In this document: piece after piece, positions 1 through 64,000 of the stretch | How the letters are laid out: the number at the start of each line of letters is the position of its first letter | How positions within the stretch are numbered: position 1 is the first letter of the stretch | Assembly (NCBI RefSeq): GCF_900240285.1 | Contig: NZ_OESS01000002.1 | Coordinates: forward strand, 682,001-746,000 | Origin: Halobacillus sp. Marseille-P3879 | GTDB lineage: Bacteria > Bacillota > Bacilli > Bacillales > Halobacillaceae | Length of the DNA stretch: 64,000 nucleotides | Direction: 5' to 3' | Translations under genes and position numbers: made by a program | The notes under the pieces: model-generated | Told to the model about the DNA's origin: nothing | Seen by the model: the letters and a program-made list of their open reading frames with translations, nothing else | Database searches by the model: none

Positions 1-1
1 T

Positions 2-925
2 ATTTTGGATATATTCGCCAACAGAGCCAGAACAAAAGAAGGAAAACTGCAAGTAGAATTGGCCCAACTTCAATACTTGCTTCCGCGCTTAGCCGGCCAG
101 GGTACCGAGCTTTCGAGATTAGGAGGCGGGATTGGCACGCGGGGTCCCGGAGAAACAAAGCTTGAAACGGACCGACGTCACATCCAGCGTCGTATAGATG
201 ATATAAAACGAAGGCTCAAAACGGTAGTAAAGCAGAGGGATCAGTATCGTAAGCGGAGGGATGAGAACTATGCCTTCCAAATTGCTATTGTTGGATACAC
301 TAACGCAGGAAAGTCCACCTTATTTAACCGATTAACTTCGAGTGATTCTTTTGAAGAAGATTTACTGTTCGCTACTTTAGACCCTTTGACACGGCAGATA
401 AGTCTCCCTTCTGGCTTTCAAGCCTTGCTTTCGGACACCGTAGGGTTTATTCAAGATCTGCCAACTACTCTTATAGCTGCATTCCGCTCGACGCTCGAAG
501 AAGTAACGGAAGCTGACTTTATTCTGCACTTAGTCGATGCCTCTCATCCGGATCACATGGAACAGGAAAGAACGGTTAATAAACTGCTTGAAGACTTAGA
601 GGCCTCTCACTTACCTTCACTTACGGTTTACAATAAAATGGATTTATTAAATGAGGTATTTATTCCTCATGCTCATCCGTCAATCACTGCGAGTGTAAGA
701 GATCCGATTGACATTAAACGTATTACAGCTAAAATTGAAACCGTACTTAAAGAGGAATGGGAGTATTATCATGTGTTTATAGCTGCCTCCTCAGGCAAGC
801 AGCTGCAACAAATAAAAACTCAATCTATCGTCACCTCCTACCGTTTTTTAGAAGATAATGAGGGGTACGAGGTTGAAGGTTATATTCAGCCGAATCATCC
901 TCTAAAGGTAAGTTTACTAAGATAG
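2..925 (+). CDS. hflX: GTPase HflX, C-terminal part (5' end outside window)
   Basis: Ribosome-associated GTPase of the HflX family, known to split stalled or stressed 70S ribosomes. The reading frame is open from the window edge, so the N-terminal domain is missing; about 306 of the usual 410-430 residues are present. Visible are the HflX glycine-rich segment ([15 protein letters not shown]), a coiled-coil stretch rich in Arg and Lys, then the G domain: G1 [10 protein letters not shown]3 DTVGF, G4 NKMD. The stop is at 923-925 and ynbB follows after 11 bp, the same order as in B. subtilis. The TTG at position 5 is an internal Leu codon, not the start. Confidence 0.95.
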
Positions 926-936
926 GAAGATTAATA

Positions 937-2178
937 ATGAAAGAACTTGTAAAACAGGTGGAGGATATTATCCAGCCACAGCATAAATATATTCAAACTA
1001 TTGTGGATGCCAATCAGGAAAAAGTGCTGGACTCTTTTCAGAAATTAAAAGTTTCTGATGCCCATTTCAATCCTACAACAGGATATGGATACGATGACTT
1101 TGGTCGAGACAAGCTTGAAGCATTATATGCAGAAGTCTTCAAGGCTGAGGATGCGATCGTACGCCCACAATTAATTTCGGGCACCCACGCCATTACCACC
1201 GCCCTCTTTGGAGTTCTCAGACCGGGAGATGAATTATTGTATATAACTGGAGATCCTTACGATACTCTGGAGGAAGTTATAGGTCGCTCTCCAAAACAGG
1301 ACAAAGGAGCTTTAAGTGATTTTGATATTACATATCAATCGGTCCCGCTTAAAAGTAATGGTGAATTTAATAAGGAGCAAACTCGAAAAGCAATTAATAA
1401 GAGAACAAAAGTTGTCGCTATTCAACGTTCCAAAGGATATGCAGACCGGCCCTCTTTTTCTATAACCCATATAAAAGAGATGGTTAAAGAGGTGCGGAAA
1501 GTAAGAAAAGATATTATCGTCTTTGTAGATAATTGTTATGGAGAGTTCGTCGAAACCGAAGAACCTATTGAAGCGGGTGCTGATTTGATCGCAGGTTCGC
1601 TAATTAAAAATCCCGGTGGAGGAATTGCGCGAGTCGGGGGGTATATTGCTGGACGAGCTGATTTAATCGAGTTATGCAGCTATCGGTTGACAGCGCCCGG
1701 TCTTGGAAAGGAGACTGGTCCCAGTTTAAATATGCTGCAGGAAATGTATCAAGGTATCTTCCTGGCTCCGCATGTGGTGGGAGAAGCATTAAAAGGTGCT
1801 GTGTTTACAGCGAAGCTTCTTCAGTCAAAAGGCTTTACTACTTCTCCTGCCTTTGATGAGCACCGGACAGATTTAATACAATCGGTTAATTTTGATTCAG
1901 CAGAACAAATGACTGCGTTCTGTCAAGCTGTTCAAGCAGCTTCTCCAATTAATTCACATGTGACCCCTCACCCCAGCCCGATGCCCGGGTATGAGAACGA
2001 GGTAATTATGGCAGCTGGCACGTTTATTCAAGGGGCCAGCTTAGAATTAACGGCTGATGGACCAATCAGGCCGCCATATATGGCTTTCGTACAGGGAGGA
2101 TTAACTTATTCTCACGTCAAGATCGCTGTTGTCAGAGCTTTAGAGACAAGTATGAGAACAGAAAAAGTTCATCATTGA
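937..2178 (+). CDS. ynbB: PLP-dependent YnbB, methionine gamma-lyase family (aluminium resistance-like)
   Basis: 413-residue protein of the Cys/Met-metabolism PLP enzyme fold, in the subgroup often labelled aluminium resistance protein or methionine gamma-lyase family. The PLP lysine is probably the one in AGSLIKNPGGG, with VFVDNCYGEFVE upstream supplying the cofactor-binding Asp. The true substrate of this subgroup is not well established, so catalytic specificity is inference. It lies directly downstream of hflX and upstream of glnR as in other Bacillaceae. The ATG at 937 has only a weak AGGAAG-like Shine-Dalgarno, consistent with coupling to hflX. Confidence 0.9.
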   Translation: MKELVKQVEDIIQPQHKYIQTIVDANQEKVLDSFQKLKVSDAHFNPTTGYGYDDFGRDKLEALYAEVFKAEDAIVRPQLISGTHAITTALFGVLRPGDELLYITGDPYDTLEEVIGRSPKQDKGALSDFDITYQSVPLKSNGEFNKEQTRKAINKRTKVVAIQRSKGYADRPSFSITHIKEMVKEVRKVRKDIIVFVDNCYGEFVETEEPIEAGADLIAGSLIKNPGGGIARVGGYIAGRADLIELCSYRLTAPGLGKETGPSLNMLQEMYQGIFLAPHVVGEALKGAVFTAKLLQSKGFTTSPAFDEHRTDLIQSVNFDSAEQMTAFCQAVQAASPINSHVTPHPSPMPGYENEVIMAAGTFIQGASLELTADGPIRPPYMAFVQGGLTYSHVKIAVVRALETSMRTEKVHH

Positions 2179-2209
2179 AAATTTTTTCGAAATTTTTCAG
2201 AAATTATCA

Positions 2210-2226
2210 TGTGAACTTTTGTCACA
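2210..2226 (+). promoter_or_regulatory. GlnR/TnrA-type operator upstream of glnRA
   Basis: TGTGA-ACTTTTG-TCACA is an exact match to the known GlnR/TnrA consensus TGTNA-N7-TNACA. It lies just upstream of the -35 element of the glnR promoter, as expected for autorepression of glnRA under nitrogen excess. Confidence 0.88.
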
Positions 2227-2230
2227 TATG

Positions 2231-2258
2231 TTGACATATGAATGGCTTGAAGTATAAT
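2231..2258 (+). promoter_or_regulatory. Sigma-A promoter of glnRA
   Basis: Perfect -35 TTGACA (2231-2236) and perfect -10 TATAAT (2253-2258) with a 16-bp spacer. It is about 35 bp upstream of the glnR start and next to the GlnR operator. Confidence 0.88.
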
Positions 2259-2293
2259 TAAGGTAGAATTTCTGTTTGGGAGGTGGCACATCG

Positions 2294-2698
2294 ATGAGTG
2301 ACGAAATTCGTCGTTCAATGCCCTTATTCCCGATGGGGATTGTACAATCACTAACTGATCTTTCGGCCCGGCAAATCAGGTATTACGAACAACATCAACT
2401 TGTAAATCCAGCAAGATCAGACGGCAACCGCCGGCTATTCTCATTTAATGATGTTGATCGTTTGCTTGAGATTAAGTCATTAATAGAAAAAGGCGTAAAC
2501 ATGGCTGGAATTAAGCAAGTGTTGTCAATTACTCATCAGCCGGAGAATGAACCTTACGATGAAAAAGAAGTCGAAGAAGTTCACAATGAACTCACCGACC
2601 GCGAACTTCGTCGTATGTTACAACAAGAACTTTTCACCGCGGGAAGACAAGGTAAAATGAGCTTAAGACAGGGAGAAATGTCAAGATTCTTCCATTAA
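2294..2698 (+). CDS. glnR: Transcriptional repressor GlnR (MerR family)
   Basis: Nitrogen-metabolism repressor that binds DNA when stimulated by feedback-inhibited glutamine synthetase. 134 residues, normal for GlnR. The MerR winged helix lies at about residues 10-80 ([22 protein letters not shown]), followed by a short C-terminal tail rich in charged and Gln residues, the part known to sense GlnA. The ATG at 2294 follows a strong GGGAGGTGG site; a TTG 18 bp earlier overlaps that site and is rejected. It forms an operon with glnA (22-bp gap), controlled by the promoter and operator just upstream. Confidence 0.96.
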
Positions 2699-2720
2699 TT
2701 GCTGCATTAGGAGGAGTAGA

Positions 2721-4052
2721 ATGGGATTAACTAGAGAAGAAATTTTCAAAAAAATTGATGAGGAAAATGTAAAATTTATTCGTCTTCAATTTACAGACAT
2801 GCTTGGGACTATTAAAAATGTGGAGATTCCATTTAGTCAGCTGGAAAAAGCGTTGGATGGCATGATGATGTTTGATGGATCTTCCATTGAAGGATTCGTT
2901 CGTATTGAGGAATCCGATATGTACTTAGTACCAGATCTTGATACATTCGTCGTTTTTCCATGGACATCTGAAAAAGGGAAAGTGGCACGTTTTATTTGTG
3001 ACATTTATAATCCTGATAAAACACCTTTTGAAGGTTGTCCGCGTTACAATCTTAAACGTAATCTCAAGAAGATGGAAGAACTTGGATTCTCTGCCTTTAA
3101 CATTGGCACAGAGCCTGAATTCTTTTTATTCAAATTAGATGAAAATCATGAGCCGACGTTAGAACTTAATGATAAAGGCGGTTACTTTGATTTGGCGCCT
3201 ACAGATCTTGGTGAGAACTGCCGCCGTGATATCGTTCTGGAATTAGAAGAGATGGGCTTCGAAATTGAAGCGTCTCACCATGAAGTAGCACCAGGTCAGC
3301 ATGAAATTGATTTTAAGTATTCCGATGCAGTGAAGCATTGTGACGATATTCAGACGTTCAAGTTGGCGGTTAAGACGATTGCTCGCCAGCACGGTCTTCA
3401 TGCTACATTCATGCCAAAACCATTGTTTGGTGTAAACGGGTCTGGTATGCACGCGAACATGTCTCTATTTAATGAGGACGGCAATGCTTTCTTCGATGAA
3501 AATGGTAAAGAACAATTGTCTGATGTCGCTTATCAGTTTACTGCGGGTATTATTAAACACGCCACAAACTTCACGGCTGTTACAAACCCGACAGTGAATT
3601 CTTATAAACGTCTTGTACCGGGTTATGAAGCACCATGTTATGTGGCCTGGTCTGGTCAAAACCGCAGTCCATTAGTGCGTGTGCCTACTTCTAGAGGTTT
3701 AAGCACACGTATCGAAGTACGTAGTGTAGATCCTGCGGCAAACCCTTACATGGCTATGTCTGTATTGCTTGCTGCTGGTCTTGACGGTGTGGAAAATAAA
3801 CTAGAAGCTCCGTCTCCTGTGGATCGTAATATTTACGTTATGAACAAAAAGGAAAGGGAAGCTCATGGTGTTCAAGATCTTCCTGCTACTCTATATAATG
3901 CATTAGAAGAGCTTCAAAAAGATGAAGTTATGGTGAAAGCTCTAGGAGAACACTTATTTGAACATTTTGTAGAAGCAAAAGAAATTGAATGGGATATGTT
4001 CAGAACGCAAGTACACCCGTGGGAAAGAGAGCAATATCTGCAAACTTATTAA
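2721..4052 (+). CDS. glnA: Glutamine synthetase type I (GSI-alpha)
   Basis: Makes glutamine from glutamate, ammonia and ATP, and in Bacillaceae also signals nitrogen status to GlnR and TnrA. 443 residues, the GSI-alpha length without the adenylylation insert. Visible are the beta-grasp N-terminus with [19 protein letters not shown] (Arg61 corresponds to the feedback-sensing Arg of B. subtilis), the catalytic domain with [11 protein letters not shown], the [17 protein letters not shown] loop and [12 protein letters not shown]. Start ATG follows AGGAGG at 2709-2714. A terminator follows closely. Confidence 0.98.
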
Positions 4053-4060
4053 TATCCCCG

Positions 4061-4095
4061 CCCCCTTTAGTCACTTGACAAAGGGGGATTTTTCT
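4061..4095 (+). terminator. Rho-independent terminator of glnRA
   Basis: CCCCCTTT (4061-4068) pairs with AAAGGGGG (4080-4087), followed by a T-rich run, 8 bp after the glnA stop. Confidence 0.85.
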
Positions 4096-4103
4096 ATTTT
4101 AAA

Positions 4104-4143
4104 AAAACCTCCAGGTGAAAGTAAAATTCACCTGGAGGTTTTT
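4104..4143. terminator. Second, bidirectional hairpin between glnA and lexA
   Basis: A 14-16 bp perfect stem around CCTCCAGGTGAA / TTCACCTGGAGG with A-runs upstream and T-runs downstream, so it could stop transcription from both sides. It lies about 160 bp beyond the lexA stop; the space between holds no supportable gene. Confidence 0.75.
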
Positions 4144-4302
4144 GCTATTGGGCAAAACGAGAACGTTATTATCGTCATTGGAAGGGGCCAAATAATAGTT
4201 AAACTGCCATACTCCAGTGGAAAACAGAGTTATGGAAGTTTATAAGTTTTATCGGGTCTGTTCACCACTCTATAACGAGAAAGAGGGATTTTTTAAAATT
4301 AA

Positions 4303-4926
4303 TTAATGTACCGTACGATATAATCCTACGACCCTCCCTAAAATAGAGACATCGTTTAAAATAATCGGTTCCATGGTTGCATTTTCAGGCTGCAGCCGGA
4401 TGTGATTACTTTCTTTAAAGAAACGTTTTACGGTAGCTTCTTCGTCTTCAGTCATGGCTACCACAATGTCTCCGTTATTTGCTGTTGTCTGCTGTCTTAC
4501 GATGACCATGTCTCCGTCTAATATTCCAGCCTCAATCATACTCTCTCCCTGAACGACGAGCACAAACGTATTGTCATCCCCTCCAGCTAAAGAATCAGGA
4601 AGCGGCACGTACTCTTCGATATTTTCAATAGCCGTAATTGGAGAACCTGCTGTTACTTTACCTATTACAGGAGCATAGGCAGCTTCTGTGCGAGGAATGC
4701 TTGTATCCTCCTCTAATTCAATGACTTCGATAGCTCTCGGTTTCGTAGGATCTCTGCGGATAAAACCCTTTTTTTCTAAACGCGATAAATGTCCATGAAC
4801 GGTTGAGCTTGAGGCTAAACCAACTGATTGACCGATTTCTCTTACGGAAGGGGGATAACCTTTTAACAACACCTGTTCTTTAATATAATCTAGTATTTCC
4901 TGCTGCCTCTTTGAAAGTTTACTCAT
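4303..4926 (-). CDS. lexA: SOS repressor LexA
   Basis: Represses DNA-damage genes and self-cleaves when RecA is activated. 207 residues, standard length. N-terminal winged HTH (residues about 1-65, [21 protein letters not shown]), the cleavage site Ala93-Gly94 in KVTAGSPI, and the S24-peptidase dyad Ser129 (QGESM) and Lys167 (ATVKRFF) are all visible, so it should be autocleavable. It is divergent from the SOS microprotein gene and yneB, with four LexA boxes in the intergenic region. Confidence 0.97.
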
Positions 4927-4988
4927 ATTTAAACACCTCGAACATAGGATTATAGTAGTTTCATTCTATCATGGGTTTTCAAAAAACA

Positions 4989-5081
4989 CAAACAAGCGTT
5001 CGAAAAACTATTGACAAGAACAGTCGTTCGTATATAATTAAATCATAAATAGCGAACAAATGTTCAGGGAACGCTTGTTCT
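4989..5081. promoter_or_regulatory. Cluster of four LexA (SOS) boxes
   Basis: Sites fitting the Bacillus box CGAAC-N4-GTTCG: CAAACAAGCGTTCG (4989-5002), AGAACAGTCGTTCG (5017-5030), CGAACAAATGTTCA (5053-5066) and GGAACGCTTGTTCT (5068-5081). The first three have one mismatch, the last has intact GAAC and GTTC cores. They lie between divergent lexA and the small SOS gene, so LexA should repress both directions. Confidence 0.85.
5011..5038 (+). promoter_or_regulatory. SOS-controlled promoter for the 5104 gene and yneB
   Basis: TTGACA (5011-5016), 16-bp spacer, TATAAT (5033-5038). A LexA box (5017-5030) fills the spacer, so LexA would block polymerase directly. Confidence 0.85.
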
Positions 5082-5103
5082 TTCAAAGGGAGAGGATTTT
5101 ATT

Positions 5104-5199
5104 ATGTTTAACAAACTTTCAAAACTGGACGTCACGTATATTTTATTATTTGCAGCAAGCCTGGCTTTCTTATACTATTCAATGGTAACGAGCGTATAA
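5104..5199 (+). CDS. SOS-regulated 31-residue membrane protein at the yneA position
   Basis: ATG at 5104 follows a GGGAGAGG site with good spacing and the frame closes with TAA at 5197-5199. The peptide begins MFNKLSKLD, then has one hydrophobic span of about 16-18 residues (YILLFAASLAFLYYSM) and ends after TSV, with nothing outside the membrane. By position (divergent to lexA, upstream of yneB, under LexA boxes) it occupies the place of YneA, the SOS division inhibitor, but known YneA is about 100 residues with a LysM domain. Whether it is a reduced YneA-like inhibitor or unrelated is inference. Conceptual translation only. Confidence 0.72.
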   Translation: MFNKLSKLDVTYILLFAASLAFLYYSMVTSV

Positions 5200-5215
5200 T
5201 TGCGCTAACAGATGA

Positions 5216-5890
<675 letters not shown>

Positions 5891-5898
5891 TATATATT

Positions 5899-5930
5899 AA
5901 GACAAGAGGCATAACGCTCTTGTCTTTTTG
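5899..5930 (+). terminator. Terminator after yneB
   Basis: GACAAGAG and CTCTTGTC arms around a short loop, followed by TTTTTG, 10 bp after the yneB stop. Confidence 0.8.
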
Positions 5931-5957
5931 TATCCCCATACTAAAAGGAGAGTTTTC

Positions 5958-6191
5958 ATGATTACGAATGAAAAATTAAATCGTATAAATGAGCTGTCAC
6001 ATAAATCTAAGGAACAAGGGTTGACTGAAAAGGAAAAAGAAGAACAGAAGCAGCTTCGTCAGGAATATTTGAAAAATGTCCGCAAATCGTTCAAAAATCA
6101 GCTGAAAGGAATGACAGTCGTTGACCCGGAAGGAAACGACGTGACTCCTAAAAAGGTAAAGCAGATGCAGGAGAACGAAAAAAAACATTAA
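5958..6191 (+). CDS. ynzC: YnzC family small protein (DUF896)
   Basis: 77-residue, very charged, helical protein of the DUF896/YnzC family, whose B. subtilis members sit downstream of yneB and tend to be SOS-associated. Recognisable motifs are LNRINELSHKSKEQGLTEKE and the EYLKNVRKSFKNQLKGM segment. Start ATG at 5958 follows AAAGGAG with ideal spacing; an in-frame start 30 bp earlier lies in the terminator region and is rejected. Because a terminator separates it from yneB, it may have its own promoter, but none is clear. Molecular function unknown. Confidence 0.9.
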   Translation: MITNEKLNRINELSHKSKEQGLTEKEKEEQKQLRQEYLKNVRKSFKNQLKGMTVVDPEGNDVTPKKVKQMQENEKKH

Positions 6192-6201
6192 AGATCTCGA
6201 G

Positions 6202-6230
6202 AAACCGCACGAATCATGTGCGGTTTTTGT
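6202..6230 (+). terminator. Terminator after ynzC
   Basis: AAACCGCAC / GTGCGGTTT stem with a short loop and a TTTTTG tail. Confidence 0.85.
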
Positions 6231-6364
6231 TTATATTATTTGGCACAAGGGAAGGTTAAATGAGGAACTTCAAAAAGAAAATCCGTTGTGAAACTTGTCA
6301 CGTAGTTCATTTCATTATACGATAATACATGTTACATACGCGTTAGAAGAAAGGGGAATTTATT

Positions 6365-8371
6365 TTGGCAAACAGTATTGAACAAAAATCCATTAATACA
6401 ATACGGACTTTAACAATTGATGCAGTAGAAAAAGCAAGCTCCGGTCACCCGGGTATGCCTATGGGTGCTGCCCCAATGGCGTACACTTTATGGTCTCAGT
6501 TTATGAATCATAACCCGGAAAATCCGGATTGGTTCAACAGAGATCGATTTGTACTATCAGCTGGCCATGGATCTATGCTTTTATACAGCCTGCTTCATCT
6601 TTCCGGCTATAAAGTCTCTATTGATGATTTAAAAGAATTCCGTCAGTGGGACTCTAAAACACCAGGTCATCCTGAATTCGGTCATACAGACGGGGTAGAA
6701 GCTACAACAGGTCCTCTTGGCCAAGGGTTGGCTATGGCTACAGGAATGGCTATGGCTGAGGCACATTTAGCTGCTAAATACAACAAAGATCAATACAATA
6801 TTGTTGATCACTATACTTTTGCTATTTGTGGAGATGGTGACCTTATGGAAGGTGTCTCTCAAGAGTCAGCCTCTCTTGCAGGTCATCTAGGACTTGGAAA
6901 GCTGGTCGTTCTTTATGATTCTAACGATATCTCCCTTGATGGAGATTTGAACCGTTCCTTCAGTGAAAGCGTGGAAAAGCGTTATGAAGCTTACGGATGG
7001 CAGGTAATCCGTGTAGAAGACGGGACGAACACAGATGAAATTACAAAAGCAATAGAAAAAGCTAAGCAAAATACAGATCAGCCGACAATGATTGAGGTTA
7101 AAACTGTAATTGGTTACGGAGCCCCTACAAAGTCCGGGAAATCAGACTCCCATGGAGCTCCACTGGGTGAGGAAGAAGTCACCGCAACTAAAGAATATTA
7201 CAAGTGGGAGCACGAACCGTTCCACGTACCTGAAGAAGTATATGAAGACTTCAACACTAAAGTTAAAGGAAACGGTGCTAAGAAAGAAGAAGAATGGAAT
7301 AAGTTATTCGATGAATACAAACAGGCCCATTCAGAATTAGCGGAAGAACTTGAGCTTGCTATCGAAGGAAAGCTTCCTGAAGGATGGGAACAAAATTTAC
7401 CAAGCTTTGAACCAGGTAAAGATGAGTTGGCTACCCGTGCAGCTTCCGGAGAAGTTATTAACTCTTTATCTAAAGCGATTCCTTATTTCTTTGGTGGAAG
7501 TGCTGACCTGGCCGGCTCAAACAAAACAACTGTTAAAGAAGAAGAGGATTTTTCTCGTAATAATTACGCCGGCCGAAACATTTGGTTTGGTGTACGTGAA
7601 TTTGCTATGGCTGCCGCATTAAATGGTATGGCTCTTCATGGAGGTTTAAAAGTTTATGGAGGGACATTCTTTGTCTTTAGTGATTATCTGCGTCCAGCGC
7701 TTCGATTATCCGCTCTGATGAATCTTCCCGTTAACTATGTCTTAACGCATGATTCTGTAGCGGTAGGAGAGGATGGTCCGACACACGAACCAATTGAGCA
7801 GTTGTCTTCTCTCCGCGCTGTCCCTAACCTGACAGTTGTTCGTCCAGCAGACGGCAATGAAACCAGCGCAGCATGGAGACTGGCACTGGAATCAAATACG
7901 ACTCCGAATGCTATGGTGCTTACACGTCAAGGTCTCCCGACTCTTGAAGGAACAAAAGAGAAAGCATATGAAGGGGTAAAACGCGGTGCGTATGTACTCT
8001 CAGATTCAGAGAAGGAAACACCTGACAGTATTCTTCTGGCCTCTGGTTCAGAGGTTCAACTGGCTGTGAAGGCTCAGAAGGAATTAAAGACGAAAGGATA
8101 CGATGTCCGAGTCGTCAGCATTCCATCCTTCGATCGCTTCGAAGCGCAGGACGATGACTATAAAGAAGCAGTTCTTCCAAACAATGTAAGACAGCGTTTG
8201 GCTATTGAAATGGGAGCTTCATTTGGCTGGGAAAGATACGTTGGACTCGACGGGGCCGTGATCGGCATTAATCGATTTGGTGCATCTGCACCAGGCAATG
8301 TTATTATTGAGAAATTTGGCTTTACTGTAGATAATGTGGTGAAACATGCAGAAAGCTTAATGAATCAATAG
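6365..8371 (+). CDS. tkt: Transketolase
   Basis: Thiamine-diphosphate enzyme of the non-oxidative pentose phosphate pathway. 668 residues, full length. Visible are the ThDP-binding GDGDLMEG...SNDISLDGD region, the transketolase motif [15 protein letters not shown] and the pyrimidine-binding domain with [27 protein letters not shown] and [16 protein letters not shown]. The start is a TTG at 6365, 7-8 bp after AGAAAGGGG; no ATG is available nearby. A weak promoter TTGTCA-17-TACGAT is possible at 6295-6323. It pairs functionally with zwf and gndA further along. Confidence 0.97.
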
Positions 8372-8377
8372 TAAAGG

Positions 8378-8412
8378 AAACTACTGCATCTCTATGAGGT
8401 GCAGTAGTTTAA
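8378..8412 (+). terminator. Terminator after tkt
   Basis: AAACTACTGCA and TGCAGTAGTTT form an 11-bp perfect stem starting 6 bp after the tkt stop; the T-tail is short. Confidence 0.75.
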
Positions 8413-8431
8413 TGTACATAAAAAGAAAATC

Positions 8432-8496
8432 TGACAAAAGTACCTGATCTCAGTTGACAAAATGTGACAAACTAATCCTTCTTTGATAGTTATAAT
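8432..8496 (+). promoter_or_regulatory. Putative Spo0A-controlled promoter of sirA
   Basis: Three copies of TGACAAA (8432-8438, 8455-8461, 8465-8471) resemble the 0A box TGNCGAA with one mismatch; the last two are one helical turn apart. A perfect TATAAT lies at 8491-8496. The nearest -35-like element (GTGACA, 8464-8469) is 21 bp upstream, like the stretched spacing of known Spo0A-activated promoters. SirA is a known Spo0A-dependent gene in B. subtilis. Binding here is inference. Confidence 0.5.
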
Positions 8497-8519
8497 ACTT
8501 TTCAAGGAGGGATGGTCGC

Positions 8520-8939
8520 ATGCAATTTACTGTTTATGCAGTAAAAAGAGAAGTTACTGAGAAATACTATTACAAAGTAGATCTGCTCAAAAGATTTTTT
8601 GAAGAGTGTCAGAACGATTCATGCACATCCAAATATATGGATCAATTAATGAGTCAATTAGATTATATAACGACGCATTTCTCTTTCAATGAGTGGCTGA
8701 AAAAAATTCATGGCAGCCCATTGAATTTAAAAGAGAGATTATTCGATTGTGAAAAAAATTATGATATACTAGATGGTAAGAATTGCTGTTGTCTATTTCA
8801 GTGTGACAGCCTCTGGCAAGCAGAAAGGGGTTTATTTCAACCGCTGAGAATGTGTGATCAAACGTTTTTTATTATTGAAGAAAGCGGAGAACATTACGGG
8901 TGGATTTCCCCTCTTATAAGTCAGCGTCTGTTATCGTAA
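8520..8939 (+). CDS. sirA: Sporulation inhibitor of replication SirA (YneE)
   Basis: Protein that binds DnaA domain I to block new replication rounds at sporulation entry. 139 residues, close to the B. subtilis 148. Recognised from N-terminal basic/aromatic pattern (YAVKREVTEKYYYKVDLLKRFFEE), the middle SFNEWLKKIHG stretch and the C-terminal GWISPLISQRLL, which corresponds to YGWLNPVKERKF-type ends of SirA. Identity is weak but position between tkt and yneF is diagnostic. ATG at 8520 follows CAAGGAGGG. The upstream promoter looks Spo0A-type. Confidence 0.85.
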   Translation: MQFTVYAVKREVTEKYYYKVDLLKRFFEECQNDSCTSKYMDQLMSQLDYITTHFSFNEWLKKIHGSPLNLKERLFDCEKNYDILDGKNCCCLFQCDSLWQAERGLFQPLRMCDQTFFIIEESGEHYGWISPLISQRLLS

Positions 8940-9013
8940 AATGCTCTATTGTATTCCTGTGATCATTTTACTATACTGTTATGGGAGACAACACGAAGGA
9001 GGAAGACGTTGAT

Positions 9014-9241
9014 ATGACTTTGGGCATCGTATGGGTTATCATCATAGGTGTATTGGCTCTAGTTGGTGGCGTAGCTTTAGGCTTCTTCATTGCTAGAAAG
9101 TACATGATGAACTATTTGAAAAAGAACCCGCCGATAAATGAGCAAATGCTGCGTACACTGATGATGCAAATGGGACAGAAGCCATCTCAGAAGAAGATCA
9201 ATCAGATGATGCGGGCTATGAACAATCAGCAGACTAAATAA
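9014..9241 (+). CDS. yneF: YneF family single-span membrane protein (UPF0154)
   Basis: 75-residue protein: one N-terminal membrane segment (about residues 3-27, [23 protein letters not shown]) then the family hallmark [40 protein letters not shown]. Function unknown; very widely conserved in Firmicutes. Start ATG at 9014 follows AAGGAGGAAG; the in-frame ATG at 8981 would place the ribosome site inside the coding region and is rejected. Confidence 0.92.
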
Positions 9242-9246
9242 AAAAG

Positions 9247-9288
9247 CAAAAACCTTTACTTCACCGTTTAGAAGTAGAGGTTTTTTAT
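9247..9288 (+). terminator. Terminator after yneF
   Basis: AAAACCTTTACTTC / GAAGTAGAGGTTTT stem with one G-U pair and a T-run. Confidence 0.82.
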
Positions 9289-9391
9289 ATTTAATTGGTT
9301 TGGTTCATATTCTGTTCACACTTCTCTAATCGTTTTTTTATTACTTGTTTGATACAATTAGAGCGAGTATATAGATGGGGGACTTTGAATT

Positions 9392-10096
9392 ATGACAGAC
9401 CTAAATGTATTTCTTGCTTTTGGAGCAGGTTTTCTTTCGTTTATTTCACCATGTGTCCTTCCTTTGTATCCTGCTTTCTTATCATACATAACAGGGATGA
9501 GTGTAAGCGAGTTAAGGGACGAAAACGGAATGCTGACGAAACGAAGCTTAATCCATACGATTTTATTTTTACTCGGTTTTTCCACTATTTTTCTAATCTT
9601 AGGGTTTTCGGGATCATTATTTGCTCAATTTCTTATTCAGAATGAAGATTTAATAAGACGCTTAGGTGCTGTGCTGATCATTTTCTTCGGTTTTGTAATT
9701 ATTGGTGTATTCAATTTCCAATTCTTAATGAAAGATAGGAAAATATCATTTAAAAACCGCCCAGCCGGCTATGTCGGTTCATTTATTATAGGGCTTACAT
9801 TCTCACTCGGGTGGACACCCTGCACGGGGCCTATACTGTCTGCAGTTTTAGTATTAGCGGCAGATCAGCCGGATTTATTCTTAATTATGATGGTTGCTTA
9901 TTCTCTTGGATTCTCTCTCCCTTTCTTAATTCTTTCCTTTTTTATTGGGAAAATAGGGTGGATAAAGCGGAATAGTCCCCGTATTGTTAAGGTCGGCGGG
10001 TATATTATGATATTTATGGGTGTGGCTCTTTACTTTGACTGGATGACCCGGCTTACTTCTTATCTTGCAGGGTTATTTGGTTTTCAAGGGTTCTAA
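9392..10096 (+). CDS. ccdA: Cytochrome c biogenesis protein CcdA
   Basis: Membrane thiol-disulfide transporter that passes reducing power from cytoplasmic thioredoxin to extracytoplasmic thioredoxin-like proteins such as ResA/YneN. 234 residues with six hydrophobic segments. Both redox cysteines are present: FISPCVLPLYPAF (near residue 23) and LGWTPCTGPIL (near residue 148). ATG at 9392 follows GGGGG with 9-bp spacing. Its partners ccdC and yneN lie downstream, but a lone MnhB-like gene sits between ccdA and ccdC. Confidence 0.96.
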   Translation: MTDLNVFLAFGAGFLSFISPCVLPLYPAFLSYITGMSVSELRDENGMLTKRSLIHTILFLLGFSTIFLILGFSGSLFAQFLIQNEDLIRRLGAVLIIFFGFVIIGVFNFQFLMKDRKISFKNRPAGYVGSFIIGLTFSLGWTPCTGPILSAVLVLAADQPDLFLIMMVAYSLGFSLPFLILSFFIGKIGWIKRNSPRIVKVGGYIMIFMGVALYFDWMTRLTSYLAGLFGFQGF

Positions 10097-10167
10097 GCAT
10101 GGATTTTGTAACAAGATTGTATTATCATAAGAAAAGCAATAAGATGTTCTGTAGAAGGAGTTTTTAT

Positions 10168-10602
10168 ATGACGCGTACAAACGATTTAATTTTACGAACG
10201 ACAACGGCGCTGATCGCTTTTATTTTGCTGGGTTTCTCCGTATATTTGTTTTTCGCCGGCCATAATAAGCCAGGCGGTGGTTTTATCGGAGGATTAATGG
10301 CTTCAGCTGCCCTAGTTCTAATGAATATGGCATATGGATTAAATGTAATCCGCAAAGTGATTCCTGTAAATTTCTTATACATGATCTTCACTGGATTAAT
10401 CATTGCGGTGGGTACAGGTGTAGGAGCCTTCTTGTTTAATGCGCCTTTTTTAACACAGAATTTCGGATATTTTCAGCTGCCAATTTTAGGACGTACGGAA
10501 CTTGCTACTGCGTTACTGTTTGACCTAGGGGTGTACTTAACGGTAATCGGTGTTACGATGACGATCATTTTAACAGTAGCTGATGATAGAGAAGAAGATT
10601 AA
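10168..10602 (+). CDS. MnhB/MrpB-like Na+/H+ antiporter subunit, stand-alone
   Basis: 144-residue membrane protein with four hydrophobic helices and the MnhB signature GHNKPGGGFIGGLMASAALVL near residues 29-50. MnhB is normally one of seven subunits of a Mrp antiporter encoded in one operon; none of the others is here. The start ATG at 10168 follows AGAAGGAG; an ATG at 10099 opens the same frame but its extra 23 residues are not MnhB-like and it lacks a ribosome site. The 32-bp spacing to ccdC suggests co-transcription with ccdA and ccdC. Ion transport by this subunit alone is doubtful; its role is open. Confidence 0.88.
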   Translation: MTRTNDLILRTTTALIAFILLGFSVYLFFAGHNKPGGGFIGGLMASAALVLMNMAYGLNVIRKVIPVNFLYMIFTGLIIAVGTGVGAFLFNAPFLTQNFGYFQLPILGRTELATALLFDLGVYLTVIGVTMTIILTVADDREED

Positions 10603-10628
10603 AGCAAACGTATGAAAGAGTGAATCTT

Positions 10629-11096
10629 ATGTTTTGGATAATTTCCAGCTCCATTGTGGCGGCAGCTATGGCCGTGGTTATGATTTTTGTGAGACTCCGT
10701 GCTGCTAAAAGACCGGCGAGTGTAAAAAAAATAATATTACCCCCGTTTATGATGAGTACGGGGGCCCTTATGTTCTTATTTCCTATGTTTCGTGTACAAT
10801 GGACTCAAGTGTTAGAAGCAGTCTTTATCGGCGCTGTATTTTCCATATTTCTTATTCGTTCTTCAAAATTTGAAGTGAGAGAAGGAGAAATTTATTTAAA
10901 ACCTTCTAGGGCATTCGTCTTTATTCTTTTTGGATTATTAATTCTAAGAATCGTTTTAAAAATTATAATTGGCTCTTCCATTTCGTTTGGAGAAACGAGC
11001 GGGATGTTCTTCCTTCTGGCACTTGGGATGATTTTGACATGGCGCATTGCTATGCTGAAACAGTATCTCCGCTTGGAAAAAACAATAACCACATAA
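10629..11096 (+). CDS. ccdC: CcdC family membrane protein (YneJ)
   Basis: Membrane protein linked in B. subtilis to cytochrome c maturation, biochemical role unclear. 155 residues with four to five hydrophobic helices; the family block VKKIILPPFMMSTGALMFLFPMFRV is near residues 35-60. The start is probably ATG 10629; a GTG at 10620 in frame is the alternative, and the weak AAAGAG upstream does not decide. End of the ccdA operon, followed at once by a strong bidirectional terminator. Confidence 0.92.
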   Translation: MFWIISSSIVAAAMAVVMIFVRLRAAKRPASVKKIILPPFMMSTGALMFLFPMFRVQWTQVLEAVFIGAVFSIFLIRSSKFEVREGEIYLKPSRAFVFILFGLLILRIVLKIIIGSSISFGETSGMFFLLALGMILTWRIAMLKQYLRLEKTITT

Positions 11097-11097
11097 A

Positions 11098-11127
11098 AAA
11101 CCGGGTCTTCTAAAGACCCGGTTTTTT
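11098..11127. terminator. Bidirectional terminator between ccdC and yneK
   Basis: CCGGGTCTT / AAGACCCGG stem (11101-11121) flanked by A6 and T6 runs; serves both convergent genes. Confidence 0.92.
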
Positions 11128-11554
11128 AACGATCAAACAGCGGCTGATATGGTGTAATGTCTATTTGTTTTTCCTGTAGTTTTTTAATCAGGAACTTGTG
11201 ATCTCTTTTAGGAGTAGCTAATATATATCCTTCAATGATGATATCTTCTGTCATTTGGGAGCTTCTTCTCTCCAGTGCTACCTGTCCAATTCGGCCTGCA
11301 ATTTTCTGTTTAGCCACATCTCTGAATAACTCCGGCACCGGCGCCACAAGTTCTTCAAGCAATTCCTTTTGTTCATCACTCCACATATGAACAGTCTGCT
11401 CCACATAATATTCTTCCCAGTCCATTGTCGATTTCCCATCTTCTTTGGGCATGCGTTTAAGAAATTTCCTGAACATAAAAAAACCGCCAATAGCCATAAG
11501 TACTATCATCAGTACAATCCAGCCTATGATAAAAACAGCAAAACCGCCTGACAT
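11126..11554 (-). CDS. yneK: YneK family protein (DUF2621)
   Basis: 142-residue protein with an N-terminal membrane anchor (about residues 3-27, GGFAVFIIGWIVLMIVLMAIGGFF) and a soluble C-terminal domain (KSTMDWEEYYVEQTVHMWSDEQKELLEELVAPVPELFRDVAKQKIAGRIGQVALE) typical of DUF2621. Function unknown. It sits convergent to ccdC and divergent from acnA as in B. subtilis. The stop overlaps the shared terminator. Confidence 0.9.
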   Translation of the reverse strand: MSGGFAVFIIGWIVLMIVLMAIGGFFMFRKFLKRMPKEDGKSTMDWEEYYVEQTVHMWSDEQKELLEELVAPVPELFRDVAKQKIAGRIGQVALERRSSQMTEDIIIEGYILATPKRDHKFLIKKLQEKQIDITPYQPLFDR

Positions 11555-11667
11555 TCACATCACCTGTTTCATTTTTTACGTATCATGATTTATTATAAAA
11601 CCAACAGGATATAAAGACAAGCTGCTTTTTCTGTTGTGTCGAAATCTCAAAAAATTTGCGTAATTAT

Positions 11668-11696
11668 TTTACTTATAAATCGTTTTCATATACAAT
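11668..11696 (+). promoter_or_regulatory. Possible acnA promoter with cre-like sequence
   Basis: TTTACT (11668-11673), 17-bp spacer, TACAAT (11691-11696). The spacer contains ATAAATCGTTTTCA (11675-11688), which on the other strand resembles a CcpA cre site with two mismatches. In B. subtilis citB is controlled by CcpC and CcpA, so this is plausible but unproven. The rest of 11555-11811 shows no gene. Confidence 0.4.
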
Positions 11697-11811
11697 AAAG
11701 GGTGCATATTTGTGGACTTTTCAGAAGAAGAAAGCAAATGACACATTGGGGAATGGCATAGATGATGTATAATTATGCCGTTTAAACACTGAAGAGGGGG
11801 TAAAAGGAATT

Positions 11812-14517
11812 ATGGCTAACAATGCATTTAATGCTCGCAAACAATTTGAATTGAATGGCCAAACGTACAACTATTACGAATTAAAAGCCTTAGAAGATGC
11901 GGGACACGGCAAGATCTCTCGTCTGCCTTTTTCAATCCGTATTTTACTTGAATCTCTGCTTCGTCAACACGATGGACGTGTGATTAAAGATGAACACGTA
12001 GAGAGTCTAGCAAACTGGGGAACTAGCAAATCTAAGGGAGAGGATGTACCATTTAAACCTTCCCGCGTTATCCTCCAGGATTTCACTGGAGTACCAGCCG
12101 TCGTAGATTTGGCATCCCTTCGTAAAGCTATGGTCGACTTAGGAGGAAGTCCTGAAAAGATTAATCCTGAAGTACCTGTAGACCTTGTCATTGACCATTC
12201 CGTACAAGTAGATAAGTACGGCACACCTGATTCATTAAACGTAAATATGGAATTAGAATTTGAGCGTAACCAGGAACGTTATGAGTTCTTACACTGGGCT
12301 CAGAAAGCATTTGATAATTACCGTGCTGTTCCACCGGCAACTGGTATTGTTCACCAGGTTAACTTAGAATATATTGCCAACGTTGTTCACGCAATTGAGA
12401 ATGATGAGGGCTCTTATGATACTTATCCTGATACGCTCGTCGGTACGGATTCTCATACGACTATGATTAACGGTCTTGGAATTCTCGGGTGGGGTGTAGG
12501 AGGAATTGAAGCAGAAGCCGGTATGCTTGGCCAGCCTTCTTATTTCCCAGCTCCTGAAGTTATCGGAGTTAAATTAAATGGCAGCTTCCCTCAAGGGACA
12601 ACAGCTACAGACTTAGCTCTAAAGGTTACTCAAAAACTAAGAGAGCAGAATGTAGTTGGAAAGTTTGTCGAATTCTTTGGCCCTGGGCTGCAGGAGATGC
12701 CGTTAGCTGACCGGGCGACTATTTCAAACATGGCGCCGGAATACGGAGCCACATGTGGTTTCTTCCCTGTGGATAATGAGTCACTCGAATACTTACGATT
12801 AACGGGCCGCAGTGAAGAACAAATTGCGGTTGTCGAAAAATATTGTAAAGAAAACAGCTTATGGTATGATCCTTCCCTTGAAGATCCTGAATTTACTAAG
12901 CTGGTTGAAATCGATCTCGGAGAGCTGGAGCCCAACCTGTCCGGTCCAAAACGCCCGCAAGATTTAATTCCGCTTTCCAAGATGAAGGAATCCTTTGAAA
13001 AAGCCATTACAGGACCAGCTGGAAATCATGGGTTTGGCCTGGATAAGAAGGAATTTGATAAAGAGGTAGAGGTTGAGTTTGCAAACGGCAAAAAAACAGT
13101 TATGAAGACGGGTGCACTTGCTATTGCAGCCATTACTTCCTGTACCAATACATCTAACCCGCACGTTATGTTAGGTGCCGGTCTTGTAGCTAAGAAGGCT
13201 GTCGAACTTGGGTTGAATGTTCCTGATTACGTTAAGACATCTCTTGCTCCTGGTTCAAAGGTTGTGACGAGATACCTGGAGGACTCCGGTCTGATGGAAT
13301 ACCTTAACAACCTGGGCTTTAACTTAGTAGGTTATGGATGTACGACATGTATTGGTAACTCTGGTCCATTACTTCCTGAAATTGAGAAAGCGATCGCGGA
13401 TAGTGACCTAACGGCTTCTTCAGTCCTTTCAGGTAACCGTAATTTTGAAGGTCGTATTCATCCGCTGGTTAAAGCTAACTATTTAGCGTCACCTCCTTTA
13501 GTAGTAGCATACGCTTTAGCTGGAACAGTTGATATCGATCTTAAGAACGAACCTCTAGGAACGAATACAGAAGGCAAGCCGGTTTACTTTAATGACGTGT
13601 GGCCTTCGCAGGAAGAAATTAAAGCAGAAGTAGCACGTGTGGTAACTCCGGAAATCTTCCGTAAAGAATATGAGAATGTATTTAACTCAAATGAAAAGTG
13701 GAATGAAATTGAGACTACGGATGAGCCGCTTTACGATTGGAACGAGGAATCCACTTATATTCAGAATCCACCATTCTTTGAAGGGCTTTCTCCTGATCCG
13801 GAAACCGTTAAGCCTTTAAGCAACTTAAGAGTAATTGGTAAGTTTGGAGATTCTGTTACAACCGACCACATTTCACCAGCTGGAGCGATTCCTAAAGATA
13901 TGCCGGCAGGTGAATATTTAATCGAGAAAGATGTCTCTCCGCGTAACTTTAACTCTTATGGCTCCCGCCGCGGTAACCATGAGGTTATGATGAGAGGTAC
14001 TTTTGCCAATATTCGTATCCGTAATGAATTAGCTCCTGATACAGAAGGTGGTTTTACTACCTACTGGCCGACTGAAGAAGTGATGCCTATTTATACGGCA
14101 GCCATGAAATATAAAGAGGACAATACCCCGCTTGCAGTCATTGCAGGAGATGATTATGGCATGGGAAGCTCGCGTGACTGGGCTGCAAAAGGAACTGATT
14201 TACTAGGAATTAAAACCGTTATCGCTCAAAGCTTTGAACGTATCCACCGCTCCAATCTAGTAATGATGGGTGTACTTCCTTTGCAGTTTAAAGAAGGAGA
14301 CACGATTGAATCTCTTGGTTTAACCGGTCGAGAGTCATTAGATGTAAACGTGGATGAATCGGTAAAACCTCATGACTTAGTGAAAGTAACGGCTACCTCT
14401 GAAGACGGCACGAAAAAAGAGTTTGAAGTCGTCGCACGTTTTGACAGTGAAGTTGAAGTCGATTACTACAGACACGGAGGCATCCTGCAAATGGTGCTTC
14501 GGAATAAGTTAAGCTGA
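11812..14517 (+). CDS. acnA: Aconitate hydratase AcnA
   Basis: [4Fe-4S] enzyme converting citrate to isocitrate; in Bacillus also an RNA-binding regulator when apo. 901 residues, normal AcnA/IRP length. The three cluster cysteines are in SCTNTSNP (near residue 440) and [12 protein letters not shown] (near residue 506). The C-terminal swivel domain has [30 protein letters not shown] and [20 protein letters not shown] at 11812 follows GAAGAGGGGG about 11 bp upstream. Monocistronic: terminator directly downstream. Confidence 0.97.
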
Positions 14518-14530
14518 TTATTTTAGAGAG

Positions 14531-14563
14531 AACCTGCTGTATTCATGCAGCAGGTTTTTTTCT
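14531..14563 (+). terminator. Terminator after acnA
   Basis: AACCTGCTG and CAGCAGGTT arms with a loop of 8 nt and T7 tail. Confidence 0.88.
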
Positions 14564-14726
14564 GCTTTTATTTAACGTGAAAGAAAATAATTACAGCTCT
14601 TGGCACTCATTTCTTTGTTGATTAAAAAAGATGAATTATAATAAAAAAATAGGTTTTATTGTGCCTCTGGCTCATACTTTTATAATAAGGATGGAAAAGT
14701 ACGAGAAGGAAGAAGGAGGGGATGAG

Positions 14727-15326
14727 ATGATTAAGCAAATAGGTGCAGGATTATTTTTACTCATATTAGTGGGGATCATTGTGTACAACGAAGTAGGACA
14801 GGAAGACGAAGGTTCTTCAGATGAATTGCAGCAATATGATACTTCCGGAGATACGAGTCAGGAAGGAACGTCCATGTCCCCTCCTAACTCTCCAGCAGGA
14901 ATTAAGAAGGGGGAGCAGGCACCTGATTTTGAATTGCAAAACTTAGAAGGTGACGAAGTTAAACTCTCAAGTCTTCGAGGAGAAAAAGTCTTTCTGAATT
15001 TCTGGGCTACCTGGTGTCCTCCTTGCAAAGAGGAAATGCCTGAAATGGAGAGGTTCCACAAGGAGTTTGGGGATGAAGTTACGATTCTTGCTGTTAATGC
15101 GACAGATTCAGAGAGCAGTATAAGTGATGTCCACGACTATATTGAAGAAGAAGGCTACACCTTTCCAGTTTTATTAGACAGAAAAGGTGACGTAACGAGC
15201 GATTACCAGGCGATGTCGATTCCAACTACTTACTTTATCGGTACAGATGGGGTGGTACAGGAAGAACGAAGGGTAGGACCTATGAGTTATGAGTTTATGG
15301 TTGAGATGAAAGATGAACTAAACTAG
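14727..15326 (+). CDS. yneN: Membrane-anchored thioredoxin-like protein YneN (ResA type)
   Basis: Extracytoplasmic thiol-disulfide oxidoreductase of the AhpC/TSA-redoxin family, likely reduced through CcdA. 199 residues: uncleaved N-terminal membrane span (IGAGLFLLILVGIIVYN), a Ser/Glu-rich linker, then the thioredoxin fold with FWATWCPPCKEEMPEME (CPPC active site) and the cis-Pro loop SIPTTYFI. The start ATG 14727 follows GAAGGAGGGG with good spacing; upstream in-frame starts would make a hydrophilic extension and are rejected. Position after acnA matches B. subtilis. Confidence 0.92.
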   Translation: MIKQIGAGLFLLILVGIIVYNEVGQEDEGSSDELQQYDTSGDTSQEGTSMSPPNSPAGIKKGEQAPDFELQNLEGDEVKLSSLRGEKVFLNFWATWCPPCKEEMPEMERFHKEFGDEVTILAVNATDSESSISDVHDYIEEEGYTFPVLLDRKGDVTSDYQAMSIPTTYFIGTDGVVQEERRVGPMSYEFMVEMKDELN

Positions 15327-15376
15327 TATAACTTATGCAAACTTGGGAATCCTTTTTAGATAAAGGAGTGGTTTGC

Positions 15377-15520
15377 GTGAGAAAGAAGCAGAAACTGACT
15401 TATCAAGAGCGCGTGCAGGAAAACATTAAAATGATTATGCAGGATCAGAAATTAATGGATCAGATTGAGGACCGAATTGAAGAACGGCATCATCAGCGCA
15501 TTAGAAAAATTCCTTCTTAA
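15377..15520 (+). CDS. FbpB family small basic protein
   Basis: 47-residue basic, helical protein with GTG start at 15377 after AAAGGAGTGG. Sequence pattern (RKKQKLTYQERVQENIKMIM...IEDRIEERH) fits the Fur-regulated basic protein B family, whose B. subtilis member assists the iron-sparing response. No Fur box is evident here, so iron control is not supported by the sequence. It lies between yneN and tlp, where B. subtilis has sspN. The stop overlaps the stem of the terminator. Confidence 0.75.
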   Translation: MRKKQKLTYQERVQENIKMIMQDQKLMDQIEDRIEERHHQRIRKIPS

Positions 15521-15542
15521 TTCAAAGAAGGTTTTTTTTTTG
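15512..15542 (+). terminator. Terminator after the fbpB-like gene
   Basis: CCTTCTT / AAGAAGG stem overlapping the stop codon, followed by a run of ten T. Confidence 0.85.
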
Positions 15543-15604
15543 TATAAAATAATGCTCCTATTCACATGATAAGTCTTGACTATCACAATAGGAGGTATTG
15601 ATAG

Positions 15605-15826
15605 ATGCCAAACCAGAAACCAAACCCTGACAATCGAGAAGATAATGTTGAAAAGCTGCAGGAAGCTGTTCAGAATACGATTGAAAATATCGAAGCTTCA
15701 CATGAAACGATGAACATGGCCAATGATAAAGATCGTTCCCAAATTGAGAGGAAAAATAAAAAGCGAGAACAAGCTCTTGAAGGCATGCGTCAAGAAATAA
15801 AAGATGAAGCTCGTCATCAGGAATAA
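15605..15826 (+). CDS. tlp: Small acid-soluble spore protein Tlp
   Basis: Thioredoxin-like-named minor SASP family made in the forespore. 73 residues. Clear family pattern: KPNPDNREDNVEKLQEAVQNTIENIEASHE then KDRSQIERKNKKREQALEGMRQEIKDEA. Strong ribosome site ATAGGAGG before ATG 15605. Expected to be sigma-G controlled, but no unambiguous sigma-G promoter was picked out. Diagnostic for an endospore former. Confidence 0.95.
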   Translation: MPNQKPNPDNREDNVEKLQEAVQNTIENIEASHETMNMANDKDRSQIERKNKKREQALEGMRQEIKDEARHQE

Positions 15827-15830
15827 GAAT

Positions 15831-15863
15831 AAGTCGCTCCTCCAAATGGGGCGGCTTTTCGTT
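15831..15863 (+). terminator. Terminator after tlp
   Basis: AAGTCGCTCC pairs with GGGGCGGCTT (two G-U pairs), followed by TTCGTTTT. Confidence 0.7.
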
Positions 15864-15932
15864 TTGTGCAAGTTCATCTACATCATCGTTTGATTGTGAT
15901 AAAATATAACGATGATGGAAGGACGGGATATA

Positions 15933-18203
15933 TTGGAACTTACACAATTACAACAATGGACAAACTTGGATGAAGTACCTCCTGTATCTGAAGTTGAGGT
16001 CCTGCGATATTTAAATAATGAGAAAACTATAGAGGATTCCGAAGTAAAGGCAACATTGTACGTGATTTTAGCTTATTACCGTATAAAAAGGCATCCTGCT
16101 CAGGATTCACTTGCAGACCAGTTTATTGACCGTGCTAAAGAACTTGCGCCTTCACACCCAATTGTTCAAGATCTTTATGATTGTGTGCAAATTATGAGAG
16201 GCTATACGTTGCTGCAGCGAAAAACGTTCGATCAATGGATCCTGCACGAAACAGACCATAATTCAGCGAAAAGCAAGAAAGTACAGTCTATTTTAATGGA
16301 TGTAGATGCTCTAATTACTCAGTGGAACGACAATTTAGCAGAGAGTAAAATTGTTGATGTAGACCGCCCTCTTGTAAAACTCTACCAAGAAATTTATGAA
16401 CAATTATCAGAGCTTCAAAATACTTTGGTGGATGCACAGGAGTCTATTCAACAGCGAAGAATCTCAATTCCGGTTAAAGAAATAAATGAAAGCATAAGAA
16501 ATCTTACCGAACTTAAAGATGAGCTATTCCATCACCTGCCTCTATTTTTAACGAACGAAAACAAAGAAAACCCGCTTGAACAATTTGAACAAATGATTGG
16601 TTTACATGATGTAAAAACGTACATTAAAAAATATTATCATTTCTTAAAATACCAGCAGCAGCGTAAAAGTTTAGGGTTCTCAATGGTAGATGAACCAGGG
16701 CTTCATATGATTATTTCCGGAAACCCGGGGACGGGAAAAACGACGATCGCTCGTCTTTTAGCCAGTATTTATTATGATCTTGGCATATTAGAAACGAAAG
16801 ATGTAGTTGAGGTGAATCGGTCCCATTTAGTAGGCTCCTATGTTGGACAAAGTGAAGAAAACACTATGAATTATGTAAAGCAGGCAGTGGGCGGGGTTTT
16901 ATTTATCGATGAAGCCTATAGCTTAAAGCGTGAAGGCCAGACAGGCAATGATTACGGCCAGGCCGTTATTGATACTCTTGTTTCAGCAATGACTAGTAAG
17001 GATTACGGAGGGAGGTTTGCCATCATCTTAGCAGGCTATCCAGAAGAAATGCGTCAATTTCTTTGGGCCAACCCAGGGTTGCGCAGTCGTTTTCCAGAGC
17101 AGAACCACATTGAATTACCTGATTATAAAACAGAAGAATTGCTGGAGATTGCAGAATCTGTAGCGCTTGAGAATGATTTCTTTTTTACAACAAGAGCGTT
17201 GCGTACGCTTGAAACACAAATAGAGAATGAACGTGTCGACGAGTCTTTTGGTAATGCACGGACCGTTCGTAATCTCGTTCTTAAAAATATTTTTCAAAAA
17301 GGGGCAGCTGAAACCCTAAATGATAAGGAACACTGGCTTGATCATATGAGAATCGATGATAGAGACCTTCAATTTACTTCAGCACAAGATCTGGACCAAT
17401 CCTCACCTTTAGATGAACTCCATCGGTTGATCGGTTTGAATAATGTAAAACAGGAAGTACGGAAACTATCTTCTTTTGTAAAAGCCCAACAGCAAAGAAA
17501 AGAATACGGTCTCCCGATAGTTCCTATTGAATTGCATTCTGTGTTTTCCGGTAACCCCGGCACAGGTAAGACTACGGTGGCAGACATTTATGCAAGAATT
17601 CTAAAAGAATGCGGGCTGCTGAAAAGAGGCCATATAGTTGTGGCTTCCAGAAGTGATCTAGTAGCAGGGTATGTAGGGCAGACTGCGATGAAAACCAAGA
17701 AAAAGGTAAGAGAAGCCTTAGGTGGTGTTTTGTTTATCGATGAAGCTTACGCCCTTCATAGTAAAGGAAGAGACGACTTTGGCAAGGAAGCCATAGAAAC
17801 GCTTGTCGATGAAATGACCAGACATAATGAGAACTTAGTTGTAATATTAGCAGGCTATCAGTATGAAATGCAGCAGCTGATTGAAAGCAATCCGGGCTTA
17901 TCTTCACGATTCAAAAAATATTTCCACTTTCCTGATTATACTGAAACGGAATTACTGGAAATAGCCAATCACTTAACATCCCAGTATGAATACGAAATCG
18001 AAGAAGGAGCTAAGCAATTTTTGTTACAGCAGTTCAGGCAGCATAATGTCCGTGGTAATGGACGTTTTGTAACGAATATTGTAAATGAAGCGATCCAGTT
18101 TCAATCGTTTCGATTGTTTGAGAGCAATGAGGAAGGGCAAATCAATTTACTGACTATAGAAGATTGGCAGAAAGCTTGGCAAACAGTTCGGGGGGAAAAA
18201 TAA
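15933..18203 (+). CDS. Tandem AAA+ ATPase (two CbxX/SpoVK-type domains)
   Basis: About 756 residues. The N-terminal 200 residues are helical and of unknown fold. Two AAA+ modules of the CbxX/CfqX-SpoVK type follow: first with Walker A SGNPGTGKTTIARLL, Walker B VLFIDEAYSL and arginine-finger loop NPGLRSRF; second with SGNPGTGKTTVADIYA, VLFIDEAYAL and NPGLSSRF. Both sets of ATPase motifs look intact. SpoVK itself has one such module. The TTG at 15933 has a good GGAAGGACGG site; ATGs at 15912 and 15915 lie close to a -10-like sequence and lack a ribosome site. Probable operon with yneP and yneQ (1-bp gaps). Function unknown; a spore or remodelling role is inference. Confidence 0.88.
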   Translation: MELTQLQQWTNLDEVPPVSEVEVLRYLNNEKTIEDSEVKATLYVILAYYRIKRHPAQDSLADQFIDRAKELAPSHPIVQDLYDCVQIMRGYTLLQRKTFDQWILHETDHNSAKSKKVQSILMDVDALITQWNDNLAESKIVDVDRPLVKLYQEIYEQLSELQNTLVDAQESIQQRRISIPVKEINESIRNLTELKDELFHHLPLFLTNENKENPLEQFEQMIGLHDVKTYIKKYYHFLKYQQQRKSLGFSMVDEPGLHMIISGNPGTGKTTIARLLASIYYDLGILETKDVVEVNRSHLVGSYVGQSEENTMNYVKQAVGGVLFIDEAYSLKREGQTGNDYGQAVIDTLVSAMTSKDYGGRFAIILAGYPEEMRQFLWANPGLRSRFPEQNHIELPDYKTEELLEIAESVALENDFFFTTRALRTLETQIENERVDESFGNARTVRNLVLKNIFQKGAAETLNDKEHWLDHMRIDDRDLQFTSAQDLDQSSPLDELHRLIGLNNVKQEVRKLSSFVKAQQQRKEYGLPIVPIELHSVFSGNPGTGKTTVADIYARILKECGLLKRGHIVVASRSDLVAGYVGQTAMKTKKKVREALGGVLFIDEAYALHSKGRDDFGKEAIETLVDEMTRHNENLVVILAGYQYEMQQLIESNPGLSSRFKKYFHFPDYTETELLEIANHLTSQYEYEIEEGAKQFLLQQFRQHNVRGNGRFVTNIVNEAIQFQSFRLFESNEEGQINLLTIEDWQKAWQTVRGEK

Positions 18204-18204
18204 T

Positions 18205-18630
18205 ATGCAGGTTAATCATACGAATATTAAAGTCCGTTACCAGGAAACTGATATGATGGGGGTAGTCTACCATGCGAATTATTTAGTTTGGTTTGAAATT
18301 GGACGTACAGCACTTATTGAAGATTTAGGCTTTTACTATCATCAGCTCGAAAAGCAGGGAGTCGTTTCTCCAGTAGTAGACGCAGCTGTTCAATTTAAGC
18401 ACCCGGTACGATATGGCGATGAGATCTTCATTGAAACATGGGTAAAGAACTATGACGGCCTTCGTATTACTTATGGGTACGCTGTAAAGCATAACAGTGG
18501 GGAGATAGCGGTTACAGGTGAAACGAAACATGTGATTGTGAAAAAAGAAAGCTTTCGGCCTGTATCTATACGAAAAAATTTCCCCGACTGGCATGAAGCA
18601 TATCTCGCGGCTATGGAGGCGGCAAAATAA
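18205..18630 (+). CDS. yneP: Acyl-CoA thioesterase YneP (YbgC/4HBT family)
   Basis: 141-residue single hot-dog-fold thioesterase. The 4HBT signature is clear: RYQETDMMGVVYHANYLVWFEIGRTALI near residues 10-36, with the catalytic Asp in ETDMMG. It would hydrolyse acyl-CoA or acyl-phosphopantetheine; substrate not predictable. Start ATG at 18205 is 1 bp from the preceding stop and uses the GGGGGGAAA run, so translation is coupled to the AAA+ gene. Confidence 0.92.
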   Translation: MQVNHTNIKVRYQETDMMGVVYHANYLVWFEIGRTALIEDLGFYYHQLEKQGVVSPVVDAAVQFKHPVRYGDEIFIETWVKNYDGLRITYGYAVKHNSGEIAVTGETKHVIVKKESFRPVSIRKNFPDWHEAYLAAMEAAK

Positions 18631-18631
18631 A

Positions 18632-18937
18632 ATGGCTTTTGGCATTAAGCGCGAGGAACTGCAACTATGGAAACGCAGGGTAGAGGAGGGAGAGGTGGTT
18701 TTCTTGACTCATTACTGGCTGGATGACCGCTTTCCCGATTGTGATACAGTAACGAAAGTAGGTTGTGCTGATATAGATAAACTTGCTGCGTGGGGAGAGA
18801 AGTATGGATTGAGAAAGGAATGGATACACCGGGATCCGAGGCATCCTCACTTTGATTTATTCGGAACCCGTCAGTTTGAAATTTTAAAAAGTGAACGACA
18901 GTGGGAGCAGATTCGACGATTTTCCCTCTCTGATTAA
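18632..18937 (+). CDS. yneQ: YneQ family hypothetical protein
   Basis: 101-residue soluble protein; blocks LTHYWLDDRFPDCDTVTKVGCADIDKLAAWGEKYGLRKEWIH and HPHFDLFGTRQFEIL are family-specific. Function unknown. ATG at 18632 follows GGAGGCGG inside the end of yneP and starts 1 bp after the yneP stop. Last gene of the AAA-yneP-yneQ operon. Confidence 0.85.
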   Translation: MAFGIKREELQLWKRRVEEGEVVFLTHYWLDDRFPDCDTVTKVGCADIDKLAAWGEKYGLRKEWIHRDPRHPHFDLFGTRQFEILKSERQWEQIRRFSLSD

Positions 18938-18939
18938 AA

Positions 18940-18971
18940 AAGGCGCTGCCCATTTAGGCAGCGCTTTTTTT
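18940..18971. terminator. Bidirectional terminator between yneQ and yneR
   Basis: AGGCGCTGCC / GGCAGCGCTT stem with A-run before and T7 after; used by both convergent genes. Confidence 0.92.
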
Positions 18972-19257
18972 AATCATATTTAAACTCCGGTTCCTGCCAA
19001 TTCTCATCATACTCCACTGTGAGAGAATGACCATCGAAATACCATTCATCATCTTCTTCAATATAAAAATATACGCCTTCTACTTTATCTTCAGCGACCG
19101 GCTCAGCAGGGTCAACTTGCTTTATCGCAAGTGAAAGACCCGGCTGTAGACCGCCCACTCCGCCATATCGTACATAAAAACGAAGAGGAGTGTCGTTACT
19201 TAATTCTAATTCATTTTTATACCATTTAGCCGCTTCTTCAGTTACTTTCAAATTCAT
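18970..19257 (-). CDS. yneR: HesB-like protein YneR
   Basis: 95-residue HesB/YadR/YfhF-like protein. Visible: NLKVTEEAAKWYKNELELSNDTPLRFYVRYGGVGGLQPGLSLAIK and a C-terminal WYFDGHSLTVEYDENW. The cysteines that bind Fe-S in true A-type carriers are absent, so iron-sulfur delivery is doubtful. Start ATG at 19257 follows TAGGAG; the longer in-frame extension to 19353 overlaps yidD and is rejected. Confidence 0.9.
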   Translation of the reverse strand: MNLKVTEEAAKWYKNELELSNDTPLRFYVRYGGVGGLQPGLSLAIKQVDPAEPVAEDKVEGVYFYIEEDDEWYFDGHSLTVEYDENWQEPEFKYD

Positions 19258-19330
19258 AAGCTCAACTCCTACATTATGTGAATCAGTATCCCTTTTTCCT
19301 TGAAGAGACAGGTATAAACCTACAAATTTG

Positions 19331-19564
19331 TTATTTTCTTTTTTCTTCTTCACTTAATGGAACTGGGTCGAAGCCGCCTTTATAAAAAGGATGACATTTT
19401 AAAATTCTTTTTAATGTCAGCCAGCCTCCTTTGATGAAACCAAACCTGCTAAAGGCTTCCATGCCGTATTGTGAACATGTAGGCATAAAGCGGCAGCTCG
19501 GAGGAGTAAGAGGGCTGATAAATTTACGATAAATTGAAATAATGGCGATCATCACATATTTCAT
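19331..19564 (-). CDS. yidD: Membrane protein insertion efficiency factor YidD
   Basis: 77-residue small membrane-associated protein that assists YidC-type insertion. The signature [28 protein letters not shown] plus [28 protein letters not shown] is unmistakable. It is encoded just downstream of folE2 on the same strand (10-bp gap), with only a weak AAGG ribosome site, suggesting co-transcription. It is not next to rnpA/rpmH as in many bacteria. Confidence 0.93.
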
Positions 19565-19574
19565 CGAATCTGCC

Positions 19575-20507
19575 TTATATTTGCTCTTGTTTCTTATCGT
19601 AACTTAACGTGGCAACTGCATCGTGCAGATGGATAGATTCTTCGTTTCGGCAGTGAACAGTAAATGCTTCCACAAAATCATATTCATATAAATCTGCGGC
19701 CACTAGTCGGACGATATCTTCTACGAACCTTGGGTTCTCATAAGCTTGTTCGGTAACCATTTTTTCATCAGGCCGTTTTAGCACAGGGTGAATTCTTGCA
19801 CTCGCATTACTTTCTGCAGCTTCTAACAGTGCAGCTTTCCAGTCGATTTTCTGTTCGTCAAAGTCTTCGGTAAGCTTAACTTCCATGGTAACGTTACCTC
19901 TCTGATTGTGAGCGCTGTACTCACTGATTTCCTTGGAACATGGGCACAAGGTTGTTATTTTGCCGGTAAGACTTACGGTTATATCATAACCACTCCTCTC
20001 GTCATATTTGACGGCAATAGAGGCATCCGCATGATTCATACCCGTTAATTGAGAATAAGGGCCTTTTCTTTCAAAGAACCACGGGAAGGAAACTTCAACC
20101 TCAGCGTCTTCCTGTTTCAGTCTTCCGGCTAGTTCAGCAGTAAAACTCTTTAAGGTTTCTACATCAACCGCAAACCCTTGATGGTGATATTTGTCCAATT
20201 GTTCAGTAAAACGGCTCATATTTGTCCCTTTACTTCCCTGACTTATCGATGAACCAAAAGTAAACGTACCAATGGTGGTTTGAATCTCAGGACTCAATTG
20301 ACTCGGGATAGAAATCGGATGTTTTACATTTGAAATACCGACCATATCTATATTAAACAGAAAATCCTTTTTCGAGTTTTGCAAATCAGCCATTTTTTCT
20401 TTTTCGATCGGCTTTGTTCGAGGTCCAGGATCTACTGATCCAAACAATTTATGACGATCCTCTTTAGGAGGAAGTTGTTTTGTTTTATTTAATTCGGCTT
20501 GATTCAT
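19575..20507 (-). CDS. folE2: GTP cyclohydrolase FolE2 (type IB)
   Basis: Converts GTP to dihydroneopterin triphosphate for folate (and queuosine-type) synthesis; the IB form can use metals other than zinc. 310 residues. Visible are the [24 protein letters not shown]-terminus, [21 protein letters not shown] and the metal-site region [17 protein letters not shown]. Start ATG at 20507 follows AAAGGAG; the 36-codon extension upstream reads through promoter-like AT-rich DNA. In B. subtilis folE2 is Zur-controlled; no Zur box was recognised here. Confidence 0.95.
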
Positions 20508-20624
20508 AACATAAGCTCCTTTCAGACCAGCTCTATACATCAAAGTATACAATATGTAAATACGTTTATAAAATTTATTGCTTTTATATTGCGCTTCACA
20601 AAATTGATTATACACACATAGATA

Positions 20625-20660
20625 AACCTACGGCAACACAACAGGGGGGTGCCGTAGGTT
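20625..20660 (-). terminator. Hairpin after plsY
   Basis: AACCTACGGCA (20625-20635) and TGCCGTAGGTT (20650-20660) form an 11-bp perfect stem with a 14-nt loop. The T-tail on the minus strand is short (TTTAT). It separates plsY from folE2. Confidence 0.65.
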
Positions 20661-20672
20661 CTGCTAGTGTGG

Positions 20673-21254
20673 TTACATCCATGTAATCTTTGGCTCTGTC
20701 TTATTCATTATTCGTTTGATATTTGTCCGATGGCGATAGATAACAAAAATTGTCATAATAGCAGTCACAATAGATAAACCATATTCCCCAAGCAGCAGGG
20801 TAACAATAAATGAAACGATTCCAGTTACCATTGAAGACAGGGAAACATACTTAGTGAAATATAGGAGTAAAAAGAAAGTTCCTAATATGATCGCAAACAC
20901 AATCGGGTTGACGCCAAGAATGACACCCCCTGAAGTGGCTACAGCTTTTCCGCCTTTAAATCCTGCAAAGACAGGATACATATGGCCGATTACTGCGAAA
21001 ATCCCTATAACAAGTGTAATGACGTCCGCACTAAATAGCAGAGGAAGTACAGTGGCTAACGTGCCTTTTAATATATCAGCTGATGTAACAATAAGTCCTG
21101 CTTTTAATCCTAATACTCTAAAAGTATTTGTTCCACCTAAATTTCCGCTGCCATGTTCACGTATATCTATGCCATACCCCAGTTTACCAACAATAAGACC
21201 AGAAGGAATTGCTCCTATCAAATAAGCCAAGATAATAAAAATAAAGTATTCCAT
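20673..21254 (-). CDS. plsY: Glycerol-3-phosphate acyltransferase PlsY
   Basis: Transfers acyl groups from acyl-phosphate to glycerol-3-phosphate, first step of phospholipid synthesis. 193 residues, several membrane spans, and the three family motifs: [57 protein letters not shown] and the C-terminal [10 protein letters not shown]. Start ATG at 21254 follows AAGGAG. Equivalent to yneS; here it is separated from yneT by about 9.7 kb of other genes. Confidence 0.95.
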
Positions 21255-21454
21255 CCAGCACAACTCCTTACGTCTTTGTTAATAGTTTATCATTATATCA
21301 GGTGTTAAAGAACAAAAAACTTAGGAAATCTAGTAATGATTCCCCTGCGTGTAAGACAGTGACATACACAGGCCCTGTTTCGCCTAACCTGGTGGTAAGG
21401 GGGAATTAAACTTGTTTGGAATACGGCAGGGTCCGGAAGTGCCTGACACTTCTT

Positions 21455-21993
21455 AAAATGAAGTGTTAGCCATTATTGAAAATGGTTTACCTAACCGGAT
21501 ACAAGCTTAACGATAACGATAGCAAGGGGCAGGAATGCCCGGATTAACGGCCGCCTCCTTCTTGATATTGTTAGTCTCCTCTATAATGAAAATTTAATCT
21601 TTTATCAAATCACAGAGGGAATGACAATCTGCCGCTCGCTTTTTTAAAAGAAAACAGGCTCTGATATCATAATGAATCAGAAAATTGAGTAGATTGCCCA
21701 GGGAGAAAATAGTAAACGTGTTACAGCGCCTACGAAAAAGGGCCGGCTGTCATGCTGTATTATCAAAGGTTTACGGTTCACAAGTTTTTAATAAATTCCT
21801 GACCGGGACCACCTTTGATTGGCAGGCTGTTTTACTTTGTTCGCGCCTCACCCAGGAATAAGATTTTGGTAATTCTTTATCCAGTCCTGAAGGAAGGTTG
21901 CACTTTGCCGGTGAACACACTTCAAACTATCATGGTTGGGTCGAAGGGGCGATCGAATCTGGGGTAAGAGTGGCGAAAGAAATAAACAACTGA
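21455..21993 (+). pseudogene. Decayed flavin monoamine oxidase gene
   Basis: No long frame is open, but translated fragments line up in order with a flavin amine oxidase: IIENGLPNR (from 21472), the FAD-binding GAGMPGLTAASFL (from 21526), GNDNLPLAF (from 21617), KGPAVML (near 21738), QVFNKFLTGTTFDWQ (from 21781) and [20 protein letters not shown]...EINN ending at the 21991 stop. Fragments change frame several times, an in-frame TAA is at 21859, and the stretch between GNDNLP and KGPAV is far shorter than in intact enzymes, so there are deletions too. Inactive. Confidence 0.85.
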
Positions 21994-22000
21994 AATAACT

Positions 22001-22037
22001 AGACCTGATATTGACCTTACGTCACAGGTCTTTTTTT
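22001..22037 (+). terminator. Terminator behind the amine oxidase pseudogene
   Basis: AGACCTG / CAGGTCT arms followed by T7; remained intact although the gene has decayed. Confidence 0.75.
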
Positions 22038-22152
22038 AATGAATTCATAATTCCAGGAATTTATTTTTGACATCTGAAGTCTATACATTAGAATATTGAG
22101 TGTACAAAGAATAAAAAAATGTAAAAATCGGATACTGTCAAACATTAAAGGG

Positions 22153-22171
22153 TTTACATTATAGATGTAAA
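22153..22171. promoter_or_regulatory. Palindrome upstream of zwf, possible operator
   Basis: TTTACATTATAGATGTAAA: two perfect 7-bp arms with a 5-bp spacer, about 130-150 bp before zwf. The regulator is not identifiable. Confidence 0.35.
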
Positions 22172-22299
22172 TTTTAATTATTGTCCAAATTGTCAAATTA
22201 TTACTTGTGAAATGGTTCCCAATATTTTAATGTAACGAGAGAAGTATTTTGAAGAAACAGAAAAATATTTTAAGTATTTTAAAAGTGGAGGAAAAGCTA

Positions 22300-23748
22300 T
22301 TGGAATCTATGTCGTTTATCTTATTTGGATCAACGGGTGATTTAGCAAAACGAAAAATCTACCCGGCTTTGTACAATTTATTTATAGATAAATCCATGCC
22401 TGCTTCTTTCTCAGTAGTAGGTCTAGGCCGGAGGCACTGGTCCCATGAAGAATTTCAGGGTAACGTAGAGGAGGCTGTACGTACGTTTTCCAGAAGCTCC
22501 GTGGATGAAGAGGCAATGAAAAAATTCGTTGAAGCCTTTCGTTATCATCCACTTGATGTGACTGAACCTGAAGCGTATGAAGACCTTTACGAGTACGTTC
22601 ATCAACGGGAAAACGAGCTGAACATTCAAGAAAACCGAATGTTTTACCTCTCTGTTTCTCCGAGGTTATTTGATGTGATCATCACCAATGTAAAGAACAG
22701 CGGGTTAAGCAATACTGAAGGATGGAAGCGGCTCATTATCGAAAAGCCGTTTGGCCATGACTTAGAGTCAGCAAGAGTTCTCAACCGGGAAATTAGTGCG
22801 GTGTTCGAAGAGAAGGAAATCTACCGTATTGATCATTACTTAGGAAAACCGATGGTTCAGAACCTTGAAGCTTTAGAGCATTCCAACCCTGTGCTGCAAG
22901 CTTTGTGGAATAAAAAGTATATTGCTAATATGCAAATAACAGCTAGTGAAATCGTCGGTGTGGAGGAAAGAGCTGGATACTATGATAAAGTTGGAGCCAT
23001 TCGTGATATGGTCCAGAACCATATGCTTCAGCTGATCATGATGACTGCAATGCGTCTTCCAAACGAAATCAATGCGGAAAATATCCGCAATGAAAAGAAA
23101 AAAGTAATGGAAGCACTTCGGCCTTTATCCAAGGATGATGTAGCGACAAACGTAGTCCGCGGGCAGTACGGGCCGGGGATTGTTAACGATGAACATGTCC
23201 CAGGATATCTGGATGAGGAAGGGATTGAAAAATCTTCCAGAAACGATACTTATATTGCCGCACGTCTTTGGATCGACAATGAATTCTGGAGCGGCGTCCC
23301 TTTTTATATCCGTACAGGCAAGCGTTTGAAAGAAAAATCTACCAGGATTGTAATGGAATTTAAGAGCCCACACGGCAAAAGGTACGAAGATGAGGATTTA
23401 GCACCGAATCTGCTTATTATTGAAATCAGTCCTAACAAAGGGGTAACCCTGCAGTTAAACAGTAAAAACTCACTGAATAACGGAAAACTCGAACCTGTCC
23501 ACATTAACTTTTCGAGGGATCAGAAAGAACTTCCGGAAGCCTATGAGCTGCTGCTTCTGGACGCTATGCAAGGAGACCAGACGTATTTCGCGCATTGGGA
23601 TGAAGTGGAGATGTCCTGGGAATGGGTGCAGCCGATTCTAGATGATTATGAACAAGATGCTGCTCCTCTTTACCTGTATGAAGCGGGGTCAATGGGGCCT
23701 AAAGCAGCGGATCGATTGATTGATGAAGATGGGTTTCAGTGGTGGTAA
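22300..23748 (+). CDS. zwf: Glucose-6-phosphate 1-dehydrogenase
   Basis: First enzyme of the oxidative pentose phosphate pathway, yielding NADPH. 482 residues. N-terminal nucleotide motif LFGSTGDLAKRKIYPALYN and the active-site RIDHYLGKPMVQNLEAL are present; C-terminal half is typical. The TTG at 22300, 8 bp after GGAGG, is the most likely start (protein begins MESMSFILFG); ATG 22309 and an upstream TTG at 22249 are alternatives. Followed by gndA after 55 bp; probably one transcript. Confidence 0.95.
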   Translation: MESMSFILFGSTGDLAKRKIYPALYNLFIDKSMPASFSVVGLGRRHWSHEEFQGNVEEAVRTFSRSSVDEEAMKKFVEAFRYHPLDVTEPEAYEDLYEYVHQRENELNIQENRMFYLSVSPRLFDVIITNVKNSGLSNTEGWKRLIIEKPFGHDLESARVLNREISAVFEEKEIYRIDHYLGKPMVQNLEALEHSNPVLQALWNKKYIANMQITASEIVGVEERAGYYDKVGAIRDMVQNHMLQLIMMTAMRLPNEINAENIRNEKKKVMEALRPLSKDDVATNVVRGQYGPGIVNDEHVPGYLDEEGIEKSSRNDTYIAARLWIDNEFWSGVPFYIRTGKRLKEKSTRIVMEFKSPHGKRYEDEDLAPNLLIIEISPNKGVTLQLNSKNSLNNGKLEPVHINFSRDQKELPEAYELLLLDAMQGDQTYFAHWDEVEMSWEWVQPILDDYEQDAAPLYLYEAGSMGPKAADRLIDEDGFQWW

Positions 23749-23803
23749 GACCACTTGAATTCAATTGATAAATAAAGTAAGGATGTAAAAGGAGATGAAG
23801 GTT

Positions 23804-25216
23804 TTGAAACAGGAAATTGGAGTCATCGGCCTAGCGGTCATGGGAAAAAACTTAGCATTAAATATTGAAAGCAGAGGGTATTCCGTATCGGTATACAATC
23901 GTACGAAGGAGAAAACCGACGAATTTCTTAATGATGAAGCTGCCGGGAAAAACTTTAAAGGGACAGCTACTATTGAGGAATTTGTGCAGTCCCTGGAGAA
24001 ACCGAGAAAGATTCTTCTTATGGTTAAAGCTGGGCCGGCTACAGACGCAACAATTGAATCACTTCTGCCGCATTTAGATCAAGGAGATATCTTAATTGAT
24101 GGAGGAAATACATTCTATCAGGACACTATCCGCAGAAATAATGAACTAAAAGAATCCGGAGTGCACTTTATCGGTACCGGCGTTTCCGGCGGGGAAGAAG
24201 GGGCTTTAACCGGACCTTCCATCATGCCGGGAGGGCAGAAAGAAGCATATGAACACGTGAAACCTATTTTAGAAGCCATTGCTGCAAAAGTGGAAGATAC
24301 CCCTTGCACTACTTACATTGGTCCTGATGGTGCAGGCCATTACGTTAAAATGGTGCATAACGGAATAGAATATGGGGATATGCAGCTTATTTCTGAAGCC
24401 TATTTCATTTTAAAAAATGTGCTGGGCTTATCTGCTCAAGAGCTCCATGAAGTGTTCTCAGAATGGAATAAAGGAGAACTGGACAGTTATTTAATTGAAA
24501 TTACTGCTGACATTTTCACGAAAACCGATGAAGAAACCGGTAAACCGCTTGTTGATGTAATTTTAGATACAGCCGGTCAAAAAGGAACGGGTAAATGGAC
24601 GAGTATTAGTTCTATGGAACTAGGAGTACCACTTCCGGTAATTACAGAATCTGTATTCTCCCGATTCATTTCTGCTATGAAAGAGGAGCGTGTAAAAGCC
24701 AGCAAAATTTTAAGCGGACCTGAACAAAAGCCGTTCACGGGAGATAAGCAGGCAGTTATTGAATCAATTAGAAAAGCTTTATATATGAGTAAGATCGTAT
24801 CTTATGCTCAGGGATTTGCTCAAATGCGTTCAGCCTCAGAGTACTATGACTGGAATCTTCAATACGGTGATATTGCTATGATTTTCCGAGGCGGCTGTAT
24901 TATCCGGGCTCAATTCCTTCAAAAAATCAAGGAAGCCTACGACCGCGAAAGCGATTTGGACAACTTGCTGCTTGATCCTTACTTTAACGATATCGCAGAA
25001 AATTATCAATCCAGCCTGCGTGAAGTACTCAGCCTGGCCATTGAGCGAGGTGTGCCGGTTCCTGCATTTTCCAGCGCTCTTGCTTATTATGACAGCTACC
25101 GCACAGAAACGCTGCCAGCTAACCTGCTTCAAGCACAGCGAGACTATTTTGGTGCTCACACGTATCAAAGAATTGACAAAGAAGGGATCTTCCATACCGA
25201 ATGGATGGAAAAATAA
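23804..25216 (+). CDS. gndA: 6-phosphogluconate dehydrogenase, NADP-type GndA
   Basis: Oxidative decarboxylation of 6-phosphogluconate to ribulose-5-phosphate. 470 residues, strongly similar to the B. subtilis NADP-dependent enzyme: N-terminal [32 protein letters not shown], signature [23 protein letters not shown] and C-terminal [11 protein letters not shown]...[15 protein letters not shown] at 23804 has AAAGGAG at the right distance; ATG 23795 lies directly on that site and is unlikely. Pairs with zwf. Confidence 0.96.
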
Positions 25217-25252
25217 TCAGATTTGAAAAAAGGATGGCATTACTGCCCTCCT

Positions 25253-25356
25253 CAGCTTGTAGAGAAACCCCGTGTTTTTCTACAAGCTTTTTTTGTGGGA
25301 TCGTGCGGACGAACACCCGAGCCTCCTCGTGAAAACCCCCACTGCGGGGTCTCGGA
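25253..25356 (+). repeat. Dispersed repeat copy with gndA terminator hairpin
   Basis: Starts with a 10-bp perfect stem AGCTTGTAGA / TCTACAAGCT (25254-25288) plus T-run, which ends the zwf-gndA transcript. The following stretch (GTGCGGaCGAA, then AACCCCCACTGCGGGG) repeats on the opposite strand at 44548-44834 with about the same spacing. This copy seems to be one arm only. Confidence 0.7.
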
Positions 25357-25423
25357 TCGCCCGTTTTTCCACAGGAGGCTCGTGGTATTTGACCGCCCTT
25401 CACCGAAAAAACCTCTCCTTCAC

Positions 25424-26082
25424 CTAAATCACCTTGGTTAGGTGAAGGGCAATCTTCTTCATGTTCTGGCAGGCAGCTGTCAGTAACGCTTGCTCTCGAA
25501 CTTTTTCTACTCTGCGCAAGCGACAATAACGCAGCCCATACAGTTCTTTTGAATCTGCGAAGCTACGCTCAACTTTCTCTTTTCTCATGCGATTGGAAAA
25601 ATCGATTTAACCGAACCTGTTCTTTATCCCTCTCCCATACAAGGCGTGTAATGGTTTGCTGGTGCTTTTGATTTTGAGTGCACCTCACAAGAAGAGGACA
25701 GGTCTCACACTGTAAAGTATCTGATTTATAATGACGATATCCATCACGGTCCGTTGTCGCCTACCTTAGCTCTTCTCCTTGTGGATATATAAACATCGCG
25801 GTTCTCATCATATTTGGATTTCCATTTCAGAAATCCTTTTTTATTCTGGTGACGTGGATGGGCAATTATACCAAATATATTTCGTTGGACAAGTCCATGA
25901 CAGATAAAGGAAGTTAAATACCCAGAATCTAAACCCGCAGCTTTCACAGGAAAGCTGAATCGTTCCACTTGGCGATCTAAACGGTTTAAGTAGAGTTTGG
26001 GATCATGGATGCTTCCATGTGTGACATGAATCTCTCTCATAATGTTGTACGTTTTCACGTAAAGCTGACGCCGTGCCATCAA
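25424..26082 (-). pseudogene. Remnant of an IS1182-type transposase
   Basis: Minus-strand fragments match the C-terminal half of IS1182-family DDE transposases: GSIHDPKLYLNRLD...AAGLDSGYLTSFIC...NKKGFLKWKSKY (25744-26082), then in another frame CETCPLLVRCTQNQKHQQTITRLVWERDKEQVR, then in a third [44 protein letters not shown] ending at a stop at 25424-25426. The N-terminal half is missing and frameshifts are present, so it is dead. Confidence 0.85.
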
Positions 26083-26120
26083 GCGAAGTGTTGACGAGTG
26101 TTGGTAAATATCCTGCTTTA

Positions 26121-26191
26121 CACATAAATAATCCGAACTGATTTCAACAAAATCGTTCGGATTATTATAACTCTATTCAGTTTTATCTCAA
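26121..26191 (-). repeat. IS terminal-region repeat, copy 1
   Basis: About 71 bp nearly identical, in inverted orientation, to 59972-60043. It contains the arms AATCCGAAC / GTTCGGATT and ends toward CAGTTTTATCTCAA. It lies upstream of the transposase remnant on the same strand, so it is probably the IS left end. Confidence 0.7.
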
Positions 26192-26197
26192 CTTTAC

Positions 26198-26815
26198 TTA
26201 TTGATCTTTATCAAAAAGCAGAACACGTGCTGGAGAAGCGTCTGTTCCCACTAGTTTCATAGGAGCTGCAATCATTTGATAAGACTTTTCCTCGACATCT
26301 TTCAGCCTTAATCCTTCGATTACTATGATCTCTGCTGCAAATAAAGATTTGTGAGTAGGATGTTCAGGCTGACTGCGTTCAATCCCAAGTGAGTCGATTC
26401 CTACTCCTCTAATGTTTTTTTCTGCTAGATAACGAGCTCCGTCTTCCTTTAAAAAGATAAATTCAAAGTTGAACTCCTCTTCATAAGAATTACGGGTCTT
26501 AAACAAAATGAAATCATTTTCCTGAATATCTAATTTTTCAATGTCGGCTTTTGTAATGCCGTCTTCTACATGACTGAGATCAAATACCTTTGCCTCTCCG
26601 ATTAGTTTATTCATAGAGATGCTTTCAAATGTATCGCCGTCATTCACCATATGTAGCGGGGCATCGATGTGTGTTCCTGTGTGAGCATCCATCTCCAGGC
26701 GTGATTCAGTTACGTGACCATTCGTATTGCTCTTAAAGGCAGGCTGTTTTTCCGGTTTGTTTTTATAAACCGGCATACCTTCATACACAGACTGGGTAAT
26801 GTCGATCATTTTCAT
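26198..26815 (-). CDS. Cyclase family hydrolase (kynurenine formamidase-like)
   Basis: 205-residue metal-dependent hydrolase of the cyclase/KynB fold. The metal-binding signature DAHTGTHIDAPLHM (near residues 43-56) is intact, with VGIDSLGIE and a C-terminal AAPMKLVGTDASPARVL typical of the family. Substrate not predictable: no tryptophan-catabolic genes nearby. Start ATG at 26815 follows GAGAGGAG. Isolated on the minus strand next to IS remains. Confidence 0.88.
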   Translation of the reverse strand: MKMIDITQSVYEGMPVYKNKPEKQPAFKSNTNGHVTESRLEMDAHTGTHIDAPLHMVNDGDTFESISMNKLIGEAKVFDLSHVEDGITKADIEKLDIQENDFILFKTRNSYEEEFNFEFIFLKEDGARYLAEKNIRGVGIDSLGIERSQPEHPTHKSLFAAEIIVIEGLRLKDVEEKSYQMIAAPMKLVGTDASPARVLLFDKDQ

Positions 26816-26922
26816 GAATAAAACTCCTCTCAAAATACGTAAGTTAATTGTTTCACTATCTATTCTTACACGGTTTTACATGAGTCGCAACCATTAGGAG
26901 CAGACAGAAGAAAAGGAGGGAA

Positions 26923-26949
26923 ATGAACGATTCTGTAGAAAACTATTAA
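26923..26949 (+). other. Possible 8-codon upstream ORF
   Basis: ATG at 26923 follows a strong AAAAGGAGGG and reads MNDSVENY then TAA. It precedes a second strong site and the 74-codon ORF. It may be a leader peptide or chance. Confidence 0.25.
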
Positions 26950-26975
26950 ATAACGTAAAAAGGAGGAAGGACTTA

Positions 26976-27200
26976 ATGAAACAGAGTAATTTATTTGAAT
27001 TAGGCGGTATAAATGGTGATCCTTTATATAGTGAAATCGAAAGTCTCACCCAAGGGAAGTCTTATATTCTAATAGGCAGATATAAAGTGATTAGAAATAG
27101 CTTTGGGCTCTTTGAGATTACTGCAGAGGGGATTTTTGATTGTGCCGGCAGCGTTACTCAGTGTTATCATTACTTCCACAGTCACACAAAATATGATTAA
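26976..27200 (+). CDS. Unrecognised 74-residue protein
   Basis: Not recognised. Strong ribosome site AGGAGGAAGG 5 bp before ATG 26976 argues that it is translated. The product is soluble and mixed (starts MKQSNLFELGGINGDPL; middle KSYILIGRYKVIRNSFGLFEI suggests beta strands) and ends in a His/Tyr-rich tail (CYHYFHSHTKYD) that may come from a frameshift of a longer gene. No membrane span. It is 55 bp upstream of the AI-2E-type transporter gene. Confidence 0.5.
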   Translation: MKQSNLFELGGINGDPLYSEIESLTQGKSYILIGRYKVIRNSFGLFEITAEGIFDCAGSVTQCYHYFHSHTKYD

Positions 27201-27255
27201 CGCAGACGGTGTTGAGGTAAACACCTTTATAATCATTAAAATTGAGGTGTCTGCT

Positions 27256-28326
27256 ATGTGGCTTAATCATGCGTATTTTAAATATATGACAGGTATAATT
27301 TTAGCTTTAATCTGTATTTACTTATTAACTTTACTCGATGCTTTTTCACCGGCAGCCACAATCATAAGTACTTTATTCTATCCCATTTTAATTGCCGGCT
27401 TTTTTTATTACATATTTAAACCGGTTGTCCGCTTTCTGGCAAAATCTAAATTCATCCCTTTAACGGCGGCGGTACTAATTGTATATGCGGCAGCGGCCGG
27501 GCTTTTTTATGTTATGTACCGCTTGCTGGCTGCTACAATTCAATCGCAGGTATCGAAAATTTCTTCCAATCTGCCGGAGGATTTAAAACAATCAGCAAAG
27601 GAAGCAGAAAAAACGATTGAAGAGAACAATATGGGCATGGTGTCTATGAGTAAAATCCGTCAGCAGGCTTCGAGCTTTTTCAGTGAGTTAACAAGTGCAG
27701 TTGGTAACCATGCGACCGAGATAGTGTCTACTATTACAGGAGCTGCTACTGTTCTTGTTGTAATTCCTTTTGTGTTATTTTTCTTTTTAAAAGATGGACA
27801 TCGTCTGGTTCCTTTTCTGATGAAATTTATTCCTTCCGATCATCAGAAGGAAGGAAAGAAGATTCTTAAGAACATTGATCAGACATTAAGCGCTTATATC
27901 ATCGGGCAGATTACCGTGGCATTTACAGACGGAGTATTGATGTTCATCGGTTATTTAATTATCGGCCTTGATTATGCATTAGTGCTTGCTATATTTGTAT
28001 TTTTAACCGCCGTTGTTCCATTTTTTGGACCGTTGATCGGTGTTCTTCCTGCTGTCGTGGTCAGTTTGACGCAGGACCCGGTGATGATTATCTATGTTTT
28101 TATTATCCTCATTGTTGTCCAGCAGTTAGAAGGGAATATCGTAGCGCCGGTAGTGCTTGGAAACCGGTTGAATGTTCACCCTTTAACGATTATTCTCTTA
28201 TTAATCGTTGCGGCAGCTTTATACGGTTTTATCGGGATGCTGATTGCTATACCCCTCTATTCGGTATTAAAAGTAACTATTAAGAATTTCTACAGTTTTT
28301 ATCGATTGCGGCGGATTCGAACATAG
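27256..28326 (+). CDS. AI-2E transporter family membrane protein
   Basis: 356-residue integral membrane protein of the AI-2E/PerM (UPF0118) family, with an N-terminal pair of helices, a soluble amphipathic insert (about residues 90-155, KISSNLPEDLKQSAKEAEKTIEEN) and about five more C-terminal spans including GLDYALVLAIFVFLTAVVPFFGPLIGVLPAVVVSL and the family motif GNIVAPVVLGNRLNVHPLTII. Members have been linked to Na+(Li+)/H+ antiport in halophiles and to quorum signal export in E. coli; which applies here is not decided. ATG at 27256 follows GAGGTG. Confidence 0.88.
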   Translation: MWLNHAYFKYMTGIILALICIYLLTLLDAFSPAATIISTLFYPILIAGFFYYIFKPVVRFLAKSKFIPLTAAVLIVYAAAAGLFYVMYRLLAATIQSQVSKISSNLPEDLKQSAKEAEKTIEENNMGMVSMSKIRQQASSFFSELTSAVGNHATEIVSTITGAATVLVVIPFVLFFFLKDGHRLVPFLMKFIPSDHQKEGKKILKNIDQTLSAYIIGQITVAFTDGVLMFIGYLIIGLDYALVLAIFVFLTAVVPFFGPLIGVLPAVVVSLTQDPVMIIYVFIILIVVQQLEGNIVAPVVLGNRLNVHPLTIILLLIVAAALYGFIGMLIAIPLYSVLKVTIKNFYSFYRLRRIRT

Positions 28327-28407
28327 CGGCCCTGTTCGCTCAGGTTTTATTTAAATGGAATCAGGGGAATATAATGTTGATCTTTGTAAATGATTAGGGG
28401 GAAATTT

Positions 28408-29478
28408 ATGATTACGTTTGAAAATGTCACAAAAACGTACACAGATGGAACTACGGCACTAAGTTCCATTAATTTAAGTGTGAAGGACGGGGAGCTGTTA
28501 ACCCTGATAGGTCCCAGTGGGTGCGGAAAAACGACAACGATGAAAATGATTAATCGATTGATTGAGCCTACGAGTGGGGAAGTTTTTATACATAATAAAA
28601 ACATTCAGGACTATAACATCCACGAACTGCGTTGGAACATAGGCTATGTCCTTCAGGAAATCGCCTTGTTTCCCCACATGACCATCGAAGAAAATATATC
28701 GATTGTTCCCGAAATGAAGAAGTGGAATAAAAAAGACATTTCTAAGAGAATCGATGAGTTGATGAAAATGGTCAATCTCGACCCGGAAATACACCGTAGG
28801 CGGAAACCAAGTGAGCTTTCAGGCGGTCAGCAGCAGCGCGTAGGCGTTCTTCGTGCTTTAGCAGCTGATCCAGATATTATTTTAATGGATGAGCCATTTA
28901 GTGCGCTCGATCCGATCAGCAGGGAACAACTGCAAAAAGATATCTTGTCTCTGCATAAGGAAATAAAGAAAACGATTGTTTTTGTGACCCATGATATAGA
29001 TGAAGCTATGGCAATGGGAGATCGTGTTTGTCTCATGCAGGAAGGAGAAATAGTTCAAGTGGACAGTCCACAGAATCTAATTTTGAATCCTGCCAATGCC
29101 TTTGTAGAAGACTTTATCGGCGAGAGGAAGTCTCCATGGCAGACAGCTGTTGATGTAATTATCGATCAGACCCAACAGCATGTTATATCGTTGAACGAGT
29201 TTGAGGAAGGTGCTGTTCCTCAACTGGAAGCCTATGTCGTCAAAGATTCAAATGGGGCTTTTTTGTTTGGAGTTTATAAAGGTGAAAAGGTAGATATGCC
29301 TGTCATTGAGCATGGAAAAACATTGACCGAAGCAATGAGTGAATTTGAAAAAGTCCGTTATCCGCTTCTTCCTGTAGCCCGGAATAATTCTGTCATCGGC
29401 ACTTTATCGTACAAGGACATGGTGTTTCACCTCAAGAAGCAAATGATGAAAACTAAGAGTGAGGTGATTAAGCCATGA
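28408..29478 (+). CDS. Betaine/choline-type ABC transporter ATP-binding protein (OpuCA/OpuBA-like)
   Basis: 356 residues. Walker A IGPSGCGKTT, signature LSGGQQQRVGVLRAL, Walker B DIILMDEPFSALD, and the H-loop FVTHDIDEAMAMGDR. After residue about 240 there is a C-terminal CBS-like region (YPLLPVARNNSVIGTLSYKDMVFHL) as in osmoprotectant importers. ATG 28408 follows AGGGGG. Its last four bases overlap the permease gene start (ATGA), indicating translational coupling. Substrate may be glycine betaine, choline, carnitine or ergothioneine. Confidence 0.9.
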   Translation: MITFENVTKTYTDGTTALSSINLSVKDGELLTLIGPSGCGKTTTMKMINRLIEPTSGEVFIHNKNIQDYNIHELRWNIGYVLQEIALFPHMTIEENISIVPEMKKWNKKDISKRIDELMKMVNLDPEIHRRRKPSELSGGQQQRVGVLRALAADPDIILMDEPFSALDPISREQLQKDILSLHKEIKKTIVFVTHDIDEAMAMGDRVCLMQEGEIVQVDSPQNLILNPANAFVEDFIGERKSPWQTAVDVIIDQTQQHVISLNEFEEGAVPQLEAYVVKDSNGAFLFGVYKGEKVDMPVIEHGKTLTEAMSEFEKVRYPLLPVARNNSVIGTLSYKDMVFHLKKQMMKTKSEVIKP

Positions 29479-31001
29479 ACAGCTTTATTGAGGTGTTTCA
29501 ACAGAGACAGGGTATTCTTTTAGAAAAAATATGGGAACACCTGCAAATTTCTATTATTGCTCTTGTGATTGCTACCTTAATTTCGGTACCATTAGGTTTA
29601 CTTTTAACTAGAAAAAAACGTGTCGCAGAACCTGTTATTGGTGTAACGGCTGTACTGCAGACCATTCCAAGCTTAGCCGTACTAGCTTTTCTAATTCCTT
29701 TTTTTGGTATCGGGCAGACTCCTGCCGTAATAGCATTAACAGCTTATGGTTTATTGCCGATCCTTAGAAATACGTATACAGGAATTAAGGAGGTCGATCC
29801 TGCTCTTAGAGAAGCGGCGACGGGAATGGGCATGAACTCTTTTCGACGTCTTTCTAAAGTTGAACTTCCACTCGCAATGCCGGTAATTATGGCAGGGATT
29901 AGAACTTCTATGGTACTAATTGTAGGGACGACGACGATTGCCGCTTTAATCGGGGCTGGCGGGCTCGGCGATTTAATTTTGCTTGGACTGGACCGCGGAG
30001 GAGATGTAAACTTAATCTTACTAGGAGCTATTCCTGCTGCCGTCCTCGCTATCGTACTCGATTTAGTGCTGCGGTTATTTGAGCGTACCTCAGCAAAATC
30101 CGGTTTCAGGTCTTTAGTCAGTTTACTTGTCATTGCCGCACTGATTGCTTTAGGCCCTCTCGCGTTTGGGGGTAAAATCCAGAACGATATAACGATAGGT
30201 GCAAAGTTAGGTTCAGAACCAGCGATTTTAATTAATATGTATAAGCTGTTAATCGAAGAAGAAACAGATCTTAGTGTTGGACTGGAGGAAAACCTAGGAA
30301 AAACTGATTTGGTATTCGGGGCCTTGCAGGAAGGAAGTATTGATATGTATCCTGAATTTACAGGTACAGCTATTGTTTCTCTGTTAGAAGAAGAAGCAGA
30401 CAGCAATGATGAAACAGAAGTCTATGAGCAGGCAAGACAGGGCATGTCTGAAGAATATGGCCTTGCTTTCTTACAACCGATGGAATTCAATAATACTTAT
30501 GCCGTAGCCACTACTAAAGAAACTGCAGAACAGTATGATTTAGATACGATCGGTGACTTAAGGTCTGTTCAGGATGAAATTACTGCCGGTTTTACACTGG
30601 AATTTAATGACCGTCAGGATGGATATCAGGGTATGAAAGAAGTGTACGGGCTTGATCTTGCTGAGGTAGAAACAATGGATCCAGGTTTAAGGCAGGGAGC
30701 TATTGAAAATGGAGACGTTGATATTATTGATGCTTATGCGACTGACAGTTATATGATTGACCTTGATTTGACTGTGCTCGATGACCCAGAAAATCTGTTT
30801 CCTCCTTATCAAGGGGCCCCCCTTTTGAGAGAAGAAACACTTGATCAACATCCAGAAATCGAGGATGCTTTAAATCAGTTAAGCGGTCAAATTACAGACG
30901 ACGAAATGAGAGAAATGAATTACGACGTTGATTTTGAGGACCGTGATCCCGAAGAAGTAGCAAGAGAGTATTTAATAGAGAATGGGCTGATTGAAGAATA
31001 G
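29475..31001 (+). CDS. ABC permease fused to substrate-binding protein (OpuCB-OpuCC type)
   Basis: 508 residues. Residues 1-220 form a permease with about six helices and the EAA-type loop (EAATGMGMNSFRRLSKVELPLAMPVI); residues 240-508 are an OpuCC/ProX-type binding domain (IGAKLGSEPAILINMYKLLIEEET...GSIDMYPEFTGTAIVSLL), anchored outside by the last helix. The B. subtilis Opu systems keep permease and binding protein separate; fusions like this are known for choline/betaine and ergothioneine (EgtU-type) importers. The binding domain is acidic. Operon with the ATPase and probably yneT. Confidence 0.9.
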   Translation: MNSFIEVFQQRQGILLEKIWEHLQISIIALVIATLISVPLGLLLTRKKRVAEPVIGVTAVLQTIPSLAVLAFLIPFFGIGQTPAVIALTAYGLLPILRNTYTGIKEVDPALREAATGMGMNSFRRLSKVELPLAMPVIMAGIRTSMVLIVGTTTIAALIGAGGLGDLILLGLDRGGDVNLILLGAIPAAVLAIVLDLVLRLFERTSAKSGFRSLVSLLVIAALIALGPLAFGGKIQNDITIGAKLGSEPAILINMYKLLIEEETDLSVGLEENLGKTDLVFGALQEGSIDMYPEFTGTAIVSLLEEEADSNDETEVYEQARQGMSEEYGLAFLQPMEFNNTYAVATTKETAEQYDLDTIGDLRSVQDEITAGFTLEFNDRQDGYQGMKEVYGLDLAEVETMDPGLRQGAIENGDVDIIDAYATDSYMIDLDLTVLDDPENLFPPYQGAPLLREETLDQHPEIEDALNQLSGQITDDEMREMNYDVDFEDRDPEEVAREYLIENGLIEE

Positions 31002-31013
31002 GAGGTTATTGAT

Positions 31014-31424
31014 ATGTTTAAAAACCCTGAAAAGGAAAGATTGCGTAAGATTTTAAACACTTCAGAAACTATTGCAGTCGTTGGCTTATCCGACAAACCT
31101 TATCGTACGTCGTATCAGATCAGTCAGGCGATGCAACAGGCCGGGTACAAAGTTATTCCCGTTAATCCTCAAATATCAGAAGCTCTAGGTGAAAAAGCCT
31201 ATGCATCGTTAAGTGACGTAAAGGAGAAAGTAGATATTATTAATGTGTTTAGACGCTCTGCTTTTCTACCGGGAGTTGCAGAGGAAGCTAAACGAATCGA
31301 AGCTAATGCTTTCTGGGCCCAGCAGGGAGTCTATCATGAGGATGTGCCTGCTATTTTAGAAGGAAGCGGCATGGAGGTTATTATGAACAACTGCATCAAA
31401 GTAACTCATGCGCTGGTTAAATAA
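31014..31424 (+). CDS. yneT: CoA-binding domain protein YneT
   Basis: 136-residue Rossmann-like CoA_binding protein (YccU family). Motifs: TIAVVGLSDKPYRTSYQISQAMQQAGYKVIPVNP and FWAQQGVYHEDVPAILEGSGMEVIMNNCIKVTH. In B. subtilis yneT lies between yneS and parE. ATG at 31014 follows ATAGGAGG, 12 bp after the permease fusion gene. Physiological role unknown. Confidence 0.93.
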   Translation: MFKNPEKERLRKILNTSETIAVVGLSDKPYRTSYQISQAMQQAGYKVIPVNPQISEALGEKAYASLSDVKEKVDIINVFRRSAFLPGVAEEAKRIEANAFWAQQGVYHEDVPAILEGSGMEVIMNNCIKVTHALVK

Positions 31425-31441
31425 AATCGTAATTTTAGTGA

Positions 31442-31468
31442 AATCCCTGTTTTTACAGGGGTTTTTTC
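31442..31468 (+). terminator. Terminator after yneT
   Basis: CCCTGT / ACAGGG stem, T4 loop and T6 tail. Confidence 0.85.
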
Positions 31469-31490
31469 GTGTATGATAATGAAAATGGAT

Positions 31491-31518
31491 TTGCGTCTTT
31501 TTATAAAACCGCTACAAT
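31491..31518 (+). promoter_or_regulatory. Probable parE promoter
   Basis: TTGCGT (31491-31496), 16-bp spacer, TACAAT (31513-31518), located after the yneT terminator and about 90 bp upstream of parE. Confidence 0.5.
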
Positions 31519-31538
31519 ATAACAAGTGATGTTTTTAA

Positions 31539-33569
<2,031 letters not shown>

Positions 33570-33584
33570 AAGGGGGATCTTCTG

Positions 33585-36035
33585 TTGGCTGAGGCAGAAA
33601 AGTTTTTAGATTTACCATTAGAAGAAGTGCTGGGCGACCGATTTGGACGCTACAGTAAATACATTATTCAGGAAAGAGCCTTACCTGATGCAAGAGACGG
33701 GTTGAAGCCTGTGCAGCGTCGGATTCTATATGCGATGCATCAGGAAAAAAACACGCATGATAAAGCATACCGCAAATCTGCGAAAACAGTGGGTACTGTA
33801 ATTGGTAATTATCATCCTCACGGCGATACCTCTGTATATGATGCCATGGTGCGTTTAAGCCAGGATTGGAAAGTTAGAAAATCTTTAATCGAAATGCACG
33901 GAAACAACGGCAGTGTGGATGGGGATCCTCCCGCTGCCATGCGTTATACAGAAGCAAGGTTATCAAGTATCTCTTCTGAACTATTAAGAGACATTGAGAA
34001 AGATACTGTGGAGCATATTCCGAACTTTGATGATACGATTACAGAGCCTACCGTTTTGCCGGCTAAGTTTCCTAACTTATTAGCTAATGGCGCCACGGGT
34101 ATTTCGGCAGGTTATGCAACTGAGATTCCTCCTCATAACCTCGGAGAAGTGATTGATGCCGTCATTATGAAGATCGATAAACCGCAATCTACTGTGAACG
34201 ATCTCATGCATAAGCTGAAAGGGCCTGACTTTCCTACCGGCGGTATTATCCAGGGAATTGAAGGTCTTAAAAAAGCCTATGAAACTGGAAAAGGAAAGAT
34301 AATCTTAAGAGGAAAAGCCGAAATCCAGCCTGTCAGAGGCGGGAAAGAGCAAATTGTTATCGATGAAATTCCTTTTGAAGTGAACAAGGCCACCCTTGTA
34401 AAACGGATGGATGAGCTTAGAATTGACCGTAAAGTAGAAGGCATTTCTGAAGTGCGGGATGAAACAGACCGTACTGGAATGAGGATTGTTATAGAGCTGA
34501 AGAAAGATGCGAACAGTGAAGGAGTTTTAAATTACCTTTATAAGCATACTGACTTGCAAATTGCTTATAACTTTAACATGGTGGCCATCTACGATCGTAC
34601 GCCGACTTTATTGAGTCTGCCGCAAATGCTGGATGCCTACATTGCCCATCAAAAAGAAGTCGTTACGCGTCAGTCTGTTTATGACTTGAACAAAGCTCAA
34701 AAACGGGCTCATATTGTGGAGGGATTAATAAAAGCAATTTCGATCCTGGACGAAGTTATTGCTACCATCCGAGCTTCAAAAGACAAAGCTGATGCTAAAG
34801 TTCAGTTGATAAAGTCATATGATTTTACTGAAGAGCAGGCTGAAGCGATTGTGACCTTGCAGCTGTACCGCTTAACTAATACAGACATAACCGAATTGGA
34901 AAAAGAAGCGGATGAACTGGCTAAGCAGATAGACTATTTACAAGCTTTGCTGAACAGCGAAAGCAAGCTCTTACAAGTTATTAAATCAGACCTTCGTTCC
35001 ATGAAGAAGAAGTATGCTGACGACCGGATGACTAAAATTGAAGAAAAAGTTGAAGAGCTTAAAGTTGATTTAGAAGTAACTGTAGCAAGCGAGGATATTG
35101 TTGTTTCAGTGACGAAAGACGGATATGTAAAACGAACCAGTTTGAGATCATACAGTGCTTCCAATGGGGAGGACCTTGCCATTAAAGACGGCGATCACCT
35201 GCTTAGGCTGCTGGAAATAAACACAACAGATACGATTCTGCTGTTTACCAACCGCGGGAAATATTTATATCTGCCCGTGCATAAACTGCCGGATATACGC
35301 TGGAAGGATCTTGGCCAGCACATCGCCAATATTGTCTCTATCGATAAAGAAGAGTATTTAATCGATGCCATCCCGATCAGGGAATACAAAAACGATCATT
35401 ATCTCATATTCTTTACGAAAAACGGCATGGTCAAGAAGAGTGAGCTCGAACTTTACCAGGCAGCCAGACATTCGAAGCCTTTGATTGCTGTTAATTTAAA
35501 AGAGGATGATGAAGTCGTCGACGTTCATTTAACAACTGGACGCGCTGATATTTTTATAGCCTCCAATAAAGCGTACGGTTTATGGTATTCGGAAGAAGAA
35601 GTGAATACCGTAGGGCAAAGAGCAGCGGGGGTTAAGGCGATTCAGCTTAAAGAAGGCGAGCGGGTAATTTCGGGACAAATTTTTCAACCCGAGGAGGATC
35701 CATCCATAGTATTAACCACCCATAGAGGAGCCGTAAAAAGAATGCGTTTAAAGGAATTTGAACGTAGCTCGAGGGCTAAACGAGGGGTTATTATGCTGAG
35801 AGAACTGAAGAAAAACCCTCACCATGTAGTAGATCTTCACGCGGTAAGAAGTGAAGATACTATAGTTATAAAAACAAAAAAAGAAGAATTAAAGACCGTG
35901 CAGCCAATGGACTTTAAAGCGAATGACCGGTACAGTAATGGCTCTTATGTACTCGATGTGGAACACAGCGGAGAAGTTACAGAAACCTGGGTGCAGCCAC
36001 AATACGAAAAACCATTTCATACCGAAGAATCTTAA
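33585..36035 (+). CDS. parC: DNA topoisomerase IV subunit A ParC
   Basis: Breakage-reunion subunit. 816 residues. Catalytic Tyr121 in AAMRYTEARLS; quinolone-determining stretch GNYHPHGDTSVYDAMVRL with Thr82 at the place that is Ser80 in S. aureus GrlA and Asp86 at the Glu84 place. This may be normal for the lineage and is not evidence of resistance by itself. C-terminal beta-pinwheel repeats are present (about residues 500-800). TTG start at 33585 after AAGGGGGATC. Confidence 0.97.
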   Translation: MAEAEKFLDLPLEEVLGDRFGRYSKYIIQERALPDARDGLKPVQRRILYAMHQEKNTHDKAYRKSAKTVGTVIGNYHPHGDTSVYDAMVRLSQDWKVRKSLIEMHGNNGSVDGDPPAAMRYTEARLSSISSELLRDIEKDTVEHIPNFDDTITEPTVLPAKFPNLLANGATGISAGYATEIPPHNLGEVIDAVIMKIDKPQSTVNDLMHKLKGPDFPTGGIIQGIEGLKKAYETGKGKIILRGKAEIQPVRGGKEQIVIDEIPFEVNKATLVKRMDELRIDRKVEGISEVRDETDRTGMRIVIELKKDANSEGVLNYLYKHTDLQIAYNFNMVAIYDRTPTLLSLPQMLDAYIAHQKEVVTRQSVYDLNKAQKRAHIVEGLIKAISILDEVIATIRASKDKADAKVQLIKSYDFTEEQAEAIVTLQLYRLTNTDITELEKEADELAKQIDYLQALLNSESKLLQVIKSDLRSMKKKYADDRMTKIEEKVEELKVDLEVTVASEDIVVSVTKDGYVKRTSLRSYSASNGEDLAIKDGDHLLRLLEINTTDTILLFTNRGKYLYLPVHKLPDIRWKDLGQHIANIVSIDKEEYLIDAIPIREYKNDHYLIFFTKNGMVKKSELELYQAARHSKPLIAVNLKEDDEVVDVHLTTGRADIFIASNKAYGLWYSEEEVNTVGQRAAGVKAIQLKEGERVISGQIFQPEEDPSIVLTTHRGAVKRMRLKEFERSSRAKRGVIMLRELKKNPHHVVDLHAVRSEDTIVIKTKKEELKTVQPMDFKANDRYSNGSYVLDVEHSGEVTETWVQPQYEKPFHTEES

Positions 36036-36037
36036 AG

Positions 36038-36078
36038 GATCAGGACTCTTTCTATTTTATTAGGAAGGGTCTTTTTAT
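36038..36078 (+). terminator. Probable terminator after parC
   Basis: GACTCTTTC pairs imperfectly with GAAGGGTC, followed by TTTTTATT. Confidence 0.5.
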
Positions 36079-36131
36079 TAGTAATACAGAATAAATGGCA
36101 AATGTTGTTTTTTTAGAAAATTATGATAAGA

Positions 36132-36145
36132 TGAATGTATATTCA
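36132..36145. promoter_or_regulatory. 14-bp palindromic operator upstream of the TetR gene
   Basis: TGAATGTATATTCA has perfect TGAAT/ATTCA arms. The same pattern (TGAATGnAnATTCA) occurs before the acetyl-CoA synthetase-like gene at 46874. It resembles half of the B. subtilis FadR box. Probably autoregulatory; binding is inferred. Confidence 0.55.
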
Positions 36146-36162
36146 GTTTGAGGGGATGGTGT

Positions 36163-36795
36163 ATGTTAAATTTACGAGACCGAATCATTGAGCATTCACT
36201 AGACTTGTTTGATCAATACGGTTTCCATGGTGTCACCGTTAAACAAATTGTTGAGGCCTCAGAGACATCTAAAGGTGGTTTTTATCATCATTTTCAATCA
36301 AAAGATGAGCTTCTTTTCGTCATCCATGATGCATTTATTACATACGTATCTAAAGAAGCAAAGCGAGCAGATGCCACTCACACATCACCTATTGATAAAA
36401 TCCAGGAAATCACAAGAGTGTTTGTCAGAGTGTTTGACCTCTATAAGCCTCACCTTTCCGTATTTTATCAAGAGAGTAAATATTTAAAGCCTGAATATGA
36501 TCAGCAGATTCAGTTAAAACGTGATGAATTTAAGAATATTCTCCACCAGGTCATCACAGAAGGGCAACAGTCAGGTCATTTTAGAAAGGAACTACCTCCG
36601 GGGTTAACAAGTATGGCAATTTTAGGCATGGTTAACTGGATGTACAAATGGTACCGAAGAGATGGAGAATACTCCATTGACGAAATCGCTGATGTCTTTA
36701 TTGACATTATTCTTCACTCACTTTTACCATCTAACGAGTCTGCAGTTTATCGAAGTCAAATGCTGCATATCCCTTTTTTTTATGAAAATAAGTAA
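36163..36795 (+). CDS. TetR family regulator of the acyl-CoA degradation cluster
   Basis: 210 residues. N-terminal HTH: LNLRDRIIEHSLDLFDQYGFHGVTVKQIVEASETSKGGFYHHFQSKDELL, near residues 1-55, followed by a helical ligand-binding domain of FadR/YsiA-like size. It sits directly upstream of and in line with the acyl-CoA dehydrogenase operon, so it most likely senses an acyl-CoA and represses that operon. Start ATG 36163 follows GAGGGGATGG; an upstream GTG-type extension is rejected. Confidence 0.9.
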   Translation: MLNLRDRIIEHSLDLFDQYGFHGVTVKQIVEASETSKGGFYHHFQSKDELLFVIHDAFITYVSKEAKRADATHTSPIDKIQEITRVFVRVFDLYKPHLSVFYQESKYLKPEYDQQIQLKRDEFKNILHQVITEGQQSGHFRKELPPGLTSMAILGMVNWMYKWYRRDGEYSIDEIADVFIDIILHSLLPSNESAVYRSQMLHIPFFYENK

Positions 36796-36804
36796 ACGCT
36801 TACA
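36791..36804 (+). promoter_or_regulatory. cre-like site (CcpA) before the yngJ operon
   Basis: AGTAAACGCTTACA matches the symmetric cre consensus (TGTAAACGCTTACA) at 13 of 14 positions. It overlaps the end of the TetR gene and precedes the operon, so glucose repression by CcpA is likely. Confidence 0.65.
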
Positions 36805-36824
36805 ATTATTTTTTTGCCCAATAC

Positions 36825-36842
36825 AGACCAACCAGTCGGTCT
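36825..36842. promoter_or_regulatory. Inverted repeat upstream of the acyl-CoA dehydrogenase gene
   Basis: AGACCAACCAGTCGGTCT: arms AGACC/GGTCT with an 8-bp centre (the inner ACC/GGT also pairs partly). It lies 20 bp before the yngJ start, fits a TetR-type operator, but differs from the 36132/46874 palindrome. Confidence 0.45.
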
Positions 36843-36861
36843 TTAAACGAGGGGGAAAATC

Positions 36862-38004
36862 ATGAATTTTGAACTGACAAAAGAACAGGAAATGACACGT
36901 AAAATGGTTCGGGATTTTGCTGACGGAGTGATCCGTCCGCGTGCTGTGGAAATCGATCAAAAAGCCGAGTTTCCAGAAGATATTTTTAAGGAAATGGGCC
37001 AGCTTGGATTGCTGGGTATCCCTTTTCCCGAAGAATACGGCGGCGCAGGAGGAGATACTGTCACCTATGCATTAGCTGCAGAAGAAATCGGAAAGGTCTG
37101 TGGTTCTACTGGTTTAAGTTATGCAGCAGCCGTGTCATTAGGGGCGAGTCCCATTTATTATTTTGGGACTGAAGAGCAGAAGCAGCAGTTTCTCGTTCCT
37201 CTTGCAAAAGGAGAAGGTCTGGCTTCGTTTGGATTAACCGAGCCGAATGCTGGTTCAGATGCGGGAGGAACAAAAACGAAAGCAGTTCTTAAAGACGACT
37301 GTTACATTATTAACGGGGAGAAATGCTGGATTACGAATGCAGAATACGCCAGGTCGGTTACAGTCACGGCTGTTTCAGGCAGGCGAGATGACGGAAAGAA
37401 TATCATTTCAGCTTTTATAATTCCAAAAGAAACGCCGGGAATGAAGATTACAAGCCCTTACGAAAAAATGGGGGTCCGCGGGTCGAACACTTCGGAAATT
37501 ATCCTGGAGGATGTATCTGTTCCTAAAGAAAATATTCTGGGTGATCCGGATGGCGGGTTTAAGCAGTTCCTTTATACACTTGACGGCGGCCGTATTTCTA
37601 TTGGTGCTTTAGCCGTAGGGATTGCACAAGCTTCTCTGGATAAAGCACTTGCTTATGCCAAGGAAAGAAAGCAGTTCGGACAGTCCATATCTAATTTTCA
37701 GGCGATCCAGTTTAAGCTTGCTGACATGGCCATGGAAGTCGAACTGGCAAGAAATATAGTATTAAAAGCAGCCTGGCTGAAGGATCAGAAGAAAAACTTC
37801 TCTAAAGAAGCCGCTTACGCCAAACTGTTTGCTTCCGAGACGGCTTTTCGGTCTGCAAACGAGGCAATTCAAATTCACGGTGGTTATGGTTATATGCGGG
37901 AGTACGAAGTGGAGCGCTATTTAAGAGATGCCAAATTGTTGGAGATAGGGGAAGGGACATCCGAAATTCAACGGCTAGTTATTGCACGTCAATTAGGCTG
38001 TTAA
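36862..38004 (+). CDS. yngJ: Acyl-CoA dehydrogenase (YngJ-like)
   Basis: FAD enzyme for the first oxidation of a short or branched acyl-CoA, probably isovaleryl-CoA by context. 380 residues with [20 protein letters not shown] and C-terminal [44 protein letters not shown]. The Glu in IGEGTSEIQ is the catalytic base position of short/medium-chain enzymes; classical isovaleryl-CoA dehydrogenases have a small residue there and a Glu elsewhere, so substrate remains open. ATG 36862 follows GAGGGGG. First gene of a seven-gene operon in the B. subtilis yngJIHGFE order. Confidence 0.94.
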
Positions 38005-38023
38005 TTACTAAAGGAGGTTTACG

Positions 38024-39676
38024 ATGTCTTTATTAAAAATGACGGTAGGAGAACTGTTAGAGAAACAGGCAGAACTGTATCCCGGCCATGAAGCGATGGT
38101 TTACCCGGAGCATAACTTAAGAAAAACATATAAAGAATTTAATGAAATGACCAATGAAGCAGCAAAAGGATTTATGGCTTTAGGAATTGAGAAAGGGGAT
38201 CATATGGCTATTTGGGCCGATAATAAACCCGAATGGCTGACGGCGCAGTTTGCCACCGGAAAAATGGGGGCAGTGCTCGTTACTGTGAATACAAATTACC
38301 GGGCACAGGAACTGGAGTATTTATTAAAACAGTCTGACGCTTCGACACTGATTTTAGCAGAAGAATTCAGAGGGGTTTCCTACATTGATATCTTAAAGGA
38401 AATTTGTCCAGAGCTTGATCAATCGATGAAGGGTGAATTACAAAGTGAAAAGCTTCCTCAGTTAAAGAACATTATCGTTTTAAGTGATAAAGAATATCCG
38501 GGCTGTTACACATGGCAAGACGTCCTCCGCGCAGGACAATCCGTCAGCGATGAAATGTTGGAGGAGCGTCACTCTTCTCTGCACTTTGATGATGTCATAA
38601 ATATGCAGTACACCTCCGGTACAACAGGATTTCCAAAAGGCGTCATGCTGAGCCATTACAACATAGTTAATAATGGCAACCAGGTGGCTGACTGTATGCG
38701 GTTAACATATGAAGACCGCTTGTGTATCCCTGTACCGTTTTTCCATTGTTTTGGGTGTGTTTTAGGCACAATGGCAGCCGTTTCAAAAGGCACCACGATG
38801 ATTATTCTCGAGCAGTTTGATCCTGAAGCGGTGCTTAAAGCGGTAAATGAAGAAGCCTGCACAGGACTCCACGGCGTACCAACGATGTTTATCGCTGAGC
38901 TTAATCACCCTAGCTTTATGAAATACAAGCCAACGACACTAAGAACCGGGATTATGGCAGGGTCTACTTGTCCAATGGAAGTTATGAAGGACGTTATGGA
39001 TAAAATGGGAGCCGATGAAATTACGATTGCATACGGACAAACGGAATCTTCCCCTGTTATCACTCAGACAAGAACTGATGATCCCATAGAACTTCGTGTG
39101 CGCTCTGTAGGAAAAGCTCACCCTCATGTAGAAGTTAAGGTGATTGATCCGGCAACACAAGAAGAGAGTGAACCCGGGATTCCCGGTGAACTCTGTACCC
39201 GGGGTTATCTTGTCATGAAAGGCTATTATAAAAATAAAGAAGCGACAGAGGCGGCCATTGATGAAAACCAATGGCTTCATACAGGGGATATTGCAGTGAT
39301 GGATGAGAATGGCTATGTAGAAATTACCGGGCGCATGAAAGATATGATTATTAGAGGCGGGGAGAATGTCTATCCACGGGAGATTGAAGAATTCCTATAT
39401 CAGCATCCAGATGTGCTCGATGTCCAGGTAATTGGAGTTCCTGATGCCAAATACGGGGAAGAAATAATGGCTTATGTGATTCCTAAAGAAGGAAAACAGC
39501 CCGATCAAGAAGATATTCGAAGCTTCTGTGAAGGCAGAATCTCAAAACATAAAATTCCCCGCTATATCCGGTTTACAGACGAGTATCCGATGACGGCAAG
39601 TGGAAAGATCCAGAAATATAAACTTAAAGAAGCGGCCCTTGAAACCCTGAGTATGAATGAACAAGGAGGTTCGTAA
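38024..39676 (+). CDS. yngI: AMP-binding acyl-CoA synthetase (YngI-like)
   Basis: Activates a carboxylic acid to its CoA thioester through an acyl-adenylate. 550 residues: P-loop YTSGTTGFPKGVMLSH, AYGQTESSPV, the hinge ITGRMKDMIIRGGENVYPREIEEFL and catalytic Lys in ASGKIQKYKL. Substrate likely short/medium or branched; not determinable. Strong AAAGGAGG site. Its stop overlaps the next start by one base. Confidence 0.93.
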   Translation: MSLLKMTVGELLEKQAELYPGHEAMVYPEHNLRKTYKEFNEMTNEAAKGFMALGIEKGDHMAIWADNKPEWLTAQFATGKMGAVLVTVNTNYRAQELEYLLKQSDASTLILAEEFRGVSYIDILKEICPELDQSMKGELQSEKLPQLKNIIVLSDKEYPGCYTWQDVLRAGQSVSDEMLEERHSSLHFDDVINMQYTSGTTGFPKGVMLSHYNIVNNGNQVADCMRLTYEDRLCIPVPFFHCFGCVLGTMAAVSKGTTMIILEQFDPEAVLKAVNEEACTGLHGVPTMFIAELNHPSFMKYKPTTLRTGIMAGSTCPMEVMKDVMDKMGADEITIAYGQTESSPVITQTRTDDPIELRVRSVGKAHPHVEVKVIDPATQEESEPGIPGELCTRGYLVMKGYYKNKEATEAAIDENQWLHTGDIAVMDENGYVEITGRMKDMIIRGGENVYPREIEEFLYQHPDVLDVQVIGVPDAKYGEEIMAYVIPKEGKQPDQEDIRSFCEGRISKHKIPRYIRFTDEYPMTASGKIQKYKLKEAALETLSMNEQGGS

Positions 39677-41031
39677 TGTTTTCTAAAGTGTTAATTGCTA
39701 ATAGAGGAGAGATTGCAGCCCGTATTATTCGTACGTGTAAACGATTAGGCATCACGACCGCAGCCGTATACTCTGAAGCTGACCAGGATGCCCCTTATGT
39801 CAGGGAGGCTGATGAAAGCTATCTGATCGGCAAACCGCGTGTGAATGAATCTTATTTAAATATCGATAAAGTAGTAAAAGCGGCTAAAGACTCGGGAGCA
39901 GAAGCGATCCATCCGGGTTACGGCCTGCTCAGTGAAAACGCGGGATTTGCAAAGCGCGTAAAAGAAGAAGGGCTTACGTTTGTGGGTCCCTCATCTGAAG
40001 TAATTGCAAAAATGGGCGATAAAATAGCGGCACGGAATGTGATGAAGCAAGCAGGTGTTCCTGTAGTCCCGGGAACAATGAAGGCAGTGGAAAATGTGGA
40101 AGAAGCAATCGAAATAGCAGAAGAAATGGGTTACCCGGTAATGGTGAAAGCTGCTGCCGGCGGTGGGGGAATTGGAATGCAGGCTGTTTCCTCAAGCGAT
40201 GAATTAACCAAGGCATTTGAGGGGAACCAGAAGCGTGCAAAAACCTTTTTTGGCGATGGAAAAATGTTCATTGAAAAGCAGATTGTAAATCCCCGGCACA
40301 TTGAAATACAAGTTCTGGCTGATCATCATGGGCATGCCCTGCATCTGTTTGAAAGAGAATGCTCGATACAGCGCAGACATCAAAAGGTTATTGAAGAAGC
40401 TCCTTCTCCTTTTCTGTCTGAAAAAACCCGGCAGAAGATGGGCGAAAGTGCGCTTCAAGCTGTACGTACTCTTGGCTATACCAATGCAGGTACGATTGAA
40501 TTCTTAGTAGATGAAAAGGAAAATTATTATTTTCTTGAAATGAATACGCGTCTTCAAGTCGAACATCCCATAACCGAAGAAATCACAGGCATTGATCTCG
40601 TAGAGCAGCAGCTGCGGGTGGCAGCGGGAGAAGTTTTATCCTTTAAACAGAAGGATCTCATCATTGAAGGGCATGCCATAGAAGCAAGAATTTATGCTGA
40701 GGATTCGAATACGTTCTATCCTTCTCCAGGTCAGCTGTCAAGACTCTCTCTTCCTCATGGAGATGGAATTCGTCATGAACTGGCCGTTGATGGGACGTCT
40801 ATCGTTTCTCCCTATTATGATCCCATGATTGCTAAGTTAGTTGTTCATGCACCGTCTAGAGAGGCTGCCATAGAACAGCTGACCACCGCGCTTCATCACT
40901 ATGAAATTGAAGGGATTAAAAGCAATATAATGATGCTGAAGCGGATTGTGACCAATGATCAATTTCTTAAAGGAAATACTACTACATCATTTATTCAAGA
41001 TTACTATTTACCAGCGATCTCACAACAATAA
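39676..41031 (+). CDS. yngHA: Biotin carboxylase subunit (YngHA-like)
   Basis: ATP-dependent carboxylation of biotin on the BCCP, first half of the acyl-CoA (3-methylcrotonyl-CoA by context) carboxylase. 451 residues: KVLIANRGEIAARIIRTCKRLGI, ATP-grasp lid AAAGGGGIGMQAV, ERECSIQRRHQKVIEEAPSP, EMNTRLQVEHPITEEITGIDLV. Unlike many MCC alpha subunits it lacks a fused biotinyl domain, supplied by the next gene. Distinct from the housekeeping accC, which is not in the window. Confidence 0.94.
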   Translation: MFSKVLIANRGEIAARIIRTCKRLGITTAAVYSEADQDAPYVREADESYLIGKPRVNESYLNIDKVVKAAKDSGAEAIHPGYGLLSENAGFAKRVKEEGLTFVGPSSEVIAKMGDKIAARNVMKQAGVPVVPGTMKAVENVEEAIEIAEEMGYPVMVKAAAGGGGIGMQAVSSSDELTKAFEGNQKRAKTFFGDGKMFIEKQIVNPRHIEIQVLADHHGHALHLFERECSIQRRHQKVIEEAPSPFLSEKTRQKMGESALQAVRTLGYTNAGTIEFLVDEKENYYFLEMNTRLQVEHPITEEITGIDLVEQQLRVAAGEVLSFKQKDLIIEGHAIEARIYAEDSNTFYPSPGQLSRLSLPHGDGIRHELAVDGTSIVSPYYDPMIAKLVVHAPSREAAIEQLTTALHHYEIEGIKSNIMMLKRIVTNDQFLKGNTTTSFIQDYYLPAISQQ

Positions 41032-41043
41032 GGAGGAAGACAA

Positions 41044-41256
41044 ATGACTGAAATTAAAGCCTCAATGGCAGGAAGCGTATGGAAAGTCGTCGCCCAGGCA
41101 GGGGAGCAGGTGGCTTCAGGTGACGACATTGTGATTTTAGAATCTATGAAAATGGAAATTCCAATCCCTGCGGAAGCTGAAGGATTGGTGAAAGAATTAA
41201 AAGTAGCTGAAGGTGATTTTGTGAATGAAGGGGACGTTATTGCCATCATCGAGTGA
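41044..41256 (+). CDS. yngHB: Biotin carboxyl carrier protein, small (YngHB-like)
   Basis: 70-residue stand-alone biotinyl domain; biotin attaches to the Lys in LESMKMEIPI. Consists only of the lipoyl/biotinyl barrel, without the N-terminal extension of AccB. Follows the biotin carboxylase after 12 bp with AAGGAGG. Serves the carboxylase formed with yngHA and yngE. Confidence 0.95.
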   Translation: MTEIKASMAGSVWKVVAQAGEQVASGDDIVILESMKMEIPIPAEAEGLVKELKVAEGDFVNEGDVIAIIE

Positions 41257-41270
41257 TAAGGAGTGTAAGC

Positions 41271-42188
41271 ATGAAAGCTCTGCCCAAATTCGTAACCATT
41301 AAAGAGGTGGGCCCGCGAGACGGTCTGCAGAATGAACCGGAACAGATTCCTACGGAAATCAAAGTAGAATGGATCGATCTTTTATCTAAAGCAGGATTTA
41401 CATCAATTGAGGCCAGCTCTTTCGTCCACCCAAAATGGATTCCTCAACTGAAGGACGCAAAAGAAGTGATGCAGCAAATAAGGCGGGAACCTGGGGTAGG
41501 CTATTCAGCCCTGGTTCCCAACTATAAAGGGCTTAATGTTGCGCTAGAAGCCAATGTTGATGAAGTGGCTGTATTTATGTCTGCCAGTGAAGCTCATAAC
41601 CTGCGGAACATTAATAAATCGATTGAAGAAACATATCCAATATTAGAAAAAGTTATCAAAGAGGCAAAGCTGCATAACAAACGAGTAAGAGGTTACGTAT
41701 CAACGGTGTTTGGGTGTCCTTATGATGGAGAGGTCCCAATTCCCAAAGTTATTGAGGTGTCTCAGCATCTTTTAAATATGGGAGCGGATGACCTATCGCT
41801 TGGAGATACCATTGGTGCAGCTGATCCTCTGCAAGTTGACCATTTTCTAAAGGAAATAAAGGGAGTACTTAACTTTAATCAGATTGCCATGCATTTCCAT
41901 AATACAAACGGTATGGCACTGGCAAATGTGCTGGTTGCCCTTCAGCATGGCATAGTGATTTATGACAGCGCCTTAGGCGGACTAGGGGGGTGCCCTTACG
42001 CAAAAGGAGCATCCGGAAATCTGGCTACAGACGATTTAGTTCATATGCTTCACAAAATGGGGATTAAGACCGGGATTGATGAAACTAAACTAACTGAGGC
42101 AGCTGTTTATATTCAGGATGCATTAAACAAAGAGCTCACAAGTCATCAGATGCAAGTACTAAACCGCACGATGCAGGAGGAGGCCTGA
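41271..42188 (+). CDS. yngG: Hydroxymethylglutaryl-CoA lyase (YngG-like)
   Basis: Cleaves HMG-CoA to acetoacetate and acetyl-CoA, the last step of leucine breakdown. 305-residue TIM barrel: KEVGPRDGLQNEPEQIPTE (catalytic Arg and Asp), metal ligands in AMHFHNTNGMALANVL, and the Cys loop GLGGCPYAKGASGNLATDD. Start ATG 41271 follows AAGGAG; an earlier in-frame start overlapping the BCCP stop is rejected. Confidence 0.95.
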   Translation: MKALPKFVTIKEVGPRDGLQNEPEQIPTEIKVEWIDLLSKAGFTSIEASSFVHPKWIPQLKDAKEVMQQIRREPGVGYSALVPNYKGLNVALEANVDEVAVFMSASEAHNLRNINKSIEETYPILEKVIKEAKLHNKRVRGYVSTVFGCPYDGEVPIPKVIEVSQHLLNMGADDLSLGDTIGAADPLQVDHFLKEIKGVLNFNQIAMHFHNTNGMALANVLVALQHGIVIYDSALGGLGGCPYAKGASGNLATDDLVHMLHKMGIKTGIDETKLTEAAVYIQDALNKELTSHQMQVLNRTMQEEA

Positions 42189-42190
42189 TT

Positions 42191-42967
42191 ATGGTTTTGG
42201 TAGAACTGGAGGTTATTGAATCTCATATTGGCTGGCTTACTATAAATAGAAGTGATGCAGCCAACAGCTTATCTCATAATGTATTAAACCAACTGGCGCA
42301 GCGGCTGGATGAGATTGATGAATCCAACATAAGAGTACTTGTTATAACCGGAAGCGGTTCCAAAGCTTTTTGCGCAGGCGCGGATTTAAAAGAAAGATCG
42401 GGAATGACAGACGAGGAAGTTGTTCGTACGGTGAAGAAAATTGGAGATACGATCAGCAAAATTGAACAATTATCTATCCCAACGATAGCTATGATAAATG
42501 GTGCAGCTTACGGCGGAGGGCTTGAATTGGCACTTGCTTGTGATATTCGCACGATGAGTAAAGACGCTAAATGCGGTTTAACGGAAACTTCTCTGGCCAT
42601 TATTCCTGGAGCAGGAGGGACCCAGCGTCTGCCTCGATTAATCGGCCCCGGGAAAGCTAAAGAAATGATATTCACAGCAAAGCCGGTGACTGCTCAGGAG
42701 GCCTTTGCCATCCATCTTGTCGAATCAATTTTCACCACCGAAGAATTAGCAGAGCAGACTCTCCATATGGCCCGGACAATAAGTAAGAACGGTCCTGAAG
42801 CATTAAAAATGGCAAAGACTGCGATTAACCATGGGTGTGAGGTCGACCTCAGGACAGGTCTTGAGTTTGAAAGACAATGCTATAAGCACACTATCCCTAC
42901 AAGCGATCGAATAGAAGGGATACAGGCTTTTAAGGAAAAACGCAAGCCGGAATTTAAAGGGAAATAG
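42191..42967 (+). CDS. yngF: Enoyl-CoA hydratase, probably methylglutaconyl-CoA hydratase (YngF-like)
   Basis: 258-residue crotonase. Oxyanion-hole segments AFCAGADLKERSGM and MINGAAYGGGLELALACDIR; catalytic Glu in GLTETSLAIIPGAGGTQRLPRLIG. By neighbourhood it would hydrate 3-methylglutaconyl-CoA to HMG-CoA. Strong GGAGGAGG just upstream inside the yngG end; gap of 2 bp indicates coupling. Confidence 0.93.
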   Translation: MVLVELEVIESHIGWLTINRSDAANSLSHNVLNQLAQRLDEIDESNIRVLVITGSGSKAFCAGADLKERSGMTDEEVVRTVKKIGDTISKIEQLSIPTIAMINGAAYGGGLELALACDIRTMSKDAKCGLTETSLAIIPGAGGTQRLPRLIGPGKAKEMIFTAKPVTAQEAFAIHLVESIFTTEELAEQTLHMARTISKNGPEALKMAKTAINHGCEVDLRTGLEFERQCYKHTIPTSDRIEGIQAFKEKRKPEFKGK

Positions 42968-42984
42968 AGAAGGGGGTATTATCG

Positions 42985-44508
42985 ATGAACGATACGTTGC
43001 AATCAATGAAGGAAAAAGTAGCCTCAGGCGGACTCGATAAATATCACGAAAGCAATCGCAGCAAGGGGAAAATGTTCGTACGCGAACGTCTGCAGCGATT
43101 GTTTGACGATGACTTAAATATTGAAGATGCTTTTTTTGCCAATTGTATGGATGGTTCATTACCTGCTGATGGCGTAATCACAGGGATCGGAAAGATTAAC
43201 GGAGAGCAAGTATGTGTGATGGCAAATGATTCAACGGTTAAAGCGGGATCATGGGGGGCACGTACGGTTGAAAAAATTATAAGAATACAAGAGACAGCCA
43301 TGAAGCTGGAAATTCCTATGCTGTATTTAGTTGATTCGGCAGGTGCCCGGATTACAGACCAAGTCGAAATGTTCCCCAATCGAAGAGGGGCAGGACGAAT
43401 TTTTCATAATCAAATTAAGCTTTCAGGCAGGGTGCCGCAAGTTTGTCTTTTATTCGGCCCTTCTGCGGCAGGTGGAGCTTATATCCCGGCGTTTTGTGAC
43501 ATTGTAGTGATGGTGGACGGAAATGCCTCTATGTACTTAGGATCCCCAAGAATGGCGGAGAAGGTTATAGGAGAAAAAGTAAGTTTGGAAGAAATGGGCG
43601 GAGCTGAAATGCATTGTTCCATCTCAGGCTGCGGAGATGTTTTAGCTGCGGATGAAGAAGAAGCCATTCATTATGCAAGACGCTATTTAAGCTATTTCCC
43701 AACGAACTTTAGAACTGCACCTAAACGCGTAGAAACGATTGATCCAGCGTCATTTGAAAAAAGTATTTCCGATCTTATTCCAACCAACCAAAATGCCCCT
43801 TTTGATATGTATCAATTGATAGAACGTATTATTGACGAGCAATCCTTCTGTGAAATTAAAAAGAAATTTGCTCCTGAAATAATTACGGGGCTGGCAAGGA
43901 TGGATGGTCGTACGATAGGGATAATCGCCAATCAGCCGCGTGCAAAAGGCGGGGTGTTATTTCCTGATTCAGCAGATAAATCAGCGAAGTTCATGCAGCT
44001 TTGCGATGCGTTTAATATACCGCTGCTCTTCTTAGTTGATATCCCGGGTTTTATGATTGGTACTAGGGTAGAACGCGCTGGGATCATCCGGCACGGAGCA
44101 AAAATGCTTTCTGCCATGAGTGAGGCTACAGTACCTAAAATTTCTGTTATTGTGCGCAAAGCATATGGAGCGGGACTTTACGCCATGGCTGGCCCTGCGT
44201 TTGAACCTGATGCCTGTATTGCACTTCCGACTGCGCAGATTGCAGTTATGGGACCTGAAGCAGCAGTTAACGCAGTGTATGCTAATAAGATTGCTGCACT
44301 GGAGGAAGCCGACCGCCCTGCATTTATAAAAGAGAAACAGGAAGAATACAAAGAAAACATTGATTTATACCGATTAGCTTCAGAAATGGTAATAGATGAT
44401 ATCGTGCAGCCTGATCACCTTAGAGCTGATTTAATGAATCGATTTGAAGCTTATCAAACAAAAAATGTGACTTTTACAGACAGAAAGCACGGAGTATATC
44501 CTGTATAA
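42985..44508 (+). CDS. yngE: Acyl-CoA carboxylase carboxyltransferase subunit (YngE-like, MCC beta type)
   Basis: Transfers carboxyl from biotin to an acyl-CoA. 507 residues with the two crotonase-like halves: LYLVDSAGARITDQVEMFPNRRGAGRIFHNQIKLSGRVPQVCLLFGPSAAGGAYIPAFCD and FLVDIPGFMIGTRVERAGIIRHGAKML, typical of 3-methylcrotonyl-CoA carboxylase beta subunits. Last gene of the operon; transcription ends in the left hairpin of the repeat at 44548-44834. Confidence 0.94.
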   Translation: MNDTLQSMKEKVASGGLDKYHESNRSKGKMFVRERLQRLFDDDLNIEDAFFANCMDGSLPADGVITGIGKINGEQVCVMANDSTVKAGSWGARTVEKIIRIQETAMKLEIPMLYLVDSAGARITDQVEMFPNRRGAGRIFHNQIKLSGRVPQVCLLFGPSAAGGAYIPAFCDIVVMVDGNASMYLGSPRMAEKVIGEKVSLEEMGGAEMHCSISGCGDVLAADEEEAIHYARRYLSYFPTNFRTAPKRVETIDPASFEKSISDLIPTNQNAPFDMYQLIERIIDEQSFCEIKKKFAPEIITGLARMDGRTIGIIANQPRAKGGVLFPDSADKSAKFMQLCDAFNIPLLFLVDIPGFMIGTRVERAGIIRHGAKMLSAMSEATVPKISVIVRKAYGAGLYAMAGPAFEPDACIALPTAQIAVMGPEAAVNAVYANKIAALEEADRPAFIKEKQEEYKENIDLYRLASEMVIDDIVQPDHLRADLMNRFEAYQTKNVTFTDRKHGVYPV

Positions 44509-44547
44509 TAACAAGAAAGTTATACTGATGGATCTGTCTTAATTTAT

Positions 44548-44834
44548 AAAAATGTCGCCTGGCCGGGTGGCATTCAGGCTGTCGAGAACTTTCTCGACAG
44601 CTTTATTTGTGTGCCCAGAGCTTCGTGATCAGACAAGAAAAGGATTATCTGCACTGCACAAGGATGAGGAAGACTACGATGGATCTGTCTGCCCCGCAGT
44701 GGGGGTTTAAGAGAGGCCCGGGCGTTCGTCAGCGGAAGCGAATTGTATTCGCCCGCACGAGCACACCAAAAAAGCTTGTAGAAAAAACGGGGCTTCTCTA
44801 CAAGCTGAATGTCCATATAGTCGGTGGCATTTTT
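44548..44834. repeat. 287-bp MITE-like element with imperfect 35-40 bp terminal inverted repeats
   Basis: Ends begin AAAAATG and carry related sequence (CATTCAG then a CTGTCGAGAA or CTTGTAGAGAA hairpin). The left hairpin (44578-44601) has a perfect 11-bp stem followed by TTTATTT and terminates yngE; the right one, read on the minus strand, has stem AGCTTGTAGA/TCTACAAGCT plus T6 and terminates the convergent synthetase gene. The centre has no believable gene. A related arm is found at 25253-25356. Confidence 0.72.
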
Positions 44835-44841
44835 ATTTGAT

Positions 44842-46806
44842 TTATTTTTTGGAAAGCTGGGTAGTGCCGATATTTTGAATTTCCTTCAAAGTATAGGAAT
44901 TCTCAAGAGCGCTTAAGTCGCCGGCGGGTTGATTTAAATAAGCTGCTTTTATGGCTCTTCTCATCACTTTTGCATTTCTTGTCTTCGGTAAATCAGAAAC
45001 AGCAAACACTTTCCGGGGAGCTAATGCTTTTCCAAGTTTATAGATTAAATACTCTTTTAATTCAACCATTAAAGCTTCTGTCGGCTCAACATCATGATTT
45101 AAAACAACGAAGGAAACAGGCTCCTCTCCTTTGACGTCGTGAGGTACACCGATTACTCCTGCTTCCGTTACGGCTTCATGGCCTACCAGCACGGATTCGA
45201 CTTCGGCAGGACCCAGACGTTTTCCGGCTACGTTTAGGACGTCGTCTGATCTTCCGGTGATGGTATAATAACCATCTTGATCAACAGCAACCCAGTCTCC
45301 ATGCACCCAGATATCCTCGTAACGGTTCCAATAAGTATCACGGTATCGCTGATCATCGTTTAAGAACCCTTTCGTCATACCGACCCAGGGCTGTTTTAAT
45401 ACAAGTTCTCCAACCTCGTCAGCTAAGGAACAGCCATTCTCATCGTATACATCTATATCCATGCCAGGCAAAGGAGCATTGAATGTGACAGGTTGAATCG
45501 GACGAACGAGTACATTTCCTAATATACCTCCGGAGATCTCAGTACCGCCGGAGTAATTAAAAATTGGAACTTTAGATCGGCCTACATGTTTAAACAGCCA
45601 TTTCCACGGTTCAGGGTTCCAAGGTTCTCCAGTTGATGCAATTAACTGGAGGGAAGAGAGGTCATGGTTATTAATCCAGTCTGTGCCGTGCTTCATCATG
45701 GAGCGGATTAAGGTAGGGGAGATCCCTAAATGAGTAACATTATAGTAATCGACCATTTTCCAAAGACGATCAGGTGTTTTATAATCAGGAGTTCCTTCGA
45801 ACATTACGATGGATGCTCCATTAAGCAGTCCTCCGTATACGAGAAAAGGACCCATCATCCACCCCATATCGGTGTACCAAAAAATCGTATCTTCCTTCTT
45901 GAGGTCCATACCAATACCAGCGTCAAATGCAGCTTTAATTGGAAAACCGGAATGGGTATGAAGGACACCTTTAGGTTTACCCGTCGTGCCTGAAGTATAA
46001 ATTAACATAAATTCATCATTTGCTTTCATTGCTTTAGGTGAATATGGCTTATTTTCCTTAAGAAGAGAATGATAACTAATATCCTTTTCTTTGTTCCAAG
46101 GTATTTCCTCACTTGTACGCCGGACGACGACAATGTGTTCAAGATTTCTGCATTGTTTAGCAGCTTCATCTGCTTCTTGTTTCATTTTTACCGTTTTTCC
46201 TCTACGGTAAAATCCGTCGGCCGTAATTAGCACCCTCGATCCGGAAGCGCTTACACGGGTGGCGATAGCATCCGCTTTATACCCTGAAAATATCGGACAG
46301 ATAATTGCCCCGATTTTCGAAACGGCAAGCATAGCAATCAGTGTTTCCTTAATCATCGGCATGTAAAGTGTGATAATGTCACCTTGTTCGATACCTAATT
46401 GTTCCAGCCCGTGGGCGAATGCATCTACTTCCTGCTGTAGTTCTTTATAGGATAAGGAAACTCTTTCTTCATTATCACCTTCCCAGTATAACGCGGTTTT
46501 GTGCTGGGTAGTAGGATCATCTGCCCATTTATCTAAAGCGTTATGGGCTACATTGATCTCGCCGCCTGTAAACCACTCAGGATACTGGATCCCTTTTGAA
46601 AGGTCGAGAACTTGATCATACTCTTTGTACCATTCTACACCAAGGACGGAGACTGCCTGTTCCCACAGCCATTCAATATCCTGAATAGACTGTCGATGGA
46701 ATTCATCATAATGATCAAACCCTAAAGATTTCATCCATTGGTATAATCGTGTGTTTTTCATTGATTCCTCATCAGGTATCCATGCTGCTTCGAATTCGCT
46801 CATCAT
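44842..46806 (-). CDS. Acetyl-CoA synthetase-like AMP-binding enzyme
   Basis: 654 residues, ACS architecture: N-terminal ACAS_N region (YKEYDQVLDLSKGIQYPEWFTGGEINVAHNALD), P-loop YTSGTTGKPKGVLHTH, WYTDMGWMMGPFLVYGGLLNG, WVHGDWVAVDQDGYYTITGRSDDVLNVAGKRLGPAEVES and C-terminal catalytic Lys region (TRNAKVMRRAIKAAY). The acid could be acetate, propionate or acetoacetate; acetoacetate would fit the neighbouring leucine pathway, but this is inference. AGGAGG precedes two adjacent ATGs (46806 and 46803). A TetR-type palindrome lies 68 bp upstream. Confidence 0.9.
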   Translation of the reverse strand: MMSEFEAAWIPDEESMKNTRLYQWMKSLGFDHYDEFHRQSIQDIEWLWEQAVSVLGVEWYKEYDQVLDLSKGIQYPEWFTGGEINVAHNALDKWADDPTTQHKTALYWEGDNEERVSLSYKELQQEVDAFAHGLEQLGIEQGDIITLYMPMIKETLIAMLAVSKIGAIICPIFSGYKADAIATRVSASGSRVLITADGFYRRGKTVKMKQEADEAAKQCRNLEHIVVVRRTSEEIPWNKEKDISYHSLLKENKPYSPKAMKANDEFMLIYTSGTTGKPKGVLHTHSGFPIKAAFDAGIGMDLKKEDTIFWYTDMGWMMGPFLVYGGLLNGASIVMFEGTPDYKTPDRLWKMVDYYNVTHLGISPTLIRSMMKHGTDWINNHDLSSLQLIASTGEPWNPEPWKWLFKHVGRSKVPIFNYSGGTEISGGILGNVLVRPIQPVTFNAPLPGMDIDVYDENGCSLADEVGELVLKQPWVGMTKGFLNDDQRYRDTYWNRYEDIWVHGDWVAVDQDGYYTITGRSDDVLNVAGKRLGPAEVESVLVGHEAVTEAGVIGVPHDVKGEEPVSFVVLNHDVEPTEALMVELKEYLIYKLGKALAPRKVFAVSDLPKTRNAKVMRRAIKAAYLNQPAGDLSALENSYTLKEIQNIGTTQLSKK

Positions 46807-48277
<1,471 letters not shown>

Positions 48278-48290
48278 GGAGTTTTCCGCT

Positions 48291-49460
48291 TTGAAAATCG
48301 CCATAATCACTGAAACTTTTCTGCCATCTACTGACGGAGTAGTAACAAGATTGAAAGAAGCAATTAAATATCTTAGGCAGCAAGATCATGAAGTTGTTGT
48401 TATTGCTCCGGATTTTGGCGTAACTGAATATGAAGGTGCGATTGTTGAAGGGGTAAAAACAACTACAATGCCTTTTTACAGGTACAGAGAATTCTCTATG
48501 CCGCAAAAAAAGGTGAAATCTTTATTACTTGAACATGATCCGGATATTGTACATGTAGTGAATCCGGCTTTAGTTGGTGTCTCAGGAGTCTACTATGCAA
48601 ATAAATTGGATTACCCTTTAATCGCTTCTTATCACACACATGTTCCTAAGTATTTAGAATACTATCGCTTGTACCCGTTCGTTCCATTAGTTTGGTGGTA
48701 TTTTAAAAAGCTTCACAATTATGCAGATTATAACCTGTGTACTTCTAAAGCGATTCAAGGAGAATTGCAGGAAAAGAAATTTCATAACGTGCATGTGTGG
48801 GATCGAGGCGTAGCCATTGATCATTTTCATCCCTCTCACAAGAACAAAGAGATGAGAAACAGACTTTCAAGTGGTGAACCTGACAATAAATTAATTGTAT
48901 TCGTTGGAAGGCTGGCACCTGAGAAGGAAATTCATAAAATCAAACCATTATTAGATCAACGCGACGATTTGTCCTTAGCAATTGTGGGAGATGGACCGGA
49001 AAAAGAGGCACTGGAAAAAACCTTTGCCGGAACTAAAACCACTTTTACAGGTTTACTGCATGGAGACGACCTGGCTCAAGCCTTTGCTTCATCCGATGCC
49101 CTGATTTTTCCGTCTGTTACGGAGACACTTGGATTAGTCATCCTGGAATCAATGGCTTCAGGATTACCGGTTATTGCCGCAAAAAGCGGCCCAACCATGG
49201 AACAGGTGGAAGACGGCCGAACAGGACTGCTATTTGAGAATGAAAATACAAATAGTATGATCGAAGCGATTAATCGATTAGAAGATAAAGAATTATATAA
49301 CCAACTGTGTGAAAATGCAAGAAGCGAAGCAGAGAAGTTCAGCTGGCAAAAGCCTTCAGAACAGATATTGGAATTTTACCACGAAACATTAGAAGCATAT
49401 CAACAAAACAAGGCAAAATCTCGATCTTCACGAAAATCTAAAATTAAGGTCACAGAGTAA
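48291..49460 (+). CDS. GT4 glycosyltransferase, probable sulfoquinovosyltransferase (SqdX-like)
   Basis: Expected to transfer sulfoquinovose from UDP-sulfoquinovose to diacylglycerol. 389 residues, GT-B fold: KIAIITETFLPSTDGVVTRLKEAIKYL N-terminus, HVVNPALVGVSGVYYANKLDYPLIASYHTHVPKYLEYY, and C-terminal nucleotide-sugar motif PSVTETLGLVILESMASGLPVIAAKSGPTMEQVEDG (EX7E). The assignment to sulfolipid synthesis rests on adjacency to sqdB and on SqdX-like pattern. TTG start at 48291; its AAGGAG overlaps the sqdB stop. Basic C-terminal tail. Confidence 0.87.
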   Translation: MKIAIITETFLPSTDGVVTRLKEAIKYLRQQDHEVVVIAPDFGVTEYEGAIVEGVKTTTMPFYRYREFSMPQKKVKSLLLEHDPDIVHVVNPALVGVSGVYYANKLDYPLIASYHTHVPKYLEYYRLYPFVPLVWWYFKKLHNYADYNLCTSKAIQGELQEKKFHNVHVWDRGVAIDHFHPSHKNKEMRNRLSSGEPDNKLIVFVGRLAPEKEIHKIKPLLDQRDDLSLAIVGDGPEKEALEKTFAGTKTTFTGLLHGDDLAQAFASSDALIFPSVTETLGLVILESMASGLPVIAAKSGPTMEQVEDGRTGLLFENENTNSMIEAINRLEDKELYNQLCENARSEAEKFSWQKPSEQILEFYHETLEAYQQNKAKSRSSRKSKIKVTE

Positions 49461-49486
49461 GCCAAAAACTCTGTGGCTTTTTTTTT

Positions 49487-49487
<1 letters not shown>
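49450..49487 (+). terminator. Terminator after the sulfolipid operon
   Basis: CACAGAGT / ACTCTGTG 8-bp stem (49451-49475), with the GT stop in its left arm, and a run of nine T. Confidence 0.85.
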
Positions 49488-49905
<418 letters not shown>

Positions 49906-50463
49906 ATGAAAAAAGTCTCCTTTTTTCTAAGTATGCTTGCCGGTTTTTTGATTTTCCTTTCACGTCCTAAAAAAGTACTGGCTCCTATTACTCAACAGCA
50001 TCAAGGTTTATATCCAGGTACAGAAATCGAGATTGAAGCTGGTGATTTACTCTTTTCTCCTATTGGAAAAAGCGAATCAAAATACGTGGGACATGTAGGT
50101 ATCCTGGACACAAATCATAAAGTTACCCACTCCGTTCCATCCGGTTTAATACAAGACTCAGTAGAAAATTACTGTAAAAAGTTTGGATCGATTACAATTT
50201 ATGCTCCACGCCGACCAGAACATGGGTTAAAGGCTGCATCTTACTTAAAGAATCTCTATAATAAATTTCCTAAAGCAGATTATAAAGTCTTCTCCTCTCT
50301 TGCCTATTCAGAAGGTAAGCAATACTGCACCAAAATTGTATGGCTCAGTTATAAAAAAGGAGCCGGAATAAACCTTGGCAGTCTTCCTGATTATGCCAAA
50401 GCCGTACACCCTCGTTTTATAAGAGATTTATCATTTTTATATAAAAAAGGTGCCATCAATTAA
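49906..50463 (+). CDS. YiiX/YebB-like papain-fold cysteine hydrolase, exported
   Basis: 185 residues. N-terminal hydrophobic segment (KKVSFFLSMLAGFLIFL) acts as signal or anchor. The NlpC/P60-superfamily permuted papain pattern is visible: EAGDLLFSPIG, His in YVGHVGILD, and the putative nucleophile Cys in GKQYCTKIVWLSYKK. YiiX-type members act on cell-wall or lipid-linked substrates, but the substrate here is unknown. The ribosome site is weak (GAATGGATG). The stop lies within a bidirectional hairpin. Lies inside the 24-bp inverted repeats. Confidence 0.82.
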   Translation: MKKVSFFLSMLAGFLIFLSRPKKVLAPITQQHQGLYPGTEIEIEAGDLLFSPIGKSESKYVGHVGILDTNHKVTHSVPSGLIQDSVENYCKKFGSITIYAPRRPEHGLKAASYLKNLYNKFPKADYKVFSSLAYSEGKQYCTKIVWLSYKKGAGINLGSLPDYAKAVHPRFIRDLSFLYKKGAIN

Positions 50464-50482
50464 ATGATGCAGCACCTTTTGC
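50443..50482. terminator. Bidirectional terminator between the hydrolase and MFS genes
   Basis: AAAAGGTGC-CATCA / TGATG-CAGCACCTTTT stem with short loop; A-run and T-run on both sides. Confidence 0.78.
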
Positions 50483-50483
50483 C

Positions 50484-51725
50484 TCACGCAATACTTTCTT
50501 TTGCTTTTTTTGATTGATCAGTTTTTATCATGAACAGAACGAGTACTAGTAAAATTATACCTATTCCTCCGGCTGTAAAGTAGCTTATGTTTAAATAATT
50601 CTTCATAACCATTGACATACCTGGTGGTCCCAATGCCACCCCTATAAACCTTGAAGAGCTGTAAAACGAGGTTATCGTTCCTCTCTCTTCTTTTTCAATT
50701 CCTTCTGTAATCATGGCATCCAGCGTAGGTAGAATAGCACCAATTGCTATTCCCATTAAAGTTGTAATAACCAGCAGCCATAACAGCTTTTCACTGACCA
50801 TACCTATAAATACCACTGTTCCTGAAGTCATAATTAAACTGAAGAGCAGTACCATCTTCATCACTTTGAGCTCACCTTTGATTAACTTTCCGGTAACAAA
50901 TGAGGATATACATAAACCAAAAAGAGGTATGGCTAAATAAAAACCTTTTTTCACGCCATACAAATCATGGGTTTTCTCAAAAATATCCGATAAAAAAAAT
51001 AACACCCCGAATAAAATAAGCATCAGGTATACACCTATAAGAAACACGGTATAAAGCCATTTCCCTTCCTTGGAAAAAATCTGTTTCGTTTTCTTGATAA
51101 AAACCTTAAACTTAGGAGGCTCCTCTTTCTTTTTGGGCGCTTTTATAAAATAGAAAACAAGTACAATTGAAATTAAACTAAAAAAAGATATTGAAAAAAA
51201 CGGAAGGAACCATAGAAACGCAGCAAAGGCCGCCCCCAGTATAGGACTTAATACTTTTCCAAAGGTGTTTGATGTTTCGATAATTCCTAGACAGGAGCTT
51301 GTTTTTTTATCGTCATCTTTATAAAGATCACCAACCAATGGGAGAATTATCGGCGTTGCACCAGCTGCCCCTATCCCCTGAAGGATACGGCCAATTACTA
51401 TCCATGTAAAAGGATTATCAAGTTTCCATGAAGCAAATCCAGCAATAATCCCTCCGATAAAGGCAAGAATCAGGCTTGGGAGAATAACAACTTTTCTACC
51501 GTAACGGTCGGATAAATACCCAGCAACGGGGATAAGAAATATAGCAGCAATTGAATAACTTGTTATAATCATACTTGACTGAAAAGAAGAAATACCTACC
51601 TTCTTTTCAAAAATTGGTAACACGGGGATTAACATCGAATTCCCCAATGTCATGACCAGCGGGATCGAAGCCATGCTTACAAGACACCATTTGCTAACTT
51701 TTTGTTCCTGCGCATCGTCAGCCAT
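50484..51725 (-). CDS. MFS transporter, drug:H+ antiporter type
   Basis: 413 residues with about 12 membrane spans. The MFS motif A is present between TM2 and TM3 (GYLSDRYGRKVVILPSL), and motif C-like GRILQGIGAAGATPIILPL in TM4-5, as in Bmr/TetA-type exporters. A basic/Pro loop (FIKAPKKKEEPPKFKVFIKK) separates the halves. Substrate unknown. ATG 51725 is well placed after GAGG; GTG 51731 is a minor alternative. Probably not in operon with cvfB. Confidence 0.9.
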   Translation of the reverse strand: MADDAQEQKVSKWCLVSMASIPLVMTLGNSMLIPVLPIFEKKVGISSFQSSMIITSYSIAAIFLIPVAGYLSDRYGRKVVILPSLILAFIGGIIAGFASWKLDNPFTWIVIGRILQGIGAAGATPIILPLVGDLYKDDDKKTSSCLGIIETSNTFGKVLSPILGAAFAAFLWFLPFFSISFFSLISIVLVFYFIKAPKKKEEPPKFKVFIKKTKQIFSKEGKWLYTVFLIGVYLMLILFGVLFFLSDIFEKTHDLYGVKKGFYLAIPLFGLCISSFVTGKLIKGELKVMKMVLLFSLIMTSGTVVFIGMVSEKLLWLLVITTLMGIAIGAILPTLDAMITEGIEKEERGTITSFYSSSRFIGVALGPPGMSMVMKNYLNISYFTAGGIGIILLVLVLFMIKTDQSKKAKESIA

Positions 51726-51807
51726 ATTCACACCTCATTCAATTTTCTCTCTTCCGTTATTTTTCTTTAAGAAGAAAAAAATATACGAGGAATAATTTCG
51801 CAGAAAA

Positions 51808-51838
51808 AAACCCCGTAAATGTCGAACTACGGAGTTTT
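51808..51838 (-). terminator. Terminator after cvfB
   Basis: CCCCGTA / TACGGAG arms with a run of T on the minus strand (A7 on plus at 51804-51810). Confidence 0.75.
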
Positions 51839-52709
51839 AACTATCAGGCTCATCATGACGAATCAGCGTTTTGCCCTCTGATTGAATGACTTTTCTTTCT
51901 TTCATCAGCGTTCCTATTGCTCGTTTAAATGCGGCTTTACTAATATGGAATGTATCTCTAATTTCCTCTGGTGAACTTTTGTCGGTTATATTCATTACCC
52001 CATCGTTTTCCTGTAAGTAATTGTAAATGACTTCTGCATCATCTTTCATAACTTCTTGTTTGAGAGGCCGCAGTGAAATGTTAATGGTACCATCCTCTTT
52101 TACATCAATTACCCGGCCTTCAACGGTTTCACCTAATCGGGGCTCTTTAGTTCGTTCGAAAGGATGTAAAAACGCCCTGTATCCTTCTTCGGTTAAAAGA
52201 AAAGAGCCTGCTTTGGTCGAACGGTATACTCTTGCGGTAATCATTTCATGCAGCAGAGATTGAGGAGCTCTCTCTAAATCCTCCAACACTTCACTTTCAG
52301 AAATAGGCTCAGCAAACACCCTTCCCTTCTTATCTTTCTCAAGGCTAACAAATAAATAGTCGCCTTCTTTTGGCCAGACTGATTTTTTGTAAGGAAGGTT
52401 ATCCTTTGAGACGAGAAAAGCTTTATCCAGACTTATGTCAACGAAAGCTCCTAAATTCGGGACTACTTCTTCTACTTCTGCCCATCCATAAGAATTTAAA
52501 GTCACTTCAGGTATAGATGTGGTCGCTATTACTTCTTTACTGCGATTCATATATATAAATACGTCAAGAGGCTCTCCAAGTTGATTAATTTCAAACTCTA
52601 ATTGGTCGTTAGGTAATAAAACTTCATCTCTTCCGTCTGTTAGTATAAATCCTTCTGCTTTCTTTTTGATTGGTTTTAATTCCTGAACGGTTCCAATATA
52701 CTTATTCAT
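51837..52709 (-). CDS. cvfB: S1-domain RNA-binding protein CvfB (YitL)
   Basis: 290 residues: three S1-like OB folds (first begins KYIGTVQELKPIKKKAEGFILTDGRDEVLLP; third ETVEGRVIDVKEDGTINISLRP) and a C-terminal winged helix (VIYNYLQENDGVMNITDKSSPEEIRDTFHISKAAFKRAIGTLMKERKV). Orthologues regulate virulence genes in Staphylococcus. Start ATG overlaps the end of the upstream luciferase-like gene by 8 bp, so they are co-transcribed. Confidence 0.93.
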   Translation of the reverse strand: MNKYIGTVQELKPIKKKAEGFILTDGRDEVLLPNDQLEFEINQLGEPLDVFIYMNRSKEVIATTSIPEVTLNSYGWAEVEEVVPNLGAFVDISLDKAFLVSKDNLPYKKSVWPKEGDYLFVSLEKDKKGRVFAEPISESEVLEDLERAPQSLLHEMITARVYRSTKAGSFLLTEEGYRAFLHPFERTKEPRLGETVEGRVIDVKEDGTINISLRPLKQEVMKDDAEVIYNYLQENDGVMNITDKSSPEEIRDTFHISKAAFKRAIGTLMKERKVIQSEGKTLIRHDEPDS

Positions 52710-53721
52710 TCTCCGACCTACTTTCCCTCATGTTAAAATAATCTGCAATTAACTTATAAGATTTTTTCTTCGCTTCAAAATCAAAAATATTCGTAATGAT
52801 GATCATCTCGTCCGTATCATAACGGGCGCTTAATTCCATAAGTCCTTTATAGACTGACTCTGGATCCCCAATTATACACCTTCTGCGATTATACTTGATT
52901 TTTTTCAATTGTGCCTCATTCAGCTGCAGGCTTTTCACTTCCTTGATGGAGGGAATCCTGGTCTCTACACCCTTCTCTACACGCAATAACCATAAGTCCT
53001 GACTGGCAGCTAACTCTTCAGCCTTTTCGCTTGTATCCGCGCAGACTACAAATACACAGGCATTCACTTCAGGTACATGTTTATCATAAGAAGGTTTAAA
53101 TTTCTTGCGGTAAGAATTGATTGCTTCTTCAGCTTCATCAGGACTAATAAAGTGACCAAATGTAAAACCAGTACCATTAAGAGCAGCATGCCTTGCTCCT
53201 CTCTCAGTAATCCCAAGCACCCATAATTCAGGGTTAGTCACCGTATGAGGTTTCGCTGAAACACCATAATAAGAATGGTTTTTGGGAATAGTTCCATGCA
53301 GAAATTGCTGCAACTCTTTTACTTGTCTTGAAAATGAACTTAGCGGTTTATCATGTCCATCATTTAAGGCGGCCCTCGTCTTTCTTCCGCCTCCTGGTGA
53401 ACGACCTAACCCGAGGTCAATTCGTTGAGGGAATAAAGCTTCTAATACTTTAAAATTTTCAGCTACTTTAAGAGGGCTATACTGGGGTAACAATACCCCG
53501 CCTGATCCCACTCTAATTGACCGGGTTTGGGAAGCGATTCTGGTGATCAAGACCTCCGGCGAACTGCTGGCCAATCCATTTGTGTTATGATGCTCAGCAA
53601 CCCAGAACCTGTGATATCCTAATGATTCAGCATATGATGCCAGTTCTATCGTATGATTTAATGCATCTTCAGCACTCTCGCCTTGCGAAATTGGACTTTG
53701 ATCTAATATACTTAATTTCAT
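52702..53721 (-). CDS. LLM-class flavin-dependent oxidoreductase
   Basis: 339-residue luciferase-like monooxygenase of the MsnO8-like subgroup: LSILDQSPISQGESAEDALNHTIELASYAESLGYHRFWVAEHHNTNGLASSSPEVLITRIASQTRSIRVGSGGVLLPQYSPLKVAENFKVLEALFP and RIDLGLGRSPGGGR are diagnostic. Would use FMN reduced elsewhere; substrate unknown. AAGGAAGG precedes the ATG. Operon with cvfB. Confidence 0.92.
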   Translation of the reverse strand: MKLSILDQSPISQGESAEDALNHTIELASYAESLGYHRFWVAEHHNTNGLASSSPEVLITRIASQTRSIRVGSGGVLLPQYSPLKVAENFKVLEALFPQRIDLGLGRSPGGGRKTRAALNDGHDKPLSSFSRQVKELQQFLHGTIPKNHSYYGVSAKPHTVTNPELWVLGITERGARHAALNGTGFTFGHFISPDEAEEAINSYRKKFKPSYDKHVPEVNACVFVVCADTSEKAEELAASQDLWLLRVEKGVETRIPSIKEVKSLQLNEAQLKKIKYNRRRCIIGDPESVYKGLMELSARYDTDEMIIITNIFDFEAKKKSYKLIADYFNMRESRSENE

Positions 53722-53754
53722 TGTACAGTCCTTCCTTAGAGTTGAGAAATATAA

Positions 53755-54135
53755 TTAGCGGTATACGTCCTTCATGATTTGATTTAATATCATAAGCTGT
53801 TCTTCAAATAATATTTTATATCTTTTTTTTAAAACATCAAATTCTTCTTTTCCAGCATCTGTTAGGTAGTACCAATATACTTTTTGTCTTTTTTTATCGT
53901 GTGACTTGTAATCTTCTTTTCGATAGAGTAACCCTTCTTCTGTCATTTCATGCAGGGTATCAAGTAAGGTTGAAGGTGCTGGAATCCAGTTTTTAGTCAA
54001 TTTTTGAAATTCCTTTTTGAAATGTTCGCTGATCATTGGTTGACTTACCTGAAGCAGGTGCATAATATAAAACTTGGTAAACTGCGCTGCACTCATATTT
54101 AATGCAAATCTCTTTGGATTGTTTTTATGAGACAA
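53755..54135 (-). CDS. PadR-like transcriptional regulator
   Basis: About 126 residues with a winged helix of the PadR type: AQFTKFYIMHLLQVSQPMISEHFKKEFQKL...PSTLLDTLHEMTEEGLLYRKEDY...RQKVYWYYLTDAGKEEFDVLKKRY. TTG at 54135 has GGGAGGGG 5 bp upstream; a GTG at 54150 lies on that site. It is 33 bp upstream of the luciferase-like gene on the same strand and may control that operon. No clear operator seen. Confidence 0.82.
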   Translation of the reverse strand: MSHKNNPKRFALNMSAAQFTKFYIMHLLQVSQPMISEHFKKEFQKLTKNWIPAPSTLLDTLHEMTEEGLLYRKEDYKSHDKKRQKVYWYYLTDAGKEEFDVLKKRYKILFEEQLMILNQIMKDVYR

Positions 54136-54241
54136 GGCTACCCCTCCCACTCTTTTATTCTATTTTACAATAAATAGAGATGGGTTTGTCTAATGATAAG
54201 TACATTTGTTCGGTTATTTATTGATTGGTTTTGGTTTTTGT

Positions 54242-54265
54242 GTTCGGAGTTGCTACTAAGTATTA
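54242..54265 (-). repeat. Right copy of perfect 24-bp inverted repeat
   Basis: Exact reverse complement of 49514-49537. The copy contains the stop codon of the FlaR-like gene (TAG, 54256-54258 on the minus strand). Confidence 0.9.
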
Positions 54266-54777
54266 AGAGAGATTATTTGATTTACTAATTTGTCGGTGCC
54301 TTGTTTATTTTTTATCAGAAAAATTTGAGCGTGCCTGCATTGATCAAAGGTGTTTTTTATAATTTTATCTCTCCGTTGATTTGGAAACTGCCAAATATAG
54401 CTTAAAAATTCGATGTTCATTCGGTCTGGACAACCCGGTCCCAGGTCCTCTCTAATTGTTCCCCGATATTTCATCCATCGTTTCAACGCTCTGTATATGC
54501 ATAAGTAACGATTCATATCAAGAAATATAACCGTATCTGCGGTTTTCAACCTTTTCTCCCAGACAGAACTATAATTACCTTCTATAATCCAGGAAGATTT
54601 TTTAAGATGAATTTCCTGTTTAGCAAGTAACTCCTCCGGGGTAGACTGTAACCAACCAGGCTTCCAAAATAAAGTATCCATATGTACGACTTCAATCTGT
54701 AACACTGCTCCTAATTGTCTAGCTAGTGTAGACTTTCCGGAACCTGCCGAACCTAATATCGCAATTTTATTAAATAT
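54256..54777 (-). CDS. FlaR-like P-loop kinase (topology modulation protein family) lacking a standard start codon
   Basis: Read back beyond its first ATG/GTG, the frame continues through an intact P-loop (KIAILGSAGSGKSTLARQLGAVL) and HMDTLFWKPGW, EGNYSSVW, DTVIFLDMNRYLCIYRALKRW, typical of the FlaR/adenylate kinase-like family. A GGAGGG site lies 6 bp before an ATA codon at 54775-54777, exactly where ATG is expected; the frame is closed by a TAG further upstream. Length from there, 173 residues, is normal. Either ATA/ATT initiates poorly, or the gene lost its start by one transition. Confidence 0.78.
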   Translation of the reverse strand: MFNKIAILGSAGSGKSTLARQLGAVLQIEVVHMDTLFWKPGWLQSTPEELLAKQEIHLKKSSWIIEGNYSSVWEKRLKTADTVIFLDMNRYLCIYRALKRWMKYRGTIREDLGPGCPDRMNIEFLSYIWQFPNQRRDKIIKNTFDQCRHAQIFLIKNKQGTDKLVNQIISLNT

Positions 54778-54901
54778 TCCAAACCCTCCATTCTACGTTG
54801 ATGTAAACTTATATTCTAGCAATATTCCACATAATTCTAAAGAATTTTTTATTATTATGAAACGGAATTATCCTCTCAATCGTCTAATAATTAACAAATA
54901 A

Positions 54902-54938
54902 AAAAGCCCGCTATTGTGGGGGCAATAGCAGGCTTTTG
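54902..54938 (-). terminator. Terminator after the LysM/3D protein gene
   Basis: AAAGCCcGCTATTG / CAATAGCaGGCTTT stem; A-run on plus gives a T-tail on the minus strand. Confidence 0.85.
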
Positions 54939-54947
54939 ATTTAATTT

Positions 54948-55799
54948 CTATTCGCTTAATACTTGAACTTTTACATTTTGGCGTCCGAAGTCAAGTGCTT
55001 CGCCACGGTCAGCCATGTAAAGATCAACCTTGTTACCTTGGATCGCACCGCCAGTATCTCCGGCAATTGCTGTTCCATAACCTTCTACATGAACTTTAGA
55101 ACCCAATGGAATAACGCTTGGATCAACCGCAATTACCTTTTGATCAGGATTTGCTTTTAGGTCAATGCCAGTTGCTGTTACTCCACTGCATCCTGTGCAG
55201 TCTGCTGTATAAGCGGTAGCTTCTACATTAACTTCTTTAATTACATCGTTACTGGTGTCACCTGATTCATTTTCAGAGCTGTTTGATTGTTCTTCTGAAC
55301 TGCTTGAGTCTTCAGATGTACCAGCTTCAGCAGATGTTTGTTCAACTTCTTCTGTTGATTCTTGGCTTGATTCGTTAGAAGTATCTTCCTTTGGTTCTGA
55401 AGCTTCTTCTTTTTCAGGAGCTTCAGTGGAAGCCTCGCCGCTAACAGACAGCTCGTCACCAGGATAGATCATTGAATCAGATAATCCATTCCAGTTCTTA
55501 AGGTTGTCCACAGTCACGTTAAATTCCTGACCAATTTTATAAAGAGTGTCACCAGATTCTACTGTGTACGTTTCTTTCTGTTGTTCTACGTCAGAAACTT
55601 TTAGTGACTGATCTGTTACGATTAAATCTGAGTCCAGGTTGTTTAGTTCTTTAAGTTTATCAACAGATACTCCTTTTTCTTCTGAAATGCTCCAAAGAGT
55701 ATCACCTTTGTTTACTTTATATTCGTCGGCACTTACGCCAGTTGCAAATGCACCTGTAAGTGCTGCGGTAGCTGCTAATGAGAAAGCTGTTTTTTTCAT
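54948..55799 (-). CDS. yocH: Secreted LysM-3D domain wall enzyme (YocH-like)
   Basis: 283 residues. Signal peptide cleaved after AFATGVSA; two LysM domains (YKVNKGDTLWSISEEKGV and YTVESGDTLYKIGQEFNV); a linker of nearly only Glu, Ser and Thr (about residues 120-185); and a C-terminal 3D (MltA-like) domain with VEATAYTADCTGCSGVTATGIDL and AGDTGGAIQGNKVDLYMAD, whose Asp residues are the catalytic set. A muralytic enzyme, secreted, in B. subtilis under WalRK; no good WalR box found here. ATG preceded by GAGGAGGAC. Confidence 0.9.
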   Translation of the reverse strand: MKKTAFSLAATAALTGAFATGVSADEYKVNKGDTLWSISEEKGVSVDKLKELNNLDSDLIVTDQSLKVSDVEQQKETYTVESGDTLYKIGQEFNVTVDNLKNWNGLSDSMIYPGDELSVSGEASTEAPEKEEASEPKEDTSNESSQESTEEVEQTSAEAGTSEDSSSSEEQSNSSENESGDTSNDVIKEVNVEATAYTADCTGCSGVTATGIDLKANPDQKVIAVDPSVIPLGSKVHVEGYGTAIAGDTGGAIQGNKVDLYMADRGEALDFGRQNVKVQVLSE

Positions 55800-55879
55800 T
55801 CGTTGAGTCCTCCTCGATAATTGAATGTGTTTGAATTAACCACAATTACAAGATTAACAGATTCTCTATAAAAATTAAG

Positions 55880-55901
55880 AACAAACTGCTAACAGTTTGT
55901 T
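55880..55901. promoter_or_regulatory. Palindrome upstream of yocH
   Basis: Perfect 9-bp arms AACAAACTG and CAGTTTGTT with a 4-nt centre, about 80-100 bp before the yocH start. May be an operator or an RNA hairpin in the leader; no known motif recognised. Confidence 0.4.
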
Positions 55902-56053
55902 TTCAACTGTGACGCTTACTTTTCAGTGAGTTTACAAAATGGTGCTTTTTTCTTACTTATCTACAAATTAACCCATGCTGATCGCTTGTTTTGTCGTATC
56001 CTGCGTAAATTATTCATCGATGCAATAGGTATTTTTCAATAATTCTATAAAAA

Positions 56054-56092
56054 AACAAGAGCCGGCTCTAAATAGAGTCCGGCTCTTGTTTT
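56054..56092 (-). terminator. Terminator after the ABC-F gene
   Basis: ACAAGAGCCGG / CCGGCTCTTGT strong stem with A/T-runs on both sides. Confidence 0.9.
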
Positions 56093-56101
56093 CTAATATT
56101 A

Positions 56102-57721
56102 TTAACGTAGAGATGCAAGCTGTTTTTGAACTTCAGGATCCTGCAAATACTCATCATACGACAATTCTTTATCGATAATTCCACCGTTTGATGTAATTTC
56201 AATAATTCGGTTCGCAATCGTCTGTATAAATTCATGGTCGTGGGAGGCAAACAGAATGGAACCCTTGAAGTTAATCAATCCTTTGTTTAAAGACGTGATG
56301 GACTCTAAATCCAGGTGGTTGGTCGGTTCATCCAATAACAAAACATTTGCACCGGAAAGCATCATTTTAGAAAGCATACATCTTACTTTCTCGCCGCCGG
56401 ATAGGACGTCTGGTTTTTTTAATGCTTCTTCGCCAGAGAATAACATCCTTCCTAAAAAGCTGCGTAGAAAGGTTTCTGTCTCATCTTCCGGTGAATATTG
56501 GCGCAGCCACTCGACCAGATTGATATCAGAACGCTCAAAATAGGCGGAGTTGTCTTTTGGGAAATAGCTTTGAGAGGTTGTTACTCCCCATTTATACGTC
56601 CCTTCATCAGGCTCCACCTCACCCATTAATATTTGGAATAAAGTAGTTTTTGCTACTTCATTGCTCCCTACAAGGGCAATTTTATCATCTTTGTTCATGG
56701 TGAAACTGACGTTATCTAATACCTTTACTCCATCCACCGTTTTAGACAGGTTTTTTACCGTTAGCAAATCATTCCCGATTTCCCGGTTTGCCTTAAAAGC
56801 TATATAAGGATATTTACGGGAGGAAGGCTGTATATCATCAAGAGTGATTTTATCTAAAAGCTTCTTACGGGAGGTGGCTTGCTTCGACTTCGAAGCATTT
56901 GCACTGAATCGCGCAATAAACTCTTTTAGATCTTTAATTTTTTCTTCTTTTTTCTTATTTTGTTCTTCAGCCATTTTTTGTGCAAGCTGGCTGGACTCAT
57001 ACCAGAAATCATAGTTTCCGACATACACTTGAATTTTTCCAAAATCCAGGTCAGCAATATGAGTACATACGTTATTTAAGAAATGACGGTCGTGTGAAAC
57101 GACAATAACCGTGTTTTCAAAATCAATTAAGAAATCTTCAAGCCATTGGATTGCTTTGATATCCAGGTGGTTTGTCGGCTCATCAAGCAGTAATACATCA
57201 GGGTTACCGAATAAGGCCTGTGCCAGGAGTACCTTTACTTTTTCCGCGCCGCCCAGCTCATTCATTTTCTTATCGTGTAATTCTTCAGTAACCCCCAACC
57301 CGGTAAGCAGTCGGGCAGCTTCTGATTCAGCTTCCCAACCATTCATTTCGGCAAACTCACCTTCTAGTTCTGCTGCTCGCATGCCATCTTCTTCCGTAAA
57401 GTCACCCTTCATGTAAATCGCGTCTTTCTCCTGCATTACTTCATATAAACGTTGATACCCCATTATTACCGTTTGAAGAACCTGATATTCATCATATTCG
57501 AAATGGTTTTGTTTAAGCACGGCCAGACGCTGGTCATTTTTAAGTGATACGTCTCCTGTCTGCGGCTCAATTTCACCACTCAATATTTTTAAAAAAGTAG
57601 ACTTACCTGCGCCATTAGCCCCAATTAGACCGTAGCAGTTACCAGGTGTGAATTTTATATTAACGTCTTCAAATAATTTCTGATCTCCAAATCGAAGACT
57701 CACATTCGTAACATTTAACAT
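56102..57721 (-). CDS. ykpA: ABC-F ATPase YkpA/YbiT-type
   Basis: 539 residues, two fused ATPase domains, no membrane part; ABC-F proteins work on ribosomes. Domain 1: IGANGAGKST, ELGGAEKVKVLLAQAL, VLLLDEPTNHLD. Linker of charged helix near residue 240-290. Domain 2: LVGSNEVAKTTLF (Walker A lacks the usual last glycine), VLSGGEKVRCMLSKMM, VLLLDEPTNHLDLES. The atypical second Walker A is as far as I recall a feature of this Bacillaceae group. Likely monocistronic. Confidence 0.92.
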   Translation of the reverse strand: MLNVTNVSLRFGDQKLFEDVNIKFTPGNCYGLIGANGAGKSTFLKILSGEIEPQTGDVSLKNDQRLAVLKQNHFEYDEYQVLQTVIMGYQRLYEVMQEKDAIYMKGDFTEEDGMRAAELEGEFAEMNGWEAESEAARLLTGLGVTEELHDKKMNELGGAEKVKVLLAQALFGNPDVLLLDEPTNHLDIKAIQWLEDFLIDFENTVIVVSHDRHFLNNVCTHIADLDFGKIQVYVGNYDFWYESSQLAQKMAEEQNKKKEEKIKDLKEFIARFSANASKSKQATSRKKLLDKITLDDIQPSSRKYPYIAFKANREIGNDLLTVKNLSKTVDGVKVLDNVSFTMNKDDKIALVGSNEVAKTTLFQILMGEVEPDEGTYKWGVTTSQSYFPKDNSAYFERSDINLVEWLRQYSPEDETETFLRSFLGRMLFSGEEALKKPDVLSGGEKVRCMLSKMMLSGANVLLLDEPTNHLDLESITSLNKGLINFKGSILFASHDHEFIQTIANRIIEITSNGGIIDKELSYDEYLQDPEVQKQLASLR

Positions 57722-57821
57722 TTAAAATCCTCCCGTACCTAAGTGTATAACATTAAAATTATACCATCCATTATGTCCATCGGATAGGTCTTTCTATTAC
57801 AATTTCCTGCTGATCCGAAAA

Positions 57822-57848
57822 AAAGAACCCTTTAAAAGGGCTCTTTTA
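57822..57848 (-). terminator. Terminator after ydjO
   Basis: AGAGCCC / GGGTTCT stem (minus strand, one G-U pair) followed by T7. Confidence 0.75.
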
Positions 57849-58055
57849 TTTTTCTTTATAATATAAACTATTGTTGTTGACAACTTGAAGGACTTTACTC
57901 TCTTCTTTCATTTCACTTGAACACATTGGACAAATTGCTTCTTCTTCTGTTCTGAAATTATCTCTCATCCAACAATTACAATTCTCGGATGTACATACCC
58001 AAATTTTTGTTTCTTCCTCTACAACTTCATCCTGGTTCTTTTTACCGAATGCCAT
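57846..58055 (-). CDS. ydjO: Cold-inducible YdjO family zinc-ribbon protein
   Basis: 69 residues. N-terminal MAFGKKNQDEV, then TKIWVCTSENCNCWMRDNF and EEEAICPMCSSEMKEESKVLQVV; the Cys pairs suggest a small zinc ribbon. Family known as cold-inducible in B. subtilis, biochemical role unknown. AAAGGAGG precedes ATG 58055. Directly downstream of the csp gene on the same strand but behind a hairpin, so partial read-through may link them. Confidence 0.88.
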   Translation of the reverse strand: MAFGKKNQDEVVEEETKIWVCTSENCNCWMRDNFRTEEEAICPMCSSEMKEESKVLQVVNNNSLYYKEK

Positions 58056-58090
58056 TTCGTTGAAACCTCCTTTGGACATGCCCAGTATGT

Positions 58091-58125
58091 AAAAGAGACT
58101 GACTAGCTTTAAGTCAGTCTCTTTT
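58091..58125 (-). terminator. Terminator between csp and ydjO
   Basis: AAAAGAGACTGACT / AGTCAGTCTCTTTT 14-bp stem, 7-nt loop; T-tail on the minus strand. Confidence 0.87.
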
Positions 58126-58130
58126 CGTAC

Positions 58131-58331
58131 TTATAATTTAACTACATTAGCGGCTTGTGGTCCGCGGTCGCCTTCTGTAATTTCGAATTCTACACTTTGA
58201 CCTTCTTCAAGAGATTTGAAACCTTCTTCTTGAATTGCGCTGAAGTGAACGAATACATCGTCTCCACCTTCAACTTCGATAAATCCGAATCCTTTTTCAG
58301 CGTTAAACCATTTTACTGTACCAGTTTTCAT
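58131..58331 (-). CDS. Cold-shock protein (CspB/CspD type)
   Basis: 66-residue single cold-shock domain, an RNA chaperone. RNP1 KGFGFIEV and RNP2 VFVHFSAI are intact; sequence ends [17 protein letters not shown] precedes ATG 58331. The 240-bp AT-rich upstream stretch fits the long leader typical of cold-shock genes, but no defined cold box was identified. Confidence 0.95.
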
Positions 58332-58571
58332 AAAAATGGGTCCTCCAATATTTCTAAAAATTAATATGTGTTCCATGTGCCATGAAAAAAATCACATATT
58401 ATAAAAAGTACCAAACAAAATTGATAACCCTTTATAATAAGTGATTAGGAGTTAATCATGGAATGGTTCCCTTTTTATATACATTTATAACTATACATGA
58501 TATTTGCCTAGTCGTCAAGTTTTTATCAAATTTATCTCTTTTAATACGCTAAGTATCCTTAGCGTATTACT

Positions 58572-59063
58572 TTACAGCCTTTCAATAACACCACACGCGA
58601 TACGAAGCCCTGAATCACCACTGGGCTGCGTTTGGTAATCATCCGGGCCCTGGTGGATAATAACTGCTTTTCCTATAATATCATTTACTTCAAATCGATC
58701 AGTAAAAAAAATCATTCGTGCTCTTCCCTCATTAGAAAACAATACAGGGAAGTCGCCGGCATGGTTTCCGTGAGGCTGCTTTGTTGGATTCCAATGTTCG
58801 CCGGCCGTCTCAAATGGTTTCTCTCCATTACCAACCTCACATACACCTTTTTCATGAATATGAAATCCATGCGGTCCGATTTGAGATCCATTCTTCACTT
58901 CAAAGTCAGGAAGCCCTTCAACTTGTACAATTACTTCTACTCCGTAGGGCTGCTGAATAAAGTCAACTGTTCCACTTAGTTCCGGTGCCAATGGGCTGCT
59001 GCGAAAAAAAGCTGTGGCTCTTTCTCCATGTACTGCTCTTGATTGATAATATATTGGTTCCAC
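58572..59063 (-). CDS. sodC: Cu/Zn superoxide dismutase
   Basis: 163 residues. All copper and zinc ligands appear present: GFHIHEKG (two His), GEHWNPTKQPHGNHAGD (bridging His, zinc His and Asp), VIIHQGPDDY, plus the disulfide Cys pair in GVCEVG and GLRIACGVI and the active-site Arg. GTG start at 59063 follows GGGAGGGG. Unlike most bacterial SodC and B. subtilis YojM there is no signal peptide or lipobox (begins MEPIYYQSRAVHGERATAFF), so a cytoplasmic location is inferred. Confidence 0.92.
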   Translation of the reverse strand: MEPIYYQSRAVHGERATAFFRSSPLAPELSGTVDFIQQPYGVEVIVQVEGLPDFEVKNGSQIGPHGFHIHEKGVCEVGNGEKPFETAGEHWNPTKQPHGNHAGDFPVLFSNEGRARMIFFTDRFEVNDIIGKAVIIHQGPDDYQTQPSGDSGLRIACGVIERL

Positions 59064-59193
59064 GATAATCCCCTCCCTGTACACTAATTTTATGTAAATA
59101 ATGTGGAAATATAACTCAAGAGTTTTACTTAAAATACGCAGTTGTGCTAAAATCCGTATAATGCTTAACGAGGAAAAAGGAGTGATTGCATAC

Positions 59194-59895
59194 ATGAGAA
59201 AAGATTTAATTTCTGTATTACTTCTAGTTTTCACCCTATGCGGCCTGGCTGCTTGCTCTCAAGAGGAGAAGGCTGAAGGTGGTACGACGAAGGAAAATCA
59301 AACCGAATCATCCTCCGCTGATGGTAATGAGGAAGAAGGGCCGGTGGCAATCGTTAACGGTAAAGAATTATCGAGAGAAGATTTTGACCAGCAGCTCTCG
59401 AATGCTGAACAGCAATATGAATCCAGAGGGATTGATATGGAAGGCCAGGAAGATCAGGTCCATCAGAGTGTTGTTGATGAAATGATCGGGATGGAGCTGC
59501 TTCAGCAAGAAGCTGAAAATGAAGGGTTTGAAGCTTCACAGGAAGAAATAGATCAACGTTATGAGGAATTTACTTCCCAGTTTGAAAGTAAAGAAGCTCA
59601 AGAAGAAGCTTTTGAAGAAACTGGGCTCGATGAAGAAACCGTACGAGATGAACTTGAGAGCAGCATCATGATTAACAAATATGTAGACGAAGCAATAGAA
59701 GAAGTAGAAGTTTCAGAAGAAGAGATAGAAGAACAATATGATGCAATGAGTGAAGAACAAGGTGAAGATGCTCCAGGCTACGATGAAGCGAGGGAACAGA
59801 TTGAACAGCAGTTAATCTCTCAGAAGGAAAGTGACCAGGTAAATGAGCTCATTGACAGTCTTCGTGATGAGGCTGATATAGAAGTCATGATTTAA
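59194..59895 (+). CDS. SurA-N-domain lipoprotein (foldase-like, no PPIase)
   Basis: 233 residues. Lipoprotein signal ISVLLLVFTLCGLAACSQ with lipobox LAAC; then a very acidic linker and a SurA_N-type helical domain (VAIVNGKELSREDFDQQLSNAEQQYESRGIDME...QSVVDEMIGMELLQQEAENEGF). The rotamase domain of PrsA is missing, so a chaperone role outside the membrane is likely. The extreme Glu/Asp content suits a salt-adapted envelope. ATG 59194; AAAGGAG is 11 bp away, GTG 59182 is a weaker option. Confidence 0.88.
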   Translation: MRKDLISVLLLVFTLCGLAACSQEEKAEGGTTKENQTESSSADGNEEEGPVAIVNGKELSREDFDQQLSNAEQQYESRGIDMEGQEDQVHQSVVDEMIGMELLQQEAENEGFEASQEEIDQRYEEFTSQFESKEAQEEAFEETGLDEETVRDELESSIMINKYVDEAIEEVEVSEEEIEEQYDAMSEEQGEDAPGYDEAREQIEQQLISQKESDQVNELIDSLRDEADIEVMI

Positions 59896-59971
59896 TGGAT
59901 ACAAAAAAATTTGCATGGCTGAAGGTAGTGTCCAATCATTAATTTCATATTTGGCTAATCGTAGGAAAGGA

Positions 59972-60043
59972 TTGGGACAAAACTGAATAAAGCATAAAAT
60001 AACCCGAACGATTTCTTTGAAATCAGTTCGGATTATTTATGTG
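59972..60043 (+). repeat. IS terminal-region repeat, copy 2 (solo)
   Basis: Begins TTGGGACAAAACTGAATAA and contains the arms CGAAC(g)/(a)GTTCG. It is nearly identical, inverted, to 26121-26191, but no transposase follows. Probably a solo IS end left by deletion. Confidence 0.7.
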
Positions 60044-60108
60044 CCAAGAAAGGAGTTTTACCTTTGCTCTGCCAAAATCTTTATGTTGCTCTTATGTTTC
60101 AGCCTTTT

Positions 60109-63100
60109 TTAAATCACTTGATTTAACTGAATAAGCCTCTCCTGTAAATCTTCACTGTTTATTTCGGATTCCAGGCTGATTCTTTGATTTTCATAATACT
60201 GGTTAATTTCTTTTATCCATTCAGCCTTCATGGCTTTAGAACGTTCCTCGTATAATTTACTGGAATGTGCGACTAAACAATCAAATGAATCTGTTATCGA
60301 CTTTTTTAATGGTTCAGAGAGGGTTGAGGCTATTTCATCCCTCATCCGCTCCTTTTCATTTCCTTCAAAAAATGACTTTGTTCCTTTAAACCACTTTATA
60401 CTTTTATTCACCGTAGCCAGCGGCACCTCCACACTCTTTTTAAACTGCAGAGTTTCCCCTTCATTTCCTTCCGAGACGGTTTCATTTAATAGAAAAGAAG
60501 GTTCAAGCTTACTTATTTCCGTTTGGGTTTCTTCTCTGTTTTGCACTGCTAATTCTTCGACAAACCCTTCCATACGTAACGAGATAGCTCTTAACTCCTG
60601 ATTCATTTCAAATTCAATTTCTTCAAGCAGCGGCAATATTGCTTCCTTCAGCAATTCTTTTGATTGACTGAGTGTTCCACTTACAACTGAAGGATTAATA
60701 TGATCTTTGAAATAATCATTAAAATTAAGCATCATTCGTTCATGAGCATAATACAACTGCTTTTCTGTTTTTTGTTCAATTTGTTTATAAGCCCGGTTCT
60801 TTCTCTGCTTATGAACAACCGATAATAACTGATCGCAGGTATGCCGCAGTTTATCTAATTGTTCGTCTTTTTCCTGTTGACTTAATGAAGCATTTTGAAT
60901 ATAAGATTGCAATGTTTCAGAAGCATAATTTAGGTCCTTTTGAATGGAATGCTTTAATACACTGGTTAATTCATCTTTTAAGAAACGCTCGAATTTTTCT
61001 TCAAATAATGAAAAGCCGGGGGAGCCATTTGTTTTATTGGCTAACTTATCTTCTAAAGCTTCCAAACTCGACAGTGAGTACAGCCTTGGGTGTCGGATTT
61101 GAAAAGAATGAAGCTGCTGTAAAACGTAGTCTTCTACCTGCAATTTCTCTTCATTTGAGGCTGCCAAATCCGCCGCATTAATTATAAAAAACATCTTATC
61201 CATGGAAAAAGCGTCTTTTACCCGGCCCAGCTGTTTTAAGAAGGAAGCATCAGGTCTGGAAAAAGGGTGATTAAAGTAAGTGACAAATAGTACGGCGTCA
61301 GCACTCTTAATGTACTCAAACGAAACGTCTGTGTGACGAGCGTTTACCGAATCAGCACCAGGAGTATCCACTAACGTTATGCCTTTTTGAGTCCAGTCGC
61401 AATCATAATAAATCTCCACCCATTCGATAAAACAGGATGTCTCTTCTTGTGACACAAACGAAGAAAGCTCGTCCCATGGTATTGTCATTTCCCTGCCAAC
61501 GTCCTGTTTCATAGTCGGATAACCATTTACAAATGCACTTATAAAGGATTTCTTTTGGTGAACCAGCTTTTCGAGCTGCTCATTACTCCACTCACTAATG
61601 GAAGCATACGCCTCCTCCAGCGTTTGATAATGTTCCTGACGATCACTCGCAGCATAGTACAGGTCTTCCAGTAATTCGGATTCTGACTTCACCTTTACCA
61701 ATATTGTTCGATGACTGTGCTCGTACGTAGGAGGTGAAATTTTATTGATTGTCGCCGTTGTAGGATTGGGGGACACCGGTAATACATTCTCTCCAAGCAA
61801 TGCATTCGCAAATGAAGACTTCCCCGCGCTGAAGGCCCCGAACAAAGCAATCGTATACTGTTTATTTAACAATCGCTGCTGTTTCTCTTCCAACTGCTCT
61901 ATTAGTGAAGAAAAACCAGGAATATTCTCAAGGATACTGCCGACCTGTGATACCTTAGCAGCTAACTTATCAGCATCAACCGCTCCCTCCGCCTGCGAGT
62001 TGACAGGCGTTTTTTCTTGTATATGAGAAGGAGCTGTTACATCAGCCTTTATCTCTTCAGGTTCCACATCAATAATTTGACCTTTTCGTTTATTTACAGC
62101 TTCGCGCAGTTTCTCGATGCTGCCTGGATCATATTCATTAGATTGAGGAATACGCAGGAGCGAAAACTTATAATTGGAAACTAATTCTTCAATCTCTAAT
62201 TGCTTGTTTTTCACCTTTTCCTTCTGTTCCAAGGCATTTAGCAGTTCATAATGACGATCAGCCTCCTGCTCCATTTCCGAAGACATCTCGTCTTTAAGTA
62301 TCTCCCACCATTCTTGCATCTCTAAGCGGAAATGCTTTTGAATATCTTTGGCCAGCTGATCAGTATATCGTAGAATATAATCTCCAGTTACTGAAGCTCC
62401 CTGTTCGATTAACATAGATATCCGCTCACTTGCGGGATAATTAAATGTTAGTTTTTGTACTTTGGCCAGCAGTTCCTCTTCGGTAATGTTGTAATTATGC
62501 ATAAACTCACTAAGACGCTCCTTTAGAGGCCACAGTAAGTTTTTTTCAGCGGTTTCCGTTAATACCTGGTAAAACTCTTGTTTTCTTATTTTTCTTTCCT
62601 CTTCTGTTTTCTTTTTCGAAAAAAGAAGACCTACCTTAAATCCTGTCTGCTCCGATTCTAAATAAGCCTCTGCTTTCTCTCTAACGTGACTAGGCATTAA
62701 ATAAGCATTGCCGATAAATTTCTTTATGCGTTTATCAAATTGGTCCTTTGCCTCATGCAGCTGGTTCTTCTGTCGGTCGTGGATTAAGGATACCGAGTCT
62801 GTTCCCTGTGGACTTTCCTCTTGAATAATACGTTCCAGGTTATTGAGTTCTTCTTCTAATTGATTAAGATCGGTTTCAAATTGTTCACGGTATTCTGTTA
62901 CACACTCTTCAATAATCGCATACAAAGGTTCGGAGAATGGTTCATCTGATTTTTCAAAACCTTCATGAAAGCTCTTCGTCAGTTGATTTACCTGGCTGTA
63001 TGGATGATCAGGCTCTTTTAAAGATGTAAAATAGGTTTCTTCAGGAAAAATCCCCCACAGTGCTAAGGAATCGCTTACACTGCTGGCGAAATCAGCAAAA

Positions 63101-63735
63101 GATAGTTCTTCCTCTCGATGTTTGTCTACTTGATTTATAATAAGTGAAAAAGGAATTTTTCGACTTTGCATTTCGAGCAGAAAGTTCAGGTTCACTTCGG
63201 ACTGTACATGATTATAATCCATCACATAATACATGTGATCCATCAAGTGAAGAGAAGCTTCGGTGACAACTCGATCAGCATCGTTCGTCGAATCGACGCC
63301 GGGTGTATCAATGATTTTCACATTTTCAGGAATCGATGTAAGCGGACGACTTATTTCAATGGCTTTGATGGAATCACCATCTTTACACAATTCTTTTATG
63401 GTGTCTAAAGAGACAGATCCATTATATTTTTCTGGAGATTTACTATTAAAAAAAACTGTAGTATAAGATTCCCCTGATGAAAGTGTAACAACGTTCGCAC
63501 TTGTAGGGATAGGACTGGAAGGAAGAATATCCTCTTTTGATAAATAGTTGATCATTGAAGATTTCCCGGCAGAAAAATGACCGGCAAATCCGATAATGAT
63601 CTCGTTATTATCTATTTTTTCAGCTAGATCTAAAGCTTTTTGTGCAGGTAATGGATGGTTTTCCTGCACTGCAAGATAGGTATTTGCGATTTGCATAATC
63701 GCTGCTTGATTATTTTCTCTGGTGACCACAGACAT
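60109..63735 (-). CDS. dynA: Double-dynamin DynA (YpbR)
   Basis: 1208 residues, two fused bacterial dynamins, as in B. subtilis DynA, which fuses membranes and protects against pore-forming stress and phage. GTPase 1: P-loop GFAGHFSAGKSSMINYL, then DTPGVDSTNDADR and LIINQVDKH; GTPase 2 (about residue 625): LFGAFSAGKSSFANALLGENVLPVSPNPTTATI, DTPGADSVNARH and IINAADLA. Each is followed by long helical (coiled-coil) stalk regions. Start ATG preceded by AAAGGAG. Monocistronic as seen. Confidence 0.94.
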   Translation of the reverse strand: MSVVTRENNQAAIMQIANTYLAVQENHPLPAQKALDLAEKIDNNEIIIGFAGHFSAGKSSMINYLSKEDILPSSPIPTSANVVTLSSGESYTTVFFNSKSPEKYNGSVSLDTIKELCKDGDSIKAIEISRPLTSIPENVKIIDTPGVDSTNDADRVVTEASLHLMDHMYYVMDYNHVQSEVNLNFLLEMQSRKIPFSLIINQVDKHREEELSFADFASSVSDSLALWGIFPEETYFTSLKEPDHPYSQVNQLTKSFHEGFEKSDEPFSEPLYAIIEECVTEYREQFETDLNQLEEELNNLERIIQEESPQGTDSVSLIHDRQKNQLHEAKDQFDKRIKKFIGNAYLMPSHVREKAEAYLESEQTGFKVGLLFSKKKTEEERKIRKQEFYQVLTETAEKNLLWPLKERLSEFMHNYNITEEELLAKVQKLTFNYPASERISMLIEQGASVTGDYILRYTDQLAKDIQKHFRLEMQEWWEILKDEMSSEMEQEADRHYELLNALEQKEKVKNKQLEIEELVSNYKFSLLRIPQSNEYDPGSIEKLREAVNKRKGQIIDVEPEEIKADVTAPSHIQEKTPVNSQAEGAVDADKLAAKVSQVGSILENIPGFSSLIEQLEEKQQRLLNKQYTIALFGAFSAGKSSFANALLGENVLPVSPNPTTATINKISPPTYEHSHRTILVKVKSESELLEDLYYAASDRQEHYQTLEEAYASISEWSNEQLEKLVHQKKSFISAFVNGYPTMKQDVGREMTIPWDELSSFVSQEETSCFIEWVEIYYDCDWTQKGITLVDTPGADSVNARHTDVSFEYIKSADAVLFVTYFNHPFSRPDASFLKQLGRVKDAFSMDKMFFIINAADLAASNEEKLQVEDYVLQQLHSFQIRHPRLYSLSSLEALEDKLANKTNGSPGFSLFEEKFERFLKDELTSVLKHSIQKDLNYASETLQSYIQNASLSQQEKDEQLDKLRHTCDQLLSVVHKQRKNRAYKQIEQKTEKQLYYAHERMMLNFNDYFKDHINPSVVSGTLSQSKELLKEAILPLLEEIEFEMNQELRAISLRMEGFVEELAVQNREETQTEISKLEPSFLLNETVSEGNEGETLQFKKSVEVPLATVNKSIKWFKGTKSFFEGNEKERMRDEIASTLSEPLKKSITDSFDCLVAHSSKLYEERSKAMKAEWIKEINQYYENQRISLESEINSEDLQERLIQLNQVI

Positions 63736-63905
63736 CTGCTATTCTCCTTTTTTCGCGTTCGTTGATGTAACATATTATAGCAGAAACTCTCCTGCCCGTT
63801 AATGAAAGAGGCAGTTTAGAATTTTGAAGCTTCCCTACCATGCATTACCCTTTAAATGGTCAGTAAACTGCTTAAACACAATCGCTCAAGCGTAACTTCA
63901 GAATT

Positions 63906-64000
63906 TTACTTCACTCTATATTTTACATTTTGATAAGCTATTATTCCATGACTCCTTTTTGCCGCTTTTATTGCTTTTAAGACCGCCTGTTCCACTACAT
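63906..64000 (-). CDS. Possible 3' end of an unrecognised minus-strand gene
   Basis: From the window edge a minus-strand frame stays open for about 30 codons (VVEQAVLKAIKAAKR...YRVK) to a TAA at 63906-63908. The residue mix looks protein-like but is too short to identify. Confidence 0.25.
   Translation of the reverse strand, partial: VVEQAVLKAIKAAKRSHGIIAYQNVKYRVK

Follow-up and report, generated by a model that had tools for sequence, protein, structure and literature searches.

A 31-residue SOS-type membrane peptide at the yneA position in Halobacillus and its relatives, with homologues in prophages

A 31-codon ORF situated between lexA and yneB in Halobacillus sp. Marseille-P3879 is a real gene under purifying selection, and its product belongs to a lineage-wide family of small peptides that has homologous copies in prophages, neither of which formed part of the original prediction. 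From its locus, its LexA-type control elements and the analogy with SidA, the peptide probably serves this lineage as SOS division inhibitor and would represent a YneA of which only the membrane helix is left, without the LysM domain.

The window (the whole stretch of 64,000 nucleotides that was analysed) comes from a 4.17-Mb genome; by yneB, the named species nearest to it belong to Halobacillus (89 % for H. andaensis). The features of the lexA–yneB region are listed here by position in the window.

4303–4926, minus strand: lexA, the SOS repressor gene and divergent neighbour (TIGR00498, E-value 4.5e-77; Pfam PF01726 and PF00717)
4989–5002: LexA-type box 1, with no mismatches to CGAACN4GTTYG on the minus strand
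5011–5038, plus strand: promoter TTGACA-N16-TATAAT, matching 12/12 consensus positions
5017–5030: LexA-type box 2, within the promoter spacer (match to CGAACN4GTTYG with 0–2 mismatches)
5053–5066: LexA-type box 3, downstream of the promoter (match to CGAACN4GTTYG with 0–2 mismatches)
5068–5081: LexA-type box 4, with two mismatches to CGAACN4GTTYG
5087–5095, plus strand: Shine–Dalgarno sequence AGGGAGAGG, read from the sequence
5104–5199, plus strand: ORF of the 31-residue membrane peptide, MFNKLSKLDVTYILLFAASLAFLYYSMVTSV, 31 codons from ATG to TAA
5231–5890, plus strand: yneB, resolvase-like (NF049883, E-value 2.6e-104)
5958–6191, plus strand: DUF896 gene, ynzC-like (PF05979, E-value 5.6e-32)

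The four LexA boxes and consensus promoter that had been predicted are thus in place (the sites span 4989–5081), as is the 31-codon gene with its ribosome-binding site, and a G-rich site before the peptide start is also present in the relatives compared below for substitution rates. The gene was further said to stand in the place of yneA without encoding a LysM domain, and this too agrees with what is found: it fills the lexA-X-yneB slot, points in the same direction as yneB, which begins 31 nt downstream, and its product matches no Pfam, NCBIfam or PHROGs model (no NCBIfam family at an E-value of 1 or below). A single membrane helix is predicted in the peptide by inspection. A literature search found nothing on the 31-residue peptide, subscription journals being mostly outside its reach.

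The coding status of the ORF is evident from its relatives. The peptide is encoded upstream of yneB in 53 of 80 named lexA–yneB relatives (kept from 112), with carriers in Halobacillus, Thalassobacillus, Terribacillus, Sediminibacillus, Virgibacillus, Oceanobacillus, Gracilibacillus, Ornithinibacillus and Terrihalobacillus and in one unclassified Bacillales metagenome-assembled genome; in one of these (L043) the aligned position lacks a start codon, and the frame probably begins four codons further upstream. Within the family of the window genome it is encoded in 43 of the 44 genomes searched and in all six genera. The conservation of the reading frame that the original prediction proposed to look for is pronounced: over 17 hand-chosen close pairs, the window sequence being a member of six, the pooled pN/pS is 0.096 (186.5 synonymous changes at 334.5 sites, 63.5 non-synonymous changes at 1186.5 sites), and the ORF of Halobacillus sp. 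A5 differs from that in the window by nine synonymous and no non-synonymous changes. We considered whether the ORF might be the frameshifted remnant of a longer yneA, but no such gene was found. Only 15–60 nt separate the stop codon of the peptide from yneB at all 54 loci (the 53 relatives and the window), which excludes room for a LysM remnant, and this together with purifying selection on the frame rules the possibility out. A LysM-bearing YneA relocated elsewhere in the window genome was also sought; there are 19 LysM matches, of which none lies within 5 kb of the LexA-like sites listed first in the genome-wide scan, and the 1.8 kb surrounding the shortest of the LysM frames (124 aa, C7:77700) is free of LexA cores. 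Among the 27 relatives without the peptide, 24 have a LysM-type YneA frame (23 recognized by motif and L055 by eye; that of L057 is only 77 aa long) and three (L047, L063 and L070) have neither.

LexA-type sites are not abundant as such. Across the whole window 67 loose matches are present against 77.6 expected, which is not above chance, and strict sites (within one mismatch of CGAACN4GTTCG) number 51 in the genome compared with 125 for a reversed control. What goes beyond chance is the clustering of the sites and not their number, since three of the 51 strict sites are packed into 78 bp at the peptide locus. At least two LexA cores lie within 250 nt upstream of the peptide at 54 of 54 loci (at least three at 35), as against 26 of 1453 background pieces of 250 nt. 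The genes near such sites support the view that LexA uses this motif in the window genome: among 11 strict sites chosen by hand and fetched, four have SOS-type genes just downstream (two Y-family polymerase genes, a uvrB-like gene and a yolD-like gene). The arrangement of a promoter with a LexA box in its spacer recurs at 46 of the 54 loci, and from this motif pattern we regard the promoter of the peptide gene as putatively LexA-controlled.

In a profile search with the peptide that covered 47 families of the order with 397 genomes, matches with E-values below 1e-6 occurred only in the five families labelled f1, f2, f13, f32 and f36, amounting to 49 genomes by row count. Forty further lexA–yneB intervals, chosen from these five families and 22 others, yielded 16 peptides (f2, 7/7; f13, 5/6; f32, 1/1; f36, 3/3), 18 matches to a YneA profile, 17 of them with LysM, and six intervals with neither (L157 of f13, L163–L165 of f10, L173 of f22 and L183 of f42). 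In a tree of 101 LexA+YneB rows, in which some named species are represented again by anonymous rows, a single split with support of 1.0 unites all 61 peptide rows with one other row, L047, which has neither gene; peptide carriers form one clade. The YneA-profile match without LysM (L182, genome G139, f21) is an ORF of about 60 aa with a YneA-like frame, comprising a transmembrane segment and a short non-LysM tail, a build like that of SosA. The L183 interval contains a LexA core and a GTG-started ORF of 34 aa with one hydrophobic stretch and no LysM, ending just before yneB. In the tree this f42 locus (row L188) nests among LysM carriers (support 0.968 with L187 and L199, 0.783 with L187 alone). 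Counting these f42 and f21 ORFs, each from a single genome, with the peptide clade, LysM-less forms are present in three lineages. We note that the same f42 genome, G084, also encodes at C1:156540 (L230) another copy of the ORF with 65 % identity, whose neighbours look by eye like molybdenum-enzyme genes. The remaining intervals without a peptide-profile match (L163–L165, L173, L063, L070, L047 and L157) have no YneA frame either, and in these the checkpoint gene seems to have been lost or moved.

The relationship of the peptide to YneA is clearer from position than from sequence. Both occupy the same lexA-X-yneB slot, but when a profile of the peptides was scored against YneA-type N-termini, with shuffles that keep the hydrophobic pattern as the reference, only six of 40 transmembrane segments reached p<0.05. 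The best of the 40 is a LysM-bearing YneA of f45 (L179; p 0.002), a full LysM protein with 76.1 bits to NF010723 against a cut-off of 60 and a PF01476 LysM domain, and the second best is the 34-aa LysM-less ORF of f42 (p 0.006). The NF010723 cut-off is passed by the YneA proteins of L060 and L179, whereas the 31-residue peptide has no match. Similarity to the helices of the B. subtilis group is unsupported by the shuffles (p 0.17–0.98), so clear transmembrane homology to B. subtilis YneA was dropped, and an f7 sequence (L178) that aligns well by eye has a shuffle p of 0.13. In an ungapped overlay made by eye, with YneA numbering inferred from L060, peptide residues K7, Y12, I13 and F16 coincide with YneA K5, F10, V11 and F14. 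According to PMC13396833, alanine changes at YneA K5, E6, F10, V11 and F14 nearly abolish toxicity, and K5, F10, V11 and F14 are required for midcell localization; the peptide residue aligned with E6 is not acidic. Descent of the peptide from YneA is indicated by slot and by control elements, to which the sequence itself adds a perhaps.

Across 52 distinct peptides (an alignment that omits L043, the f32 peptide L159, L161 and L162) residues D9, F16 and Y24 are invariant. The periodicity of conservation within residues 9–29 is most pronounced at 100 degrees per residue (permutation p 0.0055), and the conserved face of the helix is made up of D9, Y12, I13, F16, S/T19, L20, L23 and M27. A single conserved face of this kind suits packing against a protein partner. 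The sequence of events that we envisage is that DNA damage leads to cleavage of LexA, which would clear the four boxes and let the peptide gene be expressed from a promoter of its own, in front of yneB. The product would insert with its N-terminus inside (Lys4 and Lys7 being cytoplasmic) as one helix with almost nothing outside, and the face containing Asp9, Tyr12, Phe16, Ser/Thr19, Leu20 and Leu23 would pack on a membrane helix of the divisome. The likeliest partner, we infer, is transmembrane helix 7 (TM7) of FtsW, where the YneA helix binds, and septal synthesis would be held off without a LysM domain, as it is by SidA in Caulobacter. It speaks against this proposal that the TM7 columns L196/V204/P206 of FtsW read I/A/T in the window genome, where the residues known to contact YneA are thus not kept; they read L/A/P in an f13 genome and I/A/P in an f2 genome, a partial retention, and these three peptide-bearing genomes are too few to judge co-variation.

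The family search also returned 14 rows outside the lexA locus, of which 12 were fetched. Homologues of the SOS peptide are present in prophage early operons, where they overlap a yqaH-like gene. Such a gene lies directly upstream of the second-copy peptide at ten of the 12 loci (L111, L112 and L114–L121), with a RecT-like gene at nine of the ten, a YqaJ-like gene at seven and an HTH gene at nine; the YqaJ and RecT assignments are strong, and those of YqaH are below the Pfam cut-off (26.7 and 20.1 bits against 31). These peptides are 28–34 aa long, and at all ten loci their frame begins inside the yqaH-like gene, 8–23 nt short of its end. A one-strand scan of the 400 nt upstream of them revealed no LexA core. 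With the chromosomal profile the best scores per genome range from 2.9e-10 to 1.6e-5, and nine of the ten loci have E-values of 2.2e-6 or better, L120 being weaker at 1.9e-4. L113 and the weak match L122 are without a yqaH-like neighbour, and two further weak rows fall within frames of 464 aa. Second copies that overlap or abut the end of the preceding frame also occur in other families (L231, L232 and L233, from genomes G343, G188 and G183), and L233 has RecT-like and AAA neighbours. An alignment of 11 second-copy peptides searched against the 397 genomes returned mostly chromosomal copies, and matches inside 282-aa frames in f43 were taken as chance. No match was obtained when phage and plasmid collections were searched by tblastn with the 31-residue peptide, or the phage collection with one prophage peptide and with the YqaH-like protein, and of 25 stretches examined in a viral-contig scan with the YqaH-like protein, none was confirmed; because a 31-residue query is a weak one, the empty phage and plasmid searches are not evidence of absence.

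The original prediction left a choice between the minimal active part of an SOS division inhibitor and a new type of SOS membrane peptide. The former is favoured, and a YneA-derived inhibitor preferred, on the grounds of synteny, the clade pattern and the bridging sequences, although L047, which lies inside the clade, and L157 of f13 lack the peptide and are counted against it. A new SOS gene could instead have displaced yneA, perhaps from a prophage yqaH-operon and with no descent from YneA, and it might still stop division. The prophage homologues at ten of the 12 fetched loci would be accounted for in this way, as would transmembrane similarity to most YneA helices that is no better than that of shuffles; yet the LexA boxes and the slot have been retained, LysM-less ORFs fill this slot in two other lineages (f42 and f21, one genome each), and the f45 protein bridges the transmembrane sequences, so that we consider displacement unlikely.

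Small E. coli peptides with a single helix under LexA control, namely TisB and DinQ, provide another precedent, according to which the peptide would be SOS-induced and act on the membrane itself and not on the divisome. Its size, its one helix and its LexA-type control agree with this, but the position belongs to a division inhibitor gene, and one face of the helix is conserved, as expected for a protein partner. The antisense element of such systems is not apparent, there being no promoter-like site on the minus strand in 4900–5260 and no Rfam family at gathering score in 4000–6600, two results that would be compatible with an antisense RNA all the same, and overall we think this reading rather improbable. 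Regulation of larger membrane proteins by small single-span ones is common, and the peptide might in the same manner tune a transporter, a sensor or another membrane protein outside the divisome during the SOS response, or work with YneB, with which it would be co-transcribed given the common direction and the 31 nt spacing. Nothing in our results suggests such a partner and the peptide is present without yneB at the prophage loci, which leaves little to recommend this idea.

Returning to the YneA-derived inhibitor, we put forward tentatively, and with some doubt, the broader proposal that one almost tail-less helix constitutes the complete SOS checkpoint of a clade of Bacilli, having arisen through repeated loss of LysM from YneA, and that this helix is found in prophages too, in translational coupling with a YqaH-like gene. 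If so, the helix would inhibit FtsW in the plane of the membrane, which the present model of YneA holds to be insufficient, and host SOS response and phage would share one molecular tool against septal synthesis; the prophage copies suggest phage use of the same helix. A helix-only clade under strong purifying selection amounts to a natural experiment, in which either the helix gained inhibition or FtsW responds to the helix. This is relevant to how small membrane proteins stop FtsW; in YneA of B. subtilis, binding through the helix can be separated from inhibition through LysM.

The closest comparison by locus is with B. subtilis YneA, whose helix, according to PMC13396833, suffices for midcell localization and for binding to FtsW at TM7, whereas septal synthesis is stopped only if LysM binds to peptidoglycan, a helix without it being inactive. 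This speaks against inhibition by the peptide helix. The peptide resembles that protein in its lexA-X-yneB slot, LexA-type boxes and one N-terminal membrane helix, and in a short cytoplasmic N-terminus with lysine and an acidic residue and aromatics at matching spacing, but it has no LysM or extracellular part and only 31 residues as against about 103 in the compared loci. SosA of Staphylococcus aureus is likewise LysM-less, an SOS division inhibitor encoded adjacent to lexA with one transmembrane segment; according to PMC6851548, it is 77 aa long with an essential extracellular C-terminus, loss of 30 or 40 residues abolishing activity, whereas the peptide ORF ends after the helix. For the prophage copies a parallel, by description only, is Gp11 of phiNM1, a small early phage membrane protein of 53 aa with two transmembrane helices that blocks division and targets MurG and DivIC (PMC11237401). 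SidA of Caulobacter crescentus, according to PMC4211646, is a 29-aa SOS-induced inner-membrane division inhibitor acting through FtsW, and AlphaFold 3 models place it on the other side of FtsW TM7 (PMC13396833). The peptide shares with SidA a length of about 30 aa, one transmembrane helix (by inspection) and SOS-type control elements, and may likewise act on FtsW; it comes from an unrelated bacterium and another locus, and the likeness is one of build and not of compared sequence. The peptide is nearest to SidA in build and nearest to YneA in locus.
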